Assembly: GCA_030374765.1 (NCBI GenBank)
Contig: JARGXX010000100.1
Coordinates: 744,001-808,000 of the forward strand
Direction: 5' to 3'
Source: Agarophyton chilense
Lineage: Eukaryota; Rhodophyta; Florideophyceae; Gracilariales; Gracilariaceae
DNA length: 64,000 nt
The position numbers and the translations under genes were made by a program. Below the pieces are notes generated by a model. That model had not been told where the DNA came from. It ran no database searches and worked only from the letters and a program-made list of their open reading frames with translations. Shown here one piece after another: positions 1-64,000 of the stretch (the first letter of the stretch is position 1; every line of letters begins with the position of its first letter).

Positions 1-205
1 TTTCCTCCGGGATCATCTCATTAACTTGAGGTCGTGCCGAATTGGGCGGTACTGTCTCGTAGTCCAATAGGTATCATTCGTTCTCCTTTACCTCAGGACC
101 CCCCGATTGCACCATACCCAAAAGGTCATCTGTTTCCGTGTAGTCCTGAGGTCCATCATCTGTAAAGCGGGTTGCAATTAGGTCGTCCAAGGGGGTATCA
201 TCAGT

Positions 206-2134
206 TCAGTTCGTAATGATTCGCGACGGGGCATCTGCTGCCTGGTGCTTGATGCCTAGCCTATAAATTATCTCGTAGTCATATTCTGACAGCCTGAGGC
301 GCCACCTAGCGAGGCGACTCGATGCATCGGTCATATTGAGTAGCCAGCGGAGTGAGTCATGGTCTGTCCCAATGGTAAACCTGGTTCCATAGAGGTACGG
401 ACGGAGTGTCAATACGGACCACACGATGGCTAGACATTCCTTCTCGGTGGTACTGTAGTTTCGCTCCGCGCTGGTGAGCGTTCTGCTCCAGTAGCCAATA
501 ATTCGATAGTCCTTCGGTGAATCCTGTTCCTGTAGCAATGCACAACCCACTTGGACATCAGAGGCATCTGTGTCCAGGACGAAAGGCCTATTGGACTTTG
601 GTAAGGCCAATACGGGTGGGTTCAGCAATTGGTTCTTTAGGGCCTGAAGTGCTTTGTTCTGGTCGTCCGTAAGGGCTTCGAACTTTGAAGGTGTTCCCTT
701 CTTCGGCATCACGTTGAGAGGGGCCGAGATCTTGGCAAACCCTTGGACGAACCGTCGGTAAACGTTGCACAAGCCCACGAAGGATCGTAGTTCTGTGTGA
801 GTCCTAGGAGGCTTAGCCTGACGAATCGCATTCGTTTTCCGTGTGGCCACCTTTAGCTTTCCTGGTAGGAGGACGTGACCGAGATAGTTCACTGAGGCCT
901 GGAAGAAAGCGCATTTGCGGAGTTTCAGTGTTACTGCAGCGTTCTGTAGGATAGTTAGCACCCTCTTCACGTGGCGAAAGTGTTCCTTTACGGTCCGTGA
1001 GAAGATTATAATGTCATCCAAACAGACCAGGGCGAACTTCCATTTGACTCTGGGCAGTATAATGTCCACTACACGTTGGAACGTGGCTGGTGCATTCTTC
1101 AAACCAAAGGGCATGCGAGTAAATCTGAACAGACCTTCATGGGTGGAAAAGGTTGTCAGCGCTCTCGCGTCTTCGGCCAAAGAGATTTGCCAATATCCCG
1201 AGTTAGCGTCCAGTGTGGTAAATACGAAAGCTTCGCCTAAGGAATCCAGACAGTCTTCCATGCGGGGTATCGGGTATGAGTCACTCTTGGTTACTGCGTT
1301 CAGCTTCCTGTAGTCGACACAGAACCTGATGGATCCATCTTTCTTCGCCACAAGGACAAGGGGAGTTGCCCATTCGGATTGGTTTGGAGGCACCGGCTCT
1401 ATGACTTGAGCTTTGCGCTTCTTTTTCATCTGGTCGGCCACAATTTCCCTACCTTTCAGGCCGGTACGGTGTGGGTGCTGGAACTGTGGTCTATCGTCAT
1501 CCTGAAAATCAATGCGGTGTATAGTGGCCCTGATTGTGTCCAATCTACCTGACCACATGGCCTGGTATTCCCTGAGGAGATCAAGTACCTGGAGCCTATA
1601 GGATTCGAATTCTTCGCCGATGGCGACCGTCTCCTCCCAAGAGTCGACGTCCTCGTTGGGAGTTCGCGTCGCAATATTATCCATTTGGGCCTCCATAATG
1701 GCCACGGGCGCGGGTAGAGTGATACCAATCACTTTATCTTTAGGTAACCGCAGGGGGTTATCTCGGAAGTTGCTGATTGTGACCAAGAAGGACCTGTTGG
1801 GATGGATGTCCATTACTCCATTGTCCATAAAGGTAAGATGCTTCAGAACCGTTTTCGGGTGATTCTGAATCGGTACGAGACCTGAGGACTGGGAATGGAC
1901 CGATACAGCGATTTGGGTCATCGGCGGTATCGTTATGGCCTTTGACAGGCGAACCTTATTGGACTTCGTGTTTTCGGAGACAACCACCCGTTTGTGGTTA
2001 GCTTCTGGCCCTGGGGTTGAACCAGTTACGGAGATGGAAGGTGCGCGGTAGAACGTGATTTTTCTAAGGCCTGGATAAATGGCATTGATGTATCGATCGA
2101 TAAAAGAGGTCCCTAGGATTGCCTTAGAGCCCAA
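206..2134 (-). CDS. pol: Gypsy-A reverse transcriptase and RNase H
   Basis: Part of the Gypsy-A fossil. The N-terminal 200 residues are the tail of the protease region and a linker. The reverse transcriptase palm follows (RKLNAVT, the FGLKNAPATFQ box and a LDD catalytic box). Then come the connection region and an RNase H with the FVLDTDAS start and an HQAADAPSR end. These are classic Ty3/gypsy motifs. In the family this protein copies the element RNA into DNA and degrades the RNA strand. The order RT before integrase, with integrase off-window to the left, rules out copia. Confidence 0.9.
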   Translation of the reverse strand: MGSKAILGTSFIDRYINAIYPGLRKITFYRAPSISVTGSTPGPEANHKRVVVSENTKSNKVRLSKAITIPPMTQIAVSVHSQSSGLVPIQNHPKTVLKHLTFMDNGVMDIHPNRSFLVTISNFRDNPLRLPKDKVIGITLPAPVAIMEAQMDNIATRTPNEDVDSWEETVAIGEEFESYRLQVLDLLREYQAMWSGRLDTIRATIHRIDFQDDDRPQFQHPHRTGLKGREIVADQMKKKRKAQVIEPVPPNQSEWATPLVLVAKKDGSIRFCVDYRKLNAVTKSDSYPIPRMEDCLDSLGEAFVFTTLDANSGYWQISLAEDARALTTFSTHEGLFRFTRMPFGLKNAPATFQRVVDIILPRVKWKFALVCLDDIIIFSRTVKEHFRHVKRVLTILQNAAVTLKLRKCAFFQASVNYLGHVLLPGKLKVATRKTNAIRQAKPPRTHTELRSFVGLCNVYRRFVQGFAKISAPLNVMPKKGTPSKFEALTDDQNKALQALKNQLLNPPVLALPKSNRPFVLDTDASDVQVGCALLQEQDSPKDYRIIGYWSRTLTSAERNYSTTEKECLAIVWSVLTLRPYLYGTRFTIGTDHDSLRWLLNMTDASSRLARWRLRLSEYDYEIIYRLGIKHQAADAPSRIITN

Positions 2135-2520
2135 GTTAGGACATACAAGAAACCATGTGTGGACATTGAATTGTCCAAAGTGCCAAACTGCAGGTAAAGT
2201 GGTACTATCCCTTTAATGTCCATGGGTCTACGTGACGCATTGGTAATCCTTGGTGTCTTCCCTGCCTCAACGAAATCTTGCCAACCGAGTGGGAGTAGCT
2301 TAGGATGGACCAAGTTGGGACTAGCGCCTGTGCCCAATACAGCTGTCGTCACTCGAGAGTTGTTGGAATGAAGTCCGACGGTAACTCGAACATTATAGTT
2401 CTCCATCCTGAGGGTATAAACGGGGTCGGTACTGTGTTCCATTTTTGGTTCATCCCGAGTGGTCCATTGTGGGTGGCTCGTATTGAGAGGTGAGGAGCTC
2501 TTTGGCTCATGACCGTCCAA
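2113..2520 (-). CDS. Gypsy-A aspartic protease region
   Basis: This minus-strand segment lies between gag and reverse transcriptase, the usual place for retropepsin. It has a hydrophobic strand followed by a GTGASPNLVHP stretch that aligns with the DTGAGPNLIHE active-site loop of Gypsy-C (63303-63719). The downstream residues TNASRRPMDIKGIVPL also match Gypsy-C (TDASRNRMDILGVVPL). In the family this protease processes the gag-pol polyprotein. It is part of a fossil element. Confidence 0.7.
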   Translation of the reverse strand: MDGHEPKSSSPLNTSHPQWTTRDEPKMEHSTDPVYTLRMENYNVRVTVGLHSNNSRVTTAVLGTGASPNLVHPKLLPLGWQDFVEAGKTPRITNASRRPMDIKGIVPLYLQFGTLDNSMSTHGFLYVLTWALRQS

Positions 2521-2829
2521 TTGGTTGAGGCAGGGGGTTAAAGAGGGAGGATTTGCCTCGAGTTGTCTCTCTAGGAGTTTTCTGATGGGGTTTCCGTTTC
2601 TTCCTGAAGACAGGGTTCTTCCACGAGGCCGTCCGCAGGACCTACAATGGCGTGGACCTGTGGGGCTTTGATCGGAGTGTCCGGAGGCGTGGCATAGCGC
2701 GAGCTTCCAGGGGCCCCTGTGGTTCGTTGCTGTGCCCTGTTATACATTCCTACGGATCTCCGCACCTGGTAATTCTCTTCCCTTAGGGCTAGGAGGGTTT
2801 TTCGTGCGTCGTCAGGCAGATACCTTCGT

Positions 2830-3672
2830 TCAGTCACAAGGTTGCATCAGTGACAGGCAGAGGAAGCAGGCCCTTGGGGAGCGGACGAAAACGTCCTTGC
2901 GGGGCGGAAAGAGAGAATACTTAGGTGTGGGTGGTCTAGTGGTCGCTGTACTTCCCAGGGAGGTGTATGATGGGGGCCCGGACGGAGGAGCACTGAAATT
3001 GACCGCGAGGACGTCTCCCAAATTGGCGTGAATGAGTGAAGCATACATGTCCGACTCCGTGGTGCTAACTAAATGGGCTTGTTTGGGTTTACGCAATAAA
3101 GTTGCGTGTTCTCTGGTTATACCAGCGTTGCGCCTGGAGGTTTTGTAGGTTTTGACATAACCCTCGGCGTAAGTAACGAGCCTTCGGGAGGAGTATTGTG
3201 TGTTTTCCGTGTGGTAATTGCGCACATGTGTCCGAATGGCAGGGAGCAATCCTGTGATGAAGTGACGTTTAAGCTGTCCTTCCGAGAACCCGTTTCCACA
3301 TCGGTAAGCCCTCTTGCATATGTCGTCTGCGAAAGCCGATTCGGTCATGTTGGAGCTCTGTCTAAAGGATATTATTTCCTGGTGGGCATCCATTATAACG
3401 TCATCCGTGGCGTAAGTTTCCAAGAGGTAAAGAACAACCTGAGAGTATGACCTGAGGAGCTCCCCGTCTTGAGCATCCACGAGGTCAGTTGTGCCAGAAA
3501 TACTCGAAACCATTCGGTCACGCGCCTGTCCTATAAGGAAGAATTGGAAAAGGTACAGAGCGTCGCCCTCGTGGACACCGTTCTGATCGCAGGCCGTACG
3601 GAACAAACTGAGAAACCTAAAGACAGCAATGGGATCGGAACCAGAGAACTTGTCCGTAGTGGTTAGTTGCAT
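2830..3672 (-). CDS. gag: Gypsy-A gag, capsid-like domain
   Basis: This is a retrotransposon gag capsid-like domain, helical throughout. It shows the usual pattern of a short FSGSDP start, an F..L..F helix and the GDALYLFQFFLIGQAR segment, then a QEIISFRQ...ESAFADD stretch near the capsid C-terminus. It lies upstream of the protease and downstream of a basic N-terminal gag region, as expected. The protein would form the virus-like particle shell. It is part of a fossil element. Confidence 0.7.
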   Translation of the reverse strand: MQLTTTDKFSGSDPIAVFRFLSLFRTACDQNGVHEGDALYLFQFFLIGQARDRMVSSISGTTDLVDAQDGELLRSYSQVVLYLLETYATDDVIMDAHQEIISFRQSSNMTESAFADDICKRAYRCGNGFSEGQLKRHFITGLLPAIRTHVRNYHTENTQYSSRRLVTYAEGYVKTYKTSRRNAGITREHATLLRKPKQAHLVSTTESDMYASLIHANLGDVLAVNFSAPPSGPPSYTSLGSTATTRPPTPKYSLFPPRKDVFVRSPRACFLCLSLMQPCD

Positions 3673-3681
3673 CCGTTTGGC

Positions 3682-4596
3682 CTATTTGGAGACTCTGTGA
3701 GCCACCGTATCAGAATGTTTCGCGGACCTGTCGGCCAGGCGGTAATTCCGGTAGTCTAGAACGTTGAGGAAAAGTTCGTTTGTGGTTATCAGTGGTCTGA
3801 GGCCTCGAACGGCAGCCTCATCTACTTCCGAGTCGGTCGTTTGGGTTGAGGCCGATTCTGAATCGCTCGTGTCCGAATGGTCTCTTCTCTTACTCCTTCT
3901 GTGCTTCTTTCTCCTGCGGTTACTTCTTTTCTTCTTTCCAGGGGAGTAGGGACCTAAACGATCGATCTCCCTATCAGATCCGATGGAGCCCTGAGGTTGC
4001 TGTACCTCGTATAATCCGTCGGGCGGGGTCCGCGGTCTCTCTTCTAGACGAGGAGCTTCTCTTCTGCTCCTCGCTTGTCCCTCCCTTGGATTCTCCTTAT
4101 GGGCAACCTGTCTCTCATCTAGCCGCGGAGCTTCTCTTCTGCTCCTAGATTGGCCCACCATTGGGGTTTTCTGATGGTATTCCCGGCGAGGGGCGGATAA
4201 TTCCGCCGCTCCTGGGGGTTCGGTAGGAGGTTGCCATATGGAGACCGGATGGTTAATTTGTGGTGGGGTGGTCCTAGGGACCAAATTTCCTGTCTGACGG
4301 GTGACAGCTCCTTGAACGGCATGTAGGAGGGAGTCTATGAATAAGTAAGACTCCAATACCTTAGGGAAGATTCGCGCGATGAGGTAATCCGTATGGTCAG
4401 CGATCGCCGTAGCGAGTCGCACGTCCATAACGAAATCCACTTGGGTTGAGCACAGCTCACGGAGACGGGGCCAGAGAAGGTCGGCAAGACCTGCGGGGAG
4501 GTTTTCTCGAATTCCTTCGGTCTCGGGGGTTTCTCCTTGAGGTGTCCCTGGCCTAGAGATGGCCCCGGTGAAGCGTTCTCGTAAATGCACTGCCAC
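3682..4596 (-). CDS. Gypsy-A gag N-terminal region, basic and repeat-bearing
   Basis: This ORF precedes the capsid-like domain on the minus strand. It has a helical start, then two near-identical copies of a GQxRSRREAPRLxER motif about 30 residues apart. A very basic stretch follows (KKKRSNRRRKKHRRSKRR) and then an acidic Ser/Thr-rich tail. The basic block could bind nucleic acid or act as a nuclear localisation signal; that is inference. It is assigned to gag by position only. It is part of a fossil element. Confidence 0.55.
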   Translation of the reverse strand: MAVHLRERFTGAISRPGTPQGETPETEGIRENLPAGLADLLWPRLRELCSTQVDFVMDVRLATAIADHTDYLIARIFPKVLESYLFIDSLLHAVQGAVTRQTGNLVPRTTPPQINHPVSIWQPPTEPPGAAELSAPRREYHQKTPMVGQSRSRREAPRLDERQVAHKENPREGQARSRREAPRLEERPRTPPDGLYEVQQPQGSIGSDREIDRLGPYSPGKKKRSNRRRKKHRRSKRRDHSDTSDSESASTQTTDSEVDEAAVRGLRPLITTNELFLNVLDYRNYRLADRSAKHSDTVAHRVSK

Positions 4597-4953
4597 CGTG
4601 GGTTCTCGGTGAATATGGCAGGGTTATCAGTGGGGTCAGTACTTCTTGCGGCTGACTCCTCGTGCTCCTGCGGTCGCTAGCGGTATCAACCTTAGGGTCG
4701 GGCAACATCGCCGGCGTTGTAGTTGCACGTCATCCTGTCGTAAGAGTCCTGTGGTTGGGTCGGTTGGGTGTGTTTCCTGCATCTATAATGGCGGTTGCTT
4801 CTGTACTTATGGTCCGTTGGGGAAGTAAACCAAAGGTTAGAATCCGGATAATTCTTCGTTGCAGTGGTCTGTTCAATTATTCCAAAAGGTTTCTAAGTCG
4901 GGAGACCAAAATGTAACGCAATGACGGGTTAAGTCAGCGCAAGGGTCTCGATC

Positions 4954-5010
4954 GGTGGTAGCGTGGTAGAGCGGGTCCTAAGGTTCGAATCCTTGACGGC
5001 GGCACTCCCA
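4954..5010 (+). other. tRNA-like priming region of Gypsy-A
   Basis: On the plus strand this reads like a tRNA that lacks its anticodon arm. A D-arm-like GTAGCGTGGTAGAGCG is followed almost at once by a T-arm with GGTTCGAATCC (a B-box) and an acceptor-like GGCGGCACTCCCA next to the LTR edge. The element runs on the minus strand, so this is the complement of a primer tRNA, but far longer than the usual 18-nt primer site. The same region, with a decayed T-arm, occurs next to the related LTR at 36911-37257. It is not a functional tRNA gene: the 5' acceptor strand and the anticodon are missing. Confidence 0.55.
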
Positions 5011-5356
5011 CAGTACTTGGTGCTATATGCTGGCGTTTATTGCGTAGTCGTACAGGTTGGAGCTACGGAAACGATGGCTTGAAGACCAAAGGGTGGAACT
5101 AATATACCAAAGGGTGTTCTTTAGTATCCTAACGGTGCCTACCGTACTCTAAGGAAAAAGAGTCACTCAAGCCAAGTAAACTACTGGCGAGGCGCTCAGA
5201 TCTCTCTGGAACTGTAGTGCGAATCTATTACACTAATTAAATAAAATTAATAATCTACATGAGTCCACCTGAGGTCGACCCGTCCACGTGTCACCTGTAA
5301 GAGACCTCAGGGCCCGGCGGCTTACCGGGCTCAACCATTATTATCGCTTCTTCACA
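5011..5356 (-). repeat. Gypsy-A 5' LTR
   Basis: About 346 bp. On the minus strand it starts TGTGAAGAAGCG and ends at the tRNA-like region. It carries an AATAAA near its end, typical of an R region. It is supported by a second, diverged copy in the opposite orientation at 36911-37257 that shares both edges, including the blocks AAGCCGCCGGG and CTACGCAATAAACGCC. The partner LTR of this element is off-window. Confidence 0.75.
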
Positions 5357-5361
5357 AAGTC

Positions 5362-5446
5362 TCAGTGAGTTTTGGGTTTGTAGTAATCAAGAGTTTGGTA
5401 TTCATACTCTGAATATATAATGTTTTGTATTTTAATATTTTACGAG
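5362..5446 (+). repeat. Copia-1 left terminal direct repeat
   Basis: It matches 10584-10668 over 85 bp with scattered differences (TCAGTGAGTTTTGGGTTTG versus TCAGTGAGTTTTGTGTTTG at the start), then similarity stops. This is short for an LTR, so one copy may be truncated. Confidence 0.65.
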
Positions 5447-8400
5447 CAAGGATACGCCCGTCTTGAAACTGTAGAGAATCCGTATTGAGTTGGCATGTGA
5501 TGCGAAAGAAATCGCAAACACTATTTCACAAACCCGTAACCCTTATTCCGGTAACGACAGAACGAATTTGAGACCTACCAGAAGAAAGAAAGTGTAATAA
5601 TCGTCTCTGCTTTATCTGATGAAGCGCCAAGAATCGCCCAATCCAAGATTGGAAATCCGCACCGAATGATGAAACACCCTGACAACCACTATACATCCAC
5701 ATCCACTGCATCGCGAATTACCGAAATCTATGAGCTGGTCGATCTCCTCAATTCAGATATGAAACAGAATCTCGGCCGTAACATTGACGTAGTAGCTGGG
5801 ATCGTTGAACGACTGGAAACAATGGATACCAAACTACCCGAGAAACTCGCTGTTGTCCTCTTGGTATCGTCTATGGCCATACGCAAAATGAATGCTGTTT
5901 GTGCCGCAATCAAGAAAATTTCCTCGGAGACGACCACGTGGGACTCAGTGTCCACTCGACTTCTTTACCAGCACAGAACTTACGGAACTTCTTACCAGAA
6001 GGAAACGGAGAAATCGAACGCAGCCAAGCGCCGATGCACCCTCTGTAGAAAAGACAACCGTAACACGGATCGCTGCTTTTTGAAACCTCTGAACGAAAGC
6101 AATCGACTGAACCTAAACTTGGAAAAACAAAAGCAAACCCGGAAAATTTCAGGTTACTCAAGAAAATCTGTTAAAAATGAACCCCCTTTCTCTACCCCGC
6201 CAAACCACGCGGCAATGGCTCGTGCCATGATGTCGTACTATTCGGACGAGATGATTATGATGGACTTCGGCAGAACTACCCATCTCACACCTTCTTCCAA
6301 ACCTCTCTTACGAAGCTTTAACAGCGTTATTCCCATTGCACTCCCCGACAATTTGGAAGTATTGGCAACCGAAAGAGGTGTTCGTCTATTCACCTGGTTG
6401 CACGAACGTCGTCGTACTACTGATACCCTCAGAAACACACTCGTCTCACGAAACATCGCTATGAGACTCCTTGCGATTTCCGCGCTCACAGCCAAAAAAT
6501 TAGCGGTTTAGTTCCTTCCGCAAACTGCACTCATAATTAACCTTGATGTTAATCTTCGAATCATTGGTACTGCTGAACAGAAAGCGGATGGTCTTTACCA
6601 CATTCCCACCAGCACAATGGCTGTCCCAACACCATCAAGCCCATCCTTATCTGCTATGGAGTCGGCCATGATGGCCCGCGTGTCTAATACTCGTAGAACA
6701 GATGACCATCTCAGAAACTGTTTTGGTTTGGATTCTTTCCATCGTAACGACGATGACTTGGACTCTGTCGACAGTATCGAGCCTGAGAACATAGAAATCC
6801 GTGAACTTGATTTAACACACTCCCACCTCAAGGCCTCTCACGCTGCTCACACGTCAGTAAGTGTCTCTCAAGTTGAGATTTCACATAATAGACTTGGTCA
6901 TACTGATAACAAGGACCTTCTGCGAAAAATGCTCCAAGATTGTTTATTACCCACTCAAACAGATACTTCTTCCTACAGCTTACCGTATGAAAGGGGAAAG
7001 TTTTGCAAGTCTTTTCGTGGATCTCTCTCTTCTGCTCTCCAACCTGGACATCTTCAGGCCGATGTCAAGAATGCGAGCACGGAGTCTACCGACGGATGCT
7101 TTTACTACATTGTCATTGTTGACGAGAAAACTCGCTTCCTCTATACCGCTCCTCTGAAACGCAAGAATAAAGCTTCTGATATTACTCTGCCATCTTTAAA
7201 ATGATTTGAACGCCAATCCAGATATCAGACACAATCGTTGCACACTGACGGTAGTTCAGAAAGTTTTTAAATGCCCCAAAGACTCTTAAACGTTTCGGTC
7301 TTTCCATCACTACTTCTTTTTCATATAAATCGTCTTCCAATGGGCTAGCTGAGCGTAATATCGCTAAAAATATGGGTTCAATTCGTGTCTCTCTTAATAA
7401 AGCACGTATTACCCTCTCTTACCGGCCGTATGCTCTTCAACACGTGGTTGACGCAAAGAATGCCATTCTACATAAATCTACTGATACAATCCCATATGTG
7501 GCTCTTTTCCAAGAGTACCCACGCTCTACACGGCTTTTCAGCCCATTTGGGTTCTATGCCCTTGTAATGGTTTGGGAAGATAAACTTCGCAAGATGGAAC
7601 CTCGCCTTATTGAGGGAATCAATCTCGACCATAAGAGTGGTGGACTATACTTTAATGCCGCACCAGCTGAAATTGTTCACACTAAGCACGTGCGCTCATT
7701 CGAAGACGGATTCTTCGGACTACAATCCATGGCCAACTCCTCACGGGTCACGTCGCCTGCCTTCCCTCCTACTACCGATGGATACGTCTCATTCGATGAC
7801 GAGAAGGAAACCTTTTCCTTTATGGCTACTGCTGTGAATGAAATGGATTCTATGTCGAATGACAGTGTCCCGAGCCCATTCCCTCACGCAGTACCCTGCA
7901 AAGGACTCTACCTTTGATCCTGACCTCGGAGACTATCCTTTTGATATTGAAGGTTTACACCCATCCGCTTCAAATGCCCTTGCCAGCCGAATGTTACTTA
8001 GATCTATTAGCAATAATGTCGAGCGTACTATTCGTCAAACCTTTAAGTCTCCTGAATCTGATCTTTGGATTGAATCCATCAAAAATAAGTTTGACACCAT
8101 TGTCACCCTTGGCCCCTATACTGATGCCGACGACTCTCATAGTCCCGCAATTCCCTCTCGAATCCTTCTGCGTCTTAAAAGAGATCAACAAGAGAATCCT
8201 CTTCGTTTCAAGGCTCGTCTGGTAGCTGGAGGTAACTTTCAGTAACCCTCGGATGGGGACAGTCTTTATGCTCCAGTACTGAACTTTGATTTTTTTCGTA
8301 TCGTTCTGGCTCCCGCAACTGCTACAAACTGGGATCCACAACACATTGATGTCAAAAAACCCTTTCTCCCTGCCCGTATGCCCGAAGACAACCCTGTTTG

Positions 8401-9179
8401 GATCAAGCTTCCAGCAATTCCCTAATTACAGAAGCTGATGGGCGTATGGTTGGACTATCAAATCTCTTTGTAGTACGGGTGGCGCCAAAAGTCTGTAGTA
8501 TGAAAATCTTTCGACGTTTCTCCGCTCTATTTGATTCCAACAATATCAGTCTGCTCTTTGTCTGTTTACATACACAAAAAAATCTGCCATGGTTATTGAT
8601 ATTGCTTTTTGAACGATTTCAGTTTTTTTGGACCCCCCAAAAATCCATTTGGACCACACGCATGATAAATAACCAATACGATATCTCCGATCTCAGAAAA
8701 TCCGATTTTTGTATTAGAATGTCTATCATTGAAATGCATGACCGTATCTTACTCTACCAGACGCCTTTTATCAAGAAAGAAATTCGCCTAACGAACATGG
8801 AATTTGCCAATGCACTACAAGCTTACTTAATAGGTTTGCACTGCCTTCACGACCCGATATCCACCCTTTCTGACTCTAATCATGCTTTCATACCCTCTGT
8901 ACCCTAAAAGGACATTTTTTGGCTGTCTATTGTTTCTTTCCACGCGAACACGACCAGACATCACCACTACAGTATCCATGCCTAGAATATTCTCATCATT
9001 TCTTTCACAGATTACCGGCAATATATGAAGAAGGATATTAGATATCGTGGGTCCCGTCGTGCGTACAATGCTCCAGAATTGCTAGAACGCACGTTTATGG
9101 AGTGCCTGCAGGATCTACACTCTGTATTTCACCGCTGCCGTCGAAAGCCATAATGGCACATTAGGGAAAATAATATAGT

Positions 9180-9362
9180 TGTTACACTTTCATTGGTGAT
9201 TGTCTTGCTTTAAACGCTGCTAACAGCCATTCGAGTAACCTAGAAGAAAATAGTAGTAACTATCGAGTAGTAATGCGTTTAATTTCCTCTTTGGAGGTTT
9301 AAGATCTCTATAAAAAGGGCTCTGATGTCTCTAAGTTCTGTCTCAGACGACTTCAACCAACA
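9180..9362 (+). repeat. Possible solo LTR inside Copia-1
   Basis: A 183-bp segment starts TGTTACAC and ends CAACA, the typical edges of a copia LTR, and contains a well-placed TATAAAAA box (9309-9316). It lies in the stretch that interrupts Copia-1. I found no second copy in the window and no clear target duplication, so the call rests on end motifs and the promoter box alone. The following 9363-9920 holds nothing I recognise. Confidence 0.35.
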
Positions 9363-10583
9363 ATTGACAACCAAAAATACTTTTTTCCTTTGGCTTCGAG
9401 ACCTACAACTTTATCAAAAGGTGAGGCGTTTGGCGTAGTATAGGGGTCCATTGAAGCGTTAGCCACTGGGCGGTGCACCCCTATCAGCCCACTACAGCGG
9501 TTGAAGCGCCCTTGGCGTGGTAGGAAGACGGTGTGTGTGTACAAACGGTAGTTTCTCTGTCTAGAAAGCCCGCACAGAGTAAAAAGCCTGTGACGGTCGT
9601 AAAGACTTGGTGGCAATCTGATATCTAGTACTGAATGGGAAGCTCCTGCAAGTGGGGCCGCCTAAGTTTTCTCGCAAAAGTACAGCTTCGGGTATAGACT
9701 GAAAACATATCTTTTTGTTATTATCTTCCTCGGGAAGCCTTGTAGGGATTGTTCACGCCTACTTCTGGTTACTCCGCAGAAGTGGGAATGCTGAAGAAGT
9801 CGTTACGAATCCGAAGTGACTGACCGGAAGCCAGAGTTTCTGACCCCTAGTGACTATTGACAAAAGTTTTTGGTAGTGTTGGTTTAAAATCATCGAGAAG
9901 AAGAAGTTTATATCGAAATATTAATGTCTCATTTCATGTATCTGGGCCAGTCAGTAATGGAAAAGGTATATTTTCGCCGAAGTCTACTGTATTTTGTAGC
10001 ATACAGCCCCACATCCAAAGATGGCGTTCATAGATATCTGATTGGAAACGAAGACGATGGCCTCTCACTTCCGCGCCGGAACGATTCCACTGTACTTGCC
10101 TGTTCTGATGCTGATCGGAGAAGAGATCTTAAAAAATACCGTTTCAGGGAAGAGGTAGAGGGGCACTGCATTTCATTTGGCTCTGTACCACTTTTGTGGA
10201 GCTCGGAATGGAAAAACTTTAACGCGCTCTCAAGATCAGAATCAGAATTATATACGTTTCTGCAGTGCGTCAAACAGCTAAAATGGATCAGGAGAATCTT
10301 TGATGAGATTTCTACTGCAAAACAAGAACACATTGAGATCTATGAAGACCATCTCGGTACATTTGAATGGTTTCAAAATGTGCCTGGTATGCGTCGCGTT
10401 AACCCAAATTGAGCTCTTTTTCAATTATGTTCTTGGTGCTTTGAAAAACAAACGTTGCTCTGTGAAGTACATTGAGTCTTCCAAAAATCCTGCGGATATG
10501 TTTATAAAATCACTGAACGAAGGTTCGTTCATTCAGCATCGTAAAATTTTCGAAATTAATCCTTGCATGAGCGAGGGGGGCTT

Positions 10584-10668
10584 TCAGTGAGTTTTGTGTT
10601 TGTAGTAATCAAGAGTTTGATATTAATCCTGTGCATATATATTGTTTTGTATTTGAGTGTTTAACGAG
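10584..10668 (+). repeat. Copia-1 right terminal direct repeat
   Basis: Partner of 5362-5446. It is directly preceded by a purine-rich tract (GAGCGAGGGGGG), the expected plus-strand primer of an LTR element. Confidence 0.65.
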
Positions 10669-11995
10669 TGCTTTATAAAAAATGTTTTTGTCATTTTACT
10701 ACCTTCTTTCTCGCATAATTTTGATTATTATAAAAGCAAGGTAGAAAACACTACAACTTATGTTTTCTACCTCAACAAACAACTTTTTCAAAACATAACC
10801 TTGGCTAAGAATTCCAGGTGTGCTCGTGGGTGGTCAACAATAGGTGCTAGCATTCTAACTATGAAACAGTTGTAGTGCAGAGTATCAAAACAAAATCTAA
10901 AGAAGGCGCTGCTGTCGATGATTTCGAAAAAAGTTTTGGTATCAATCTGTGTGTTTAACAGTTGAAAGAGTTTATGTTTTGGTTGCACAGGTTTGGCGCC
11001 AAAATTTGAATTGGAGATGTTTTTTGTCTTATGCATTTATCCGTGATGCTTTTTAAGTGCATAATTTGATTTTATGTACATCGCAATGATAATATGTGGA
11101 GCAATAAGGTATATACGTTTCATACAAATCATATGTGCAAAATGTCTTTCACAGGAGTTGCGCCATTCTGGCATATTGATGTTTGAAAGAACACATTAAA
11201 TTATTTCAGACAGATTAGGTGATAAACAGTTTAAGCCTTTTTAGGGTTGTGCAATAAATTTTGCACACATGTATTTCTCGTTACCCGTTATGGCTCTATG
11301 CCGTGAGGCCAGTGCATGAGGAGATGGCCCTATCTGTTGTGCGTTTTGCCGCATTTCCCCCAAAAGATCGTGTGGTCGAAAGCTTGGCAAGAGAGCAGCA
11401 GGCAAGGGCCCGGCTGTGGGCGCGGAGAGGGTGCTGCTGATGGAACTGTAAGCCGACTGCTCATTCTTCAATCGAGTACAATGCATACGAGAAATAGGCG
11501 TTTTCAGAGTGTGTTTGCTCTATCGGCGGACACAAATGCTCTAGTAGCAGAATCGGCTTTTAGATCACTGACAAAGCAGACGCGCGCCAGCAGTAGGGGT
11601 TGATTACAGAGGCGAAGCGTAGCAGTTCGAAGGGGATGCAGCGGGCAACAATCGCGTGGCGTGGCGCTTTTTCACCGAGGCGCAGTGGAAGAAGCGGCTA
11701 TCCGGGCGAGTTAGAGTTGAGGTCGAAACCGGTGTATCTATGTCGTCCACATTCTGGCGTGCATTGCCATCGTCATCAACCCTCGATCGCCCCCCCCATC
11801 GGCGATGCGCGGCAACCGACTCGTGCCGGACGGCGGCATCGCCGTTACACTCGAGCTCTTCGTCACCGAATCTTTCTTTTCTTGTCCACGCCGCACCAAA
11901 TCGTGCATTGCGTCGTCGTCGTCGTGTGATTTCCGTGCATGCTTCGCCTCGCCCCATCCTACATGGCAGGACCCGGCGCCGATGTGCGCGCGGCC
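10669..11995. other. Intergenic region upstream of the GH113-like gene
   Basis: No gene recognised. The first 600 bases are AT-rich and hold a perfect 12-bp hairpin (10739-10772). The last 700 are GC-rich with overlapping ORFs on both strands that look like composition artefacts. The end carries the TATA box of the next gene. Confidence 0.5.
10739..10772. repeat. Perfect 12-bp inverted repeat (hairpin)
   Basis: AGGTAGAAAACA is followed after a 10-nt loop by its exact reverse complement TGTTTTCTACCT. It lies 70 bp beyond the Copia-1 right repeat. Function unknown. Confidence 0.8.
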
Positions 11996-12003
11996 TATAA
12001 AAA
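11996..12003 (+). promoter_or_regulatory. TATA box of the GH113-like gene
   Basis: TATAAAAA in a GC-rich setting (GGCC on either side), 97 bp before the chosen ATG. It is the only TATA-like element in the 700 GC-rich bases upstream, which supports a leader of about 70 nt and the start at 12100. Confidence 0.6.
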
Positions 12004-12099
12004 CGGCCGACCAGTTCTCGATTGCCGCCCGCTCGCCGCCCCTCAACAGCACTTGTTCACCTTGGTAAAGCTCGGAACCTCCTCACCACAATCGCCGTC

Positions 12100-13509
12100 A
12101 TGATCCGCCAGCTCCGACTGTTGCCGCTGTTGGGCGCACTGCTTCTTTCTACCGTTGTCGCCAATGCGCTTGAAATCATGGGCGCTGCCTTCTCCACTGG
12201 CCACGACACATTGGGCTATCGCCAGTGGTATGTGCACAGCTCGCTGCAACAACTAAAGAGCACTGGCGCCAACTTCGTCCAGATCTCCGTGTATTCCAAG
12301 ATGCCCAATTTGAACGCCATGTATGCCACCCAGAACACGGATGACGAATCCATTCGCTTCATCGTCCGCAAGGTGAAGAGCATGGGCTTCAAAGTGTTTC
12401 TCAAGCCTGTTGTCGAAATTGAGGGCGACACTTGGAGGGGTTTTGTAAGTTAATGTTTTGTCCTCAATACAAATTGCACTGGTTGACGCGTTGGTACTGA
12501 CAATTTGCATCAATCATCACCTCATTCGGAGAGTAGCTTGCCGGCAGTCCACTGTGGTTTGAGAAGGTTTATCGACCGTTCATCAATCACATGGCACGTA
12601 TAGCGCAACAGGAGCGCGTCGAGGTCTTCTCTATCGGCTCTGAGTATCGTAACAGCGAAGTACAAGTCCACGAGTGGAACAAGGTCATAGATGATGTGAA
12701 AAAACTCTACTTTGGTCGGATTACCTATATTGCTAACCATGATGTACGTGTGCACCTCCCGGTTCTCTATGTGACTGTGTGTATGCGGAGAGAAGATTGT
12801 GCTAACATTCGACCATGTGTCCTTTGACATTCCAAAATCCTTTGGAACAGTCTTACAAGAGGTTTCAACTATGGCATCGTCTGCACTTCATCTCCATATC
12901 AGCTTATTTTCAGTTGCTGCCCGGTGTGCGCGGATCTTCTCCAAACTTGGAAGAGACCAAGAAAATATGGCGTCAAAAAGCTGATGAGATCTGGAAATGG
13001 CGCGCGCAACGCGGTCTTACCGCCCAGAAGGTGGTCATGGCTGAAGTGGGCGTTCAAAGCAAGGGTAAGCGAACTTCTTTTCGCGCTTCATGGCCATCTC
13101 GGCGGCACTGTGGACATTCTTGAAGCCACTAACATTCTGAAACGATTGCATTCGCAAACACAAAAGGCGACGGAGTGGTTTACCGTGTGCCGTGGGATTG
13201 GAAGGTGAACGCGCCGGTCAACTTTGACGATCAGGTGAGTACACTGCCGTCTCTCCGAATTCAATATTTCTCTCTCCCGCTAGCGTTGTACTAACAAAAT
13301 GTCTCTGATCTTGCCACGCTGGAAAACAGGCGAAAATGTATGAGGGAATTTGCAATGCGTTCAGCGACGGCCGATGGGTTGGAGGAATTCTCTTTTGGAA
13401 CTGGGAGTTGCAGCCGAACGCCGGTACATACTATCCCACTGCGGAAGATTACACGCCACAGAACAAGCCTGCGCAACAGGTCATGAGGCGTTATTTCAGC
13501 ACACGCTGA
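12100..13509 (+). CDS. Secreted GH113-like glycoside hydrolase, 5 exons
   Basis: I assembled a 337-residue protein from exons 12100-12444, 12537-12743, 12851-13064, 13167-13234 and 13330-13509. All introns are GT-AG (92, 107, 102 and 95 nt) and every junction keeps frame. Residues 1-25 are a signal peptide. The rest is a TIM barrel of the GH113 type, known mainly as beta-1,4-mannanases. It has a WRG motif near residue 113. The putative acid/base Glu151 lies in FSIGSEY, and the putative nucleophile Glu249 in VVMAEVG. The SISAYF strand is near 200, and the C-terminus has an FWNWEL strand and the KPAQQVMRRY helix. All barrel landmarks are present and length is normal, so it looks functional. The substrate is probably a cell-wall mannan or related glucan; that is inference from the family. 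The gene lies 1.2 kb upstream of the channel gene on the same strand. Confidence 0.85.
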
Positions 13510-14687
13510 CGCTCGCTTTCCTGACCACCACGACCCGCAATCGGGCTGAGCCTTTTTTCGATAGAAATTCTTTAGTCTTGTTTCCGAGCCTGTGATCGAA
13601 TACCTGACATACTAAACTTCTGTCCCGAAGGATCCGTGATGTATTTACAAGCAGATTCGCAAACATGGCCCGCTCCTCACATGAGCTGTCGCACCCACAA
13701 TCTCTAGCCACTTTCTGGCTACGTGTACCGGTAACGGTAGCTAGTCGATGAGAAAATTGTTTAGCTTCCGAAGTCAACTGTAGCGTTGCTATTGGAAGAA
13801 GACAGCGCGAGGCCAAACAGTGGGATTCTTTCGGGGTCTGCCCTGGAAGCAATCTACCCTTACTTGCACTGTGATGAGCTGGACTATACGTAGTGGAGTT
13901 AGTAGTCCATGCTCTGGACCACTTTAACCCCATTGGTCTGATTGGTGGCCTTAAGGCTTCTCCAACGTTAAAGGGTTATTATCGTGTCACATGACGAAAA
14001 TTATGGCCCTCGCCCTTAGGCACGGGCCTATTATTTGCAGTCTCCTGCCTCGATATCAGAACTCTGTGTTACAGTACTGCTTTTCAGGAGACTAGTCTTT
14101 TTTTGCCAATTTTTTTACTATCTCATCTTACCACAAAAATTCGTTTGAGATTTATTTCAAATTTGATGGCTTGCCAAATAGCTCGAATGGTTTTTATACC
14201 TTTTCAACTTGAGCTTCCACAGCGGACAGTCTCAAAAACGTTTTACCAACTGTACATGTAGTGCTTTTTGATTGGATCTCTCTGTAGCAAAGAGGTCAGC
14301 TACAGAAGTTGGAGTTGGCGCAGTTACACATATGTTTTTCTTTGATACATATTGGGTGTTTTGTTGCGGGTTCTGAGTCAGTGATCAGTCGGTCCATCAA
14401 AAAAATTCCACGCTACCTTGCATCGAACAACTGAAACTGGAGTTGCTCAGTCACAGCACAAACCATGTTGGTCGTGCCATGAGGCACATGTACTACCATA
14501 TTTGACATGTACAACCGTACTTGAATGCCATGGGGACGAGACGGACTTATTTTGGGGCTCAATAGATGCATCATTTGTGTAATTCACCAGTTGCGCTGTC
14601 CGTCACTTAGGAGCACCATTTCTAGCTAGAGAAGGTGCTGGAGTTTGGAACGTTCCACGTTGAACGACTTTCACAATTCGATGATCC
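13510..14687. other. Intergenic region between the hydrolase and channel genes
   Basis: No gene recognised. A 145-codon minus-strand ORF that overlaps the 3' end of the hydrolase has no recognisable domain and is taken as chance. No repeat boundaries or clear promoter box were seen. Confidence 0.5.
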
Positions 14688-16584
14688 ATGAAGCCTAAGA
14701 ATGAGTTTTCCGTCTTGCTACGTCGAGTTATATCCGCTATCCTTTTCTTGCTCTTCGCTGTCCTTGGAGTGTGCGCATCCAGTGACCATCTCAAAGATGG
14801 TTTGCACGGCACCAAGTTGAGATGCTGCGTCATGAATGAATCCCCGATATCCTTTCTTGGCTCCGAAACTGATATCAATGTATGTCTCAATCCCATTCGT
14901 TCTAGAAATCTGACGCACATGACACTACTTTATTCTAACAATATCTATGATGACATAGGGAGGTTTGGGTGGAGTGATAGCGCTTTACTTATCAGAGTTA
15001 CAGTCATTCCTTGGATGGCAATGTTCTTCGGTAACGCTATTCAGCGTGGCAGGAAGTACCGGTTTCAACGAATTCATCGACATGATGGAGAGATGTACTG
15101 AAAATGGAACGGTCAAGGACATTCCAGAATGCGTTTGTGATATTGGAATCGGCGGGTGGTTTCAAAAGTCTGCTCGCTTCGGCCGTGTTGATTTTGTCTC
15201 TCCATTTATGTATGATAAGTATCGCATCATTGTCAGTCGGTCTAACACTTCTTCTTCGATTGATAGCTTGTTCTTTGTCAAAGCTTTCGACAAGACAGTG
15301 TGGATGTGCATCGCGGGACTCATACTTTTCGTGACGATTGTCAAGTACTATGACCGTGACTTTGCTCCGGCTCAGCCGTACACCTCTATGGACGAAAGTG
15401 AAACCCGACTACGGCGGGTAATGCATTTTTTCCGAAATCACCCAATACCATTCCGAATTCGAAGAGCACTCCAAAGCACATGTAAGTTTCGTTTTCTGTG
15501 ATGTATTTTGTTAATTCGCTTTCTCGATTCGATTGAAAGGCGCCTAACTCCATCGCATCACTTTTGCATGCCCAATTGCGCTCGATCGTTAAGAATTGGT
15601 CACTAACATATTCCGAGTGAATCATACTTTTCAGGGGGAAGAATGACGCTCATTGGTGATGAAGAAGATGCTCAAAACGTGAGCCCAACACGCCAAAGGT
15701 TACTGAATCTTGTCATCGGTTTAGCCGGTTTGCTTCTCCTCATGGCCTATGAGGCCAGCATGACGTACGTTTTCCAGTCAGTCTCTTGTTGGGACTTCAC
15801 ACCAACTCACGAAAGGCGCTAACGGATATAAATGCTGTGACTGGGCCTTGATCATGCGGCCTAGCGCTTCTCTCGTCGAAGAGTTCATTAACACAGAGTA
15901 CGATTCACCAGAAGACCTCCAACTGTGTCGAATACAGCCTGAAGAAATATGTATACCAAGTGGCGGGGCACTTCAGCTTTTTTGGAAGAACGTCATTGCC
16001 AAGGAGTAAGTATTCTGAAACCATATCGCAGTTTTACGATCATAATTTCTAACGTTTGGCAAACCTTTTGTCTTCTCTTGTATACTTTGAATAGCAAGTG
16101 TCACCAAACGAACAGTCCACAGTTCCAACCTTCATTTGGAGACATGCTTTCACAACTTGCTAGCGGCAATTGCAAGTACGGATTGCTTTTAGAGTCCGCG
16201 GAACTTGAAGCAGTATCCAGGAGATACTGCGGCGAAATGCTTATAATTGGCGATCCTCTATACACTGGAGGTTTGTCTATGGTTCTTCCGAAAGGGTCTA
16301 ATTTGACATACCATATGAGTCATAGGACCAAAACAATCGAAGACAGAGCTACTTCCCCCAGTCTTCTCAAATACTTCCAGAAGAAGAAGAGCTGTAAGGC
16401 TGAGAGTGGTTCAAAAATCACGATTAGAAAGCTTGGATTGTTTTTCGCCGTGGTGTTCGCGGCCATCTTAACAATAGCGCTTCTAATATGTTTCCTACCG
16501 AGAGAGCCACTGAGAATTGGAAGCAGGCGAAGGAGGGACCGGTGTAGAGACTCAAACAACGATATCGGACCAAATACAGTCTGA
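14688..16584 (+). CDS. Ionotropic glutamate receptor-like channel, 5 exons
   Basis: I assembled 491 residues from exons 14688-14879, 14959-15481, 15635-15764, 15865-16005 and 16095-16584. The GT-AG introns are 79, 153, 100 and 89 nt; two carry a CTAAC-type branch point, and all junctions keep frame. Order: signal peptide (1-30); ligand-binding half S1 with R137 before VDFVSPF, the place of the glutamate-carboxylate Arg; M1 (179-195); pore loop (about 239-258); M3 (261-277) ending in AYEASMTASL, the counterpart of SYTANLAAF; S2 with SPEDL, then YGLLLES (E362 at the place of the GluA2 ligand Glu); VLPKGSNL; M4 (442-463). C374 and C429 are 55 residues apart, like the S2 disulfide of animal receptors. 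There is no N-terminal ATD domain. It looks like an intact ligand-gated cation channel. The ligand is unknown. Confidence 0.85.
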
Positions 16585-17872
16585 CGTGGATCAAAGTATT
16601 AAAAAGAAACACTAACACTTTACTACTCAAACGAAGGCTATAAATCGTAAGAATGGATATTCATGGGTTTTGTTCATGATCCGTCTAAGGAAAGGATGAT
16701 AGCAATCACACCGGCTTTATCTAAGTCGATGTCCCATTCACCCAATACACAGCCGACCACGAACATATCAACGGTCGTGAGATAATATCAGCAATACCCT
16801 TGCCAGAGTACAACAGCATCTTCTTCCCCACTTGCAAAAACTTTGAGGATGCGCCCATATACGCGCAAATGCATAATAAAAAACAAAAGAGTACTGTCTT
16901 CTGGTTCCGCTTGACCCCAAGGTCGGGAGAGCAAGCAGTGGCAGAAGCTTTACTTGTAGGCTTTCGGGTAGTACGTAGTATGTTCGTTTTGATGGTCGAA
17001 AAGTTCTTTCGACCTAACAAATCGTACTAAAGCCTTAACGTACAAGTTCTAAAAAGCTAACGTCTGTAGTAACTTTGCGTAATCGTTGTGTAGCTTAAAC
17101 AACAATAACGACTAAGCTATTGAAAGTTCTATATTAATTTTTAACGACGATACTCTAACTATCGCTTTTTTTAAGCTTACTACTATATCCTCATCGAATA
17201 CTAGCAATGTATAAATGCTGTAATGACCTCTTTTTTAGTTTCGTAGCCTAAATTTGTCATCCGAGCTGTCCCGAGTGGACCTAATTCGGTGCAGAGTTGG
17301 GGATCAAACTATTAAAAGGTACATAACACGAGAACACATCGAGCAACTAATCCATTAGCTGATAGTGTTACAGTTTGGCCTGGCTCTTTATGTATGCGCT
17401 GCGGAGACTGGCATTATGTACATCGTGCTCGTGAGATGCCCTTTCAGCATTAGGATCAGTTTCCAACATGCGCTTATCGATACAGTTGCACCGGTTGTAG
17501 ACTGGGCTTACAATGAACAACCATCCACCCCCAGATATATCAACCTGTAAATGACGGAAATAGTTCAGACAAGGCTTCAGTTTTAGAAGACTATGTGTTG
17601 GGGCAGTTGGGATAAAAAATAAGGTAGATGTATAATATAGAAGCGAGGTCTCTTGGTTCCGTGCCTCGGAATTTATTTTGCGAGCGCGGTACTTATACTA
17701 AAACAAAACCCTAGCTTAAAAGTGACAAACCATGACAAGCAATGCCAAATGATGAAAAGCGACGACAAGCGACGACAAATAGAAGAAATAATATCCATGT
17801 AGGCCATAATAAAAATAAGTATTAGCAATGTAGGCAGGATGATGTGACCGTTGATGATTCAGGTCTAACACT
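16585..17872. other. Intergenic region after the channel gene
   Basis: No gene recognised. AT-rich, with small unsupported ORFs. A short GACGACAAGC-type direct repeat occurs near 17760. No element ends were identified. Confidence 0.5.
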
Positions 17873-19011
17873 ATGGACCGCCATGTCTGGAACAATGGAC
17901 CCTTCGTTCCTCTAAAATTGTTCAAGCATGGTGCTCAGAGCTTTTATTCTAAGAGCAAAGAAGGCGTTGACGGAGCTAATCAACAGCGGGCGATATTGCG
18001 GTCTTCATTTTCTCAGTTTAGATGGGATCAAAATGTTGTTTCACAAACTATTTAGACTTTTGCTGTCAATACGATGTTTGGTTGGCAAATGTTTGAGCGT
18101 CGCGATCGGCTACAATCCTCTGATATGTTCAGGTCGCTCGAGAGTTACAGGAATCTGCTAAACAAGGTGCAAACAACCGCTAAGTCTTTGCTAGATGTGT
18201 CTCAGGAATTACTCAGTTATGCTTCAACACTTCAAAATGCAGCACCAGGTGGCAGGCAAGCTAGGGATGTGGAACAAGAGAAGGCATTAAAGCGCAGACT
18301 GACAGCTTGGAGAAAAAGGATATTAGGAGGCTAATAAGGTTGGCACATGAGAGGAAGACCAAACGTTTAGTATTCTTTAACAGTGGGGATGGTCAGTCAT
18401 TTCGTATAATGGTGGAGGGTCATGAACCAAAGCAAGGAAAAGCGCTTTATTGCGCGTTGTGTGGTCAAAACCAAGGACCGAATCGTGGTCATCGGTCGTC
18501 ATACTCTTGCTCGCTTTACGACATTACTTTGTGCATAAGATTGCATCGAGGTTTAAGTCGAAGTTGTATGAGCATTTGGCACAGTAAGAAGGAATTGGAG
18601 TTTCATGTCACCGCTCAAAATCCGTCTGTTTCAACAAACAGAAGTAAAAAATCTAGGACTGGTAGCAGTACTTGGGCTTCAAAAAGCGTTTTCCGGAATG
18701 AAAGTGGTCAAGAAGTCGAGGGTGACGTTGATTGTAGTTTAAACACGGATGATGGTACTAGTGGGAGACAACAGGTTGGCTCTAGTGCAGCCATTCAAGG
18801 AAGTTTTAATGCTTCAGAGTCTGGTGGGGAGGGGCAAGGTATGACGAAAAGGTCTCAGGGGTATACCGCAGCAGTTCTTTCACCTTCAGCTCAAAGTGGA
18901 AATATGACCAGATCCAAGGGCTCTAGGCAGCGTTCAATAAGGCTGAGGGCACCGGGCCATGGCGCAAAAGGAAATCCACGACCCCGAAAGAGGCAAAGGA
19001 AGAAGAAGTAG
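17873..19011 (+). pseudogene. piggyBac-like DNA transposase, 3' part only
   Basis: The first piece reads YSKSKEGVDGANQQRAI...RWDQ, like the region after the last catalytic Asp in piggyBac (DDE_Tnp_1_7) transposases. The same frame continues after one stop near 18053 with NTMFGWQMF and a helical segment to about 18300. A shift to another frame leads into the last part (18307-19011), which holds a Cys/His cluster (YCALCG...HRSSYSC...LCIRLHRGLSRSCMSIWH) like the piggyBac C-terminal cysteine-rich domain. A Ser/Gly-rich tail follows, ending in a basic block (PRPRKRQRKKK). The catalytic core that should precede 17873 is absent. It is therefore a 5'-truncated relic with at least one stop and one frameshift. 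No terminal repeats were found. The family call rests on motifs only. Confidence 0.55.
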
Positions 19012-19246
19012 CTGCATTTGGCTTTCGTAGAGGACACAAGCAACTGTTAGGTAGTGTAAAATTAATCGACCTGTTGATCGATATATCGATCAACAGGCCA
19101 TTTTTGCCTGGTTTCAGCTAGCGCTAGAATATAAAAAAATAAGGTTTGTCAATCAGTCAATATTCCAGTTCATGCCACCAAACCTGGTGGAACAATCCCT
19201 TGGGCCGTACAGAATCTCACTATTAGCTAAAAAAAAAAGCTATGAG
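19012..19246. other. Short intergenic stretch with several inverted repeats
   Basis: Holds the 28-bp palindrome (19070-19097), a CTAGCGCTAG palindrome near 19120, a CCACCA/TGGTGG hairpin near 19177 and a TAGCT/AGCTA pair around an A-tract near 19230. It may be the 3' end region of the piggyBac-like relic. The last five bases ATGAG are the target duplication of Gypsy-B. Confidence 0.5.
19070..19097. repeat. Perfect 28-bp palindrome
   Basis: CCTGTTGATCGATA is followed with no spacer by its exact reverse complement. It lies about 60 bp after the piggyBac-like ORF and is followed by a short T-run (ATTTTTGCC). It could be a transposon end structure or a transcript-end hairpin; undecided. Confidence 0.9.
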
Positions 19247-19546
19247 TGTTGATCAAGACGGGTACGGGAGTCTACGCGCCGCGCTATCGTGCGGGAAGAG
19301 AGAATAGGCACAAAGACCTTGGAAGTCCGTCCAAGGATGCCTCCGGACTCGATATCTTCAATCGGGTCCGGGCTTTTATAATGCCACGTTCGGGCAGATG
19401 CCCAATGAGGGTCCCGCCTCTTTGGGCTGCTATAACCCAACTGCTTTGGGTTACGAAAGTGCTACTTCTACACTACGACCTAATAGGGCTAGGTCGTTCG
19501 AATTAATGACCAATCTAGCCAGCACTAGCATGCGTAGCCATCAACA
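19247..19546 (-). repeat. Gypsy-B 3' LTR
   Basis: 300 bp, identical to 24252-24551 except one base by eye. On the minus strand it contains a TATAAAAG box (near 19375), a plausible LTR promoter. Confidence 0.95.
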
Positions 19547-20488
19547 GTCCCCCATAGCCAGATCTTTTGTTTGATTATTGTTTCCGATGGCGGAGATAAA
19601 ATTGCGCTGTCTCCTTGTACCAGACTTCTTCGTTTCATCCAAGTATTCTTGTAGAGGATCGGGTACGTCCTTGATTAGCGATTCCATAGTAACCCAGTCT
19701 GCCTCGTCCTGTGCAAACCCAGTCCACTTGACCGTTTGCTGTACCAGATTATTGCGGCGTTTAATGTCTTTGAAGTCTTTGATCACCAGTAACTCGTTTT
19801 GTTGATAAGATAAATGTTCTTTGATCTCTTCTGAAACTTCAAAAGCCTTGTTCTGGAAACGCTTGAGTCTTCTGCGGTGCAACAGTTCCTTCTCATAATT
19901 GAGGAGGTTTTCCACTTCGAAGATGAATTGATCCCTGCAATCTGTTACCCAGAACGGTCCTTGCCACTGGAGACTCGATTTTGACCGGATATGTTTCTGC
20001 AGAACGGCTTTCAATACGTAGTCGCCTTCTGTGAAGTCAATAGGTCTGACACCGGTCCGACGCTTGTGTGCCTCGATAGAAGATTTTCTTTGCTTCTGTG
20101 CACGTTCTGTGCAGGTGCGATGAATGCTGTCGAGGGCCATCTGCAACTTCTCGATTTCCAGGAGGGCCTTCGTTCGTTCGCTGTCGATGTCGCTGATAGT
20201 TGATACTTCCTCCTGACTTCGCAGAGTTACGGAGAGTGGAGAGTCTTGTGGTAATCCAGTGAATACAGTTTGGGGGCATTTTACATCAAGGTTCTTCGTT
20301 GGAGCGCTGTTCAATGCTGCCTGGACTTGTGGCAAGACAGTCGGCCAGGCGGATTGCGGTAGCTGGAACTTGGAGAGGATTGCTCGGGTGGCTCTCAGCA
20401 ACTCGCGGCGTACAACTTCGACCGAGACATTGCTCCACGGGCAGTAAGGAAGTGTGAAGTGGTGGTCTAACTTCAGCTTCCGAGCCAA
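19541..20488 (-). CDS. Gypsy-B integrase C-terminal part with chromodomain-like tail
   Basis: This covers the late part of the integrase core (YCPWSNVSVEVVRRELLRATRAIL, the region around the last catalytic Glu) and a basic linker. It ends with VKWTGF...DEADW...SLI..VPDPLQEYLDE, which matches the second half of a chromodomain. In chromoviruses this module guides insertion into histone-marked chromatin; that role here is inference. It is part of a fossil element. Confidence 0.7.
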   Translation of the reverse strand: MARKLKLDHHFTLPYCPWSNVSVEVVRRELLRATRAILSKFQLPQSAWPTVLPQVQAALNSAPTKNLDVKCPQTVFTGLPQDSPLSVTLRSQEEVSTISDIDSERTKALLEIEKLQMALDSIHRTCTERAQKQRKSSIEAHKRRTGVRPIDFTEGDYVLKAVLQKHIRSKSSLQWQGPFWVTDCRDQFIFEVENLLNYEKELLHRRRLKRFQNKAFEVSEEIKEHLSYQQNELLVIKDFKDIKRRNNLVQQTVKWTGFAQDEADWVTMESLIKDVPDPLQEYLDETKKSGTRRQRNFISAIGNNNQTKDLAMGDC

Positions 20489-20972
20489 AAGTTTTACCCT
20501 TGTTCTTGAAATGGCTTCCTTGATCCGATATCCACGACCTCGCCACTCCGCATGTTGTGAACCATTCCACTAATACCTCGGCAAAGGTTTCAGCGTCCGC
20601 TTCTTCCTTGCTTCTGAACCACACATATCCAGAAAGATCTTCCTTTACAATCAGAATGTATATCTTACCCTTTTCGCCCTTGTTGATGTAACAAAAGTCG
20701 AAATGGAGCAGTTCGTTCGGTTTGCTCGCGTGAAAAGTATGGCCGAGAGGCCTCGGGACGACTTTTCCAGGTTCAGTTGCGAGGCAATGGAAACACGACC
20801 GTATGAAATCCTTACTGTGGCTCCTTAGCTTCTTCCACCAGAAATGTGCTGTAACAGTTTCTATCGTTGCGTCAGCTGCTCTGTGTCCCCCTCTCTTGGT
20901 GTGCGCTGCGATCAGGATCCGAAGTTGTAGCCTCGTGTCCCCGTCGGGTATCCATATCTGTCCCGTACGCAA
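20286..20972 (-). CDS. Gypsy-B integrase N-terminal part (zinc finger and core)
   Basis: Shows the HHCC zinc-binding pattern (H..RGGH about 30 residues before CFHC) and the start of the DDE core (LLHFDFCYI, WISDQGSHF). It lies directly downstream of RNase H on the minus strand, the Ty3/gypsy order. It is part of a fossil element. Confidence 0.75.
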   Translation of the reverse strand: MRTGQIWIPDGDTRLQLRILIAAHTKRGGHRAADATIETVTAHFWWKKLRSHSKDFIRSCFHCLATEPGKVVPRPLGHTFHASKPNELLHFDFCYINKGEKGKIYILIVKEDLSGYVWFRSKEEADAETFAEVLVEWFTTCGVARSWISDQGSHFKNKGKTFGSEAEVRPPLHTSLLPVEQCLGRSCTPRVAESHPSNPLQVPATAIRLADCLATSPGSIEQRSNEEP

Positions 20973-21548
20973 TCGGAAAACCCCACCTGTCCGCGGCGCT
21001 CTCTTGGGAAATGAGTTACTGCTTTTCTGCTGGGATTCGATGATATCTTGCAGCGACGGCTAATCATACGCTTGGTTGACTCCGGGTTTGATTGGCGCCA
21101 TCATTAGTGCTCGCATTCGTCCCACGTTAGACGGCTGCACAGTTTTCTTCGTTTGGACAGCCCACCTGGTAAGCATGTCGGCCCACACGTTTCGCTCTCC
21201 CGCCACATGTTCGATGATGAATCGAAACCCGTTCAATTTCAAAGCCCAGCGGGTGAGCTTGTTGGCGGTGTGCCGCGCAATTTCAGGGTTACGGCCATAT
21301 GGGTCGTAGATGTGAACGAGGTTTGCATGGTCGGTGTAAATTGACACGGTCCGTCCGACCGTCAAGTAATCCAGTCTGCACATGGACTCTAAGATCGCGA
21401 ATCCTTCCTTTTTTGGCACACTCCACCTTTCGTAAGAGCCGGTGAAGGCTCCGGAGAGAAAACACAATGGTTCGTGCGTTTGTTCGTCGATTTGCTTCTT
21501 CTGCTCCTGTACTGGCGACTGGGTTAGGATTGCCGCCCAATGAGTGTC

Positions 21549-23096
21549 CTAAGCGTCTGTGAACAGACACGGTCTGTAGCCTGGCTTGGGAAGTGTTAAT
21601 TTCGTAGCAGATGCGAGATGCTGCTTGACACGCTCGAAAACTTCGAAGTGCGCGCAATTCCAGGAAAGCTTCACCCTTCTCAGGGCCTTTTTCGTCCGTT
21701 TTCCGGCTTTCTTGCATGCTTCTTCCAGAAGCTTATGGAGTGGCGCTACTACACGAGTGTAGTCGGGTATAGATGTCCTCATCCAGTAAGATGCGCAAAG
21801 TAGTTGTTGAAACTGGTCCCCAGCTTGTGGGGGCTTCATCGCCAACAAGACCTCAAAGTTCCTTGGGTCAAATTGGACTCCTTCAGATGAGATTATCCTG
21901 CCGCAGAACTTTACTTTGGTAGTGAAGAAACAAGACTTCTCAGGGTTCACTTTGAATCCAGTTTCCGTGCAGACTTCGAGGAATACTGCGATTTCGGACA
22001 GAAGCGGTTCTTCATTTTCGGCGTGGATGAGAAAGTCGTCTAGCCATTGCAGCATGCGATTTATCTTTCCCTCGAACTTCTCTCTTGTCACGGATTGGAA
22101 GTGGTTTCCGGAGTCGGTGCCTCCCTGTAGAGTTCTGGTTGGCGAGTATATCCCTAACGGGGTCTGGATTGACATTATCTCCTGCGATAGGTTGTCCAAA
22201 GGAATTTGCCAATAGCCATGCGTAAAGTCGATGTTCGCGAAACAATTGCTTCCTCCACAGTCCTGAGGCATTGACTCGAAGTGCAGCATCGCTGACTGGA
22301 GAGGCAATGTCTTCGAGTTTGTGCCGCGTAAGTCGACGGTGAAACGGAGCTTGTCAGTCCCGGGCTTCGGGACTGCGAGTGCGGGGCATGCCCATCGTGC
22401 CTGGTCATGCTTGTAAACCGCGCCGATCTTCTCGAGTTCACGAATAGTGTGCTTGATGAAGAATCTTTGTGCAGTTGAGTATCGTCGTTGGGGAGAACGA
22501 TATGGTTTGGCGTTCGGCGAAAGCTTGATGGAGAGAGGAAGCACAGTGGCAGGAGGATCTGGTCCTAACTTGATTCGAAAACAACTGCGGTGCTTGTCCA
22601 AGAGTTTTCGAAGCTTTCCAGTGCCTGCTTCAGATAGACCGTTCTTCTTGGCATCCTCGATTGCCGACTGTATCGCATTGTCGATGGACTCTGTGGAGTC
22701 TACTCCAAATCCTCCTTGCAGGCATTCGGGTGGCTCGATGGGATCTTCGTCTGTGTCCGTGTAGCTCAAGCCTCGATATGTCGCTGAAGAGAGCCTACAG
22801 TATCCTCCTTGCAGTTCTTCTTCTGATTTACCGTCGATAGGAGACGCTACGCGGTGCAAATGCTCGTTGAAGTCGAAACCCATGGCCTTCAGCAATGGTC
22901 TACGCAAGAGTACCTCAGGCATTTCGGTGTCTGCAATTAGGAACTGTACACCTCGGATAAGCACAGGGATTCCTGTATGAGGTAAAAGTATCGTTAGGTC
23001 TAGGTTGACAGTCCTTGACGCGATGACCGGTAATCTAGAGTCGTCCGACTTGATTGCGGTGTCCAGAGTCATGTGTTTCTTGAGTTGTTCTGGCAA
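21549..23096 (-). CDS. pol: Gypsy-B reverse transcriptase
   Basis: Starts in the protease tail (TVNLDLTILLPHTGIPVLIRG). A linker and the palm motifs follow (VPKPGTDKLRFTVDLRGTN, FANIDFTHGYWQIPL, LQWLDDFLIH with the catalytic LDD box), then the thumb and connection region up to the RNase H start PCLFTDA. It copies element RNA into DNA in the family. It is part of a fossil element. Confidence 0.85.
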   Translation of the reverse strand: MPEQLKKHMTLDTAIKSDDSRLPVIASRTVNLDLTILLPHTGIPVLIRGVQFLIADTEMPEVLLRRPLLKAMGFDFNEHLHRVASPIDGKSEEELQGGYCRLSSATYRGLSYTDTDEDPIEPPECLQGGFGVDSTESIDNAIQSAIEDAKKNGLSEAGTGKLRKLLDKHRSCFRIKLGPDPPATVLPLSIKLSPNAKPYRSPQRRYSTAQRFFIKHTIRELEKIGAVYKHDQARWACPALAVPKPGTDKLRFTVDLRGTNSKTLPLQSAMLHFESMPQDCGGSNCFANIDFTHGYWQIPLDNLSQEIMSIQTPLGIYSPTRTLQGGTDSGNHFQSVTREKFEGKINRMLQWLDDFLIHAENEEPLLSEIAVFLEVCTETGFKVNPEKSCFFTTKVKFCGRIISSEGVQFDPRNFEVLLAMKPPQAGDQFQQLLCASYWMRTSIPDYTRVVAPLHKLLEEACKKAGKRTKKALRRVKLSWNCAHFEVFERVKQHLASATKLTLPKPGYRPCLFTDA

Positions 23097-23587
23097 GAGT
23101 TCAGGTACTTTACAGCGATGGTTTCGAAAAAATAAGATAGTAAGGTAGAGTAGTCCGCGCCTGAGTCTCCTAAGGCTACCGTTTCAATATCGTTTAAACG
23201 AATCTTGTACCTCCCTTCCTCTGCGTCCGGGGCACGGTCGACCGAAGAGTGCAGTGAAGCAGCCTTGGCGCTTCTTCCTTTCTTCCTCTTCTTGCCGAAA
23301 TGCTGGTCGAGTAGCTCGCGTCTCTTCTCCTTCGAGGTGACAGGGCACCTGCTGATCGGATGTATTCCTGAACATTCTCTTCTGTTCAAACATGGCTTGT
23401 CCCAATCATCGAAATTGTTCTTCTCCACCGCGCCCTTTCCTTTGCTCGCGTTCCCCACGTTGTGGGGCTTTTGTATGCGAAATCCCTTTCGAAGTTTCTT
23501 CTTCTCTTGTTCCTCCGATTTCGAGTTCTCACTTGTTACTCTGGTGTCAGGAGCCTTTGAGTGCTTCCTTTTTAGCTTCAGAGTTGC

Positions 23588-24205
23588 TCACTGTACGAAC
23601 TGCACTTGAGCTGCAAGGTTAGCTATGATATTCGCAAAGAACTTCAGATCTCCCTTCTGCTCCTTTTTCCAAAGTCGCACCTGGTCCATTACGATTTGTC
23701 TCAGCTCAGGTGGTTCCAGTTTCGGCACAAGTTTCACGACCAGTTCCTTGCATTGGTCCTTGTCGTTGATGATGCTTGAAGCATTGTACTCATCCAGTGC
23801 GGCGATGATTTCTAAAACAAAATTCTCCGCTGCTCCAGAAGGGTCTCTTGGCATCACCTTGTAACGAACTCTGGATATGGATTCCTCCACGCGGTCGCTG
23901 AGATCTCGGATAGTTGACGAAAGGCGACTGTCGAACCAATTCTGAACGGCTTCGTCCGTGGCGTCTTCTGATGATGGTGCCCCTTCCATGCGTCCCAACA
24001 TACACAGACTGTGCAGTAGTCTAGGCTTCATGCATTGCCTGATGGATGCGGCCTTGATCCTCTGATTCGGTGCGCCTCCGGCATTGATGTCGTTTACACG
24101 TTCGGTGTACGCGGCAAAGTTTACTTCAAATTGAATAAGGTCTGGTTGAGTCGCGCCAGCCAGATTCGGGGGCTGAATAGTGTTCACGATTCCGTACGAC
24201 GACAT
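23588..24205 (-). CDS. gag: Gypsy-B gag
   Basis: The start ATG is at 24205, just inside the 5' LTR (24252). It is a helical protein with a repeated-Asn/Gln N-terminus (NTIQPPNLAGATQPDLIQFEV) and helices typical of gag; no zinc knuckle is seen in this segment. It is assigned by position, directly after the LTR and before the protease. It is part of a fossil element. Confidence 0.65.
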   Translation of the reverse strand: MSSYGIVNTIQPPNLAGATQPDLIQFEVNFAAYTERVNDINAGGAPNQRIKAASIRQCMKPRLLHSLCMLGRMEGAPSSEDATDEAVQNWFDSRLSSTIRDLSDRVEESISRVRYKVMPRDPSGAAENFVLEIIAALDEYNASSIINDKDQCKELVVKLVPKLEPPELRQIVMDQVRLWKKEQKGDLKFFANIIANLAAQVQFVQ

Positions 24206-24251
24206 AGTGCTCCTGTGTGGTCCTGGTACTCTTTGACGTCTCAAAGCCCTT

Positions 24252-24551
24252 TGTTGATCAAGACGGGTACGGGAGTCTACGCGCCGCGCTATCGTGCGGG
24301 AAGAGAGAATAGGCACAAAGACCTTGGAAGTCCGTCCAAGGATGCCTCCGGACTCGATATCTTCAATCGGGTCCGGGCTTTTATAATGCCACGCTCGGGC
24401 AGATGCCCAATGAGGGTCCCGCCTCTTTGGGCTGCTATAACCCAACTGCTTTGGGTTACGAAAGTGCTACTTCTACACTACGACCTAATAGGGCTAGGTC
24501 GTTCGAATTAATGACCAATCTAGCCAGCACTAGCATGCGTAGCCATCAACA
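24252..24551 (-). repeat. Gypsy-B 5' LTR
   Basis: 300 bp, partner of 19247-19546. It is followed by the target duplication ATGAG at 24552-24556. Confidence 0.95.
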
Positions 24552-24596
24552 ATGAGCAAGAGCCGGACTACAGAAGGGTCAAAAACTATGACCCAA

Positions 24597-24835
24597 TGTA
24601 GAAATGGTGCAGGACAAGAAATGTTGTTCTGTGTGAACAACATTTTATTGTTCTGTGCACACCACTACAGACTGCTTGATGTTTTAGGAACTTCATAGAT
24701 CTTTTTGCGCGCAATGCTGGAGGGTGACCGCAACTTGCACTCAAGCAGTTAGACCTAGGGATCAGGAAAGATCTGAGTCTGGCGAAAGTGTTGCGACCGA
24801 CCATTAAACCGCTACCGATTACTACAAACTTTACA
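24597..24835 (+). repeat. Copia-2 5' LTR
   Basis: 239 bp, starts TGTAGAAATGGTG and ends TTTACA. It is followed within two bases by GTTATGGGCCC (24838-24848), the anticodon-arm type primer-binding site. Confidence 0.85.
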
Positions 24836-27800
24836 TTGTTATGGGCCCTTCCAACACGTCAAACCTTCCAGACCGCTTTATTCTTAGGACATTAGTTTTG
24901 TGCTGTAGACTGACGGCAACCGAATTCAAGAAGAATACGCTGCTGCGGTCCTATCTTGGAATTCTTTACATAAAAGATTGCCAGATTCGAACAACAACAA
25001 GATTTTTGATGATCTGCAAGGAATCATGTTGCACTCTCGATTGTAAAGACAAGGTGCTGATCTATGTAGATCCATAACCGATGATGTTATACAGTCAGAA
25101 AAGAGAGTTGATGCGATCATTGAAGCTCTTTATGTTCGTGATCTACTCGCTGCAGTTTCAGATGCATATCACGACTTCATGACGCTCATAAACACTTGTA
25201 GAAATCGAAATGAGTCGTTCACAGGCTTTGAGACCGTATTAAGGCTCAAGATTCAAAGCTTGTGTCTCATGACTCGATCGTAAAGCTATCAGAACCGATC
25301 ACAGCCTTTAATTTTCTTGGAAATGCTGGAGTAGAGCACAGCAAACGAATATCTATTCTGGCAAAGTGTGCGTCGATGGACTCTAACTTCTCATTTTCTG
25401 CATCTAATGGAGATTTCCTGAAAGACATTTGTTGCAAAGCGATTGCTTCCGTCTTGCGAAAATGTCATACGATGACGACGGGCACATCAAACCCAAATAC
25501 TCAGCAGGATAGTTCAAACAAAGCTACCAGTGCGAGTTCTTATAGTAGTTCTGGAAGAAGACAGTCTAGAACACTCACACCAGAACAGCTGGCTGAATAC
25601 AACGATAAGACCAGATGTAGAATTCGGAAGAAGTATGTACATTGGACGGCGGATCACAGGAGTGATGGTTCTTTTAAGCAAGGAGTAAGGGAAAGCGATG
25701 AATCCCTCTCGAAGGAAAACAAGAAGAACACACTCCCATTCAACATGGTTGGGTGCAAATCTGAGAATAGCGCTTGCACAGGAGATGCCCATTTTATAGG
25801 ACTACTGCTAGATGATGGTGCTCCGTACAGTGGTATAGGCGAAAAAGAGTTTAATCTGATCAAACCTTGGGTATGCCCAATGTGGAATGGCACATTTGCC
25901 TCCATTCTTGCGTCAATCTCTGACACACCGTACTGGCAGTACGGAATTGGCGCACACCCGAGCAAAACGAAGATAATATTAGTTTCAATTCTTCTCGAAG
26001 CGCGTACCAATGAAGATAGATCAGTTTATATTCGACAATTAATCATTGAAGAATCTTCTCAGCTGGAGATTGGAAAATAGTTACTAAGCACTGCAACATC
26101 ATTCATATCGATAAGATTTTTTTGCAGTTGGCTAGCGATACGAATGGCGTGCCGCAAGGATCGATATCGATCGTCGATCAAGACATGCACAGTTACATCA
26201 GTTACAACGTGTTTTCTTCTCGTGTTCCAGAGGGGACCAATGAAGGCCAAAAACAACTGTTTTGCGCCACCGCCTCAGTGGAGGAGACAGATACTTCCCG
26301 CCCATGGAAGGAAATTAAACATGTTGTCGACTAAGTGCACAAGCATGTGTGTGGCCATTCTTCGTATTCCGGGGTTCAGATTCTTTTGCCGAGAAATGAG
26401 CTTTGGAATGAAGATTTCAAGAAGTACATGAAGCAAGTTATTGAAGAATGCACCAGTTTTAGGACATCTGCCACCTCACAGCCTGTCCGGAAGGTGTCTT
26501 TGAGCTCAAAGGCAAGTACATTAAATGAAGTTGTGTGCATTGATCATATATTTCTCGACGAATATTGTGTGGTTTACACAATGGATGCTAGTTTACGCTA
26601 CTCAGCTGGAACTACGATCGATTCAACCACGATGAATAAAGCTATGCTTGCGTTTGATGGTCAGTGGATCTCCCAGTTTTGGACGCCTATTTCTGTTTTG
26701 TTCGACCCGTCGTTCAACAATAGCCAGTTTCCTGAACTCCTCGGTCGTTATGGGATCCAGGCGCATGTAATTCATCCTCGCAGACATAACAAGAATGCCC
26801 TGTCATCTAAACACAGTATTATTTGGGATATATTTTTGCGACTGAAGACTGCATATGCGTCAGAAACTTAACATTCCCAGCTATTGATTCAGCAGGCGAT
26901 AATTATATCAAACGAACTTTATGAAAACGACGTCCTGTCGGCCAGAGAAATGGCAACGGGTTATACAAGGGCTGTGTTAGTGGGAAGCTACTAATCGAGA
27001 TACCCGACGAGTTGATCAAGGCGCACGAGACCTTGAAGGCAAAGCGCCAACTCACATTGGTGTTACGTTTTCAGAGTGTGAAGGAGAACCCAATATCAGT
27101 GGGAAATTTGATCGAAATGTTTCTGAAAAAGGACAAAAAGAAGAGAGGCGACTGTACCAACTCGAAGCCCGTACTGTCCTACGGTCACTCTAGTCGAACA
27201 GTCACGGTTCCTGGAACAAGTGGTAGGCAGATGTGCGCTGCTATTGAAGATGTGAGGCCTGCAATCAATGGAGACCAGTTAGCCATATCAATTCAGCAGG
27301 CAATCGACGAAATGGACCACAGTGTCAGTGTTGCGTTTCAACGCTTGAATCCGGGATCTGAGGAAGTTTCTGTAAAATAGGACGCTCTGCGGATGAGAGA
27401 GAACTTTAGTTGGACTCTTCTGAAGGAGTTAGCGTTCGATTACGGAATGTTGGCGAGTTGATAGAAGTGTAATGGCCTTTAGATGCGCGCTACTACCTGG
27501 TACTGGTTCCCAGCTACTCAGCAAACCAGGATAAGTACACTATTTTCTACGATGATGGGTAACAGGAGTGGCTGAAGCTGCAAGATGAGACATGGAGAAG
27601 GATTTCGTCTGAACAAACTCCTGTCACGGCATATAAGGTGCAGCTGTCCACAGGGCAAGAGTTAGAAAGCGCCCAGCGAGATACGGTTGGGGAGTATTTT
27701 TTGTGTTTTGATCTAAGAAGTTTATGCTACGTCGGTCTCAAGGACTTCCTTCCTTCCTAACGGAGAACGCTTACAAAAAGGAAGAAGAGTCTTTCGAGAA

Positions 27801-29323
27801 GGAAGTTTGCAAAGTGCCAGTGACGAAAGTGCGTAAGGAAGCAAACATTATCACGAGCTACGTTTTCTACAAGGTGAAAAAGTGCGATGAAGATTCGCTG
27901 GTTTTGAAGGCAAGGATCGCACCACACGGAAACAAGGACAAAAAAAAAACTCAACTTGAAGACTGACTCTGCTACTTGTGCTCCAGTTGGTATCAGAATG
28001 TTCCTTTCGGTTTCTGTGCTGTTTAAGTGGATTCTTGCGAAGATTGATTTCAAAACAGCTTTCCTTCAGACCGGCAATGGTACAAGAGATATTTATGTCA
28101 TCTCCCCGCGAGAATGCTGTTAGCGTAAGAAATCTTACTGGTTACTGTGGATTGCTACCTATGGCCTGGTTAACGCGAGCGCCAAGAGGCAGAACCTAAG
28201 TAAAAAATTGCTACTCGATCTTGGTTTCGAACAGCTAGTGTTTGTTACCCAACTGTTCTTTAAGGTTCAAGAAGGGCGGTTGAGTATCGTTGCAGTGAAG
28301 GTTGTTGATGGTGTAGTGTTTTCTGGGCCGAGACACATTGTGTCAGCAGCAATTGAGCAGATTCAAAAGTTCTAAAAGCTAGGAACGATAGTGTACGTTC
28401 CAGGAACGTTCAATTTTTACGGACTCACGCTTACACAATTTGTAGTCTTTTCTGCATCAGTTCATGAAGAGGATGAGCTAGAGGTATACGAAGCTTATAC
28501 CATCACGAGGAATAGAAGGAAACAAAATGAAGAGAAGCTGAATGATTTGGAATTGGCATCGTTTATTTCACTGAATCGTTCGCTTGCGTGGATAAAAATT
28601 GCTGCATCACCATTTTCTGCACTAGCAGCAAGGTATTTGCAGCAGAGAGGACCCGTAACTTTTGGTTAATGACATAATTACGCAGATAAATACACTGCGC
28701 GTGTTGAAGAAGCAAGATACTGCAGTGAACTACAGGTGTCTTATGGACAAAAAACGATGCGATATGTCAATACTCGTCTTTTCTGATGCTAGCCGTGTCG
28801 TAGATCATGGACAATTGGGATACATTTCATGGCTTCTGATAGGTGTCTTCGAGAAAGATGCACTGTTTCATACACTCTCCTGGGCTTCGAATAAGTCCCG
28901 TAGACCAGTGAGATCAATTGGCGCGGCTGAGATTCTCGAAGCAGGAGAGGCGATTGATGAAGGCAAGGTTTTGGTCAAAGTTTATGAGAGACTTCTTGGG
29001 ATAAAGGTGGAGCATTTGGTTGTTGTGGACTATAAAGATTGGTTTGACACTCTGTCTACGTGTCGGAATGAGAACGATCTATCGATTAGAGCGGATGTAC
29101 ACATTATTCCCTATGACTGTGAGACAAACAACATCGAACGCATGATCTGGAAACCAGGGAAAACAAACATCTCCGATGCGCTCACGAAACCAGCTAGTCC
29201 ACTTTGTCAGACGCTTGAACTATTGCTGTTTACTGGACAGATACCTCTAGATTTTGGACAGTCGGTTAGTAGATCTTCGAACAGAATAACTGGATAAAAG
29301 AGTACGACAAAGGTGAAAAAGAA

Positions 29324-29562
29324 TGTAGAAATGGTGCAGGACAAAAGATGTTGTTCTGTGGGAACAACATTTTATAGTTCTGTGCACACCAGTATAGACT
29401 GCTTGATGTTTTAGGTCCTTCATAGATCCGTTTGCGCGCAATGTTGTAGGGTGAACGCGACTTGCACTTAAGCATTTAGACCGAGTGATCAGGATAGATC
29501 TGCGTCTGGCTAGAGTGTCGCGACCGACTATTTGACCGCTACCAATTACTACGAAGTTTACA
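29324..29562 (+). repeat. Copia-2 3' LTR
   Basis: 239 bp, partner of 24597-24835, about 88 percent identical by eye. The stretch from its end to 29596 is plain flanking sequence. Confidence 0.85.
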
Positions 29563-29601
29563 TTGATCCATACACTGATCACAAAATTCTTGCATTAGGG
29601 A

Positions 29602-29867
29602 TGAAAGAGTTATGGACACTCTACTGTTCAGTGTCGACCTTGTCGAAGAGGTAGAGCGTGCAAATTGCTAGAGTGTAGTCGTTGTACACTCGGTGTGAGT
29701 ACCGTGGTTTACAATTCATAATCATGAAGGTCTAAATACACAAAGTCATAACATATAAACGGCCGTAATTAACAACGAACATATTCATCAAACTGAATCA
29801 AAGATACAAATTCAAATACCAAGCGGGCGCATCCAAAAGCAACCAACCAGAACCGAATAGTTCTATA
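29602..29867 (-). repeat. Copia-3 3' LTR
   Basis: 266 bp, identical by eye to 34412-34677. The polyprotein stop lies only about 10 bases inside the element from it. Confidence 0.95.
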
Positions 29868-29878
29868 CTCCTCCCTTT

Positions 29879-32800
29879 TCACCCAAAGTTTTTCTCAGAG
29901 TGTTTTGTCTCCGAGATCTTGTCAAAGTCGAAACAAAGTTTTCCAGTAAACAAAGTTAACTGAAGTGCATCAGTCAGCGCGCTGTCCTTCTTCGTCAGAG
30001 GATCAGCCAGATTAGAATGTCCAGGAACCCAAGAGATCTTATCCACAGCACCAGTCTGAAATTCGTAGCGAACACATGCAACATCACCGCGGATAGACTT
30101 GTCGATGGAATTCTTTTGTGTGGATAGTGAAGTAAAGAGATCTTTGGAGTCAACAGCCAAACGCAACTTGATTTCCTTCCCAAGTAGCTCGGTGTAGGCG
30201 TTAGAAATAGTCTTATCTTCATCAATGCCCTCAGAAGCGGCGAGGATTTCCGCAGCTGGAACACTCTTAACAGGACGCTTCGATTTGTGGGACATCCACG
30301 AGATGGCATGGTAGATGGACTGATTCTTCATTTCACCAACCAACAAACCAGTGAGCACACCAAGTTGTCCGCATTCGTCCGTCCTGGAAGCATCAGAAAA
30401 AACCAACACGCTCAGTTCGTGCTGTCTATTATCCGTCGGTATCGGATAAGCAATGGTTTTCCCAAGCTTCTTAAGCTTACGAACAATATTTATCTGTTCA
30501 ACCAAATGACAAACCTTAAGTTCCGGTGCTTTCTGCTGCAAGTAGCTTGCATAGAATGAGCAGAATGGTGAAGCTGCAGTCCCAATCCAACCAAGCGAGC
30601 TGTTGGTTGAGGCAAACACGGATTTCTCGATCTTGTTCAGAGATTGATCGAACTGCTTGCGACGTTGCCTAGTGAATGGATATTCTACGACTGCATCCAA
30701 CTTGTCATCTGCATCCGTCTCAATTGTCATGTCACCATTTTGCACCGTGTTGATACCAAAGAACCGAAGCTTTCCTGGACCCTTCATGACATCGCCAAAC
30801 TTGAAACGCTTGTCGAACTCTTTCATGAAATGATTCACCCGATCTCCTTTTCCGGCAGCTTTCAGGTCATCAACAATTTTTGCCACAATTAACACCAATT
30901 TTCCGTTTTCTTTCTGAAAGAACAGCTGTGGCACATGCACTGATTGCGTGAGTCCAATGTCAAACATAACTTGATCAGACTGACTCTGCCATTTGGCATT
31001 TGCATTGACGAGGCCATACGCAGCTGTGAGTAGTAACCAAAGATGAGTAGCCTTCATGTGACTTTCCTTCGGAGGGCGAACATATACATCCCTCTGAGCC
31101 TCCCCGGTCTGCAGGAATGCCGCTTTTACGTCAGCTCTATAGATGTTCCATTCGTATAGAGACGCAATTGACTCAAGGATACGTAGTCCTGTGGGCGGGC
31201 ACGTTGTGCAATCTTTGCTCAAGGCATTCTTCAAGTCATCTTCATTACCATGTGGTGCTATGCGAGCTTTCAGCTTAAGCGAGCCATCATCATTGGTCTT
31301 AACCTTGTACAATGTGTGGCTGTTAATGATGTTGGCGTTAGGCGGGACTTGATTATGCGAAACAGGGCGCACAGTCTTGAGAAAAGTCTCCTCCTCCTTC
31401 TTGTAGGCGTTCACCAAGGGAAATTGGTCAAAACCCTGGGCATGATGTCTAAGGAACGGCTTGTTCCCAAAGTGATCAAGCATCGATGAGAGAACAGAAG
31501 TCTCAGTGCTTGTTACCTGTAGCTCAGGTTGCGTAGAACTAGAACTGGCCGCGAATGTCTCATTGTTGAACTTCCATACTTCGTTCGAAATATCCAAAGT
31601 TTCAGTGTCTCCGTCATCATAGTGAATGTTCAAACGTCCATCTTCCTCCTCAGAGTGAACAGTACCCGGATAGAACTGATCTTCGAGAGGCCAGAACACT
31701 GAGATGTTGTCACCGACAGATGGTTCAACGTTTGCAGACTCAGTGGAAAAATCATCATCAACAGGTTTGATGTCTTCAGACGACGACACTGGAGTATCAG
31801 AGCCAGTTGCAGCATGTCCGGTGAGGTCAAATGAACTCTCCTCATTCGACTCATCAATAGAGTCGATACCTTCTTGCACTAGTTGTGCAAAGCTCTCTTG
31901 AGGTAGGGCTTTACGGGTGTCCTCGAAAGCAACTGTAACTTGTTTGCCTTTGCGTCCAGGTACAGTCACTGAGCGAGCACTGCGGTCAACGGAGAGAATT
32001 GGCTTGGCAATAGACCATTTTCCTCTCTTCTCGTGGTCTTTCTTATGATATACTTCGACCATGTCGCTGACAGCGATAGGTGGTTCAGAGACCGCCTTCG
32101 AGCGCAAGATGAGCGCTAGCTTCCTGCGAGCGTGAAGTTGATCGCGAGCAGTGCGAACATCATCGGGTACAGTCGTATCAGTGGGCTTTGCCACAACGGG
32201 ACATGTAAACCCTTTGGCCAGTTCGAATGCAGACATTGTGTCATTCCCGTACAAGTCATTCGAAATGGAGACAGACTTGTATGCTCCAAGCATAGGATCA
32301 AAGTCCTGTCCAGCAGCTTCTTTCAAGCGGAGAAAGACACTGCGTATGATATTGTGCTTAGACTCGATGGCATTCTTAGAGTGCCTGCCAGGAGGCACTG
32401 GCTGAACTGGAATCCCAAGGTTGTCGATGTAGTCTTTAAACACACCGACTTGAAAGGCTTTGTCTGCCCGAATAGACTCAGGATACCAGAACTGGGAAAC
32501 CCAAGCTGCTTCGAATCCAACAATAGCTTCTTTGAGGTTTGTCGATGACACCGCATGAACACATGAGTACCTCGTGATTAGATCCATTAGATGCATAAGC
32601 AATATTTCATCCAAGTGCAAGTGGCCAACGCACAGAACCTCGTTGAAATTCTTGGATAGTGAGCTGATAGATACCTTGCGGCTCGGTTGCGGAACTGCTG
32701 TTGAACGACAAGCAGAACAACGATTGACCATTTGTGTAACATAAGATGCAACCGTGTCATTCCAAAATCCGTTTCTTTCTAGAAGAAGCTTGTAGTCGGT

Positions 32801-34408
32801 AAGGCTAGCATGTCCGCACTCATGCTTGTGTACCTTGTCAATGATTCTCTTTAACTCAGGCCATGGTTTCGAATTGACAGCTACAGCTGAAAGGCATGAA
32901 AGCACAGAGCTCTTACTGCAGTTACCAGTAAAGCGATTGAGCTCGACGTAGCTCAAAAAATCACGGTTGACGAGAGAAATAGATTCCCTTGTACCATTTG
33001 CAAGAAAGACCAGAGCATTTATTCCAATGTGCTCAATGTTGGCCTTGCTGGTCACATTCCTTCCTATGACCCACTGAGATGAACCGTCTAATACCAAATG
33101 CTTGATTTCGATCAGAGACCCTTGGTCTGATCTGGCTGTCAAAACAATGGAGCCTAAAATGCGGCGTGCTGGACTAGCATGATCTCCTGTCCCATACTGC
33201 CAATGGGTGTGTCCATTGAGCGTGTCGGGAATGGGCCCTAAGGTGGGGTTTGTTGGCATTCCAAGATGTTCACCCAACAGGCCAAGTTCAACTGAGCCAA
33301 TTCCAGCATATGGCGCTCCATCATCAAGAAGAGGTCCTAGTTCAACAGTTGGCATATTTGTAGTAGCAGAGGAACTGCAGAGACGGTTTGTGGTCACACT
33401 ATAATGTGGAGCGGCTGGAGATGTTGCCGTGCTAGACGTAACAGGCTTTAGAGTCGTTGCCATATTGAATCGAACCGTCTTTGTATGCGATTTGTCATCT
33501 GTGTCACGTCTTGAGCTTTCGTGATACCTAGATCGCGAGGAACTCAAGCCATTGGCTCCTGATCTTTGGGGTCTGTCAAAAGACTTGCAATGTGAGGGAA
33601 GTGATCCATCAGCATTGTGGTTGCGTTTCCAATGTCCGTACTTACCGCACAGATCACATGGATACTTCATTGTAGGAGATTGTCCCTTTTGATTGAACCG
33701 GTGTCGCTCATGACGAGTTGTACCACCAGAGCTGGCCGATAAGGTTCCATACTCTTGCGCTGGATGCGAAGTCTTGTCGCATTGCTTGATTACAGAGGCT
33801 ACAGACTGATACGTGATGGCACTTAAAAACTGTTCGTTAGAAGACTGTGAATTTAGGTTTTCGTCCGACGGTGCAGCAGCAGCCATGACAGACACACGCT
33901 GAGAGTCATCAATTGCAGAATTAGACAGTAGCATCAAAGCTGTAATACATTCCGGTAGTTTAGTTGTCGTGGAAATAGAGTTGAATCTTGCAACCTGTGC
34001 AGAAAAACGAGACTCAAAATTCTTCATGGTCTCGGTATTACCACGTCTTGTATTCCAGAGTTGGTTAAAGTCACGATACCCCTCACTCACCACAGAAAGA
34101 GCGTCTTTCTGATAAATTTTGCCAACTATAACATTGACGGCACCTTCAGTAACCAACTCAGCCTCTGAAATTCCGGAGCAGAGGTCTTTAGCACGCCCGT
34201 ACAGCTGGGACTTAAGACAAATTGCTTGCAGAGTAGCTGGGATCTTGTGACTGTTTGAGGCGGGCAGTGCGTTGTGAAATGTCTGCCAAAGATTGACAGC
34301 ATCACGATATTCTTCTTGATCACCTTTGCCATCTGTCCATGGCGGGGACTTGGCATCCCAGGAGAACTTAGGCCTGGAAGGCAAATTGGAATTGGGCGCT
34401 GGGCCCAT
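29879..34408 (-). CDS. gag-pol: Copia-3 gag-pol polyprotein with Tudor-like module
   Basis: 1509 residues from the ATG at 34408; the frame is open further upstream, but only inside the LTR. Domains in order, approximate residues: gag (1-240); a zinc-knuckle-like CDLCGKYGHWKRNH (about 250-263); protease loop LLDDGAPYAGIG (about 358-370); integrase HHCC finger (about 520-572) and DDE core (about 590-690); a Tudor-like module (about 898-947: SVGDNISVFWPLEDQFYPGT and IHYDDGDTE); reverse transcriptase (about 1000-1230) with a VDD box; RNase H (about 1330-1470) ending in DPLTKKDSAL. The order PR-INT-RT-RH marks it as copia. The Tudor-like module is not a usual part of copia polyproteins. The start codon lies inside the primer-binding site. 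Confidence 0.93.
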   Translation of the reverse strand: MGPAPNSNLPSRPKFSWDAKSPPWTDGKGDQEEYRDAVNLWQTFHNALPASNSHKIPATLQAICLKSQLYGRAKDLCSGISEAELVTEGAVNVIVGKIYQKDALSVVSEGYRDFNQLWNTRRGNTETMKNFESRFSAQVARFNSISTTTKLPECITALMLLSNSAIDDSQRVSVMAAAAPSDENLNSQSSNEQFLSAITYQSVASVIKQCDKTSHPAQEYGTLSASSGGTTRHERHRFNQKGQSPTMKYPCDLCGKYGHWKRNHNADGSLPSHCKSFDRPQRSGANGLSSSRSRYHESSRRDTDDKSHTKTVRFNMATTLKPVTSSTATSPAAPHYSVTTNRLCSSSATTNMPTVELGPLLDDGAPYAGIGSVELGLLGEHLGMPTNPTLGPIPDTLNGHTHWQYGTGDHASPARRILGSIVLTARSDQGSLIEIKHLVLDGSSQWVIGRNVTSKANIEHIGINALVFLANGTRESISLVNRDFLSYVELNRFTGNCSKSSVLSCLSAVAVNSKPWPELKRIIDKVHKHECGHASLTDYKLLLERNGFWNDTVASYVTQMVNRCSACRSTAVPQPSRKVSISSLSKNFNEVLCVGHLHLDEILLMHLMDLITRYSCVHAVSSTNLKEAIVGFEAAWVSQFWYPESIRADKAFQVGVFKDYIDNLGIPVQPVPPGRHSKNAIESKHNIIRSVFLRLKEAAGQDFDPMLGAYKSVSISNDLYGNDTMSAFELAKGFTCPVVAKPTDTTVPDDVRTARDQLHARRKLALILRSKAVSEPPIAVSDMVEVYHKKDHEKRGKWSIAKPILSVDRSARSVTVPGRKGKQVTVAFEDTRKALPQESFAQLVQEGIDSIDESNEESSFDLTGHAATGSDTPVSSSEDIKPVDDDFSTESANVEPSVGDNISVFWPLEDQFYPGTVHSEEEDGRLNIHYDDGDTETLDISNEVWKFNNETFAASSSSTQPELQVTSTETSVLSSMLDHFGNKPFLRHHAQGFDQFPLVNAYKKEEETFLKTVRPVSHNQVPPNANIINSHTLYKVKTNDDGSLKLKARIAPHGNEDDLKNALSKDCTTCPPTGLRILESIASLYEWNIYRADVKAAFLQTGEAQRDVYVRPPKESHMKATHLWLLLTAAYGLVNANAKWQSQSDQVMFDIGLTQSVHVPQLFFQKENGKLVLIVAKIVDDLKAAGKGDRVNHFMKEFDKRFKFGDVMKGPGKLRFFGINTVQNGDMTIETDADDKLDAVVEYPFTRQRRKQFDQSLNKIEKSVFASTNSSLGWIGTAASPFCSFYASYLQQKAPELKVCHLVEQINIVRKLKKLGKTIAYPIPTDNRQHELSVLVFSDASRTDECGQLGVLTGLLVGEMKNQSIYHAISWMSHKSKRPVKSVPAAEILAASEGIDEDKTISNAYTELLGKEIKLRLAVDSKDLFTSLSTQKNSIDKSIRGDVACVRYEFQTGAVDKISWVPGHSNLADPLTKKDSALTDALQLTLFTGKLCFDFDKISETKHSEKNFG
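31567..31716 (-). other. Tudor-like domain encoded in Copia-3
   Basis: About 50 residues with a pattern VGDxIxVFWPLxxQFYPGTV, then IHYDDGDTE and EVWKF. This is close in layout to the Tudor domains of plant PDS5 and MSH6 proteins, which bind histone marks. The same segment is recognisable in Copia-4 (about 40560-40690) and Copia-2 (about 27480-27600). The domain name is from pattern recognition; histone binding is inference. Confidence 0.7.
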
Positions 34409-34411
34409 AAC
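34399..34411 (-). promoter_or_regulatory. Copia-3 primer-binding site containing the start codon
   Basis: On the minus strand GTTATGGGCCCAG lies directly after the 5' LTR. It is complementary to the anticodon arm of initiator tRNA-Met (CUGGGC-type stem with CAU anticodon), the internal tRNA site used by Drosophila copia (known for that family). The ATG within it is the polyprotein start. Confidence 0.75.
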
Positions 34412-34677
34412 TGAAAGAGTTATGGACACTCTACTGTTCAGTGTCGACCTTGTCGAAGAGGTAGAGCGTGCAAATTGCTAGAGTGTAGTCGTTGTACACT
34501 CGGTGTGAGTACCGTGGTTTACAATTCATAATCATGAAGGTCTAAATACACAAAGTCATAACATATAAACGGCCGTAATTAACAACGAACATATTCATCA
34601 AACTGAATCAAAGATACAAATTCAAATACCAAGCGGGCGCATCCAAAAGCAACCAACCAGAACCGAATAGTTCTATA
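34412..34677 (-). repeat. Copia-3 5' LTR
   Basis: 266 bp, partner of 29602-29867, followed by the target duplication AGGGA. Confidence 0.95.
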
Positions 34678-34682
34678 AGGGA

Positions 34683-36769
34683 TATACGCAAAGCGGCACT
34701 GGTTTCACTCGTGGTCTTTATACGCCTCACAGATCATCTGGCACAATAGAAAGGAACAGAAGTAGTCAAATGGCAGGGGTGGACAACGATTTGGCTATAA
34801 ACATGTATGTTAAAGAGACCGACCAGTACCGCTTCGCCTCTTCGATCACGTAGGTTCGAAAAGAAAACCTGGAAATTTAGCAATTGCGAGCAGGTTTTTG
34901 GCCTGCTAAAAACATTCTTTACATTCATGTAAATGGAGCATTTGTTACCTCTAGAAACAAAATGAACGTTTTCGCAAAAAATCACAATGAGCCAGCTAAG
35001 CATTACCGAAAGTGGAAAATACTGCTCATGATGCCGTTATACAAAATTTTCTCTTGACAGGCTCAATCAACTCGTGAGATGCAAGTTTAAGTAATTGGTA
35101 TGGGATTCTACCCCCCTATATATCCATCTCCGGAAAACTCGTGAGAACCACACAAAGGAATGGAACCGCGTTCTGGTGGGGGAGCCAAGGCATATCCCAC
35201 TTTATAGAATATGTCGCTGGTCAGTTTCGTAGATTTTAGCGCGGGTGACTGGCATCCATTTAAATGCATGTACACGACTACTTCAAAAAAAAAATCTTCA
35301 ATGGAGCAGGCTTTGAACATATAAGAAGTGGAAGCTGGCGGGGCATTCAATTTGTGCTACTCTTTTCTGGGGCAAGCGTGGGTCTCATTTAGTAGCTCGT
35401 GAAGCGCCATTTCCTACTATCTCTTTAACTTGGATGGAAAGAAAAGGAAAGCGCCATCCCATACTGTTGTCATAAGAGGCAGAAAGACGTTGACGCACAA
35501 CTCCACCAGCTGCCGGAACTTGCCGATTCTAGGAGAAAAAGGTCAACAAAAACAACAATGAAACCCCTCACAGAGACAAAAACACGAAGAATTCTGCCCA
35601 CACGCGAAATTGCAAGTCAACTTTAACAAGTTCATCCACAAATTGTTAGCTGCGCTAATGAGGCCGTGGCTCGGGCTAGTCGAGGACTGTTCAAATGTAA
35701 AAGAGGTACGATACCACCGTTGGGCTGGTATGAGCGCAAAAGTCGCGGGCAGACTTGCCAACAACGGTGTACAGTGGAGCTTACGAGTGTGCGCCGTGTG
35801 CTGCCGAAAGTTGGTGTTGGTAGTTTGGTTTGGAAAATGTGTTGCTCACGAGAAGTGCAATAGGCTGCTTTTAGTTCTGTTCGTGTCAGATTGCTAGCGC
35901 TTAGCCTTACTTGCTGTTTGGTTGTTGTGAAAAAACATTTTCAAGTTGCCAAACAGGGCCATTACTGAATTCACTGGTCTAAAAGAAAGGCAGACGGCTC
36001 TAAAAGTTGTTCTAGCTCCCAACAGGAACTCCAAACAAAAGTGAGGTATGATTGAAAGGAGAGAGGAGCAATCGTCATACCGATCCGACTACCCTTTCTA
36101 GAAAGATAAGGGACTCAGTTTTCAGTTTCACTTTCTGAGGAGAGATGAAATAATCCTCATGTGAAGCCAAAGAAACGAGAAAATTGAACCTTTTCGCTCA
36201 GACGCACGAAATTCTAGTTGCACATGAGCATTGGGAGCCTTCTAAACGGTTTTCGAGAACACTCAGGTATGTGCAGTACATGCACGGACAGGTCCTGAAT
36301 GTATGATACGCTACTTGGTTGTCCAACGCGAGTATTGTCCGGGGTGAAAAGAAAAATTAATTCCATAGCTCTCATAGTTGTCGCCGTTGTTGCCATGACA
36401 TCAGCGTAGCCTTCACGCCATACTGCCCAAAACGCCTCCAAGCGGACGTGCCCGAATGGCCTTTTCTTTATCAGGGGTGGTTTGTTTTTGAGCATTGTGG
36501 CTTCCAGTGGCTCGCTGCCGGCATAATTCGGATGCAGGGCGTTCTGGTCCAGTTTAAGTACAGCTTCTGCAATCAGGAAGCCCTCTCAACTGATTGCGGT
36601 GTACTCTTTCTGCCGGCACAGCCAGCTTTTAAAGGCACCAATCGCATTACCGATGCCTGCCTCGATGAGAATTGCAACGCTCTACCAAAGGGAATAGTAG
36701 AGTTGTTGATCACGGTACGGCACTCAAAGCTTGTGCGCTACAGGAAAGTACATCTTTGGACATTTCGCC
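34683..36769. other. Intergenic region after Copia-3
   Basis: No gene recognised. Small ORFs on both strands have no domain, signal peptide or splice support. Nothing repeat-like was identified. Confidence 0.5.
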
Positions 36770-36910
36770 ATGCACAACATGAAGCGTTCGCTTGCAGCTA
36801 CTGTGCTTATCGCAGTTTTGCTCACCCCAACGTTGGGCATCCTCATTCGACAAGCGCAACTGGGACTGCTGGTACGGATGGAAGGTAGTGGCGGGGCCGA
36901 GGGGCAGCGG
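36770..36910 (+). pseudogene. Start of a possible secreted protein, cut by an LTR fragment
   Basis: The ORF opens MHNMKRSLAATVLIAVLLTP, a good signal peptide (basic start, hydrophobic core, TPTLG cleavage-like site), and continues as LIRQAQLGLLVRMEG. Sequence matching the Gypsy-A LTR begins at 36911. The frame stays open to 37012, but that part is LTR. It may be the first exon of a host gene destroyed by the insertion, or a chance ORF. No homologue is recognised. Confidence 0.25.
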
Positions 36911-37355
36911 TGTGAAGGAGCAACGATAACGGTTGAGCTCTGTAAGCCGCCGGGGCCTGAGGTATCATACAGACGCCACGTGGACTGGCCGACCTATGCT
37001 GAGCTCATTTAGGTTTTTATTTGTTTTAATTAGTGGACTAGATTAGCATTACAGTGCCAGGGAGATCCCAGCGCCTCCCCATTGTTATTTACTTGGCTCG
37101 TGTGACGCTTCTCCCTTAGAGTAAGGTATAAACCGTTAGGATACTAAATTACCCTCTTTGGTACGATAGTTTTACAAATCGGTCTTCACGAAAACGTTTC
37201 CGTAGCTCCAACCTGTAAGACTACGCAATAAACGCCATACCATTGCACTCAGTACTCTGGAAGTGCCGCCGTTAAAGATAATAAACTTAAGATCCGCTCT
37301 ACCACGCTACCACCGGTTGATACCAGTACACTGCCCTAATTTTTATTGCGTTAGA
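36911..37355 (+). mobile_element. Gypsy-A-like LTR fragment with leader
   Basis: This is the reverse-oriented relative of the Gypsy-A LTR and leader (5356 down to about 4915). It shares the TGTGAAG start, AAGCCGCCGGG, CTACGCAATAAACGCC, the LTR edge at about 37257, the tRNA-like region (CTCTACCACGCTACCACCGG) and a leader with ATTGCGTTA. Divergence is high, about 30 percent by eye, so it is old. No coding part follows. It is not a clean solo LTR because some leader is kept. Confidence 0.7.
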
Positions 37356-37791
37356 AGCGGTCTAGTAGAAGGACGTGACGGGAAAAGCGATAAAGGCCGC
37401 GCGGGAGAGGTTGGAGGAGACGGTTGCGCCCTTGGAGCCGTCAAAGCTGGTGGTATCACCTGCAATAGGGAAAATAACGGAGATGATGGATTGCGTGCAA
37501 GTGGAGAAGATGGGGACGCCGGTGGGGACGGATGCGAACCTGGCTCAAGCGCCGGAAAAGGTGACGATGGCGGGGATGGCGATGTGATTGCATATGGGGA
37601 TGATAGAGTACGGGGAGTTGCATTAGTTGTGGCTGTGGGTGAAGAAGCAGAGGGCGGTACTGGATGTGATTTCTGTGGCAATGGAGACAATAGAGGCGAG
37701 GGTGGCGAGGAAATTGCAGGTGATGGGACTTTTGTCGGGCCGATGGCGATAATGGAGAAGACGGCGGGTCTGGAGGAGATGGCGTAAGTAT
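37343..37791 (-). pseudogene. Ser/Pro-rich ORF, part on the left of Copia-4
   Basis: Minus-strand frame rich in SPP and PSSP repeats (for example SPSPPSSPFPALEPGSHPSP), open from the Copia-4 edge to about 37343. A similar Ser/Pro-rich frame on the same strand lies on the other side of Copia-4 (44221-44490). Together they could be one extensin-like cell-wall protein gene split by the insertion. The alternative is plain low-complexity GGNGANGG sequence whose other strand reads Gly/Asp-rich. No start, signal peptide or end could be fixed. Confidence 0.3.
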
Positions 37792-38014
37792 TGGGCGGGG
37801 TAACAACTTTAGCTGTTTTTCTTAGACAACTCGGGTGTGCCCTGTTGCGCGTTGTCAGATGACCTGCTAGTTCATCTTGCCTTGTTTATGTAGAAAATAG
37901 TAAATGCTCATGTAAATGCACTAACTACGAATGAAAGTCGGAACGTGCATCAGAGCACGTGAGTGCTTGGGTGTGCACTACATGGCATTCTGTCACTAGC
38001 TGTCGACATTTATA
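37792..38014 (-). repeat. Copia-4 3' LTR
   Basis: 223 bp. Shares long blocks with 43996-44220 (CAGAGCACGTGAGTGCT, CTAGCTGTCGACATT). Confidence 0.8.
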
Positions 38015-38935
38015 TCAACCTTCTTTTTTGCTAGCCGAAGTGCTTCTCAGAGCTCTTCATCTCAAGTGCCGCCTCGAAGTCAATACTCAGCCGACCAGAA
38101 TACAGAGTGGGCATTAGGGCTTCGGTTAGGCAGCTCTCCTTCTTAGTCAGAGGGTCAGCGTGGTTTGAAGAACCTGGGATCCACGAGATGGACTCAACGC
38201 TACCAGTCTCGAATTCAAACCGAATGCTGCTTACGTCACTTCTTATGGATTCGTCCACAGATTTCTTCTGCGTTGTTATAGACGAAAATTAAAACGTTGG
38301 AGTCCACCAGAATGCGGAGCTTGACCTCGACGTTCAGCAGCTTCTTTCTCTCATCGTCTCAGCTGCAGGTACGCTTTTCACATGTCGCTTGGCCTTGTGA
38401 GGGATCCACGAAGTGACGTGGAAAATAGCATCCTCCTTCATGGCACCAACAAGAAAACCACTTACAAAGCCGAGTCAACCGACGTCGTCAGTGCGAGAGG
38501 CATCCGAAAATACTAGCACGCTCGGCTCGTAGTCGCGCTTGTCAGCAGAGAAAGGGTATGCGATCATAGTACCCAGCTTTTGTCATCCTGTGAACAGTAG
38601 TCAATTGTTCCACGATATGCGAGACTTTGAGATCGGGGGCTTTCTGCTGTAGGTGACTACTGTAGAAGGAACACAGTTGGGAGGCACCTCTTCCAATCTA
38701 GCTCAACGAGCTGTTGATGGATGCAAACGGAGCTTTCTCGATCTTGTTTGTGCAGTGATCGGACTCTTTGCAGCGCGTGCGGGTGATTGAGTATTCCATA
38801 ATACTGTTTATCTTACCTTCAACGTTAGTTTCGATGGATAACTCTTCATACTGAATGGTGTTAATGCCAAAAATGTGGACCATTATTGACCACACCGAAC
38901 TTAAAGCGATCGTTGAATGCAGTTAGAAAGCATTG

Positions 38936-39819
38936 TAGGACAACGCTTGGAGCAGAGATACCACGAAGATGTTCGGGATCTTCCTCTCTTGAGAGACACG
39001 CCTCAGGCGGAGGAGACGCGTCCCAGCGGAGCACAGAAACAGAGCCACTCTGGAAAGGCACGACGAAGTCGCGTGTAAGACCGAGGCCAATCCGGCGGGA
39101 TATACCTAGAGTGTTCAGGTGAGCACGGCACAGTCAGGGATGTGACCAGTCCTAAGCGGAGCGGTACCACGGCGATTGTCGGAAAAGGAGCGAGGAAACA
39201 CTCGTATGAGGTGGACGAGCGTGGTGAGTGGTGCGGCCACTCACGAGAGGCAAAAAGGAGAACAAGAGGAAAACGGGGGCGAAACCCTATACAGGGGCGA
39301 GACTACGACAAATGTCGGCGATTAGATATGAACCCACGGTGGTGGTAGCACTCTGGTCGACAGAGGGGTGGAGGAACTAACGTGCGACGGGCGCTCACGG
39401 GGTATGCGGTGAAGACGCGCCGAAGGCGAAAAGTTCAGAGTCAAGACTCCCTCCTTGGTCTCCCAAGAGGGTGTTTATTGGGAAGCAGTGCTCAACCTCC
39501 TATGTAGTGTGGCGCGCGGCCCCTGAAAGTGGGCGCGCGCCCGAAAAATAGACACTAAATAGCGATAGCGTAGCTAAATAAATACTAAAAATTACTAAAT
39601 AATACTAACCATTTGGTACAGTCCGGGCCACGTGTGGCACGCCTCGTACTCGAGCGTTGGCTTCCGTGCAGTCCACGTGTTCCACCAGTGTGCCCTTCCG
39701 GTCCTAACCGGCCGTCAGCACGCAATAGCGGTATAGCTTGTCATAGCCCAAGCTATTCCTCAAGCAAGCGAAACTTCTAAGTCCTGCGAAGAAACCCCCC
39801 TTGAAGGGCATTGTCCTTC
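38936..39819 (+). mobile_element. Non-autonomous TIR DNA element, copy 1 (inside Copia-4)
   Basis: An 884-bp unit begins TAGGACAACGC and ends GCATTGTCCTTC, so the ends form a short inverted repeat (GGACAAYGC). It is flanked by an 8-bp duplication AAGCATTG (38928-38935 and 39820-39827). It splits the Copia-4 reverse transcriptase region. It has no coding capacity I recognise. The 8-bp duplication suggests hAT; a 9-bp reading (one mismatch) would fit Mutator-like elements. Copy 2 lies inverted at 41944-42813. Confidence 0.75.
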
Positions 39820-41943
39820 AAGCATTGCCCGCGATCATTGGCGCCGGCTACTTTGAAGTCGTCCACAATCTCGGCTACAATTAGCACAAGTTTGCCGTTA
39901 GCTTTCTGATAGAAAAGTTGCGAGGTATGAGTGCAAATTATCAGATAAATTTTTTTCATTAGCTCCTCCGATGCGTGCTGCCACTTCGCGTTGGCTTCCA
40001 CCAGAATGTAGGCGGCCGCAAGAAGAAGCCAGACGTGTGTTTACTTCATCTTACTCTCTTTTGGCTGGCGAACACAAACATAGCGCTGCATTTGGCAAGT
40101 TTGGAGGAAGGCTGCGGTGACGTCGGCCTTGTAGAGCTTCCAGCCGTGCAGGGAGGCGATACTCTCTAAAATGTGCAAACCTGTGGGCGGGAAGGTTGCA
40201 CAGTCTTTTCTCAGCATTTCTTTCAAGTCGTCTTCGTTCCCATGAAGGGCGATTTTGGCGTTCAGCTTCAAAGAGCCGTCGTCATTATGCTTCACCTTTT
40301 ACAAGGTATAACTGGAGATAGTGTTGGCTTTAGGTGGAATATGGCGAAAAAGCACAGGCTGGGCAGTTTTGAGGAAGCTATCTTCTTCCTTGGCATATGC
40401 ATTGTATACCGGATACTGCTCAAAGCCCTAAGCCTGATGCTGGAGGAATGGCTTGTTGCCCAAAATGTCAACTATTTGCTTGAGAACAAAAGATTATTGA
40501 CTTACAATAGATATTGGCACTGTAGTTGTCACTGAGCTGGGGAGAATGGCACTGGAAAAATTCCAAACCTCCTTGGACATGTCCGGCACTTCCTTGACGC
40601 TGTCGTCATAATGCAATTTGACGAGCTCGTCATCCGCGGCAGAATGCACGGTTCCGGGATAGAACTGGTCGTTTACCGGCCAGAAAACTTCCACTCTGTC
40701 ACCTATGCTAGTAGTGACATCGCTTTATACTGCATCTGTGCCAAAATCAGTATCGGCAGCCGCAGTGTCACAAGTTGATTTAGAGTTGTCATTGGACTCT
40801 TATGGCATGTCGATGTCATTCATGTCATCCAGGGCATCAATACCGTCTTGCAAAAGCTTTGCGAAGCTCGTGTCAGAGATTGCCATGCACGTATCCTCAA
40901 ACGCGGCTGTCAATTACTTGCCAGCTTTTCCAGGCACAGTGACAATGTGGCTGTCGGCGTTGACTGATGTCACAAACTTGGGGAGCGACCATCGCTCGCG
41001 CTTCTCAACTTTCTGATTGACAAACAGTTCGACGATGTCACCGGCGGTGAATTGTATGTCTATGATAGCTTTGGACCTAAGGAAGCTCTGTAGCTTGCGA
41101 CCGTCTGCTGTGAGCACATTGTCATGTGGCTTGCCATTGATGGGTTTTGTGAAGCCTTTTGCCATCTCAAATGCTGACATGATGTCATTGCCATATAACT
41201 CATTGCTTATTGTTACAGCCATGTAAACAGAGCGGTCAGCGTTGAAGTCTGCACCGGCTGCTGACCTGGGCCTCAAGGAAGCATTGCGAATGATGTTATT
41301 CAATGACTCAATTGCGTTTTTAGCATGACGAAGGGGCGGCATGGCATGGGGCGCGATGTAAAGCTGCTTGCAATGATCTCAAAATGCTTAAAGAAGAAAC
41401 ACTTTATCTCCTATGAGGGCATGTCGTGCCAGAATTGAGCCACACAACTTACCTCGAACCCGGTAACTGCCTCTTGCATGAACGTGGACTTGAACACGTG
41501 AGAAGTAGAGTAGCGAGACACACTTTCCATGGAATTTAACACGCAAACTTGATCCACAACGAAGTGATCAATGCTTTCGAAGTCGTTGAATGCCGTGTTG
41601 CACGAGCTGATCCACACCTTCCTCGTTGGAAGTGGAACGTCAGTAGGCCGACAGACTGTGCAACCGTTCACCATGACTGCCACATACTGGGTGACAGTGC
41701 GGTTCCACAGCTTGTCGCGCTGTAGCAACAGCTTAAAGTCCGAAAAAAAGCATGGTCGCAAACATGCGTGTGTACCTTGTCGGTTATGGCCTTCACATCG
41801 ACCCACGGCGACTTCTAGAGAGTAACGGCGGTCAAACAGTTAAGCGTAGATCCAAGGTATCGTTTGGATGGTGCAAAGCTTTCTCCACGGATATAGAATA
41901 GGAAACCGTCATCAACGATATCCAGAGAATCGTTTGCACCGTG

Positions 41944-42813
41944 AAGTGAAATGCCCTTCAAGGGGGTTTCTTCCCAGGACTTAGAGATTTTGCTCGCTTG
42001 AGGACTAGCTTGGCCTATGACAAGCTATACCGCTATTGCGTGACAACGGCCGGTTAGGACCGGAGGTGCACACTGGTGGAACACGTGGACTGCACGGATG
42101 CCAACGCTCGAGTACGAGGCGTACCACACGTGGCCCGGACTGTACCAAATGATTAGTATTATTTAGTAATTATTTGGCTATGCACCAGATATTTAGTATT
42201 TATTTTTCGGGCGCGCGCCCACTGTCAGGGCCGCGCGCCACACTACTTAGGAGGTTGAGCGCTCCCAAGTAAACATCCTCTTGGAAAATTCCAAGGAGGG
42301 AGTCTTGGCTCTGAACTTTTCGCCTTCGGCGCGTCTTCACCGCATACTGCGTGAGCGCCCGTTACACGTTAGTTCATTCACCCCTCTGTCAACCAGAGTG
42401 CTACCACCACCGTGGGTTCGTATTTAATCGCCGACACCTGTAGTAGTATCGCACCTGTATAGGGTTTCGCCCCCGTTTTCCTCTTGTTCTCCGTTTTGGC
42501 TCTCGTGAGTGGCCGCCTCACTCACCTCGCTCGTCCACCTCATACGAGTGTTTCCTCGCTCTTTTTCCGACAAACGATGTGGCACCACTCCGCCTAGGAT
42601 TGCTCACACCCCGGAGTGTGCCGTGCACACCTAATCACTCTAGGTATATCCCGCCGAATGGACTTCGATCTTACACCCGACTTCGTCGTGCCTTCCCAGA
42701 GTGGCTCTGTTTCTGTGCTCTGCTGGTACGCGTCTCCTCCGCCTGAGGCGTGTCTCTCAAGAGAGAAAGATCTCGAACATATTCGTGGTGTCTCCGCTTC
42801 AAGCGTTGTCTTA
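41944..42813 (-). mobile_element. Non-autonomous TIR DNA element, copy 2 (inverted, inside Copia-4)
   Basis: Reverse complement of 38936-39819 over its whole length, roughly 90 percent identical with runs above 94 percent (for example around the CCGGGCCACGTGTGG block). The ends match those of copy 1 (AAGCGTTGTCTTA at the right). I see no clear target duplication here, so the flanks have decayed or were rearranged. Confidence 0.75.
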
Positions 42814-43995
42814 CAGTTGCTTCCCTGGGGGCTTGCATGAGCACATACGCCATACTTCTACCTGGTATGGCCTTTGAAAGATGCAGGAATCGGTTCAAGT
42901 GGAATGTCGGGAGCAAATCCGAGTTCGATAGACAGGAGATGCCGCTCAACTTGTTCAATGAATCTGTACGGCGTGACGTCATCTAGAAGCGGACCCAGAC
43001 ATGCTAGCGTGAGATTTGCGGAGACAGCTGCCGTTTAACTGGCCAGGGTGGCACAGTTAAATGAGACAGCCTTCTTCGGGCCATCATTCTGCTGTCCATA
43101 TTTTTTCGGCGGTGACATGTTCTGCGACGGAGCCGGGAAGTCGAGGCAGCGCACATGCGAGGGAAAAGAACCATAGGCGGTGTGCTGCCTTTTCCAGTGA
43201 CCAAACGTCTCGAAAATGCCCTAAAGATAGCGCATGGGCAGTAGTATCCTCTTATTGCGACGGTCGGGGCAGTTCTGGTTGCCTGGCCGAAGCGGTGTTG
43301 CACTGGCAGTGATCAAAAGCGGTTTTTGGGAGCCGGTAGATTTTGCATGAGAGACTCCATCACACAGGCAAAAGAAAAAAGCGATTTTCTCATACGACAC
43401 TTTGTTGAGGTGATCCGTCGTCGTTGCCGCAGCAACAAAGGTGCTGTTTGTTGATGCCGCCGCAAACACCGAGAAACTGTCTGTTTTCGACAGCTGATTT
43501 GGCCAAAAGCATGAAGGCTGTCAGCAACTCCGGCATCTTGGCAGATCCAGATTGTGCATTAAACTGAGATGTCTGTGAATCGAATCGAAGTTAAACATTG
43601 CGAAACGTTTCATTGCCAGAGCCCTTCACGTTCGGAAGTTTACTAAAGTACCTATAAACTACACTGAAAACAGACAGTGAATCGCTCTTATAGATCACTT
43701 TGAAGGTTTTTTTGGCTTCTTCAATGAAGCAACATCTTCTTTACTGATCGTAGAACACAGATCTCAAGCCTTTCATACAGTTGGCTTTCTAGCATTATTC
43801 CGCGAATCGGTAATTCTATTTTGTTTGGAAATGAGCCGGGCAATTTCTCGTGGAATGAAAACCATAGTGCCACCGACTTGGAAAAGTCTTTTTGAATGCT
43901 TTTGACGCCAAAAAACGTTTTTCAGGTCCTAAGAAAAAATTAAACGGCTGGGCGTGCCGGAGAATGAGGCTGCTACTGGGCTCATAACTAATTGT

Positions 43996-44220
43996 TGAGC
44001 GGGGAAACAACTGTAGCTATGTGTTTCTTTGAGAACTCGGGTGCGCCCTGTCGCGTGTTGTCAGAGGACCTGCTGAGTCATCCTGCTTTGTTTATGTAGA
44101 TAATAGGAAATGCTAATGTATATGCACTTACTACGAATGCAAGTCGAAACGGGCGTCAGAGCACGTGAGTGCTCGCGTGCGCATTATATGGAATCCTGTG
44201 ACTAGCTGTCGACATTCATA
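43996..44220 (-). repeat. Copia-4 5' LTR
   Basis: 225 bp, partner of 37792-38014. On the minus strand it is followed after 7 bases by the anticodon-arm type primer site. Confidence 0.8.
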
Positions 44221-44490
44221 TGACGGGAACGGCGAGAACGCTTGCAATGGCGGCGTTGACGGCGAAGACGGCGGCGACGGCGGCGCGTCCATCTTTACGG
44301 ACGGCGGCGACGGTAGAGACGGCGGACCGGGCGGCGTGCTGGACGGCCTTGGTGGCGATGGCGGCGATGGCGGCCTCGTTGGCGCGTGATTTGTGCGATG
44401 CGTGCTGGCGTGGAGCTGCAGCGGGGAACGCTTTTGATTGCAGTATTGCACTACAACCAAAGGTGCATATGTGCTGTCACACTGGGCCAC
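44221..44490 (-). pseudogene. Ser/Pro-rich ORF, part on the right of Copia-4
   Basis: Minus-strand frame opening MAQCDSTYAPLVVVQYCNQK and running into SPP-rich repeats (RPPSPPSPPRPSSTPPGPPS) up to the Copia-4 edge. It would be the 5' half of the split ORF described at 37343-37791. The opposite strand gives an equally open Gly/Asp-rich frame, so coding is uncertain. Confidence 0.3.
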
Positions 44491-47142
44491 AGCGCCTTTT
44501 GCCTTTTTGCGGAGGGTTCGTAGAAGCTTTTGATGCCTGTTTTTGTGCAGAAAGCGCCCTCATGCTGCATTTCTGTCTCAACGAACCCCTCCTTGCTCTA
44601 TTTGGGTGCACTGTGGAACGATTGAGACGCGCAGCTGCAGGGAGTGGGGCTTGGAAGAAGGCCCGATGAACGCGTCCGCCGAAGGTGCCGGCGTTTGAGG
44701 TGCACATGCGGCCGTGGAATGTCCCGACGGGGCAGAGCTGGCGCACGAGAAAGTCGAGTCGTGCGTCCAGAGTGAGTTACCGATGCTGAGAAAAGAGGCG
44801 ACTCGCTACGTGCACCGCGTGCCCTAGGTGGCGAATACACTGCATAACAACAAAAAAAAGCGAGCTGGTAAATTTCATAGAAACGGTTGATCTGTTGGTA
44901 TTGCACGCCTGCGCTCTCTCAAGCACCTGGCGGCTGTTCATTGGTCGGGCGAGAAGCTCCAAGTGTGGTTCAACAGGCTGGTTGGCAAATGAGCGAAAAT
45001 GGAGAGCTTCCATTGGGCGCGCGCAAATGCGCCCCTCGGTAGCCCTAGCGTGAGGTGGAAGTGGGGTGCAGCTCGTGTTATTGGTTGTTATTCAGTCTAT
45101 TTTCTACATGCCTTACGCCATGTATTTTGTCCTACCGTCCTGGCTGAGTCGGGTTCCCGACCTAGCTAGCTAGTTGCGCTAGTCCTACAGGCGTCCAACG
45201 TCTTGCAAACTTATATGTGAAGTTACTTCAACAAAGCACTTTCGCTTAGACTTGACAAAAATACCGGTGCCGTAAAGCAATGCCCCAATTGACTGAGTGC
45301 AACAAAGCTGGCGTTTATTCACACCTGTTTCTTGAGCAGATGTGCCAAACAGAACCACAAATCACTTCCTTGTGCAAAGCGTTCAATTCTGGCAACTTAA
45401 GCTGGGCACATGGGAAGGTTGGACATCGACGCAGTACGCAGGGCAAATTGACAGGGAAGAAATGTCAGCCGCCAAGACCCCTCTCGTCTCGCCTTCCCCG
45501 GCACTCGCCGCGAACCGGTTTGTTGAAATCTCTCTCTGCGATCTCCACTAGTCAGGGACGTAAGTTAACAGCTTATGTAAGCCTTACAACAGGGTAACTC
45601 TGCACAGAACATGATCCTCTTGAATGGCGACCAACAAACTCCGCCATGTTGCGGAAGCGCCTACACCTCCATCAGCAGTCTAGTATTCTGTTGTTATGTT
45701 TTCTTGTACAGTATGACTGCCACCTATGATTTGTAGGTGGCAGCTGGTGATGATTTGTTTTGAATCATCACTACCCACCACTTGGGTGGGTGGTACGCAA
45801 ATGCATCGTACCGCGCAGCCCGTGAGAGATTTGTTTCTTGCAGCTGCTGGTCCGACCGCCTTGCTTCAAGCTGGAGGTCAACAGCGTGCAACTCTTGAAT
45901 TGTTCAGCAACATTCACCAACGTCTTGATTGTCGGAGGGGATGTGGAAGCTGACAAACATACCTCTTGGATTGCTGGAGACCTTGTTGCAACTCATGAGA
46001 TCAAAAATAAGCGCATCTGGTGAGCAATGTAAAGTTTTGAAGCGAAACATGTGTGCTGACCTCTTTTGACAGATCGAGATTTTCCCTCGTGTTGCCGAAC
46101 AGCGCAATTCGCCCATCCCATGATGTTGAGCGCTTTGAAGAATATCTTGGTATATCTTGGCGATTGGGGTTTTTCGCTTTGCTTACCTGCAGACCACAGC
46201 GGAGACGACTTCTTTATTCGAATCACACTATCTACCCATCAAGTTGCTCACCGGAAGATGCACCACAGCAACAAGGACCTCATCAGCACGCTTGCGAACA
46301 ACAAGGATGGAGGTGGTCCAACCAGAAGAAGACACATGTACACCTCCGTAGCCTTACACTTGCAGTAAACTCTCCAGAAAGTGCATTTCGGTTATTGTGC
46401 ACATTGCAAAATGACCAACACGTTTGATGGCGCTCAAGAAAGGTGAGCATGCAGACTTTCGGCACATGCGTTCGTCGAGTCGAGATTTCAGCTCCGCAGG
46501 GAGGAGACAGCATTCCATGGGCGTATGGAGGAATTGATCAACCGGAACTCTCGTTTGTTAGGATGCCTCGGGACGAAGGCTGCCGTTCGGTATATGCTGT
46601 GCATTAGATTTTGTTGAGGCCTCATTTTATCTCGGTTGAGTTTAACGGTCAAATCAGTGGAGACGTGGTTCATGTCGAATAGAACATCAGAGTGCACTCA
46701 GCGCGCCCGAGTGGTATCCCCTTCAGCCAATATGCACGGAGCAGGCCCAGAGCCGCCAAGCTGTAATTTTTTTTTGTGCCGTTAGCCGTCCCGCCAGTGA
46801 TGAGCTGTCTCAAATTCAGTCGATCTATGGGTCGCTCTCGAGTGCGCCACGTTCCCGCATTTGCGCGTATATTTTATTAATACCGTTGCCTCCAAACAAG
46901 CACCCGGTCTCCACGCACCGCTACCACGTCTCGAGCTGTCGTTCACAGTACCAATTGCGAACTCCCGTTCTGGTTCTTCAGCGCTGCCGCATAGCTGCAT
47001 CCTTCCTGCAGTCGTCTCGGGAAGCCTCCGTACACGTTATTCGATCTTCCCAACTCACCGAGCTTAGTCGACCAGTCTCTTCAAATACTCCCCCGTCGCA
47101 CCGTCTCAGCATTCCGTGAAGTGTCTGCCACAAGACGTCGCG
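44491..47142. other. Intergenic region before the beta-propeller gene
   Basis: No gene recognised with confidence. One segment (about 45835-46023, plus strand) looks exon-like: it follows a CTTGCAG acceptor, reads FTNVLIVGGDVEADKHTSW and meets a GTGAGC donor, but no family or continuing exon is clear. A TATATTTTA near 46868 could be the TATA box of the downstream gene, about 275 bp before its ATG. Confidence 0.4.
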
Positions 47143-49140
47143 ATGAAGCTTGCCCACACACGCCACAGCGCCGTCCTGGCGGCTGTGCTTCTTCACCTTC
47201 TTCTGCACAGCACCCAAGCCGTGTCGCTTAACCGCTACAACAGCTGCCCGCAATTGCTGAGCTACTTCAAGGAAAATGCTCTGTCGCGAGTCGGTGCGTA
47301 CGGTCTCAGCGACTCGAGAAACTTCCAGCCATTCTCGCGCCCCTTTTACTGTTTTCCAAAAAGAGGAGGACCCGGCGGCCCAGGACCCATCCTCTTTTCT
47401 CAACCTGGAATGATTGCGGACGCTAGTGCTCCGGCTGCATCAAGCGCAGGTGCACAACCAGCGCCGGAAGCGCGTGAGCCAGTGGCCGGCGTGGACTTCT
47501 CCGAAACTAATGTGCAGGTGGCAGGCGTTGATGAGCCCGATATCATAAAGACTGATGGCAATCGCGTTTTTATCATCCGAGGAAATAAGTTCTTCGTTCT
47601 CAAAGTCGCTTCCGGTGGTACCGATGGCAGAGTAACAGGACAGTTGACTCTGCCTTCGTATGCGAGAGAAATGCTTATTCAAGGTGATCACTTGCTGGTA
47701 ATCGGGCAGACATACGGAAATATTTACCCATCTCCTCGCTTGGTCTCCGACGTTGGTTTCTTCTTTGATCAAAGCTTGACCACCGTCTATCAAATCAAGG
47801 TGACAAATGGAATTCCTAAATTGGTGGCCACTCTTAAAATGGAAGGCCGTTACTTGAATTCGCGCGAAGTGGACGGAGTGGCTCGAATCGTCATGCTTTA
47901 CAGGCCACACCTGAGATTCAAGTACCCATCTTGTTTGATACCCTACGATGAGGCGAAGACACACAATCGCGATATAATTCAAAATTCTAGTGAAAGGGAT
48001 TGGTACCCTAGCTACTCTCTCAAGGTGGAAGGTCGCAGTGGCCAGACAACTAATTTGATTTCTTCCTGTTCCAACGTGTACATTCCAGGAATCTTCCCAG
48101 GGTTTGAGCTTCTTACAGTTGTCACTCTTCCTGTTGCCGGAAATCTGAAGCCAACCGGGAGCGTTTCAATCGTATCCGAAGGTGACGAGGTGTATGCAAC
48201 TGCGACCTCTCTGTACGTCACCACAACAGAGTACCGATGGGACTTCTTTGGCTTTGAAGACAATATCAGATCTGGTAGTAACTTCAAGACATCCATGCAC
48301 AAGTTCTCGTTGAACAACTATGGCGCCAATTACGTAGCAAGCGGGGAAGTCTCGGGAAGCGTCTTGAATCAGTTCTCCATGCATGAATACGACGGAATCT
48401 TCTTCATTGCCACCACTGATGGCGCACCGTGGTGGGGTGCTCGCGACCAAAGTTCAAGCAAGGTGACATCGTTTAGGACAAATGGTTACGGCCAAAGCTT
48501 GCGAAAGTTAGGCGAAGTGGGAAATCTTGGAAAGGGAGAGCGCATATTCGCGGTTCGTTACGTGAAGGATACAGCGTATGTGGTGACATTCAGACAGATC
48601 GATCCTCTGTATGTCATCGATTTGTCACGTCCGTGGTGGCTGAGAGTAACCGGAGAGCTGAAGATTCCAGGATTTAGTTCTTATCTTCATCCAATATCGC
48701 CTGGTCGCATACTTGGCGTTGGTCAGGATGCTACTCTGGATGGAAGAACGACGGGTGCAAAAGTTACATTGTTCGATGTGTCAGACAAGACAAATCCTAC
48801 TGAGCTTTCTTCATGGACGCTACAAGGAAGTAGCACTGCTGCGCAATGGGATCATCGAGCATTCTTGTACTGGGCACCAGAGTCTGTTGCAGTGCTTCCG
48901 GTCTCGGCGTATCTCAGCTCCAATCGGTTTATTGGATCGGTTGTGTTGGATGTTTCTGAGAGTGAGATAAAGGAGCGGGGTCGCATCACACATGAAACGT
49001 TGTCATCAAGTAGGTATACACCGTCGATCGAACGAAATCTTGTGCTTGGTGGTGAGCATCTGTGGTCTCTTTCCTCAAAACAAATTCAGGTTAACAACAT
49101 CAAGGATTTGTCTAAGGAGTCCTCTACTACGCTGAATTAA
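47143..49140 (+). CDS. Secreted beta-propeller protein
   Basis: 665 residues, no introns. I chose the ATG at 47143 because it puts a signal peptide (MKLAHTRHSAVLAAVLLHLL, residues 1-27) at the N-terminus. Next comes a Cys-containing YNSCPQLLSYFKENAL segment (about 33-48), then a Gly/Pro/Ala-rich linker. At about residues 123-145 is FSETNVQVAGVDEPDIIKTDG, which contains the hallmark of the Beta_propel family (secreted proteins with a C-terminal beta-propeller, known mostly from bacteria and archaea). Repeated strand patterns follow (GDHLLVIG, AYVVTFRQIDPLYVIDLS, PWWLRVTGELKIPGFSSYLHPI). The biochemical role of the family is not known; an extracellular or cell-wall role is inference. It is full length, and its presence in a eukaryote suggests old transfer from prokaryotes. 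Confidence 0.85.
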   Translation: MKLAHTRHSAVLAAVLLHLLLHSTQAVSLNRYNSCPQLLSYFKENALSRVGAYGLSDSRNFQPFSRPFYCFPKRGGPGGPGPILFSQPGMIADASAPAASSAGAQPAPEAREPVAGVDFSETNVQVAGVDEPDIIKTDGNRVFIIRGNKFFVLKVASGGTDGRVTGQLTLPSYAREMLIQGDHLLVIGQTYGNIYPSPRLVSDVGFFFDQSLTTVYQIKVTNGIPKLVATLKMEGRYLNSREVDGVARIVMLYRPHLRFKYPSCLIPYDEAKTHNRDIIQNSSERDWYPSYSLKVEGRSGQTTNLISSCSNVYIPGIFPGFELLTVVTLPVAGNLKPTGSVSIVSEGDEVYATATSLYVTTTEYRWDFFGFEDNIRSGSNFKTSMHKFSLNNYGANYVASGEVSGSVLNQFSMHEYDGIFFIATTDGAPWWGARDQSSSKVTSFRTNGYGQSLRKLGEVGNLGKGERIFAVRYVKDTAYVVTFRQIDPLYVIDLSRPWWLRVTGELKIPGFSSYLHPISPGRILGVGQDATLDGRTTGAKVTLFDVSDKTNPTELSSWTLQGSSTAAQWDHRAFLYWAPESVAVLPVSAYLSSNRFIGSVVLDVSESEIKERGRITHETLSSSRYTPSIERNLVLGGEHLWSLSSKQIQVNNIKDLSKESSTTLN

Positions 49141-50262
49141 TCAAAAAGTACTGTGGCTTACTGGGGAGCTGCCTAAGTTTAGACTCGGCTGGTGGTATTC
49201 ATGCCCGAGAAACATGACTCGTAGCTAGATGTTCAAATGTCTACGATCGGGTGCTCGCCGACATCTTCATTCAAGCTCCTGTAAAATTATATGTTAGAAC
49301 GATCCTGCACTATGTAAAAGTGTACACTTGCTCAACTTTTAGTATATATGTTTGGTTGCAGCACCTCAGCTGCAGCAACGTAACCTGTTCGCGAAAATTG
49401 GCAAAAGCGACCGTTTATTCAACCAAAAAATATTCTTTTATATCGCCAAGGAACTGACTGCTCTACTATGACAGATGTGAGGAGTGTTTCCTTGGTCTCA
49501 CAACCGTTGGTACGAACGTACGACGGTACCGGCGGGACCGGAAACTGTGAGAAAGCAAACTTGCTGTGACATGATAGTGAAGGATTTTTTGGCTGTTTGA
49601 CCCCTTTTACCGTAGCTTCCTCGTAGAGTGCGGGTCATTTAGGGGCTGCCCCTCTTAGGGGTTGTTAGTTATGGGGGTGTTTTAATTATTTTTACGCGGG
49701 GTCATTCTGCAGCTAAGAAAGCCATAAGTGTTCGTTGTCGTCCACGTGCTTCTTTCACTTACAGCGGAGTTTCCTTTCTTCTACCAGTGAGCCCAGCGGT
49801 GTGCTGAAATGAATATCTCCCAGATATTTGTTGCTTCTTTAATGCATTTTAGCATGTCTGTTGAGCCACATCGAACCCAAATCAAAATTTAGACCTTCCC
49901 AGCGCTGAGATATTACGAATAAGGTACAGTTGTGAGATGACCGAATGTGTCACTCATGGATCGGAGGGCGGGTTAACAGCAAGCTTGAAGGATGTAACAC
50001 ACTCAATCAGGGCAAATGTTCCTCGCTTGTTCTTCCTTCCCTCTGAGTTCTTTACTCGTTTGTGACAACGTCTGCGATGGAAATACTTGCCTCGACTGAG
50101 AAAGTCAGGCAAATTTGGCATATGCGACTTTAAAGATCAAGAACAGCACATTATGCTCTCGTGAGCGATCAAAGCTTACAAGAGTATTCTGGAACACAAC
50201 TAAGTTTGAATACGAATTAAAAAGACTTAAAACACATAGTTTGAATAGTTTGAATAGCTCTG
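49141..50262. other. Intergenic region after the beta-propeller gene
   Basis: No gene recognised. A small GC hairpin (AGGGGCTGCCCCT near 49640) is the only structure noted. The last bases are flank or a decayed end of Copia-5. Confidence 0.45.
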
Positions 50263-51860
50263 CTACCCCCCTAAAACGGAAGTGAATATAATATGAAGAG
50301 AGTGACGACGTAAAATGAATTGATCACCAATAAAAGACTTTGTAAGAATGTCCGCGGTGTCTTCTTGCGAAGAATTGTCCTGCACCTCAACCATTTTGTA
50401 ATGGACCTTAAGGACGTAATGAAACTTCAGATCAACGTGTTTGACTCTGCGCAAACCGAGTAAATCATGAGTACACGATAAATATCTCAAATTTTCCTGA
50501 TATACAATGGAAGGGAAATCATCACCAAGACCGAGTTCTTGTTTAAACATGCGGAGCCATTTGACAACTTCGACATGTTCTGCTAAATCATAAAATTTGG
50601 CTTCAGCTGTAGATAAGGAAACACTGGATTGAATTCTCACATCCATGACACCGGAGTTCCACCAAAATAAATCACAAAGACGCTTCTAGATAGTCATTTT
50701 TCAACATCTGGAGCCCAATCTGCATCGCATTATGCATTAATGGCTACGTTGTGAGCGTTCATGGTGTGTCATCCGTAGTTAAATGTATACTATAGATACC
50801 GAATTACATTTTTCATCAACTAGCAATGCTTCGGCAAATGCTGAGCCGTAAAGTCGCCCAAAATGGAGACAGTGGTTACTAGATCGAATTTTGTTACATT
50901 GCTCAGAATCAATAGAAACCCAAGTACTTCAGGGTATAGAATTTCTCGCATTTCCAAAAAATCGTCTTCTGTGGGGATTTGGCGTGGTTTATAAAGACCA
51001 TGACTCATTGAAAGTGGATTAGATAGGGTTTTGGCTGTACTGAGCCAAGTCTCAGCAATTATCTTTGTTATGAGAAGGTTTTGATGTAAAATATTGTTTC
51101 CACCGCTAGATGAAAGGCTCACCCCATGAAACAAGTTGTAAAATATCAGATTGGAGGGTTTCAATCGCTTGGAAACTTCATTAACGGTCCATTGCGCTAA
51201 TTTTTTATCACCTAATAAGCAAGTATCATCGACATAAGCGAGTGCAATGATAGTTTTTTCACTTTTACGGAAAATAAAGACACAACTGCTGATTTGTGGT
51301 TGAAAGAAACCAATTATATGTACATTTGTAATTCGCCAACAACATATTCCATAGTTTTGGAGCTTCACGGACGCCATACAGTAAACATATCCAAATGTAC
51401 CGCGTAATCCACACGTACATCCGGCATCAACCGGTCCAAAACATACCTTTTATGCCAGAACAATACACATAAAAGAGTAGTGCATCCTCCGATACATGTG
51501 GTAACTTACTAAGTACAATACACGTCATCGTACGCATTCGCGGTGCTCTACAATTTTCTTTGATGGTGTGGAACTCTTTGTTTATGGACTCAATCCATTT
51601 TTTTTATTCTTTCGATCGTAGTGCTTTTTTGAGTTTGGGTTCATCATCTGTGCTAATTTTTTGTGGGAAGCTGATATTGACTTGAACAGGTTGAACGTTT
51701 TTATCTAGTGAATCATGAGGTGCGTAATTGCTAGCACCGTGATCATAAGTCGAATCCTTTGCAGGATAGTGAGTCAAAAGCTCTTGAATTGAAGTAGATA
51801 TTTGAACTTCGTCTGTACAAGTCGAGGCTTGTAGAAACCACGAAATGTGGCACCATGCGC
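50263..51860 (-). mobile_element. Copia-5: fragment of an old copia element
   Basis: Minus-strand parts: RNase H with the copia tail (VSLSTAEAKFYDLAEH, then DTADILTKSF; 50263-50646), reverse transcriptase with YVDD-type box (IALAYVDDTCLL; 50820-51377) and the linker before it (about 51600-51800, HYPAKDST, also seen in Copia-1 near 7890). Gag, protease and integrase are absent, and no LTR pair was found. A purine tract (TTTTAGGGGG on the minus strand near 50270) marks the 3' side. Old, several breaks. Confidence 0.8.
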
Positions 51861-52952
51861 ACTCAAGCTGGTCGGTGAGGAATATCTATTAAGTAGTAGG
51901 TAAATATATCCAACTATGTTACACGTATCGAGAAAACGAAATCTTGACAGTCGTGCACCTTTGACTTGGGTCGGAAACGGAAAAGGATCGAGCGGATCGG
52001 GACTGTAACGCTTTGTTGGTTTTATCTCTCCCCTTTTTAATTGCGCCGAAATTGTCCCGAAGAGGTGGATGCCGGCGGCAGTCTATATCTTGATCGAACA
52101 ACAATGTCGACACATTCGACTTTCCGCAATGAGCGATGTGCAAAAGTTGGTTAGAAATGCAGGTGAGCGACAAATGCTGAAGAGTTCGAGGACACTAGAG
52201 TCTACGAATGATCAAGGTTTGGGTGGTAATGGTACGCTCATCTGTTGGAAACAGTCCACCTTTCTTTTCAGAACAATTATCGTATCGCGTGTAGGTCTTT
52301 AACCCGCATTTGTGCAGTTCGTTGAATCCCTCACACTTCAGATTTTGACAGTCGATAAAAGACCACTTGACAATTTTTCATTCAATATCACCTGCTACGG
52401 CAGGATTACCCCCGCAGGTTTGTCCACGTCCATATATGACACGGCAGGGTTCCCTGCGTTATATGGCTCCTCTATAGCTTGGGGTTCAATCGCCTCAGGG
52501 GACGCCCCCTCATCATTGGGTCAAATATAGAGCATCGGGTCCTTACCGTCGTAGAAGTGGTAGTACTCGTCTGCGTCCACAAAACCGGCCGAATGCCTCT
52601 CGGGGGTATACCGTGGCGCAAACCAAAGTTGGATAGCCTCCTTCGAAGAGATCTAACGTTCCTTTCGTTGGTTGAAACAAATAAATTCAAACGTTAGCGG
52701 AGGTTGGCGTGCTGCTGACAAGTCCTGCGCCCTGCCAACGGCCGCACGTCCACTCTGTGCAAAAAGTACTGAAGGCCGGTCAACCTGGTGGATGAGATGG
52801 AAAAATGTCGCCATCTCCTGAGCGTTGATTTCACCACCTCGTGGGATGCACAAGTTGAAGGCACGAATGGCGGGGTGTATTCGCGACTGAATAAACTACA
52901 GTCGGTCTTGGTCGTAAACCTCCCAGAGGCTAAAAACTGCAGTGAAGATAAT
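51861..52952. other. Region without a recognised gene
   Basis: Small ORFs on both strands, none with a recognisable domain. The part next to 52953 could be the decayed downstream end of the relic described there. Confidence 0.4.
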
Positions 52953-53462
52953 TTACTCGGTGACGACAACTGATAAAACCGTGAACTGAGGATCCTCGAG
53001 AAGATCAAACCCGTAATAAGTTATGGGCAAAGGTAACTCGATGTAACAAACTCGATATAATTCGAGATAAGGCCACCGAGATGAGATGGGAACATACCGA
53101 CCACGTCGGTTGGCTGCACAAATGCGTTCTATTTCTACGTTTAGGTACGGGATCATATACTTGAACGAGGATCGCGCTCGCAGCTCAAAGCTAATCATCT
53201 CCAAGAAGTTCGCTCGCCCGAGTTGTCGCATGAAGCAAAATACAGCACGAATGATCAACATGACCCAACAGACGGCTTCCTTGCGCACAAGAGGGTAGTC
53301 CCTCCATGGGAAGGTTCCACAATCCGCAAGGGGGTAGAGATATGCAATTTTACCTAAGGTGCGATATGACCTGACATCAAAACCCAGACGATCGGAGATG
53401 TGATACTCGAAAGGAGCCCAGCGAAGCCGTTTATTACCAAAGAAGACGAGAGCTTCACGCAT
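52953..53462 (-). pseudogene. Diverged relic of the Gypsy-C antisense protein family
   Basis: A 169-codon frame aligns by eye to residues about 47-235 of the 605-residue ORF at 58286-60103. Three blocks match: LVFFGNKRLRW to LYFLNRRRWG; EAVCWVMLIIRAV to EWAVCALMSFFQAV; and IPYLNVEIE...NRRGRYVPISSRW to LPYGLVCII...LRGTRYKPEEARRW, ending at a GF(D/L) position. Spacing between blocks is similar. No Ty3/gypsy coding part is left beside it. It is treated as the fossil of a virus-like element part. Identity is low, so homology needs a profile search. Confidence 0.45.
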
Positions 53463-54516
53463 GGGAGCTACTTACTCGCTCTCACGACGACTTATTCTAC
53501 GAACAGGAACCACCACACGGGTGCACAAATCTCACAAAGAAGTTGAAAAGACTGCAATACCTCCCGGGATCATCCCGCCTCCATCGTTATGCATCGCTAA
53601 CAGCGCTTCGCTAACACTGCAGTCGGACGGAACTATAGCGCAAGCCGGAGAATAGATGCGTGCATAATGGCTATTAAAACACGAGCCTCTTATACGGTGG
53701 CCACTTCACCGGCAAATGAACTCCCGAAGAAGCGACGCTTGCGTTCACGACCTGTGCAACCGGCGCTGCACTTGCCGCACAGTTCTGAGAAAAAGGCTTT
53801 GAACGAATCTGGAGATATACCCCGGTGCAGTGTTGTCTTTGGGATTTGAGTTGTTGTTCCAGTTTTCATTCGGTTTGGATATTGACTGACAATTCAGGAG
53901 AGCTGCACGGCGGCTTGATTGTAAAAACCAAGGAATCGGAGAGGCTAACCACAAAGGTGCGTAAGTGGTAGAAACCGACGTTAGAGCGTGTTCACTGCTG
54001 GAAGACTTGGGTTTCACCTTTGCCTTTTCGATACTCTGATTGGAAGACAGAACTAACGTCCAGGGTCTTCTTATACGTTGGTTATACCCTGCTTTGTCCG
54101 CCATCGCGGATGTCGTTCTTTCCGTTGAGGACGGTCATACGAAGTGCTAGCTTCAAAAGCGTAGTTTCCTACGACTTAAACTTTTTACCACTTGCGCGTT
54201 GTTATGATTCTTGTCTCTACTTGCGAAGAACCTGTCAAACATTACAGTGGAAATATCCTGTACATAAGACACACGACGACGAGATCGAAGTAAAGACGAG
54301 TCAGAGCCTTCCTCTCACAGGTTATGGACCCGACGCTACGCCAACGTCGAACGTAACATCCTACCGCCACTCCACCATCTCTTTATCCTCGCAAAACCAT
54401 TCCCTCACCCCTCTCCCATGACGAAGACGCCCGACCCCCGAGAAAACCGTCGCCAATGACGGCAAATCATCAAGGATATCAACGACATCCCAAACGAACT
54501 CTACCAACAATCTATC
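53463..54516. other. Region without a recognised gene, left flank of Copia-6
   Basis: No gene recognised. The 5' LTR of Copia-6 should lie in its right part (about 54000-54500), but with no second LTR in the window its edges cannot be set. Confidence 0.4.
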
Positions 54517-55254
54517 GTGGCATCAAACGACAAACACAATCCACACGACACCACACAGCACACGACTATGGACAACGAACGTCAACCGCGACTTCCAGAA
54601 CTAGACACATCTAAATACGCCCCCTGGTACTTAGCACTCGAAACACATGCGACAACAATCAAAGCCGACGCCCAATTCACCAGCAATCCTCCCCTTCCGC
54701 AATACCCAGCAGCACCAGATCTCCACACAACTCGAAAGTCCAAACTACTGTCAGCCATCTTGAACAGCGTCCCTTCAGCAATACTCGGTCTCCTACTAGT
54801 ACCGGAGGATCGACCTACCCCGCATGATCTCATCACAGCAATAACAAAACATATCAATCAGTCCACCAAAGACGACCACAAATACCTGAAGACCGAAGCC
54901 GAAAATGACAACTACACTGCCGACACCAACATTGACGATTACGTGAAAACTCACACAACCATTCGCCAAAAAATGATTTCAGCCCGATACCCCAACATCA
55001 AAGATGAAAAGACTACGGTTGATTTCATTATCAACGGGTTGAAGAAAGATGAAACTCTCACCTCCATTCTAGCCCCCATCGTCCTTCAAAATTCCAACAC
55101 AATCAAAGAATTCGGCAGAAGCTTTAAAGAAATCGATGGCCTCTACCACACGCACCACTCATCGACCATGCACGCATCCACATCCACGCAATTCACAGGA
55201 GATTATACACCAATGCGATTCACGGGGGACTACTTCCCACGAGGCCGCGGGTAA
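54517..55254 (+). CDS. gag: Copia-6 gag
   Basis: 245 codons open. A second Met (MDNERQPRLPELDTSKY) about 17 residues in is an equally good start. The helical core (YAPWYLALETHATTIKADAQ, then HDLITAITKHINQST and DYVKTHTTIRQKM) matches the copia-type gag fold, with the Trp-containing first helix. The tail is His/Ser/Thr-rich. It is part of a fossil element. Confidence 0.7.
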   Translation: MASNDKHNPHDTTQHTTMDNERQPRLPELDTSKYAPWYLALETHATTIKADAQFTSNPPLPQYPAAPDLHTTRKSKLLSAILNSVPSAILGLLLVPEDRPTPHDLITAITKHINQSTKDDHKYLKTEAENDNYTADTNIDDYVKTHTTIRQKMISARYPNIKDEKTTVDFIINGLKKDETLTSILAPIVLQNSNTIKEFGRSFKEIDGLYHTHHSSTMHASTSTQFTGDYTPMRFTGDYFPRGRG

Positions 55255-56693
55255 TTCAGACGCACGTACAGACCCTTCCGCCGTGGAGGGACATACACCC
55301 AACGCCGACTTCCACCAGGAGCCATACCGTGCAAATTCCACACCGCCCTCTGTGTACCCTTTATACACACAGATGAGGAATGCATGGATCGCAGGCATCC
55401 CAAAATATCACGCCAAGACAAAAGCTCGCATGGCCACCCTGACCACGATACACCTTCCCTACCACTACTATTATCCGCCGAACCATCAGACCCCCCCCCT
55501 CCGGGCAATGCGACTTCCGAACAGGAAACCGAAGAAGACGGTACGTTCATCCTGGACAGTGGGGCTCACCCCACACACCTCACCTCCCCGACATCCACAA
55601 TGACACCGATTACACACCCCATGCTAACCCACACCGCTACCGACAAACAGACACCATGTACGCATCATGAAACAATCAGCATTCGCCCCCAGAAGAGTAA
55701 GGAAACTCTGCAAACACACGCCGTGGCGAACAAATACATCCAACACAACCTCATCTCCTTAAACGATCTAGCATCACGCTATGGCCTCATTGCCTTCACG
55801 TCCACCACAGGTTATGTTATAGACACACACACCAACCCCCTAAAAAACCTTAACGCAGGAAAAGTAGAAAAACAATCAGTATCGATTGAAAGGACACATA
55901 GTAAACGATACACACGCCTACATCTCGAGAACGATACCCCTTAAATCGCCAGTTACAAAAAAACCGACATCCGCTCCACGCCATTCTTTCCTCCACACAA
56001 ACAAGACCAATCCGCCTCAGCCCACAAAGACTGCAACGACACCAAAAGCACCACCCTTCACTGGCAGTCTCAATACGTGCAACAACATCCATACCATGAA
56101 GATGATGCACAATCCGACAATCATCACACCACAAACAGAAGTTCAGACAGCAGTACAAACCTGGCACCTGAGACTGAACCATGTTCATCGAGCTAGACTG
56201 GCACTCACGGCAACCCAAAGACTAATTCCCTACATGCCTAAGACCCTCCCCAAGGACGTCACATTAACATGCAGCGCATGCCGACACGCACAACATTCCC
56301 CAGCGCCACACAAGCCCAAGATCCACTACTATCCAGTCGGCGCGTACATCAGCTTGGATACTTGCGGGCCGGTCAATCCAACCTCCACGCATGGTAACAA
56401 TCACATATTATTAATCATATGTTCAAGAAGCTACTTTGGGATCGCCCATTTCATCAAAGACCGCAAACAAATCCCCATTTACGTTGATACCACGCTTCAA
56501 CACATCAAGAATCGAATGCAACACCCCCTCTCCGACTTCAGAAGCGACAACGCCAAAGAATATACATCAAAGACGATGACCGCTATATACAACAAACATC
56601 AGGTACAACACCATCTTCTCACGCCCCATCAGCCGCAAGAAAATTCCATAGCCGAACGATTCAACCGAACCATGATGAATTCCGTTCGTGTCC
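54517..56693 (+). mobile_element. Copia-6: copia element cut by the Gypsy-C LTR
   Basis: Plus-strand parts in copia order: gag (54517-55254, LPELDTSKYAPWYLALETHA, of the UBN2-type copia gag), protease (about 55535-55600, FILDSGAHPTHL), integrase finger (HLRLNHVHRARL ... CSACRHAQH, about 56160-56300) and integrase core (ISLDTCGPVN, FRSDNAKEY, ENSIAERFNRTMM). Reading stops at about 56693, where the Gypsy-C LTR begins. Codons are rich in A and C, unlike every other element here. The element is broken, with a few breaks besides the insertion. Confidence 0.85.
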
Positions 56694-56722
56694 TGTGTGA
56701 GATAGCGCCGAAAGGCGTGTAA
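55886..56722 (+). CDS. Copia-6 integrase region
   Basis: Carries the copia pre-integrase finger (WHLRLNHVHRA, CSACRHAQH) and the DDE core with its three catalytic acids visible in LDTCGPV, RSDNAKEY and ENSIAERF. It ends where the Gypsy-C LTR sequence starts; the last codons belong to that LTR. It is part of a fossil element. Confidence 0.75.
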   Translation: MKGHIVNDTHAYISRTIPLKSPVTKKPTSAPRHSFLHTNKTNPPQPTKTATTPKAPPFTGSLNTCNNIHTMKMMHNPTIITPQTEVQTAVQTWHLRLNHVHRARLALTATQRLIPYMPKTLPKDVTLTCSACRHAQHSPAPHKPKIHYYPVGAYISLDTCGPVNPTSTHGNNHILLIICSRSYFGIAHFIKDRKQIPIYVDTTLQHIKNRMQHPLSDFRSDNAKEYTSKTMTAIYNKHQVQHHLLTPHQPQENSIAERFNRTMMNSVRVLCEIAPKGV

Positions 56723-57258
56723 GTTTCCTAGAGGCGCGATCCGTGCGGAGTCCGTAAGCGGGGCGTGCGTGTCACATGAGGCCGGTCGGGGAACGGTGAC
56801 GCGTGGAGACGAGCGCCAGCACCGGGCGGTCGTAGGGAGACTAGGCGGTTGGGAACGTCAGGTGCGATCGAGGTACGCGCGAAGAGTCCGAACGGCTTGT
56901 AAACCTGTAGATATCCCGTGCGGAGTAACGCTTCAGGTCTGCTTTAGAAACGATACTTAGACTTGGACGGTGGTGCTTACCCTTTACTGTTTGGAGGGAG
57001 GCGGGGAGCGGAGGTGCATAAGTAGTGTGCACCTCCGAGCTGCAACCCGCATTACAGTCCGTGGTGGCGCCTGCACCCACGTGGCGGAAATATCACGAGG
57101 TGGGGGACGCCAACTACCTACAACTATGCTACGTGTCAACCTACTGTACATGTCCGTCCGGTGTGCCATCTTCGCACACGTGTGCGACCAGGCCACTTGC
57201 ACTCAGTCCTGACCACGCCCTTCTTACCTGACAACCCGCTCGGATTCACTATACTACA
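56696..57258 (-). repeat. Gypsy-C 3' LTR
   Basis: On the plus strand it starts TGTGAGATAG (or two bases earlier) where Copia-6 coding stops and ends ACTATACTACA, giving TGT...ACA edges. Directly beyond lies GACCCCCCTCCTAGAG, the complement of a polypurine tract. About 563 bp. The partner LTR is off-window, so the edges are inferred. Confidence 0.65.
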
Positions 57259-57274
57259 GACCCCCCTCCTAGAG
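57259..57274 (-). other. Gypsy-C polypurine tract
   Basis: Minus strand CTCTAGGAGGGGGGTC immediately next to the LTR edge; the normal plus-strand primer of LTR elements. It fixes the inner boundary of the 3' LTR. Confidence 0.6.
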
Positions 57275-57401
57275 CGCGCGACATCCTCGGAGCGCCAGTA
57301 TCCTAGGCAGTAGCTGGTTGAGCGTGCACCGAGCGGACACGGCGTTACGTTCGCGGACCGACACGAAACGCGCTAGAAGCGACCGGTCGCGTTATACGGG
57401 C

Positions 57402-57513
57402 CCGTTCGGAGATCCGCATTGTGCCACAGCCGCTCGGAAAGGCCTGTAATAGCGCAGCCGTTCGGGAGTAGACGTTATATCGCAGCCGTTCGGTAGTGCC
57501 CGTCAAATCGCGC
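57402..57513 (+). repeat. Four 28-bp tandem repeats upstream of the antisense ORFs
   Basis: Units start at 57402, 57430, 57458 and 57486, exactly 28 bp apart. Each opens CCGTTCGG (CCGCTCGG in the second), and the first three end in CAG. The middle bases vary, so the start and the spacing are what is kept. The array ends 26 bp before a TATA-like box. It is likely a promoter-proximal binding-site array; that function is inference. Confidence 0.8.
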
Positions 57514-57539
57514 CCGCCGGCGAGCGGTCGTCGGTGGTG

Positions 57540-57547
57540 TATTTAAG
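57540..57547 (+). promoter_or_regulatory. TATA-like box for the antisense unit
   Basis: TATTTAAG on the plus strand, an AT island in a very GC-rich stretch, 105 bp before the ATG at 57652 and just after the 28-bp repeat array. It is inside the element but outside the LTR as drawn here. Confidence 0.55.
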
Positions 57548-57651
57548 CACGTCTTTGTCCCGGGCGGAGTGACGGGTAGACTCCAGAGAAGACCGTTGCG
57601 GCCGTTCCGAAGAGTACGGACTCAGAGGCCACGTGTCCGTTTGGTTCAACC

Positions 57652-58224
57652 ATGGAGGACAACAACAGCGCTGTCAACCGTGACCGGGAGGAGAACGCGG
57701 GGCGTCAGACAACTTCAGCCCTGGCAGATATACCAATACCGCGACGGGTAGCGGTAACCGCGCCCGCTGCAGCGCCCGTAGAGCCTCCGTTCGGTGCCCA
57801 AAGTGGGGGCTACGCGGTTTGGGATGCCCGCCAGGCGGGGGTTTCACCGGTGTCGTCGGGAAACCCTCCCGTGCCTTCGTTTCTCCCGTTCGGTGCCTTA
57901 CAGCCGCAGATAGTGGGGCGTGTTGGCGCGGGCGTGCTGATTCCTCCGTTCGGATACGGAACACCCGGAGCGGGCTTGCCCGGTGTGTTTCGAAACCCGC
58001 TACCCGGGCAGCAGCACGACCACCGCTGGCGACAACCGCAGGGCCGTAGGGGCGGGCCGACCGGGAAAGAGCCCCCGTTTTCGGTCGAGACGTTGATCTC
58101 GGGGGACGAATGGAGCGGATGCTTGGACGCGCGGCGGTTCGGCGCAATACAGACGGAGCGAACGTTTTTCGAACGGACCGGCCGGAATCCGAAGCGGACG
58201 CGCCACGAGGCGTGGCGTGCGTGA
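57652..58224 (+). CDS. Gypsy-C antisense ORF-A, 190 residues, unknown
   Basis: Starts in a good context (ACCATGG) downstream of the TATA-like box. Low-complexity protein rich in Pro, Gly, Arg and Ala. Three PFG motifs occur (VEPPFGAQ, FLPFGALQ, IPPFGYG), and the C-terminus is basic (RTGRNPKRTRHEAW). There is no signal peptide, membrane segment or zinc finger. It lies 61 nt before ORF-B on the same strand. Plant Tat-clade gypsy elements are known to carry antisense ORFs at this place, but I see no sequence likeness to any known product. It may be a nucleic-acid-binding or disordered accessory protein; no function is claimed. Confidence 0.6.
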   Translation: MEDNNSAVNRDREENAGRQTTSALADIPIPRRVAVTAPAAAPVEPPFGAQSGGYAVWDARQAGVSPVSSGNPPVPSFLPFGALQPQIVGRVGAGVLIPPFGYGTPGAGLPGVFRNPLPGQQHDHRWRQPQGRRGGPTGKEPPFSVETLISGDEWSGCLDARRFGAIQTERTFFERTGRNPKRTRHEAWRA

Positions 58225-58285
58225 TGGAGGCATCTTCCGCGAATAACCGGTCGGGGGGGGGGACGAAACGGTAGGCAGCTGTGAC

Positions 58286-60103
58286 ATGCCGTTCCTCCGT
58301 TGCCCGGAGGAGTATGACTACCAGGGTCGTATGCGCGACCTCGTTACGCAGATGCTGTCAGATGAGAGTATTCCCGATCCGCACGGTAATCCGTTCGGGC
58401 TTGTGATGTTTTCCCCTCCGTACGACGGGCTCTATTTCCTGAACCGACGCCGCTGGGGCGATCATGTCGCGACCGAAGCGCGGATCCGGTCGGGCTTGGG
58501 TGGTTTCATGTACGGGTGGCATAACGTGGAGTTTTTTGACGTTCCGGTGTCCGAGCGAGAAAACTTGTACGTGAGGATTCCGGAGAATTGGCCCGACGTG
58601 GATTTGCCCCGAGATCTGTCCGTGATGACCCCGCCAGTTCTGGCCTACTTTTCCAACGATGTTCTTAGTGGGACGTCGATAGCCGAACGGATCATGCGCG
58701 TAGCGTACGCAGAGTGGGCGGTATGCGCCCTCATGTCATTTTTTCAGGCCGTAACGGAGGGTGTGAGGGTCTTCACCAAAACGGAGGATCCGCGGCTGAA
58801 CTTGTACAGAGGGGATCCTGGTCCGCGCGAGCCCCCTGGGTTGGGACGGTTACTACCGTTACCGTACGGTCTAGTCTGCATCATCATGCAGATGGGGCTG
58901 CGAAATGTGCTCCGCGGAACGCGGTATAAGCCCGAAGAAGCGAGAAGGTGGCTCTTTTTATCCGTCATGACGGACTGGAGGTCGACTCCTGGTTTCTTGT
59001 GGTTCGAACCCCGGTCGGGCGGTTTTCCCACAATGCCCATCCTCCGCGTCAGTGACAATCCCATCGTCCATCGCCTGATCCCGGAGGCGGAGAGGCCTTC
59101 ATGGGAGTTCAAAGACGTTACTGATTACTTTCCGCTTGGATTCATGGACCCCCATTCGCGAAGTGGGGACGGTGACGGGTCCATTGCCGATGCGGATCTA
59201 CCCCTTCCGGCGAACGAACCGTCGACGGTCCAGAGGGCCGTTACCGAGACGGGCATGCAAACGGAAAGTTCCCCGAGAACGGTAGATGCCGGTGTGCAGG
59301 TATCCGCATCGGACGGCGGCGAGGAGCGTGACGCTTGGAGAACGCTGCAGGAAGTTTGCCGGGCGAATGACGAAGAGCCCCCCGAGTCGATGGTCGAAGC
59401 TTTAGAAATGGCGGCTGAGGTATGGGTGCCCCGCGCGGATGCGTTCACCAGCCTGTTGAGCGGGGAAATGGTCAGTACTGTCGACTTGATGTCATATGTC
59501 AGTGCTGTCTGCGTTGAGCTCCTCCAGCAGCACATCAATGCCTTTGGAGACATGGTAACCCGACCGGGCGGCGCGACAGTGTCCCAGCTTATTGGGCGTC
59601 TGGACCTGTCGATGGGGCGTACGAACGACGCCGCCCATGAGTGGCTGCAGAGAGTCCGAGCGGCAATACAGTCCGGGTCATTCTCCGCGGCGCCTGGGGC
59701 TTCCAACGTCCTGGCGGCTGAGGTCGTGGCGGGCGCATCGATGCCGGACCGGGTGGGGGATGCTGAGGACTCACCGACAGTGAGGGCGGCGGCTCAGGCC
59801 GCTGCGTCGCCGCGCGGGGAGGAAGAAACCGAAGGGCCCCCTCCTGGCTGGGGTCCGACGGACGAGGCCTCCGTACCGACCGGGCCTCTTTCCTCTCTGA
59901 GTCGTACCGTTCGGAGGGTTGTGCATGGTACGGCGGTTAGTGCCCTCTTTCAGCTGTCTGGACGTCGTTTGGGCTCCCCGTCGCCGGTACCAGCTCCTGG
60001 AGTTGCTGCCAGGGGTGCTTTGAGAGGCATTGATCGTGACCGTGCTGTCCGTCGCGGAAATGACTTTGTAGGGCCCCGTGGTCTTTGGCAGAAGTTTCCG
60101 TGA
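58286..60103 (+). CDS. Gypsy-C antisense ORF-B, 605 residues, orphan
   Basis: A long open frame on the strand opposite to the element genes. Residues 1-280 look like a folded alpha/beta domain rich in aromatic residues (for example YDGLYFLNRRRWG, PVLAYFSNDV, EWAVCALMSFFQAV, LPLPYGLVCIIMQ). Residues 290-350 are acidic and Ser/Thr-rich with two related short motifs (ETGMQTESSP, DAGVQVS). Residues 355-470 are helical, and the tail from 480 is Ala/Pro/Ser-rich. No signal peptide, clear membrane span or known catalytic motif is seen. The last 333 nt overlap the integrase tail in antisense. A relic of its N-terminal domain seems to lie at 52953-53462. The family is not one I recognise. Confidence 0.65.
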   Translation: MPFLRCPEEYDYQGRMRDLVTQMLSDESIPDPHGNPFGLVMFSPPYDGLYFLNRRRWGDHVATEARIRSGLGGFMYGWHNVEFFDVPVSERENLYVRIPENWPDVDLPRDLSVMTPPVLAYFSNDVLSGTSIAERIMRVAYAEWAVCALMSFFQAVTEGVRVFTKTEDPRLNLYRGDPGPREPPGLGRLLPLPYGLVCIIMQMGLRNVLRGTRYKPEEARRWLFLSVMTDWRSTPGFLWFEPRSGGFPTMPILRVSDNPIVHRLIPEAERPSWEFKDVTDYFPLGFMDPHSRSGDGDGSIADADLPLPANEPSTVQRAVTETGMQTESSPRTVDAGVQVSASDGGEERDAWRTLQEVCRANDEEPPESMVEALEMAAEVWVPRADAFTSLLSGEMVSTVDLMSYVSAVCVELLQQHINAFGDMVTRPGGATVSQLIGRLDLSMGRTNDAAHEWLQRVRAAIQSGSFSAAPGASNVLAAEVVAGASMPDRVGDAEDSPTVRAAAQAAASPRGEEETEGPPPGWGPTDEASVPTGPLSSLSRTVRRVVHGTAVSALFQLSGRRLGSPSPVPAPGVAARGALRGIDRDRAVRRGNDFVGPRGLWQKFP

Positions 60104-60955
60104 GGTACGTTCCTGCTCTTCGAGCACGCCACCGGTCGGAGTTGTCATAGGACGGTCAAGGAAGACCTCCTCGTCGGCCGCAAATGTGAGGGTTGCCCGT
60201 ACGGATTTGTCGAAGTCCGCCTTGTAGCACTGTTGCGCATTTGTGAGGCGGTTCCGAGCAGACTGGAGCGTAACCTTGAGAAGCCTGAGTGTGTAGTGCT
60301 TCATCTGTCCCGGGGTTGGCTGCGTCGGTGTTGCTGGGTCCGTGGCGGAGCTGGGTTCGTCCAGGAAAACGTTCGGGGGTACGCGGGTCAGGGCCAAATC
60401 GAAAGGCGTGGTGCCCGTGCTTCGGTGTACCTGAAGGTTGTGACCGTACGTTAGCTGCTGTACATACGCGTGCCAGTTAGACTGGGGATCCGCAACGTAG
60501 TGCCGTAGGCACTGGACGAGCGTTTTATGAAACCGTTTGACTTGTCCGTTCGCCTGAGGGTGGTACGCCGTCGTTGTGACGTGTTTCGTACCTAACGCCC
60601 TGCAAATCTCCTCGAAGAACTTCGAGACAAACTGAGGTCCGTTGTCGGTGAGCAAATAGTTCGGAATTCCGTAAGGGTAAGCCCAATTCTCTAAGAACGT
60701 CCGGGCCACCACCGGGGCGGTTGTGGACCGTAGCGGAACTGCTCTGCAGAGCTTTGTGAACCGGTCGGTGATGACGAGGATGTACTCATGTCCAGTGACT
60801 GACTTCGGAAACGGACCGACGATGTCCATTGCCACGAACTCAAGTGGCCCCGCAGCGGGAAAGAGCTTAAGCCGCTTCTGTGAGCGGTTTTGTGTGCCGC
60901 GCATTGCGGCGCACGAGCGGCAATCCCGAGCGGTTTGATAAACATCATTAGCCAT
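59771..60955 (-). CDS. Gypsy-C integrase
   Basis: Contains the end of the zinc finger (CRSCAAMRG), then the DDE core (FVAMDIVGPFPKS, LLTDNGPQFVSKFFEE, TTAYHPQANGQV). A helical region follows, then a GPY-type module (TTGPYKVISATDS), then a basic Arg-rich tail. It is typical Ty3/gypsy integrase length and order. Its 3' end is overlapped by ORF-B on the other strand. It is part of a fossil element. Confidence 0.85.
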   Translation of the reverse strand: MANDVYQTARDCRSCAAMRGTQNRSQKRLKLFPAAGPLEFVAMDIVGPFPKSVTGHEYILVITDRFTKLCRAVPLRSTTAPVVARTFLENWAYPYGIPNYLLTDNGPQFVSKFFEEICRALGTKHVTTTAYHPQANGQVKRFHKTLVQCLRHYVADPQSNWHAYVQQLTYGHNLQVHRSTGTTPFDLALTRVPPNVFLDEPSSATDPATPTQPTPGQMKHYTLRLLKVTLQSARNRLTNAQQCYKADFDKSVRATLTFAADEEVFLDRPMTTPTGGVLEEQERTSRKLLPKTTGPYKVISATDSTVTINASQSTPGSNSRSWYRRRGAQTTSRQLKEGTNRRTMHNPPNGTTQRGKRPGRYGGLVRRTPARRGPFGFFLPARRRSGLSRRPHCR

Positions 60956-60976
60956 CTGCGGCCAGTAGAAGTCCCT

Positions 60977-62440
60977 TCAGAGAGTGTTGTACATTCGAGT
61001 CCCGCCCGGGTGTCCTTCCAGGCGCGGATAATGCAAAAGATAGAGGACGCGCGGAACCAGCGAGCGGGGTACCACCTTCTGTAGGGCTCCGTCCAGCGGG
61101 GAGCGACGGATGAGAACTCCGTTACGGTTGATGTCGAAGAGGGTAATCCCATCACCAACGTCCTTCCGCACGGATTTGCAGTACTCGTCCTCCGCCTGCT
61201 CTCTGATGAGCTCTTCCAAAGTGACCGGTCGGACGTTCGTCTCCTCTTCGACGATGGCCATGACCTCGGGGCAGCCGATCGGGTTCTGTCCGTAGTGCCA
61301 GTCAAGGACAGCGTCTGTCTTGACCTCACAGTCGACGGTGATGTCCGCAACGAGGTCGTCGTTCTCTTCCGCGCGGTCCGCAAGGAGTAGGCATGGGACC
61401 TCCTCGTCCAGGGGAGTGGTGTCTTCTCCGTCCGTCTGGATTCGCGACAGCGCGTCAGCGGCCTGGTGTTTTATGCCCGGCCGGTGGACTATATCAAAGT
61501 CATACTCCATGAGACGGAGCCGCCAACGAGCCAGCCGTCCGGAAGCGTCCGCCAGGTTGAGTATCCACCTCAATGCGTGGTGGTCCGTACGGAGGGTGAA
61601 GCGGGCGCCCTCGAGATACGGCCGGAGGTGCAGTATTGCCCACACGACAGCGAGGCATTCCCGTTCGGTTGTGGAATATGACCGCTCAGCTTTATTCAGC
61701 GAGCGGCTCCAGTATCCGATTGGGAGTAAATCACCGTCCGGTTGCTTCTGTAATAAGACGGAACCGACTTGCTTATCGCAAGCGTCGGTATCCAGGACGT
61801 ACGGAATATCTTGACGTGGGATAGCCAGAATGGGGGGACATATTAACCGTTGGCGAAGTTCCTCGAAGGCCTCGTGCTCCGTATCGGTCAGGGTCTCGAA
61901 GTTGAACGGTTTGTTCTTTTCGAGCTTGCTGTTCAACGGGGCCGCAATTCGGGCAAAGCTTTTAACAAAACGTCGGAAGACGTTGCACAGTCCCAAGAAC
62001 GAACGGAGTTCGGTTTGGTTAGTGGGGGTTTTAGCCGCTCGGATAGCATCTCGGGTCCTTGTGGAGACCTGCAGCTTGCCCGGGCGGATAACGTGACCCA
62101 AATAGTCGACAGTACCGCTGAAGAATTGACACTTATCCAAACGGAGAGTGATACCGGCCGATCGGAGTGATGAAAGAATGGTCCGAACATGGTCGAAATG
62201 CTCTGAAACCGTGTGGGAGTAGATTATAACGTCATCCAGATAGACCAACGCGTATTGCCACTTGACGCGGGACAGTATGATGTCCAAGGCCCGTTGAAAT
62301 GTGGCGGGGGCGTTCTTCAAACCGAACGGCATTCGAACATACCTGTACAGTCCCATATGAGACGTGAACGTTGTTTTATCCCAATCGGCTTCATCCACCT
62401 CGGTCTCCCAATAGACGCTGTTCGCCTTTTGCTTCTCCAA
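60977..62440 (-). CDS. pol: Gypsy-C reverse transcriptase (C-terminal part), RNase H and linker
   Basis: RT palm motifs (MPFGLKNAPATFQRALD, ALVYLDDVIIYS with the YLDD box), thumb and connection. RNase H follows (YVLDTDACDKQVG, the YSTTERECLAVVW stretch and the end HQAADALSRI), then a linker ending in the integrase zinc-finger histidines (LLHYPRLEGHPGG). Strong likeness to Gypsy-A shows common descent. It is part of a fossil element. Confidence 0.9.
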   Translation of the reverse strand: MEKQKANSVYWETEVDEADWDKTTFTSHMGLYRYVRMPFGLKNAPATFQRALDIILSRVKWQYALVYLDDVIIYSHTVSEHFDHVRTILSSLRSAGITLRLDKCQFFSGTVDYLGHVIRPGKLQVSTRTRDAIRAAKTPTNQTELRSFLGLCNVFRRFVKSFARIAAPLNSKLEKNKPFNFETLTDTEHEAFEELRQRLICPPILAIPRQDIPYVLDTDACDKQVGSVLLQKQPDGDLLPIGYWSRSLNKAERSYSTTERECLAVVWAILHLRPYLEGARFTLRTDHHALRWILNLADASGRLARWRLRLMEYDFDIVHRPGIKHQAADALSRIQTDGEDTTPLDEEVPCLLLADRAEENDDLVADITVDCEVKTDAVLDWHYGQNPIGCPEVMAIVEEETNVRPVTLEELIREQAEDEYCKSVRKDVGDGITLFDINRNGVLIRRSPLDGALQKVVPRSLVPRVLYLLHYPRLEGHPGGTRMYNTL

Positions 62441-63263
62441 GCGAATCGATGCATTCGTCCATTCTCGGTAGTGGGTAAGTATCCCAAACGGTGACTGCGT
62501 TTAGTCGACGGTATTCCACACAGAAGCGTAAACTTCCGTCTTTCTTTTGAGCGAACACAACCGGACTGGCCCACTCGGCCGAAGAAGGCTCAATTACACC
62601 GAGCTCCAACTGCTTGGTGACCTCCTTGCGTTCGAGTTCGCGACGCGCCGGACCCGCACGGTATGGCATCTGGTATATCGGCTTTGTACCAGGTTCCAAT
62701 TGGATCCTGTGCTTCGCTGCCGCGATACGGCCCAGATGGCCGTTCCACATGTCCCGAAACGGTTTGAGGAGCTCAATGACCCTTTCTCGTTCGGATTCGA
62801 ATTCGGGGGACAACTGGACCTTGGCGATCCAGTCGTCTTCTGCGTCAGGCGTTGGCTTTTGTTCGGTGGGCTTCGACACGTCCGAAACGGAAATAGATGC
62901 GTCGTTGGGGCCCCCCTCCTTAGTTTCGTCGCTCCGAGACGGAAAGTCGGGTGTTATTAATGCGACGGGGGAGGGTAACGCCAGGCCGATGAATTTGCCT
63001 TTGTGAAGGCGAACCGAACGATCGGAAAAGTTAGCTACCTGAACGTAGAATGCCACGTCCCGTCGGATTTCCATTACCCCGTTAGCCAAGAGGGTTAACT
63101 CCTCTTTATGAGCGGAGCGGTGATGTCCTTGGATAAACATGAGGCCAGCGGCACGGGAGGTTACCAATACATGAGATTCCGACATTGGTGGTATATAAAC
63201 CGGGCGGGCGACACGAATCTTGTTCGACGGAGGTTCCGGAACGGTAGCTTGGGCTTGTAGCAT
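62391..63263 (-). CDS. pol: Gypsy-C linker and reverse transcriptase N-terminal part
   Basis: After the protease comes a conserved linker also found in Gypsy-A (ANGVMEIRRDVAFYVQVANF versus MDNGVMDIHPNRSFLVTISN). A spacer follows and then the RT fingers (VIEPSSAEWASPVVFAQKKD, VEYRRLNAVT). It is part of a fossil element. Confidence 0.85.
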   Translation of the reverse strand: MLQAQATVPEPPSNKIRVARPVYIPPMSESHVLVTSRAAGLMFIQGHHRSAHKEELTLLANGVMEIRRDVAFYVQVANFSDRSVRLHKGKFIGLALPSPVALITPDFPSRSDETKEGGPNDASISVSDVSKPTEQKPTPDAEDDWIAKVQLSPEFESERERVIELLKPFRDMWNGHLGRIAAAKHRIQLEPGTKPIYQMPYRAGPARRELERKEVTKQLELGVIEPSSAEWASPVVFAQKKDGSLRFCVEYRRLNAVTVWDTYPLPRMDECIDSLGEAKGEQRLLGDRGG

Positions 63264-63302
63264 AGATTGCCCCGACGGGGTTGAGCTCTGCCCGGACGCG
63301 GA

Positions 63303-63719
63303 TTATATCGTTACGGGGGGCGAGTTGCGTAGTACAACAATTCGTTTCGGAGGTAGTATCGCCAAAACGTACTTGTCTATGAAAGACGTGCCGAGTATGC
63401 AGCTGGCAGCGAGATTGCTGGCTACCATAAACTGAACCCGGATGGTCAGCGCTCCAAGCTGGACAAGGAGGGGTACGACCCCCAATATGTCCATTCGGTT
63501 GCGAGACGCATCCGTAATGTTATCCACCGACCGGGGTTGCAACTGCCCTCGCCAGTGGGGAGGAAGGTGCCGCTCGTGGATGAGGTTCGGACCCGCGCCA
63601 GTGTCCAGTACACCTGTAAGTGGAAACTTTACCGATCGGTAGAAGCCGACGGAGAAATTCACTTTATAGTGCAAACTGTTTACCAACATTACTGGCGCGG
63701 CCGGATCGGTTTCATCCAA
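63303..63719 (-). CDS. Gypsy-C aspartic protease
   Basis: Retropepsin-like: strand FSVGFYRSVKFPLTGV, active-site loop DTGAGPNLIHE, then the hydrophobic VVPLLVQLGAL and the ILGTSFID flap-side motif typical of Ty3/gypsy proteases. It is followed by reverse transcriptase. Part of a fossil element. Confidence 0.8.
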   Translation of the reverse strand: MDETDPAAPVMLVNSLHYKVNFSVGFYRSVKFPLTGVLDTGAGPNLIHERHLPPHWRGQLQPRSVDNITDASRNRMDILGVVPLLVQLGALTIRVQFMVASNLAASCILGTSFIDKYVLAILPPKRIVVLRNSPPVTI

Positions 63720-64000
63720 AGCGTCTACAGGGCGTCGCTCCGTCAGGTCGGAGGTCGTACCCGTGTATTCCGCTTCTGTGAGGCTTTCCGGCCTAGGAGA
63801 GTCGTGCGCCTCTACACGCTCTCCTCGGCTTTTTCCTGTTCCATAACGGGCTGAGCTGGAGGTAGCTCGCCACTCGTAGCTCGCGGGGGCTCTTTCTGTA
63901 TGAGCATAACCGGCCGGGGTGAGCTAGCGCGGAATGGGGTAGCCCGTGCAGGGTTGCCCGAGCGTACGACAGTAGAGACCCGAGCGGAGCCATTAGTACC

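Follow-up and report, generated by a model that had tools for sequence, protein, structure and literature searches.

An antisense gene conserved across lineages of a chromodomain-bearing Ty3/gypsy retrotransposon in a red alga

A Ty3/gypsy retrotransposon with a chromodomain integrase in the red alga Agarophyton chilense carries, between integrase and the 3′ LTR and on the strand opposite to pol, a gene of ~830 codons that is very probably an accessory gene under selection. Comparison of genomic copies shows that this antisense gene is one frame, common to diverged element lineages and dispensable in derivatives that still multiply. The window (a stretch of 64,000 nucleotides, positions 744,001 to 808,000 of contig JARGXX010000100.1) holds one copy, with the following features.

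56696-66719, running past the window end: whole element, Ty3-type with chromodomain
56696-57258, minus strand: 3′ LTR, 563 bp, found by self-comparison, ends TGTG..CTACA
57259-57269, minus strand: polypurine tract, GACCCCCCTCC on the plus strand (pyrimidines there), adjoining the 3′ LTR, read from the sequence
57373-57407, plus strand: conserved stretch ahead of the antisense gene (27 invariant columns out of 30)
57453-57511, plus strand: 28-bp repeat, 2.1 copies, single copy in the sister subfamily
57539-57548, plus strand: TATA-like box GTATTTAAGC, putative core promoter for the antisense gene
57652-58224, plus strand: ORF-A, 190 aa, antisense gene (N-terminal part), ATG context AACCATGG
58286-60103, plus strand: ORF-B, 605 aa, real up to 60028, conserved core and C-terminal part
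60028: deletion junction, 1492 bp (~1.49 kb) absent relative to the C88 copy
60029-60955, minus strand: integrase (rve core), C-terminus removed by the deletion
60977-62440, minus strand: reverse transcriptase and RNase H (Pfam), nearest solved relative Ty3
62391-63263, minus strand: start of the pol RT region, frame interrupted, itself unmatched in Pfam
63303-63719, minus strand: aspartic protease (Pfam RVP)
66157-66719, beyond the window, in L031: 5′ LTR, 98.6% identical to the 3′ LTR

The 563-bp LTRs, the Ty3-type RT, whose nearest solved structures are those of Ty3 (7q5b and 4ol8), and the order PR-RT-RH-IN (Pfam RVP, RVT_1, RT_RNaseH and rve along pol) identify the element as a Ty3/gypsy LTR retrotransposon. 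The unmatched stretch at 62391-63263 belongs to the region that aligns with an open frame of the C88 copy (10091-12349). The element was assigned to the chromoviruses by the presence of a chromodomain, PF00385, which was detected at the integrase C-terminus of the C88 copy (E 8.7e-9) and in L035 of a second lineage (4.2e-6), that is, in two of the four integrase-end frames given, L034 and L037 having no match. On its sense strand, the C88 copy has a gag-position frame of ~777 codons with no Pfam match. A known RNA family in the region was rejected, as an Rfam search over 56000-64000 gave no match at gathering score. The tRNA-like block of the lineage 2 LTRs was likewise rejected as a tRNA gene, since ARAGORN found none.

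The first-pass annotation had described plus-strand ORFs of 190 and 605 residues opposite a minus-strand Ty3/gypsy pol, a polypurine tract by the LTR end at 57258 and a TATA-like box at 57539-57548, all of which are present. The two ORFs, however, are actually one split gene. ORF-B is out of frame with ORF-A in the window copy because of a frameshift, and their reading as separate genes was rejected given the single 828-codon frame of the intact copies. Since similarity to other copies ends at the deletion junction at 60028, the final ~25 residues of ORF-B are an artefact, which makes the length of 605 residues accidental. The deletion removed the end of the antisense gene, the spacer and the integrase end including the chromodomain, which the window copy therefore lacks, and the integrase frame below 60028 consists of antisense-gene sequence. 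A genuine overlap between the antisense gene and integrase was thus rejected as a product of this deletion; in the C88 copy, the two converge and lie ~1 kb apart. Upstream, the TATA-like box is located 112 bp before the ATG and shows no variation across both subfamilies, being invariant in all 11 spanning rows (9 distinct). The repeat array reported beside it does exist and amounts to 2.1 copies of 28 bp.

The first-pass annotation had taken the lack of a conserved frame on this strand in other copies as a refutation, but such a frame was found: the 828-codon ATG-to-stop frame is intact in 5 of the 12 full family copies listed, open without an ATG in 1 and interrupted in 6, including the window copy. 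L014, a window-family copy with an internal deletion and a dN/dS of 0.84, stands outside these 12. Some places were fetched twice (L015/L023, L016/L024, L018/L027, L019/L025, L020/L026, L021/L022 and L012/L013), and counts refer to distinct places. The genome matches were the best 72 of 1234, 88 of 4290, 60 of 1595 and 66 of 4950 candidates, so that counts drawn from them are lower bounds. Among the matches listed, 34 of the 35 antisense loci (gene or remnant) lying close to a listed pol are in convergent orientation to it, at a distance of 2.2-2.6 kb in 26 of the 34, and a gene or remnant lies downstream of 23 of the 26 window-family pol rows. Other pol rows had a listed antisense locus downstream in 3 of 62 and 9 of 66 cases in two listings, and 67 of 102 antisense loci had no pol nearby, again among the matches listed; beyond these, free-standing host relatives or many gene-less pol copies may exist.

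Several groups of copies have a broken antisense gene or none. In the sister subfamily, a ~745-bp deletion has identical limits in 7 loci, and 5 of 7 sister loci compared carry 1-4 in-frame stops. An in-frame internal deletion was rejected here because ~745 bp is out of frame, and broken frames were seen in L015 and L021. The stretch 57544-59787 is missing in at least 6 loci (L029 and L030 read, 4 inferred from match limits), one of which keeps an open pol of 1439 codons. Two C10 loci missing this stretch resemble a duplicated pair. In lineage 3, the gene persists only as a remnant in both copies read (n = 2). Since gene-less derivatives were still amplified, the antisense gene is not required in cis; multiplying gene-less copies also fit a gene that is simply dispensable.

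Selection on the antisense frame was assessed between and within subfamilies. Between subfamilies, dN/dS (one pair each) was 0.30 for the antisense gene, 0.28 for protease-RT-RNase H, 0.18 for integrase and 0.35 for gag, indicating purifying selection on the antisense frame about as strong as that on gag and pol. The antisense values ranged over 0.28-0.36 across 7 distinct sister loci, and the core part tested gave 0.17. In a six-frame control, comparison with a single diverged sister copy (L022) left forward frame 0 as the sole frame free of stops, with a dN/dS of 0.28 and a codon-position pattern of 59/54/145, while the five other frames contained 11-25 stops. With the 828-codon frame of the other copies, this upholds the earlier claim of an antisense protein-coding unit carried by a Ty3/gypsy element. 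In lineage 2, the core gave a dN/dS of 0.28 for the L034-L036 pair; the L034-L037 pair showed a weak codon bias (79/64/81) and a dN/dS of 0.65. Little constraint on the antisense frame is visible among recent copies, with dN/dS of 0.62-1.23 within the young window family and 0.57-1.05 among sister loci; gag and pol gave 0.57-1.08 between the window and C88 copies. The values within the window family are poorly informative because its copies are too young.

The protein had been regarded as an orphan, a view that does not hold: it has relatives in Gracilariopsis chorda (824 aa, 46% identity) and Agarophyton chilense, and its own genome contains the family in at least two lineages. Word-based protein searches, two of which took the best 8000 candidates by shared words, found at least four relatives (three red-algal), including a further homologue of 769 aa; none bears a functional name, and the matches listed included no fungal relative and none with a plant label. 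The second lineage has at least 60 scored matches in the same genome. In a tree, the window family groups with G. chorda, apart from lineage 2 of its own genome; the fork separating the two lineages has a support of 100/100, and that joining the window family to G. chorda 91/96, slightly below the program's mark. Pfam gave no match for the two window ORFs and six members of alignment A1 (ORF-B in both sets), NCBIfam none for four antisense proteins, and a PDB profile search no relatives. The highest 19-residue hydropathy was 1.53-1.85 in the four proteins tested, with no transmembrane stretch; this and the antisense orientation led us to reject an Env-like third ORF. The window family and the relatives P0001 and P0002 have an RG-rich C-terminal tail, and lineage 2 has PKKRARL in otherwise net acidic last 60 residues. 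From this composition (basic tail or PKKRARL), a nuclear location and nucleic-acid binding are predicted.

As a whole account, we tentatively favor, at just short of an even call, a chromovirus with its own selected antisense accessory gene whose nuclear product acts in trans; its mechanistic part we hold a shade more tentatively. The gene's own TATA promoter beside the polypurine tract would drive transcription towards pol. The product would be soluble, with a core rich in aromatic residues and a basic tail that is either RG-rich or carries PKKRARL. As a nuclear protein, it may target the chromatin or RNA of the element itself and, in trans, enhance or adjust expression across the family. Such a supply in trans would let deleted copies live off intact ones. 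A more far-reaching form, in which an ancient and hitherto undescribed family of trans-acting antisense proteins, aimed at the element's chromatin or RNA, drives or licenses a whole red-algal chromovirus clade and counters host silencing, with intact copies as helpers for derivatives lacking the gene, seems to us unlikely. Capture of a host gene kept for host-directed work, for example as an anti-silencing factor, would fit the conservation across genera and, through trans action, account for the multiplying gene-less copies, but no host parent gene appeared among the at least four relatives from the word-based searches and no known family was matched; we consider this unlikely.

Three other explanations were weighed. 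The antisense RNA might be the main product, pairing with genomic RNA and limiting copy number through dsRNA or transcriptional interference. By layout, both transcription units would converge and overlap, since genomic RNA has to extend through the antisense region as far as the 3′ LTR. The accessible text of PMC7264820 mentions dsRNA silencing among the functions that such units may have. An RNA role alone, however, fails to explain the dN/dS of the gene (0.30 as a whole, 0.17 in the tested part of the core) or a homologue of 824 codons with 46% identity in another genus, and we judge it unlikely as the main function; RNA and protein roles can operate together. A structural part in the particle, as a second Gag-like or RNA-packaging protein from the opposite strand, is suggested by the RG-rich tails of the window family, P0001 and P0002 and by a length near 800 aa. 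It is made improbable by the gag-position frame that the C88 copy already has on its sense strand, by the lack of any Gag or nucleocapsid family match to the antisense protein in Pfam and NCBIfam, and by the multiplication of gene-less copies, although supply in trans would permit the latter. The near-neutral dN/dS among recent copies and the broken or ATG-less frames in 7 of the 12 family copies are what a chance antisense frame or a decaying, functionless passenger would produce, but the codon-position pattern, the single stop-free frame out of six, intact long frames in two genera and conservation between subfamilies and between genera contradict this reading, which is extremely improbable.

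The layout, a conserved antisense ORF between pol and the 3′ LTR kept in most copies, is that of the known aORF-3R class, whereas neither the protein family nor its occurrence in a red-algal chromodomain element appears to have been described in the open-licence literature searched. The available portions of PMC7264820 and PMC11963269 describe aORF-3R in plants, namely maize Grande GENE23, rice RIRE2, Silene Retand (TRP28 domain) and Phaseolus PvRetro13, and acknowledge that what antisense ORFs do for LTR elements is an open question; Boty of Botrytis and Sclerotinia is a non-plant example (PMC7264820). As far as those portions go, the window family resembles the plant cases in that its ORF is kept in most copies read, is conserved like other element proteins and has a short tandem repeat close to the 3′ LTR; it has a candidate promoter upstream of the antisense ORF, where one is reported for Grande, and shares with Boty, by description, membership of the class outside plants. 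GENE23 is a nuclear protein; for the red-algal proteins, a nuclear location is predicted from the basic tail of the window family and the PKKRARL of lineage 2. Unlike the plant proteins, the window-family protein has no Transposase_28 or SMC match, and its present host is a red alga. The first-pass comparison with the plant Tat clade thus stands for the layout but not for the clade: Tat/Retand membership was rejected on the integrase chromodomain, Retand being described as a non-chromovirus in the text available, and on the absence of Pfam matches in six antisense proteins (no Transposase_28, PF04195). A genome scan for PF04195 gave no matches, but neither did its control, so that the scan carries no weight. 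No description of antisense ORFs in red-algal elements was found in open-licence PMC literature, part of which was covered by title or abstract start.

HTLV-1 HBZ and related retroviral proteins are also antisense and encoded near the 3′ end, according to the accessible text of PMC11963269 and PMC7264820. As a working analogy, the window family may likewise have an antisense regulatory protein encoded close to the 3′ end of its reverse-transcribing element. HBZ is a bZIP protein, whereas the window family has no bZIP or any other Pfam match, and the HBZ promoter is in the 3′ LTR, whereas the TATA candidate at 57539 sits inside the element and outside the LTR; there is no evidence of shared descent. 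VANC proteins are anti-silencing proteins of plant VANDAL DNA transposons, another element class; they offer a possible likeness as trans-acting element-borne factors that also serve defective copies. The red-algal family adds an aORF-3R lineage distant from those of plants and fungi and demonstrates selection on an antisense frame at about gag/pol strength. It also provides natural knock-outs, a single 80-Mb genome containing both intact copies and three kinds of derivative whose gene is missing or broken, so that the question of action in cis or in trans is testable.

The first-pass annotation had placed an antisense transcription unit inside a Ty3/gypsy element, and a protein-coding gene on that strand was borne out. 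The protease, reverse transcriptase (RT), RNase H and integrase frames lie on the minus strand, starting from the window's right edge, and Ty3 is nearest to the RT among solved structures. The element is bordered by ..TCCTG and CCCTG.., a target duplication of 5 bp in which one base differs. The features of this region and of the left edge, where an element of a second lineage (L034–L037) lies, are:

56696–57258 and 66157–66719: pair of long terminal repeats (LTRs), 563 bp each, 98.6% identical, the second beyond the window
57652–58224, plus strand: ORF-A
58286–60103, plus strand: ORF-B
57163–57196: palindrome (arms of 21 bp that are 81% complementary) close to the inner boundary of the 3' LTR
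56695/66720 (locus L031): insertion point of the element, in an opposite-strand (plus) frame that on visual inspection resembles the integrase of a Ty1/copia-like element
54233–54320 and 68796–68883 (L031): 88-bp stretch present on both sides of the element, 95% identity
209–2212, minus strand: pol of the second-lineage element
G000:C100:739766–742000, plus strand (L037): antisense gene of that left-edge element, just outside the window

Repeated stretches of 77–82% suggest that two partial second-lineage elements lie in tandem at the left edge.

ORF-A and ORF-B had been described as separate; comparison of 12 family copies including the window (common stretch ~56785–60028) showed a single gene instead. 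An 828-codon frame from the ATG at 57652 spans both in five copies (L002, L003, L006, L008 and L010), is open without the ATG in the less damaged copy C88, and is interrupted in the remaining six, the window among them. Relative to C88, the window lacks 1492 bp at 60028, comprising the antisense-gene end, a spacer of ~1 kb and the integrase end. In C88, the antisense and integrase genes are convergent without overlap, and the integrase ends in a chromodomain (PF00385, E 8.7e-9). In the same copy (L032, 9176–9876), ~490 bp of pol is replaced by a 701-bp inverted piece of this copy's LTR end, candidate promoter and start of the antisense gene, which looks like a product of self-integration or recombination.

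The layout recurs across the 79.8-Mb genome. Matches listed for the window family and the second lineage merged into 102 antisense loci (gene or remnant), 35 with a listed pol within reach and 67 without one among the pol matches listed. In 34 of the 35, pol was convergent within 10 kb (1/35 otherwise), at 2.2–2.6 kb in 26 of the 34 and at 0.9–7.8 kb in the others. Conversely, the gene or a remnant lay downstream of 23 of 26 listed window-family pol rows; a listed antisense locus stood beside at least 3 of the 62 other rows of that listing and at least 9 of 66 rows in another.

Purifying selection on the ORF-B frame and further copies had been proposed as checks, and both were found: besides the 12 copies, comparison of the window family (L010) with seven distinct loci of a diverged sister subfamily gave antisense-gene dN/dS values of 0.28–0.36, with one to four in-frame stops in five sister loci and none in two. 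In a six-frame test at the sister place L022, forward frame 0 had no stops and a dN/dS of 0.28; the five other frames had 11–25 stops each, with values of 0.32 in the reverse frame sharing third positions (11 stops) and 1.33–1.86 in the rest. Between subfamilies, taking one pair each (gag/pol, C88 against L040 and L016; antisense gene, L010 against L016), dN/dS was 0.28 for protease–RT–RNase H, 0.18 for integrase, 0.35 for gag and 0.30 for the antisense gene, the last dividing into 0.28 for the N-terminus, 0.17 for the core (residues 206–299), 0.30 for the C-part and 0.47 for the tail. In the second lineage, L034 gave 0.49, 0.39 and 0.65 against L035, L036 and L037, with little codon bias in the L037 pair; by part, L034–L036 gave 0.28 (core), 0.56 (N-terminus) and 0.42 (rest). 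Counting against constraint, values were 0.62–1.23 among the five intact young copies and 0.57–1.05 among the seven sister loci. Recent copies are near neutral in the antisense gene, like window and C88 in gag and pol (0.57–1.08).

Three kinds of derivative have multiplied without the full gene, so it is not required in cis; it either acts in trans or is dispensable for short spans. All seven sister loci share identical limits of a ~745-bp deletion, which puts the gene out of frame. A deletion of 57544–59787 is common to L029 and L030, and to four further loci by match limits; in the L030 element, pol is still open over 1439 codons. In a third pol lineage (L038 and L039; RT 57–58% identical), whose pol frames stay open for 1421 and 1425 codons, the gene is reduced to a remnant matching residues ~414–427 to 647 of L034 at 29–30%.

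The protein had been called an orphan. It has relatives, namely P0001 (Gracilariopsis chorda, 824 aa; 46% identity across 76% of ORF-B), P0002 (769 aa), P0003 and P0004 (A. chilense; 79–80% identical to the second lineage over ~3/4 of a 311-residue query) and the second lineage itself, with at least 60 scored matches in this genome; the named sources, G. chorda and A. chilense, are both red algae of the Gracilariaceae. In the four second-lineage copies examined, the gene lies opposite the pol frames, and L035 has a chromodomain match. A 12-row tree set the second lineage apart, together with P0003 and P0004 (support 100/100), joined P0002 to L028, a decayed copy nearest to it that fills only 18% of columns (95/94), and joined the window family to G. 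chorda (91/96, just below the program's mark). If this last fork is right, the gene family would predate the divergence of the genera concerned, barring transfer of elements between species.

The first pass had recognised no match for the proteins, and searches likewise returned none in Pfam, NCBIfam or PDB. The protein has no transmembrane stretch, its N-terminus is variable, and most invariant positions fall in an aromatic-rich core of ~270 residues (11–16% W+F+Y in four proteins). The C-terminal tail is basic and RG-rich (last 60 residues net +13 in the window family, +12 in G. chorda); P0002 has RG repeats (net +3) and the second lineage PKKRARL (net −3). Judged from sequence, a nuclear, nucleic-acid-directed action would be the natural reading.

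The suggested likeness to plant Tat-clade elements stood in part. According to two papers, an antisense ORF between pol and the 3' LTR (aORF-3R) occurs in Grande, RIRE2, Retand and PvRetro13 of plants and Boty of fungi, its role being given as unknown; the Grande aORF-3R has its own promoter and a nuclear product, and that of Retand has TRP28 domains (PMC7264820, PMC11963269). The layout, already known, and the retention of the gene are shared with these elements as so described. The present element differs from those descriptions in the family of its antisense protein, in having an integrase with a chromodomain and in being hosted by a red alga; searches of an open-licence literature library yielded no earlier description of such a unit in red algae.

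Upstream, the TATA-like box noted in the first pass, GTATTTAAGC, is identical in all 11 rows spanning it (9 distinct), and remains a candidate promoter. Invariant positions make up only 64% of the 433 columns in the surrounding alignment; its most conserved stretches of 30 columns (27/30 invariant) start at 57373–57378 and 57518–57520, the latter containing the box. An imperfect inverted repeat of 10 pairs (G-T allowed) lies immediately upstream of it (57514–57537). Three second-lineage copies have TTATAAG ~94–100 nt upstream of an ATG in ACCATG context, a start that is uncertain, with an in-frame ATG also further upstream. The octamer CCGTTCGG has 13 copies in the window (1.86 expected), 12 of them within the element, between 56888 and 62329, and three just upstream of the box. 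Of these three, the one at 57458 reads otherwise in other aligned family copies and the remaining two are missing from some sister copies; GC content is also higher in the element than in adjoining sequence. The octamer, a possible binding site or composition effect, is therefore suggestive at most. In second-lineage elements, a conserved tRNA-like stretch, in which ARAGORN found no tRNA gene, lies in the inferred LTR (L034 ~2309–2360, also L036 and L037) and carries A-box- and B-box-like words.
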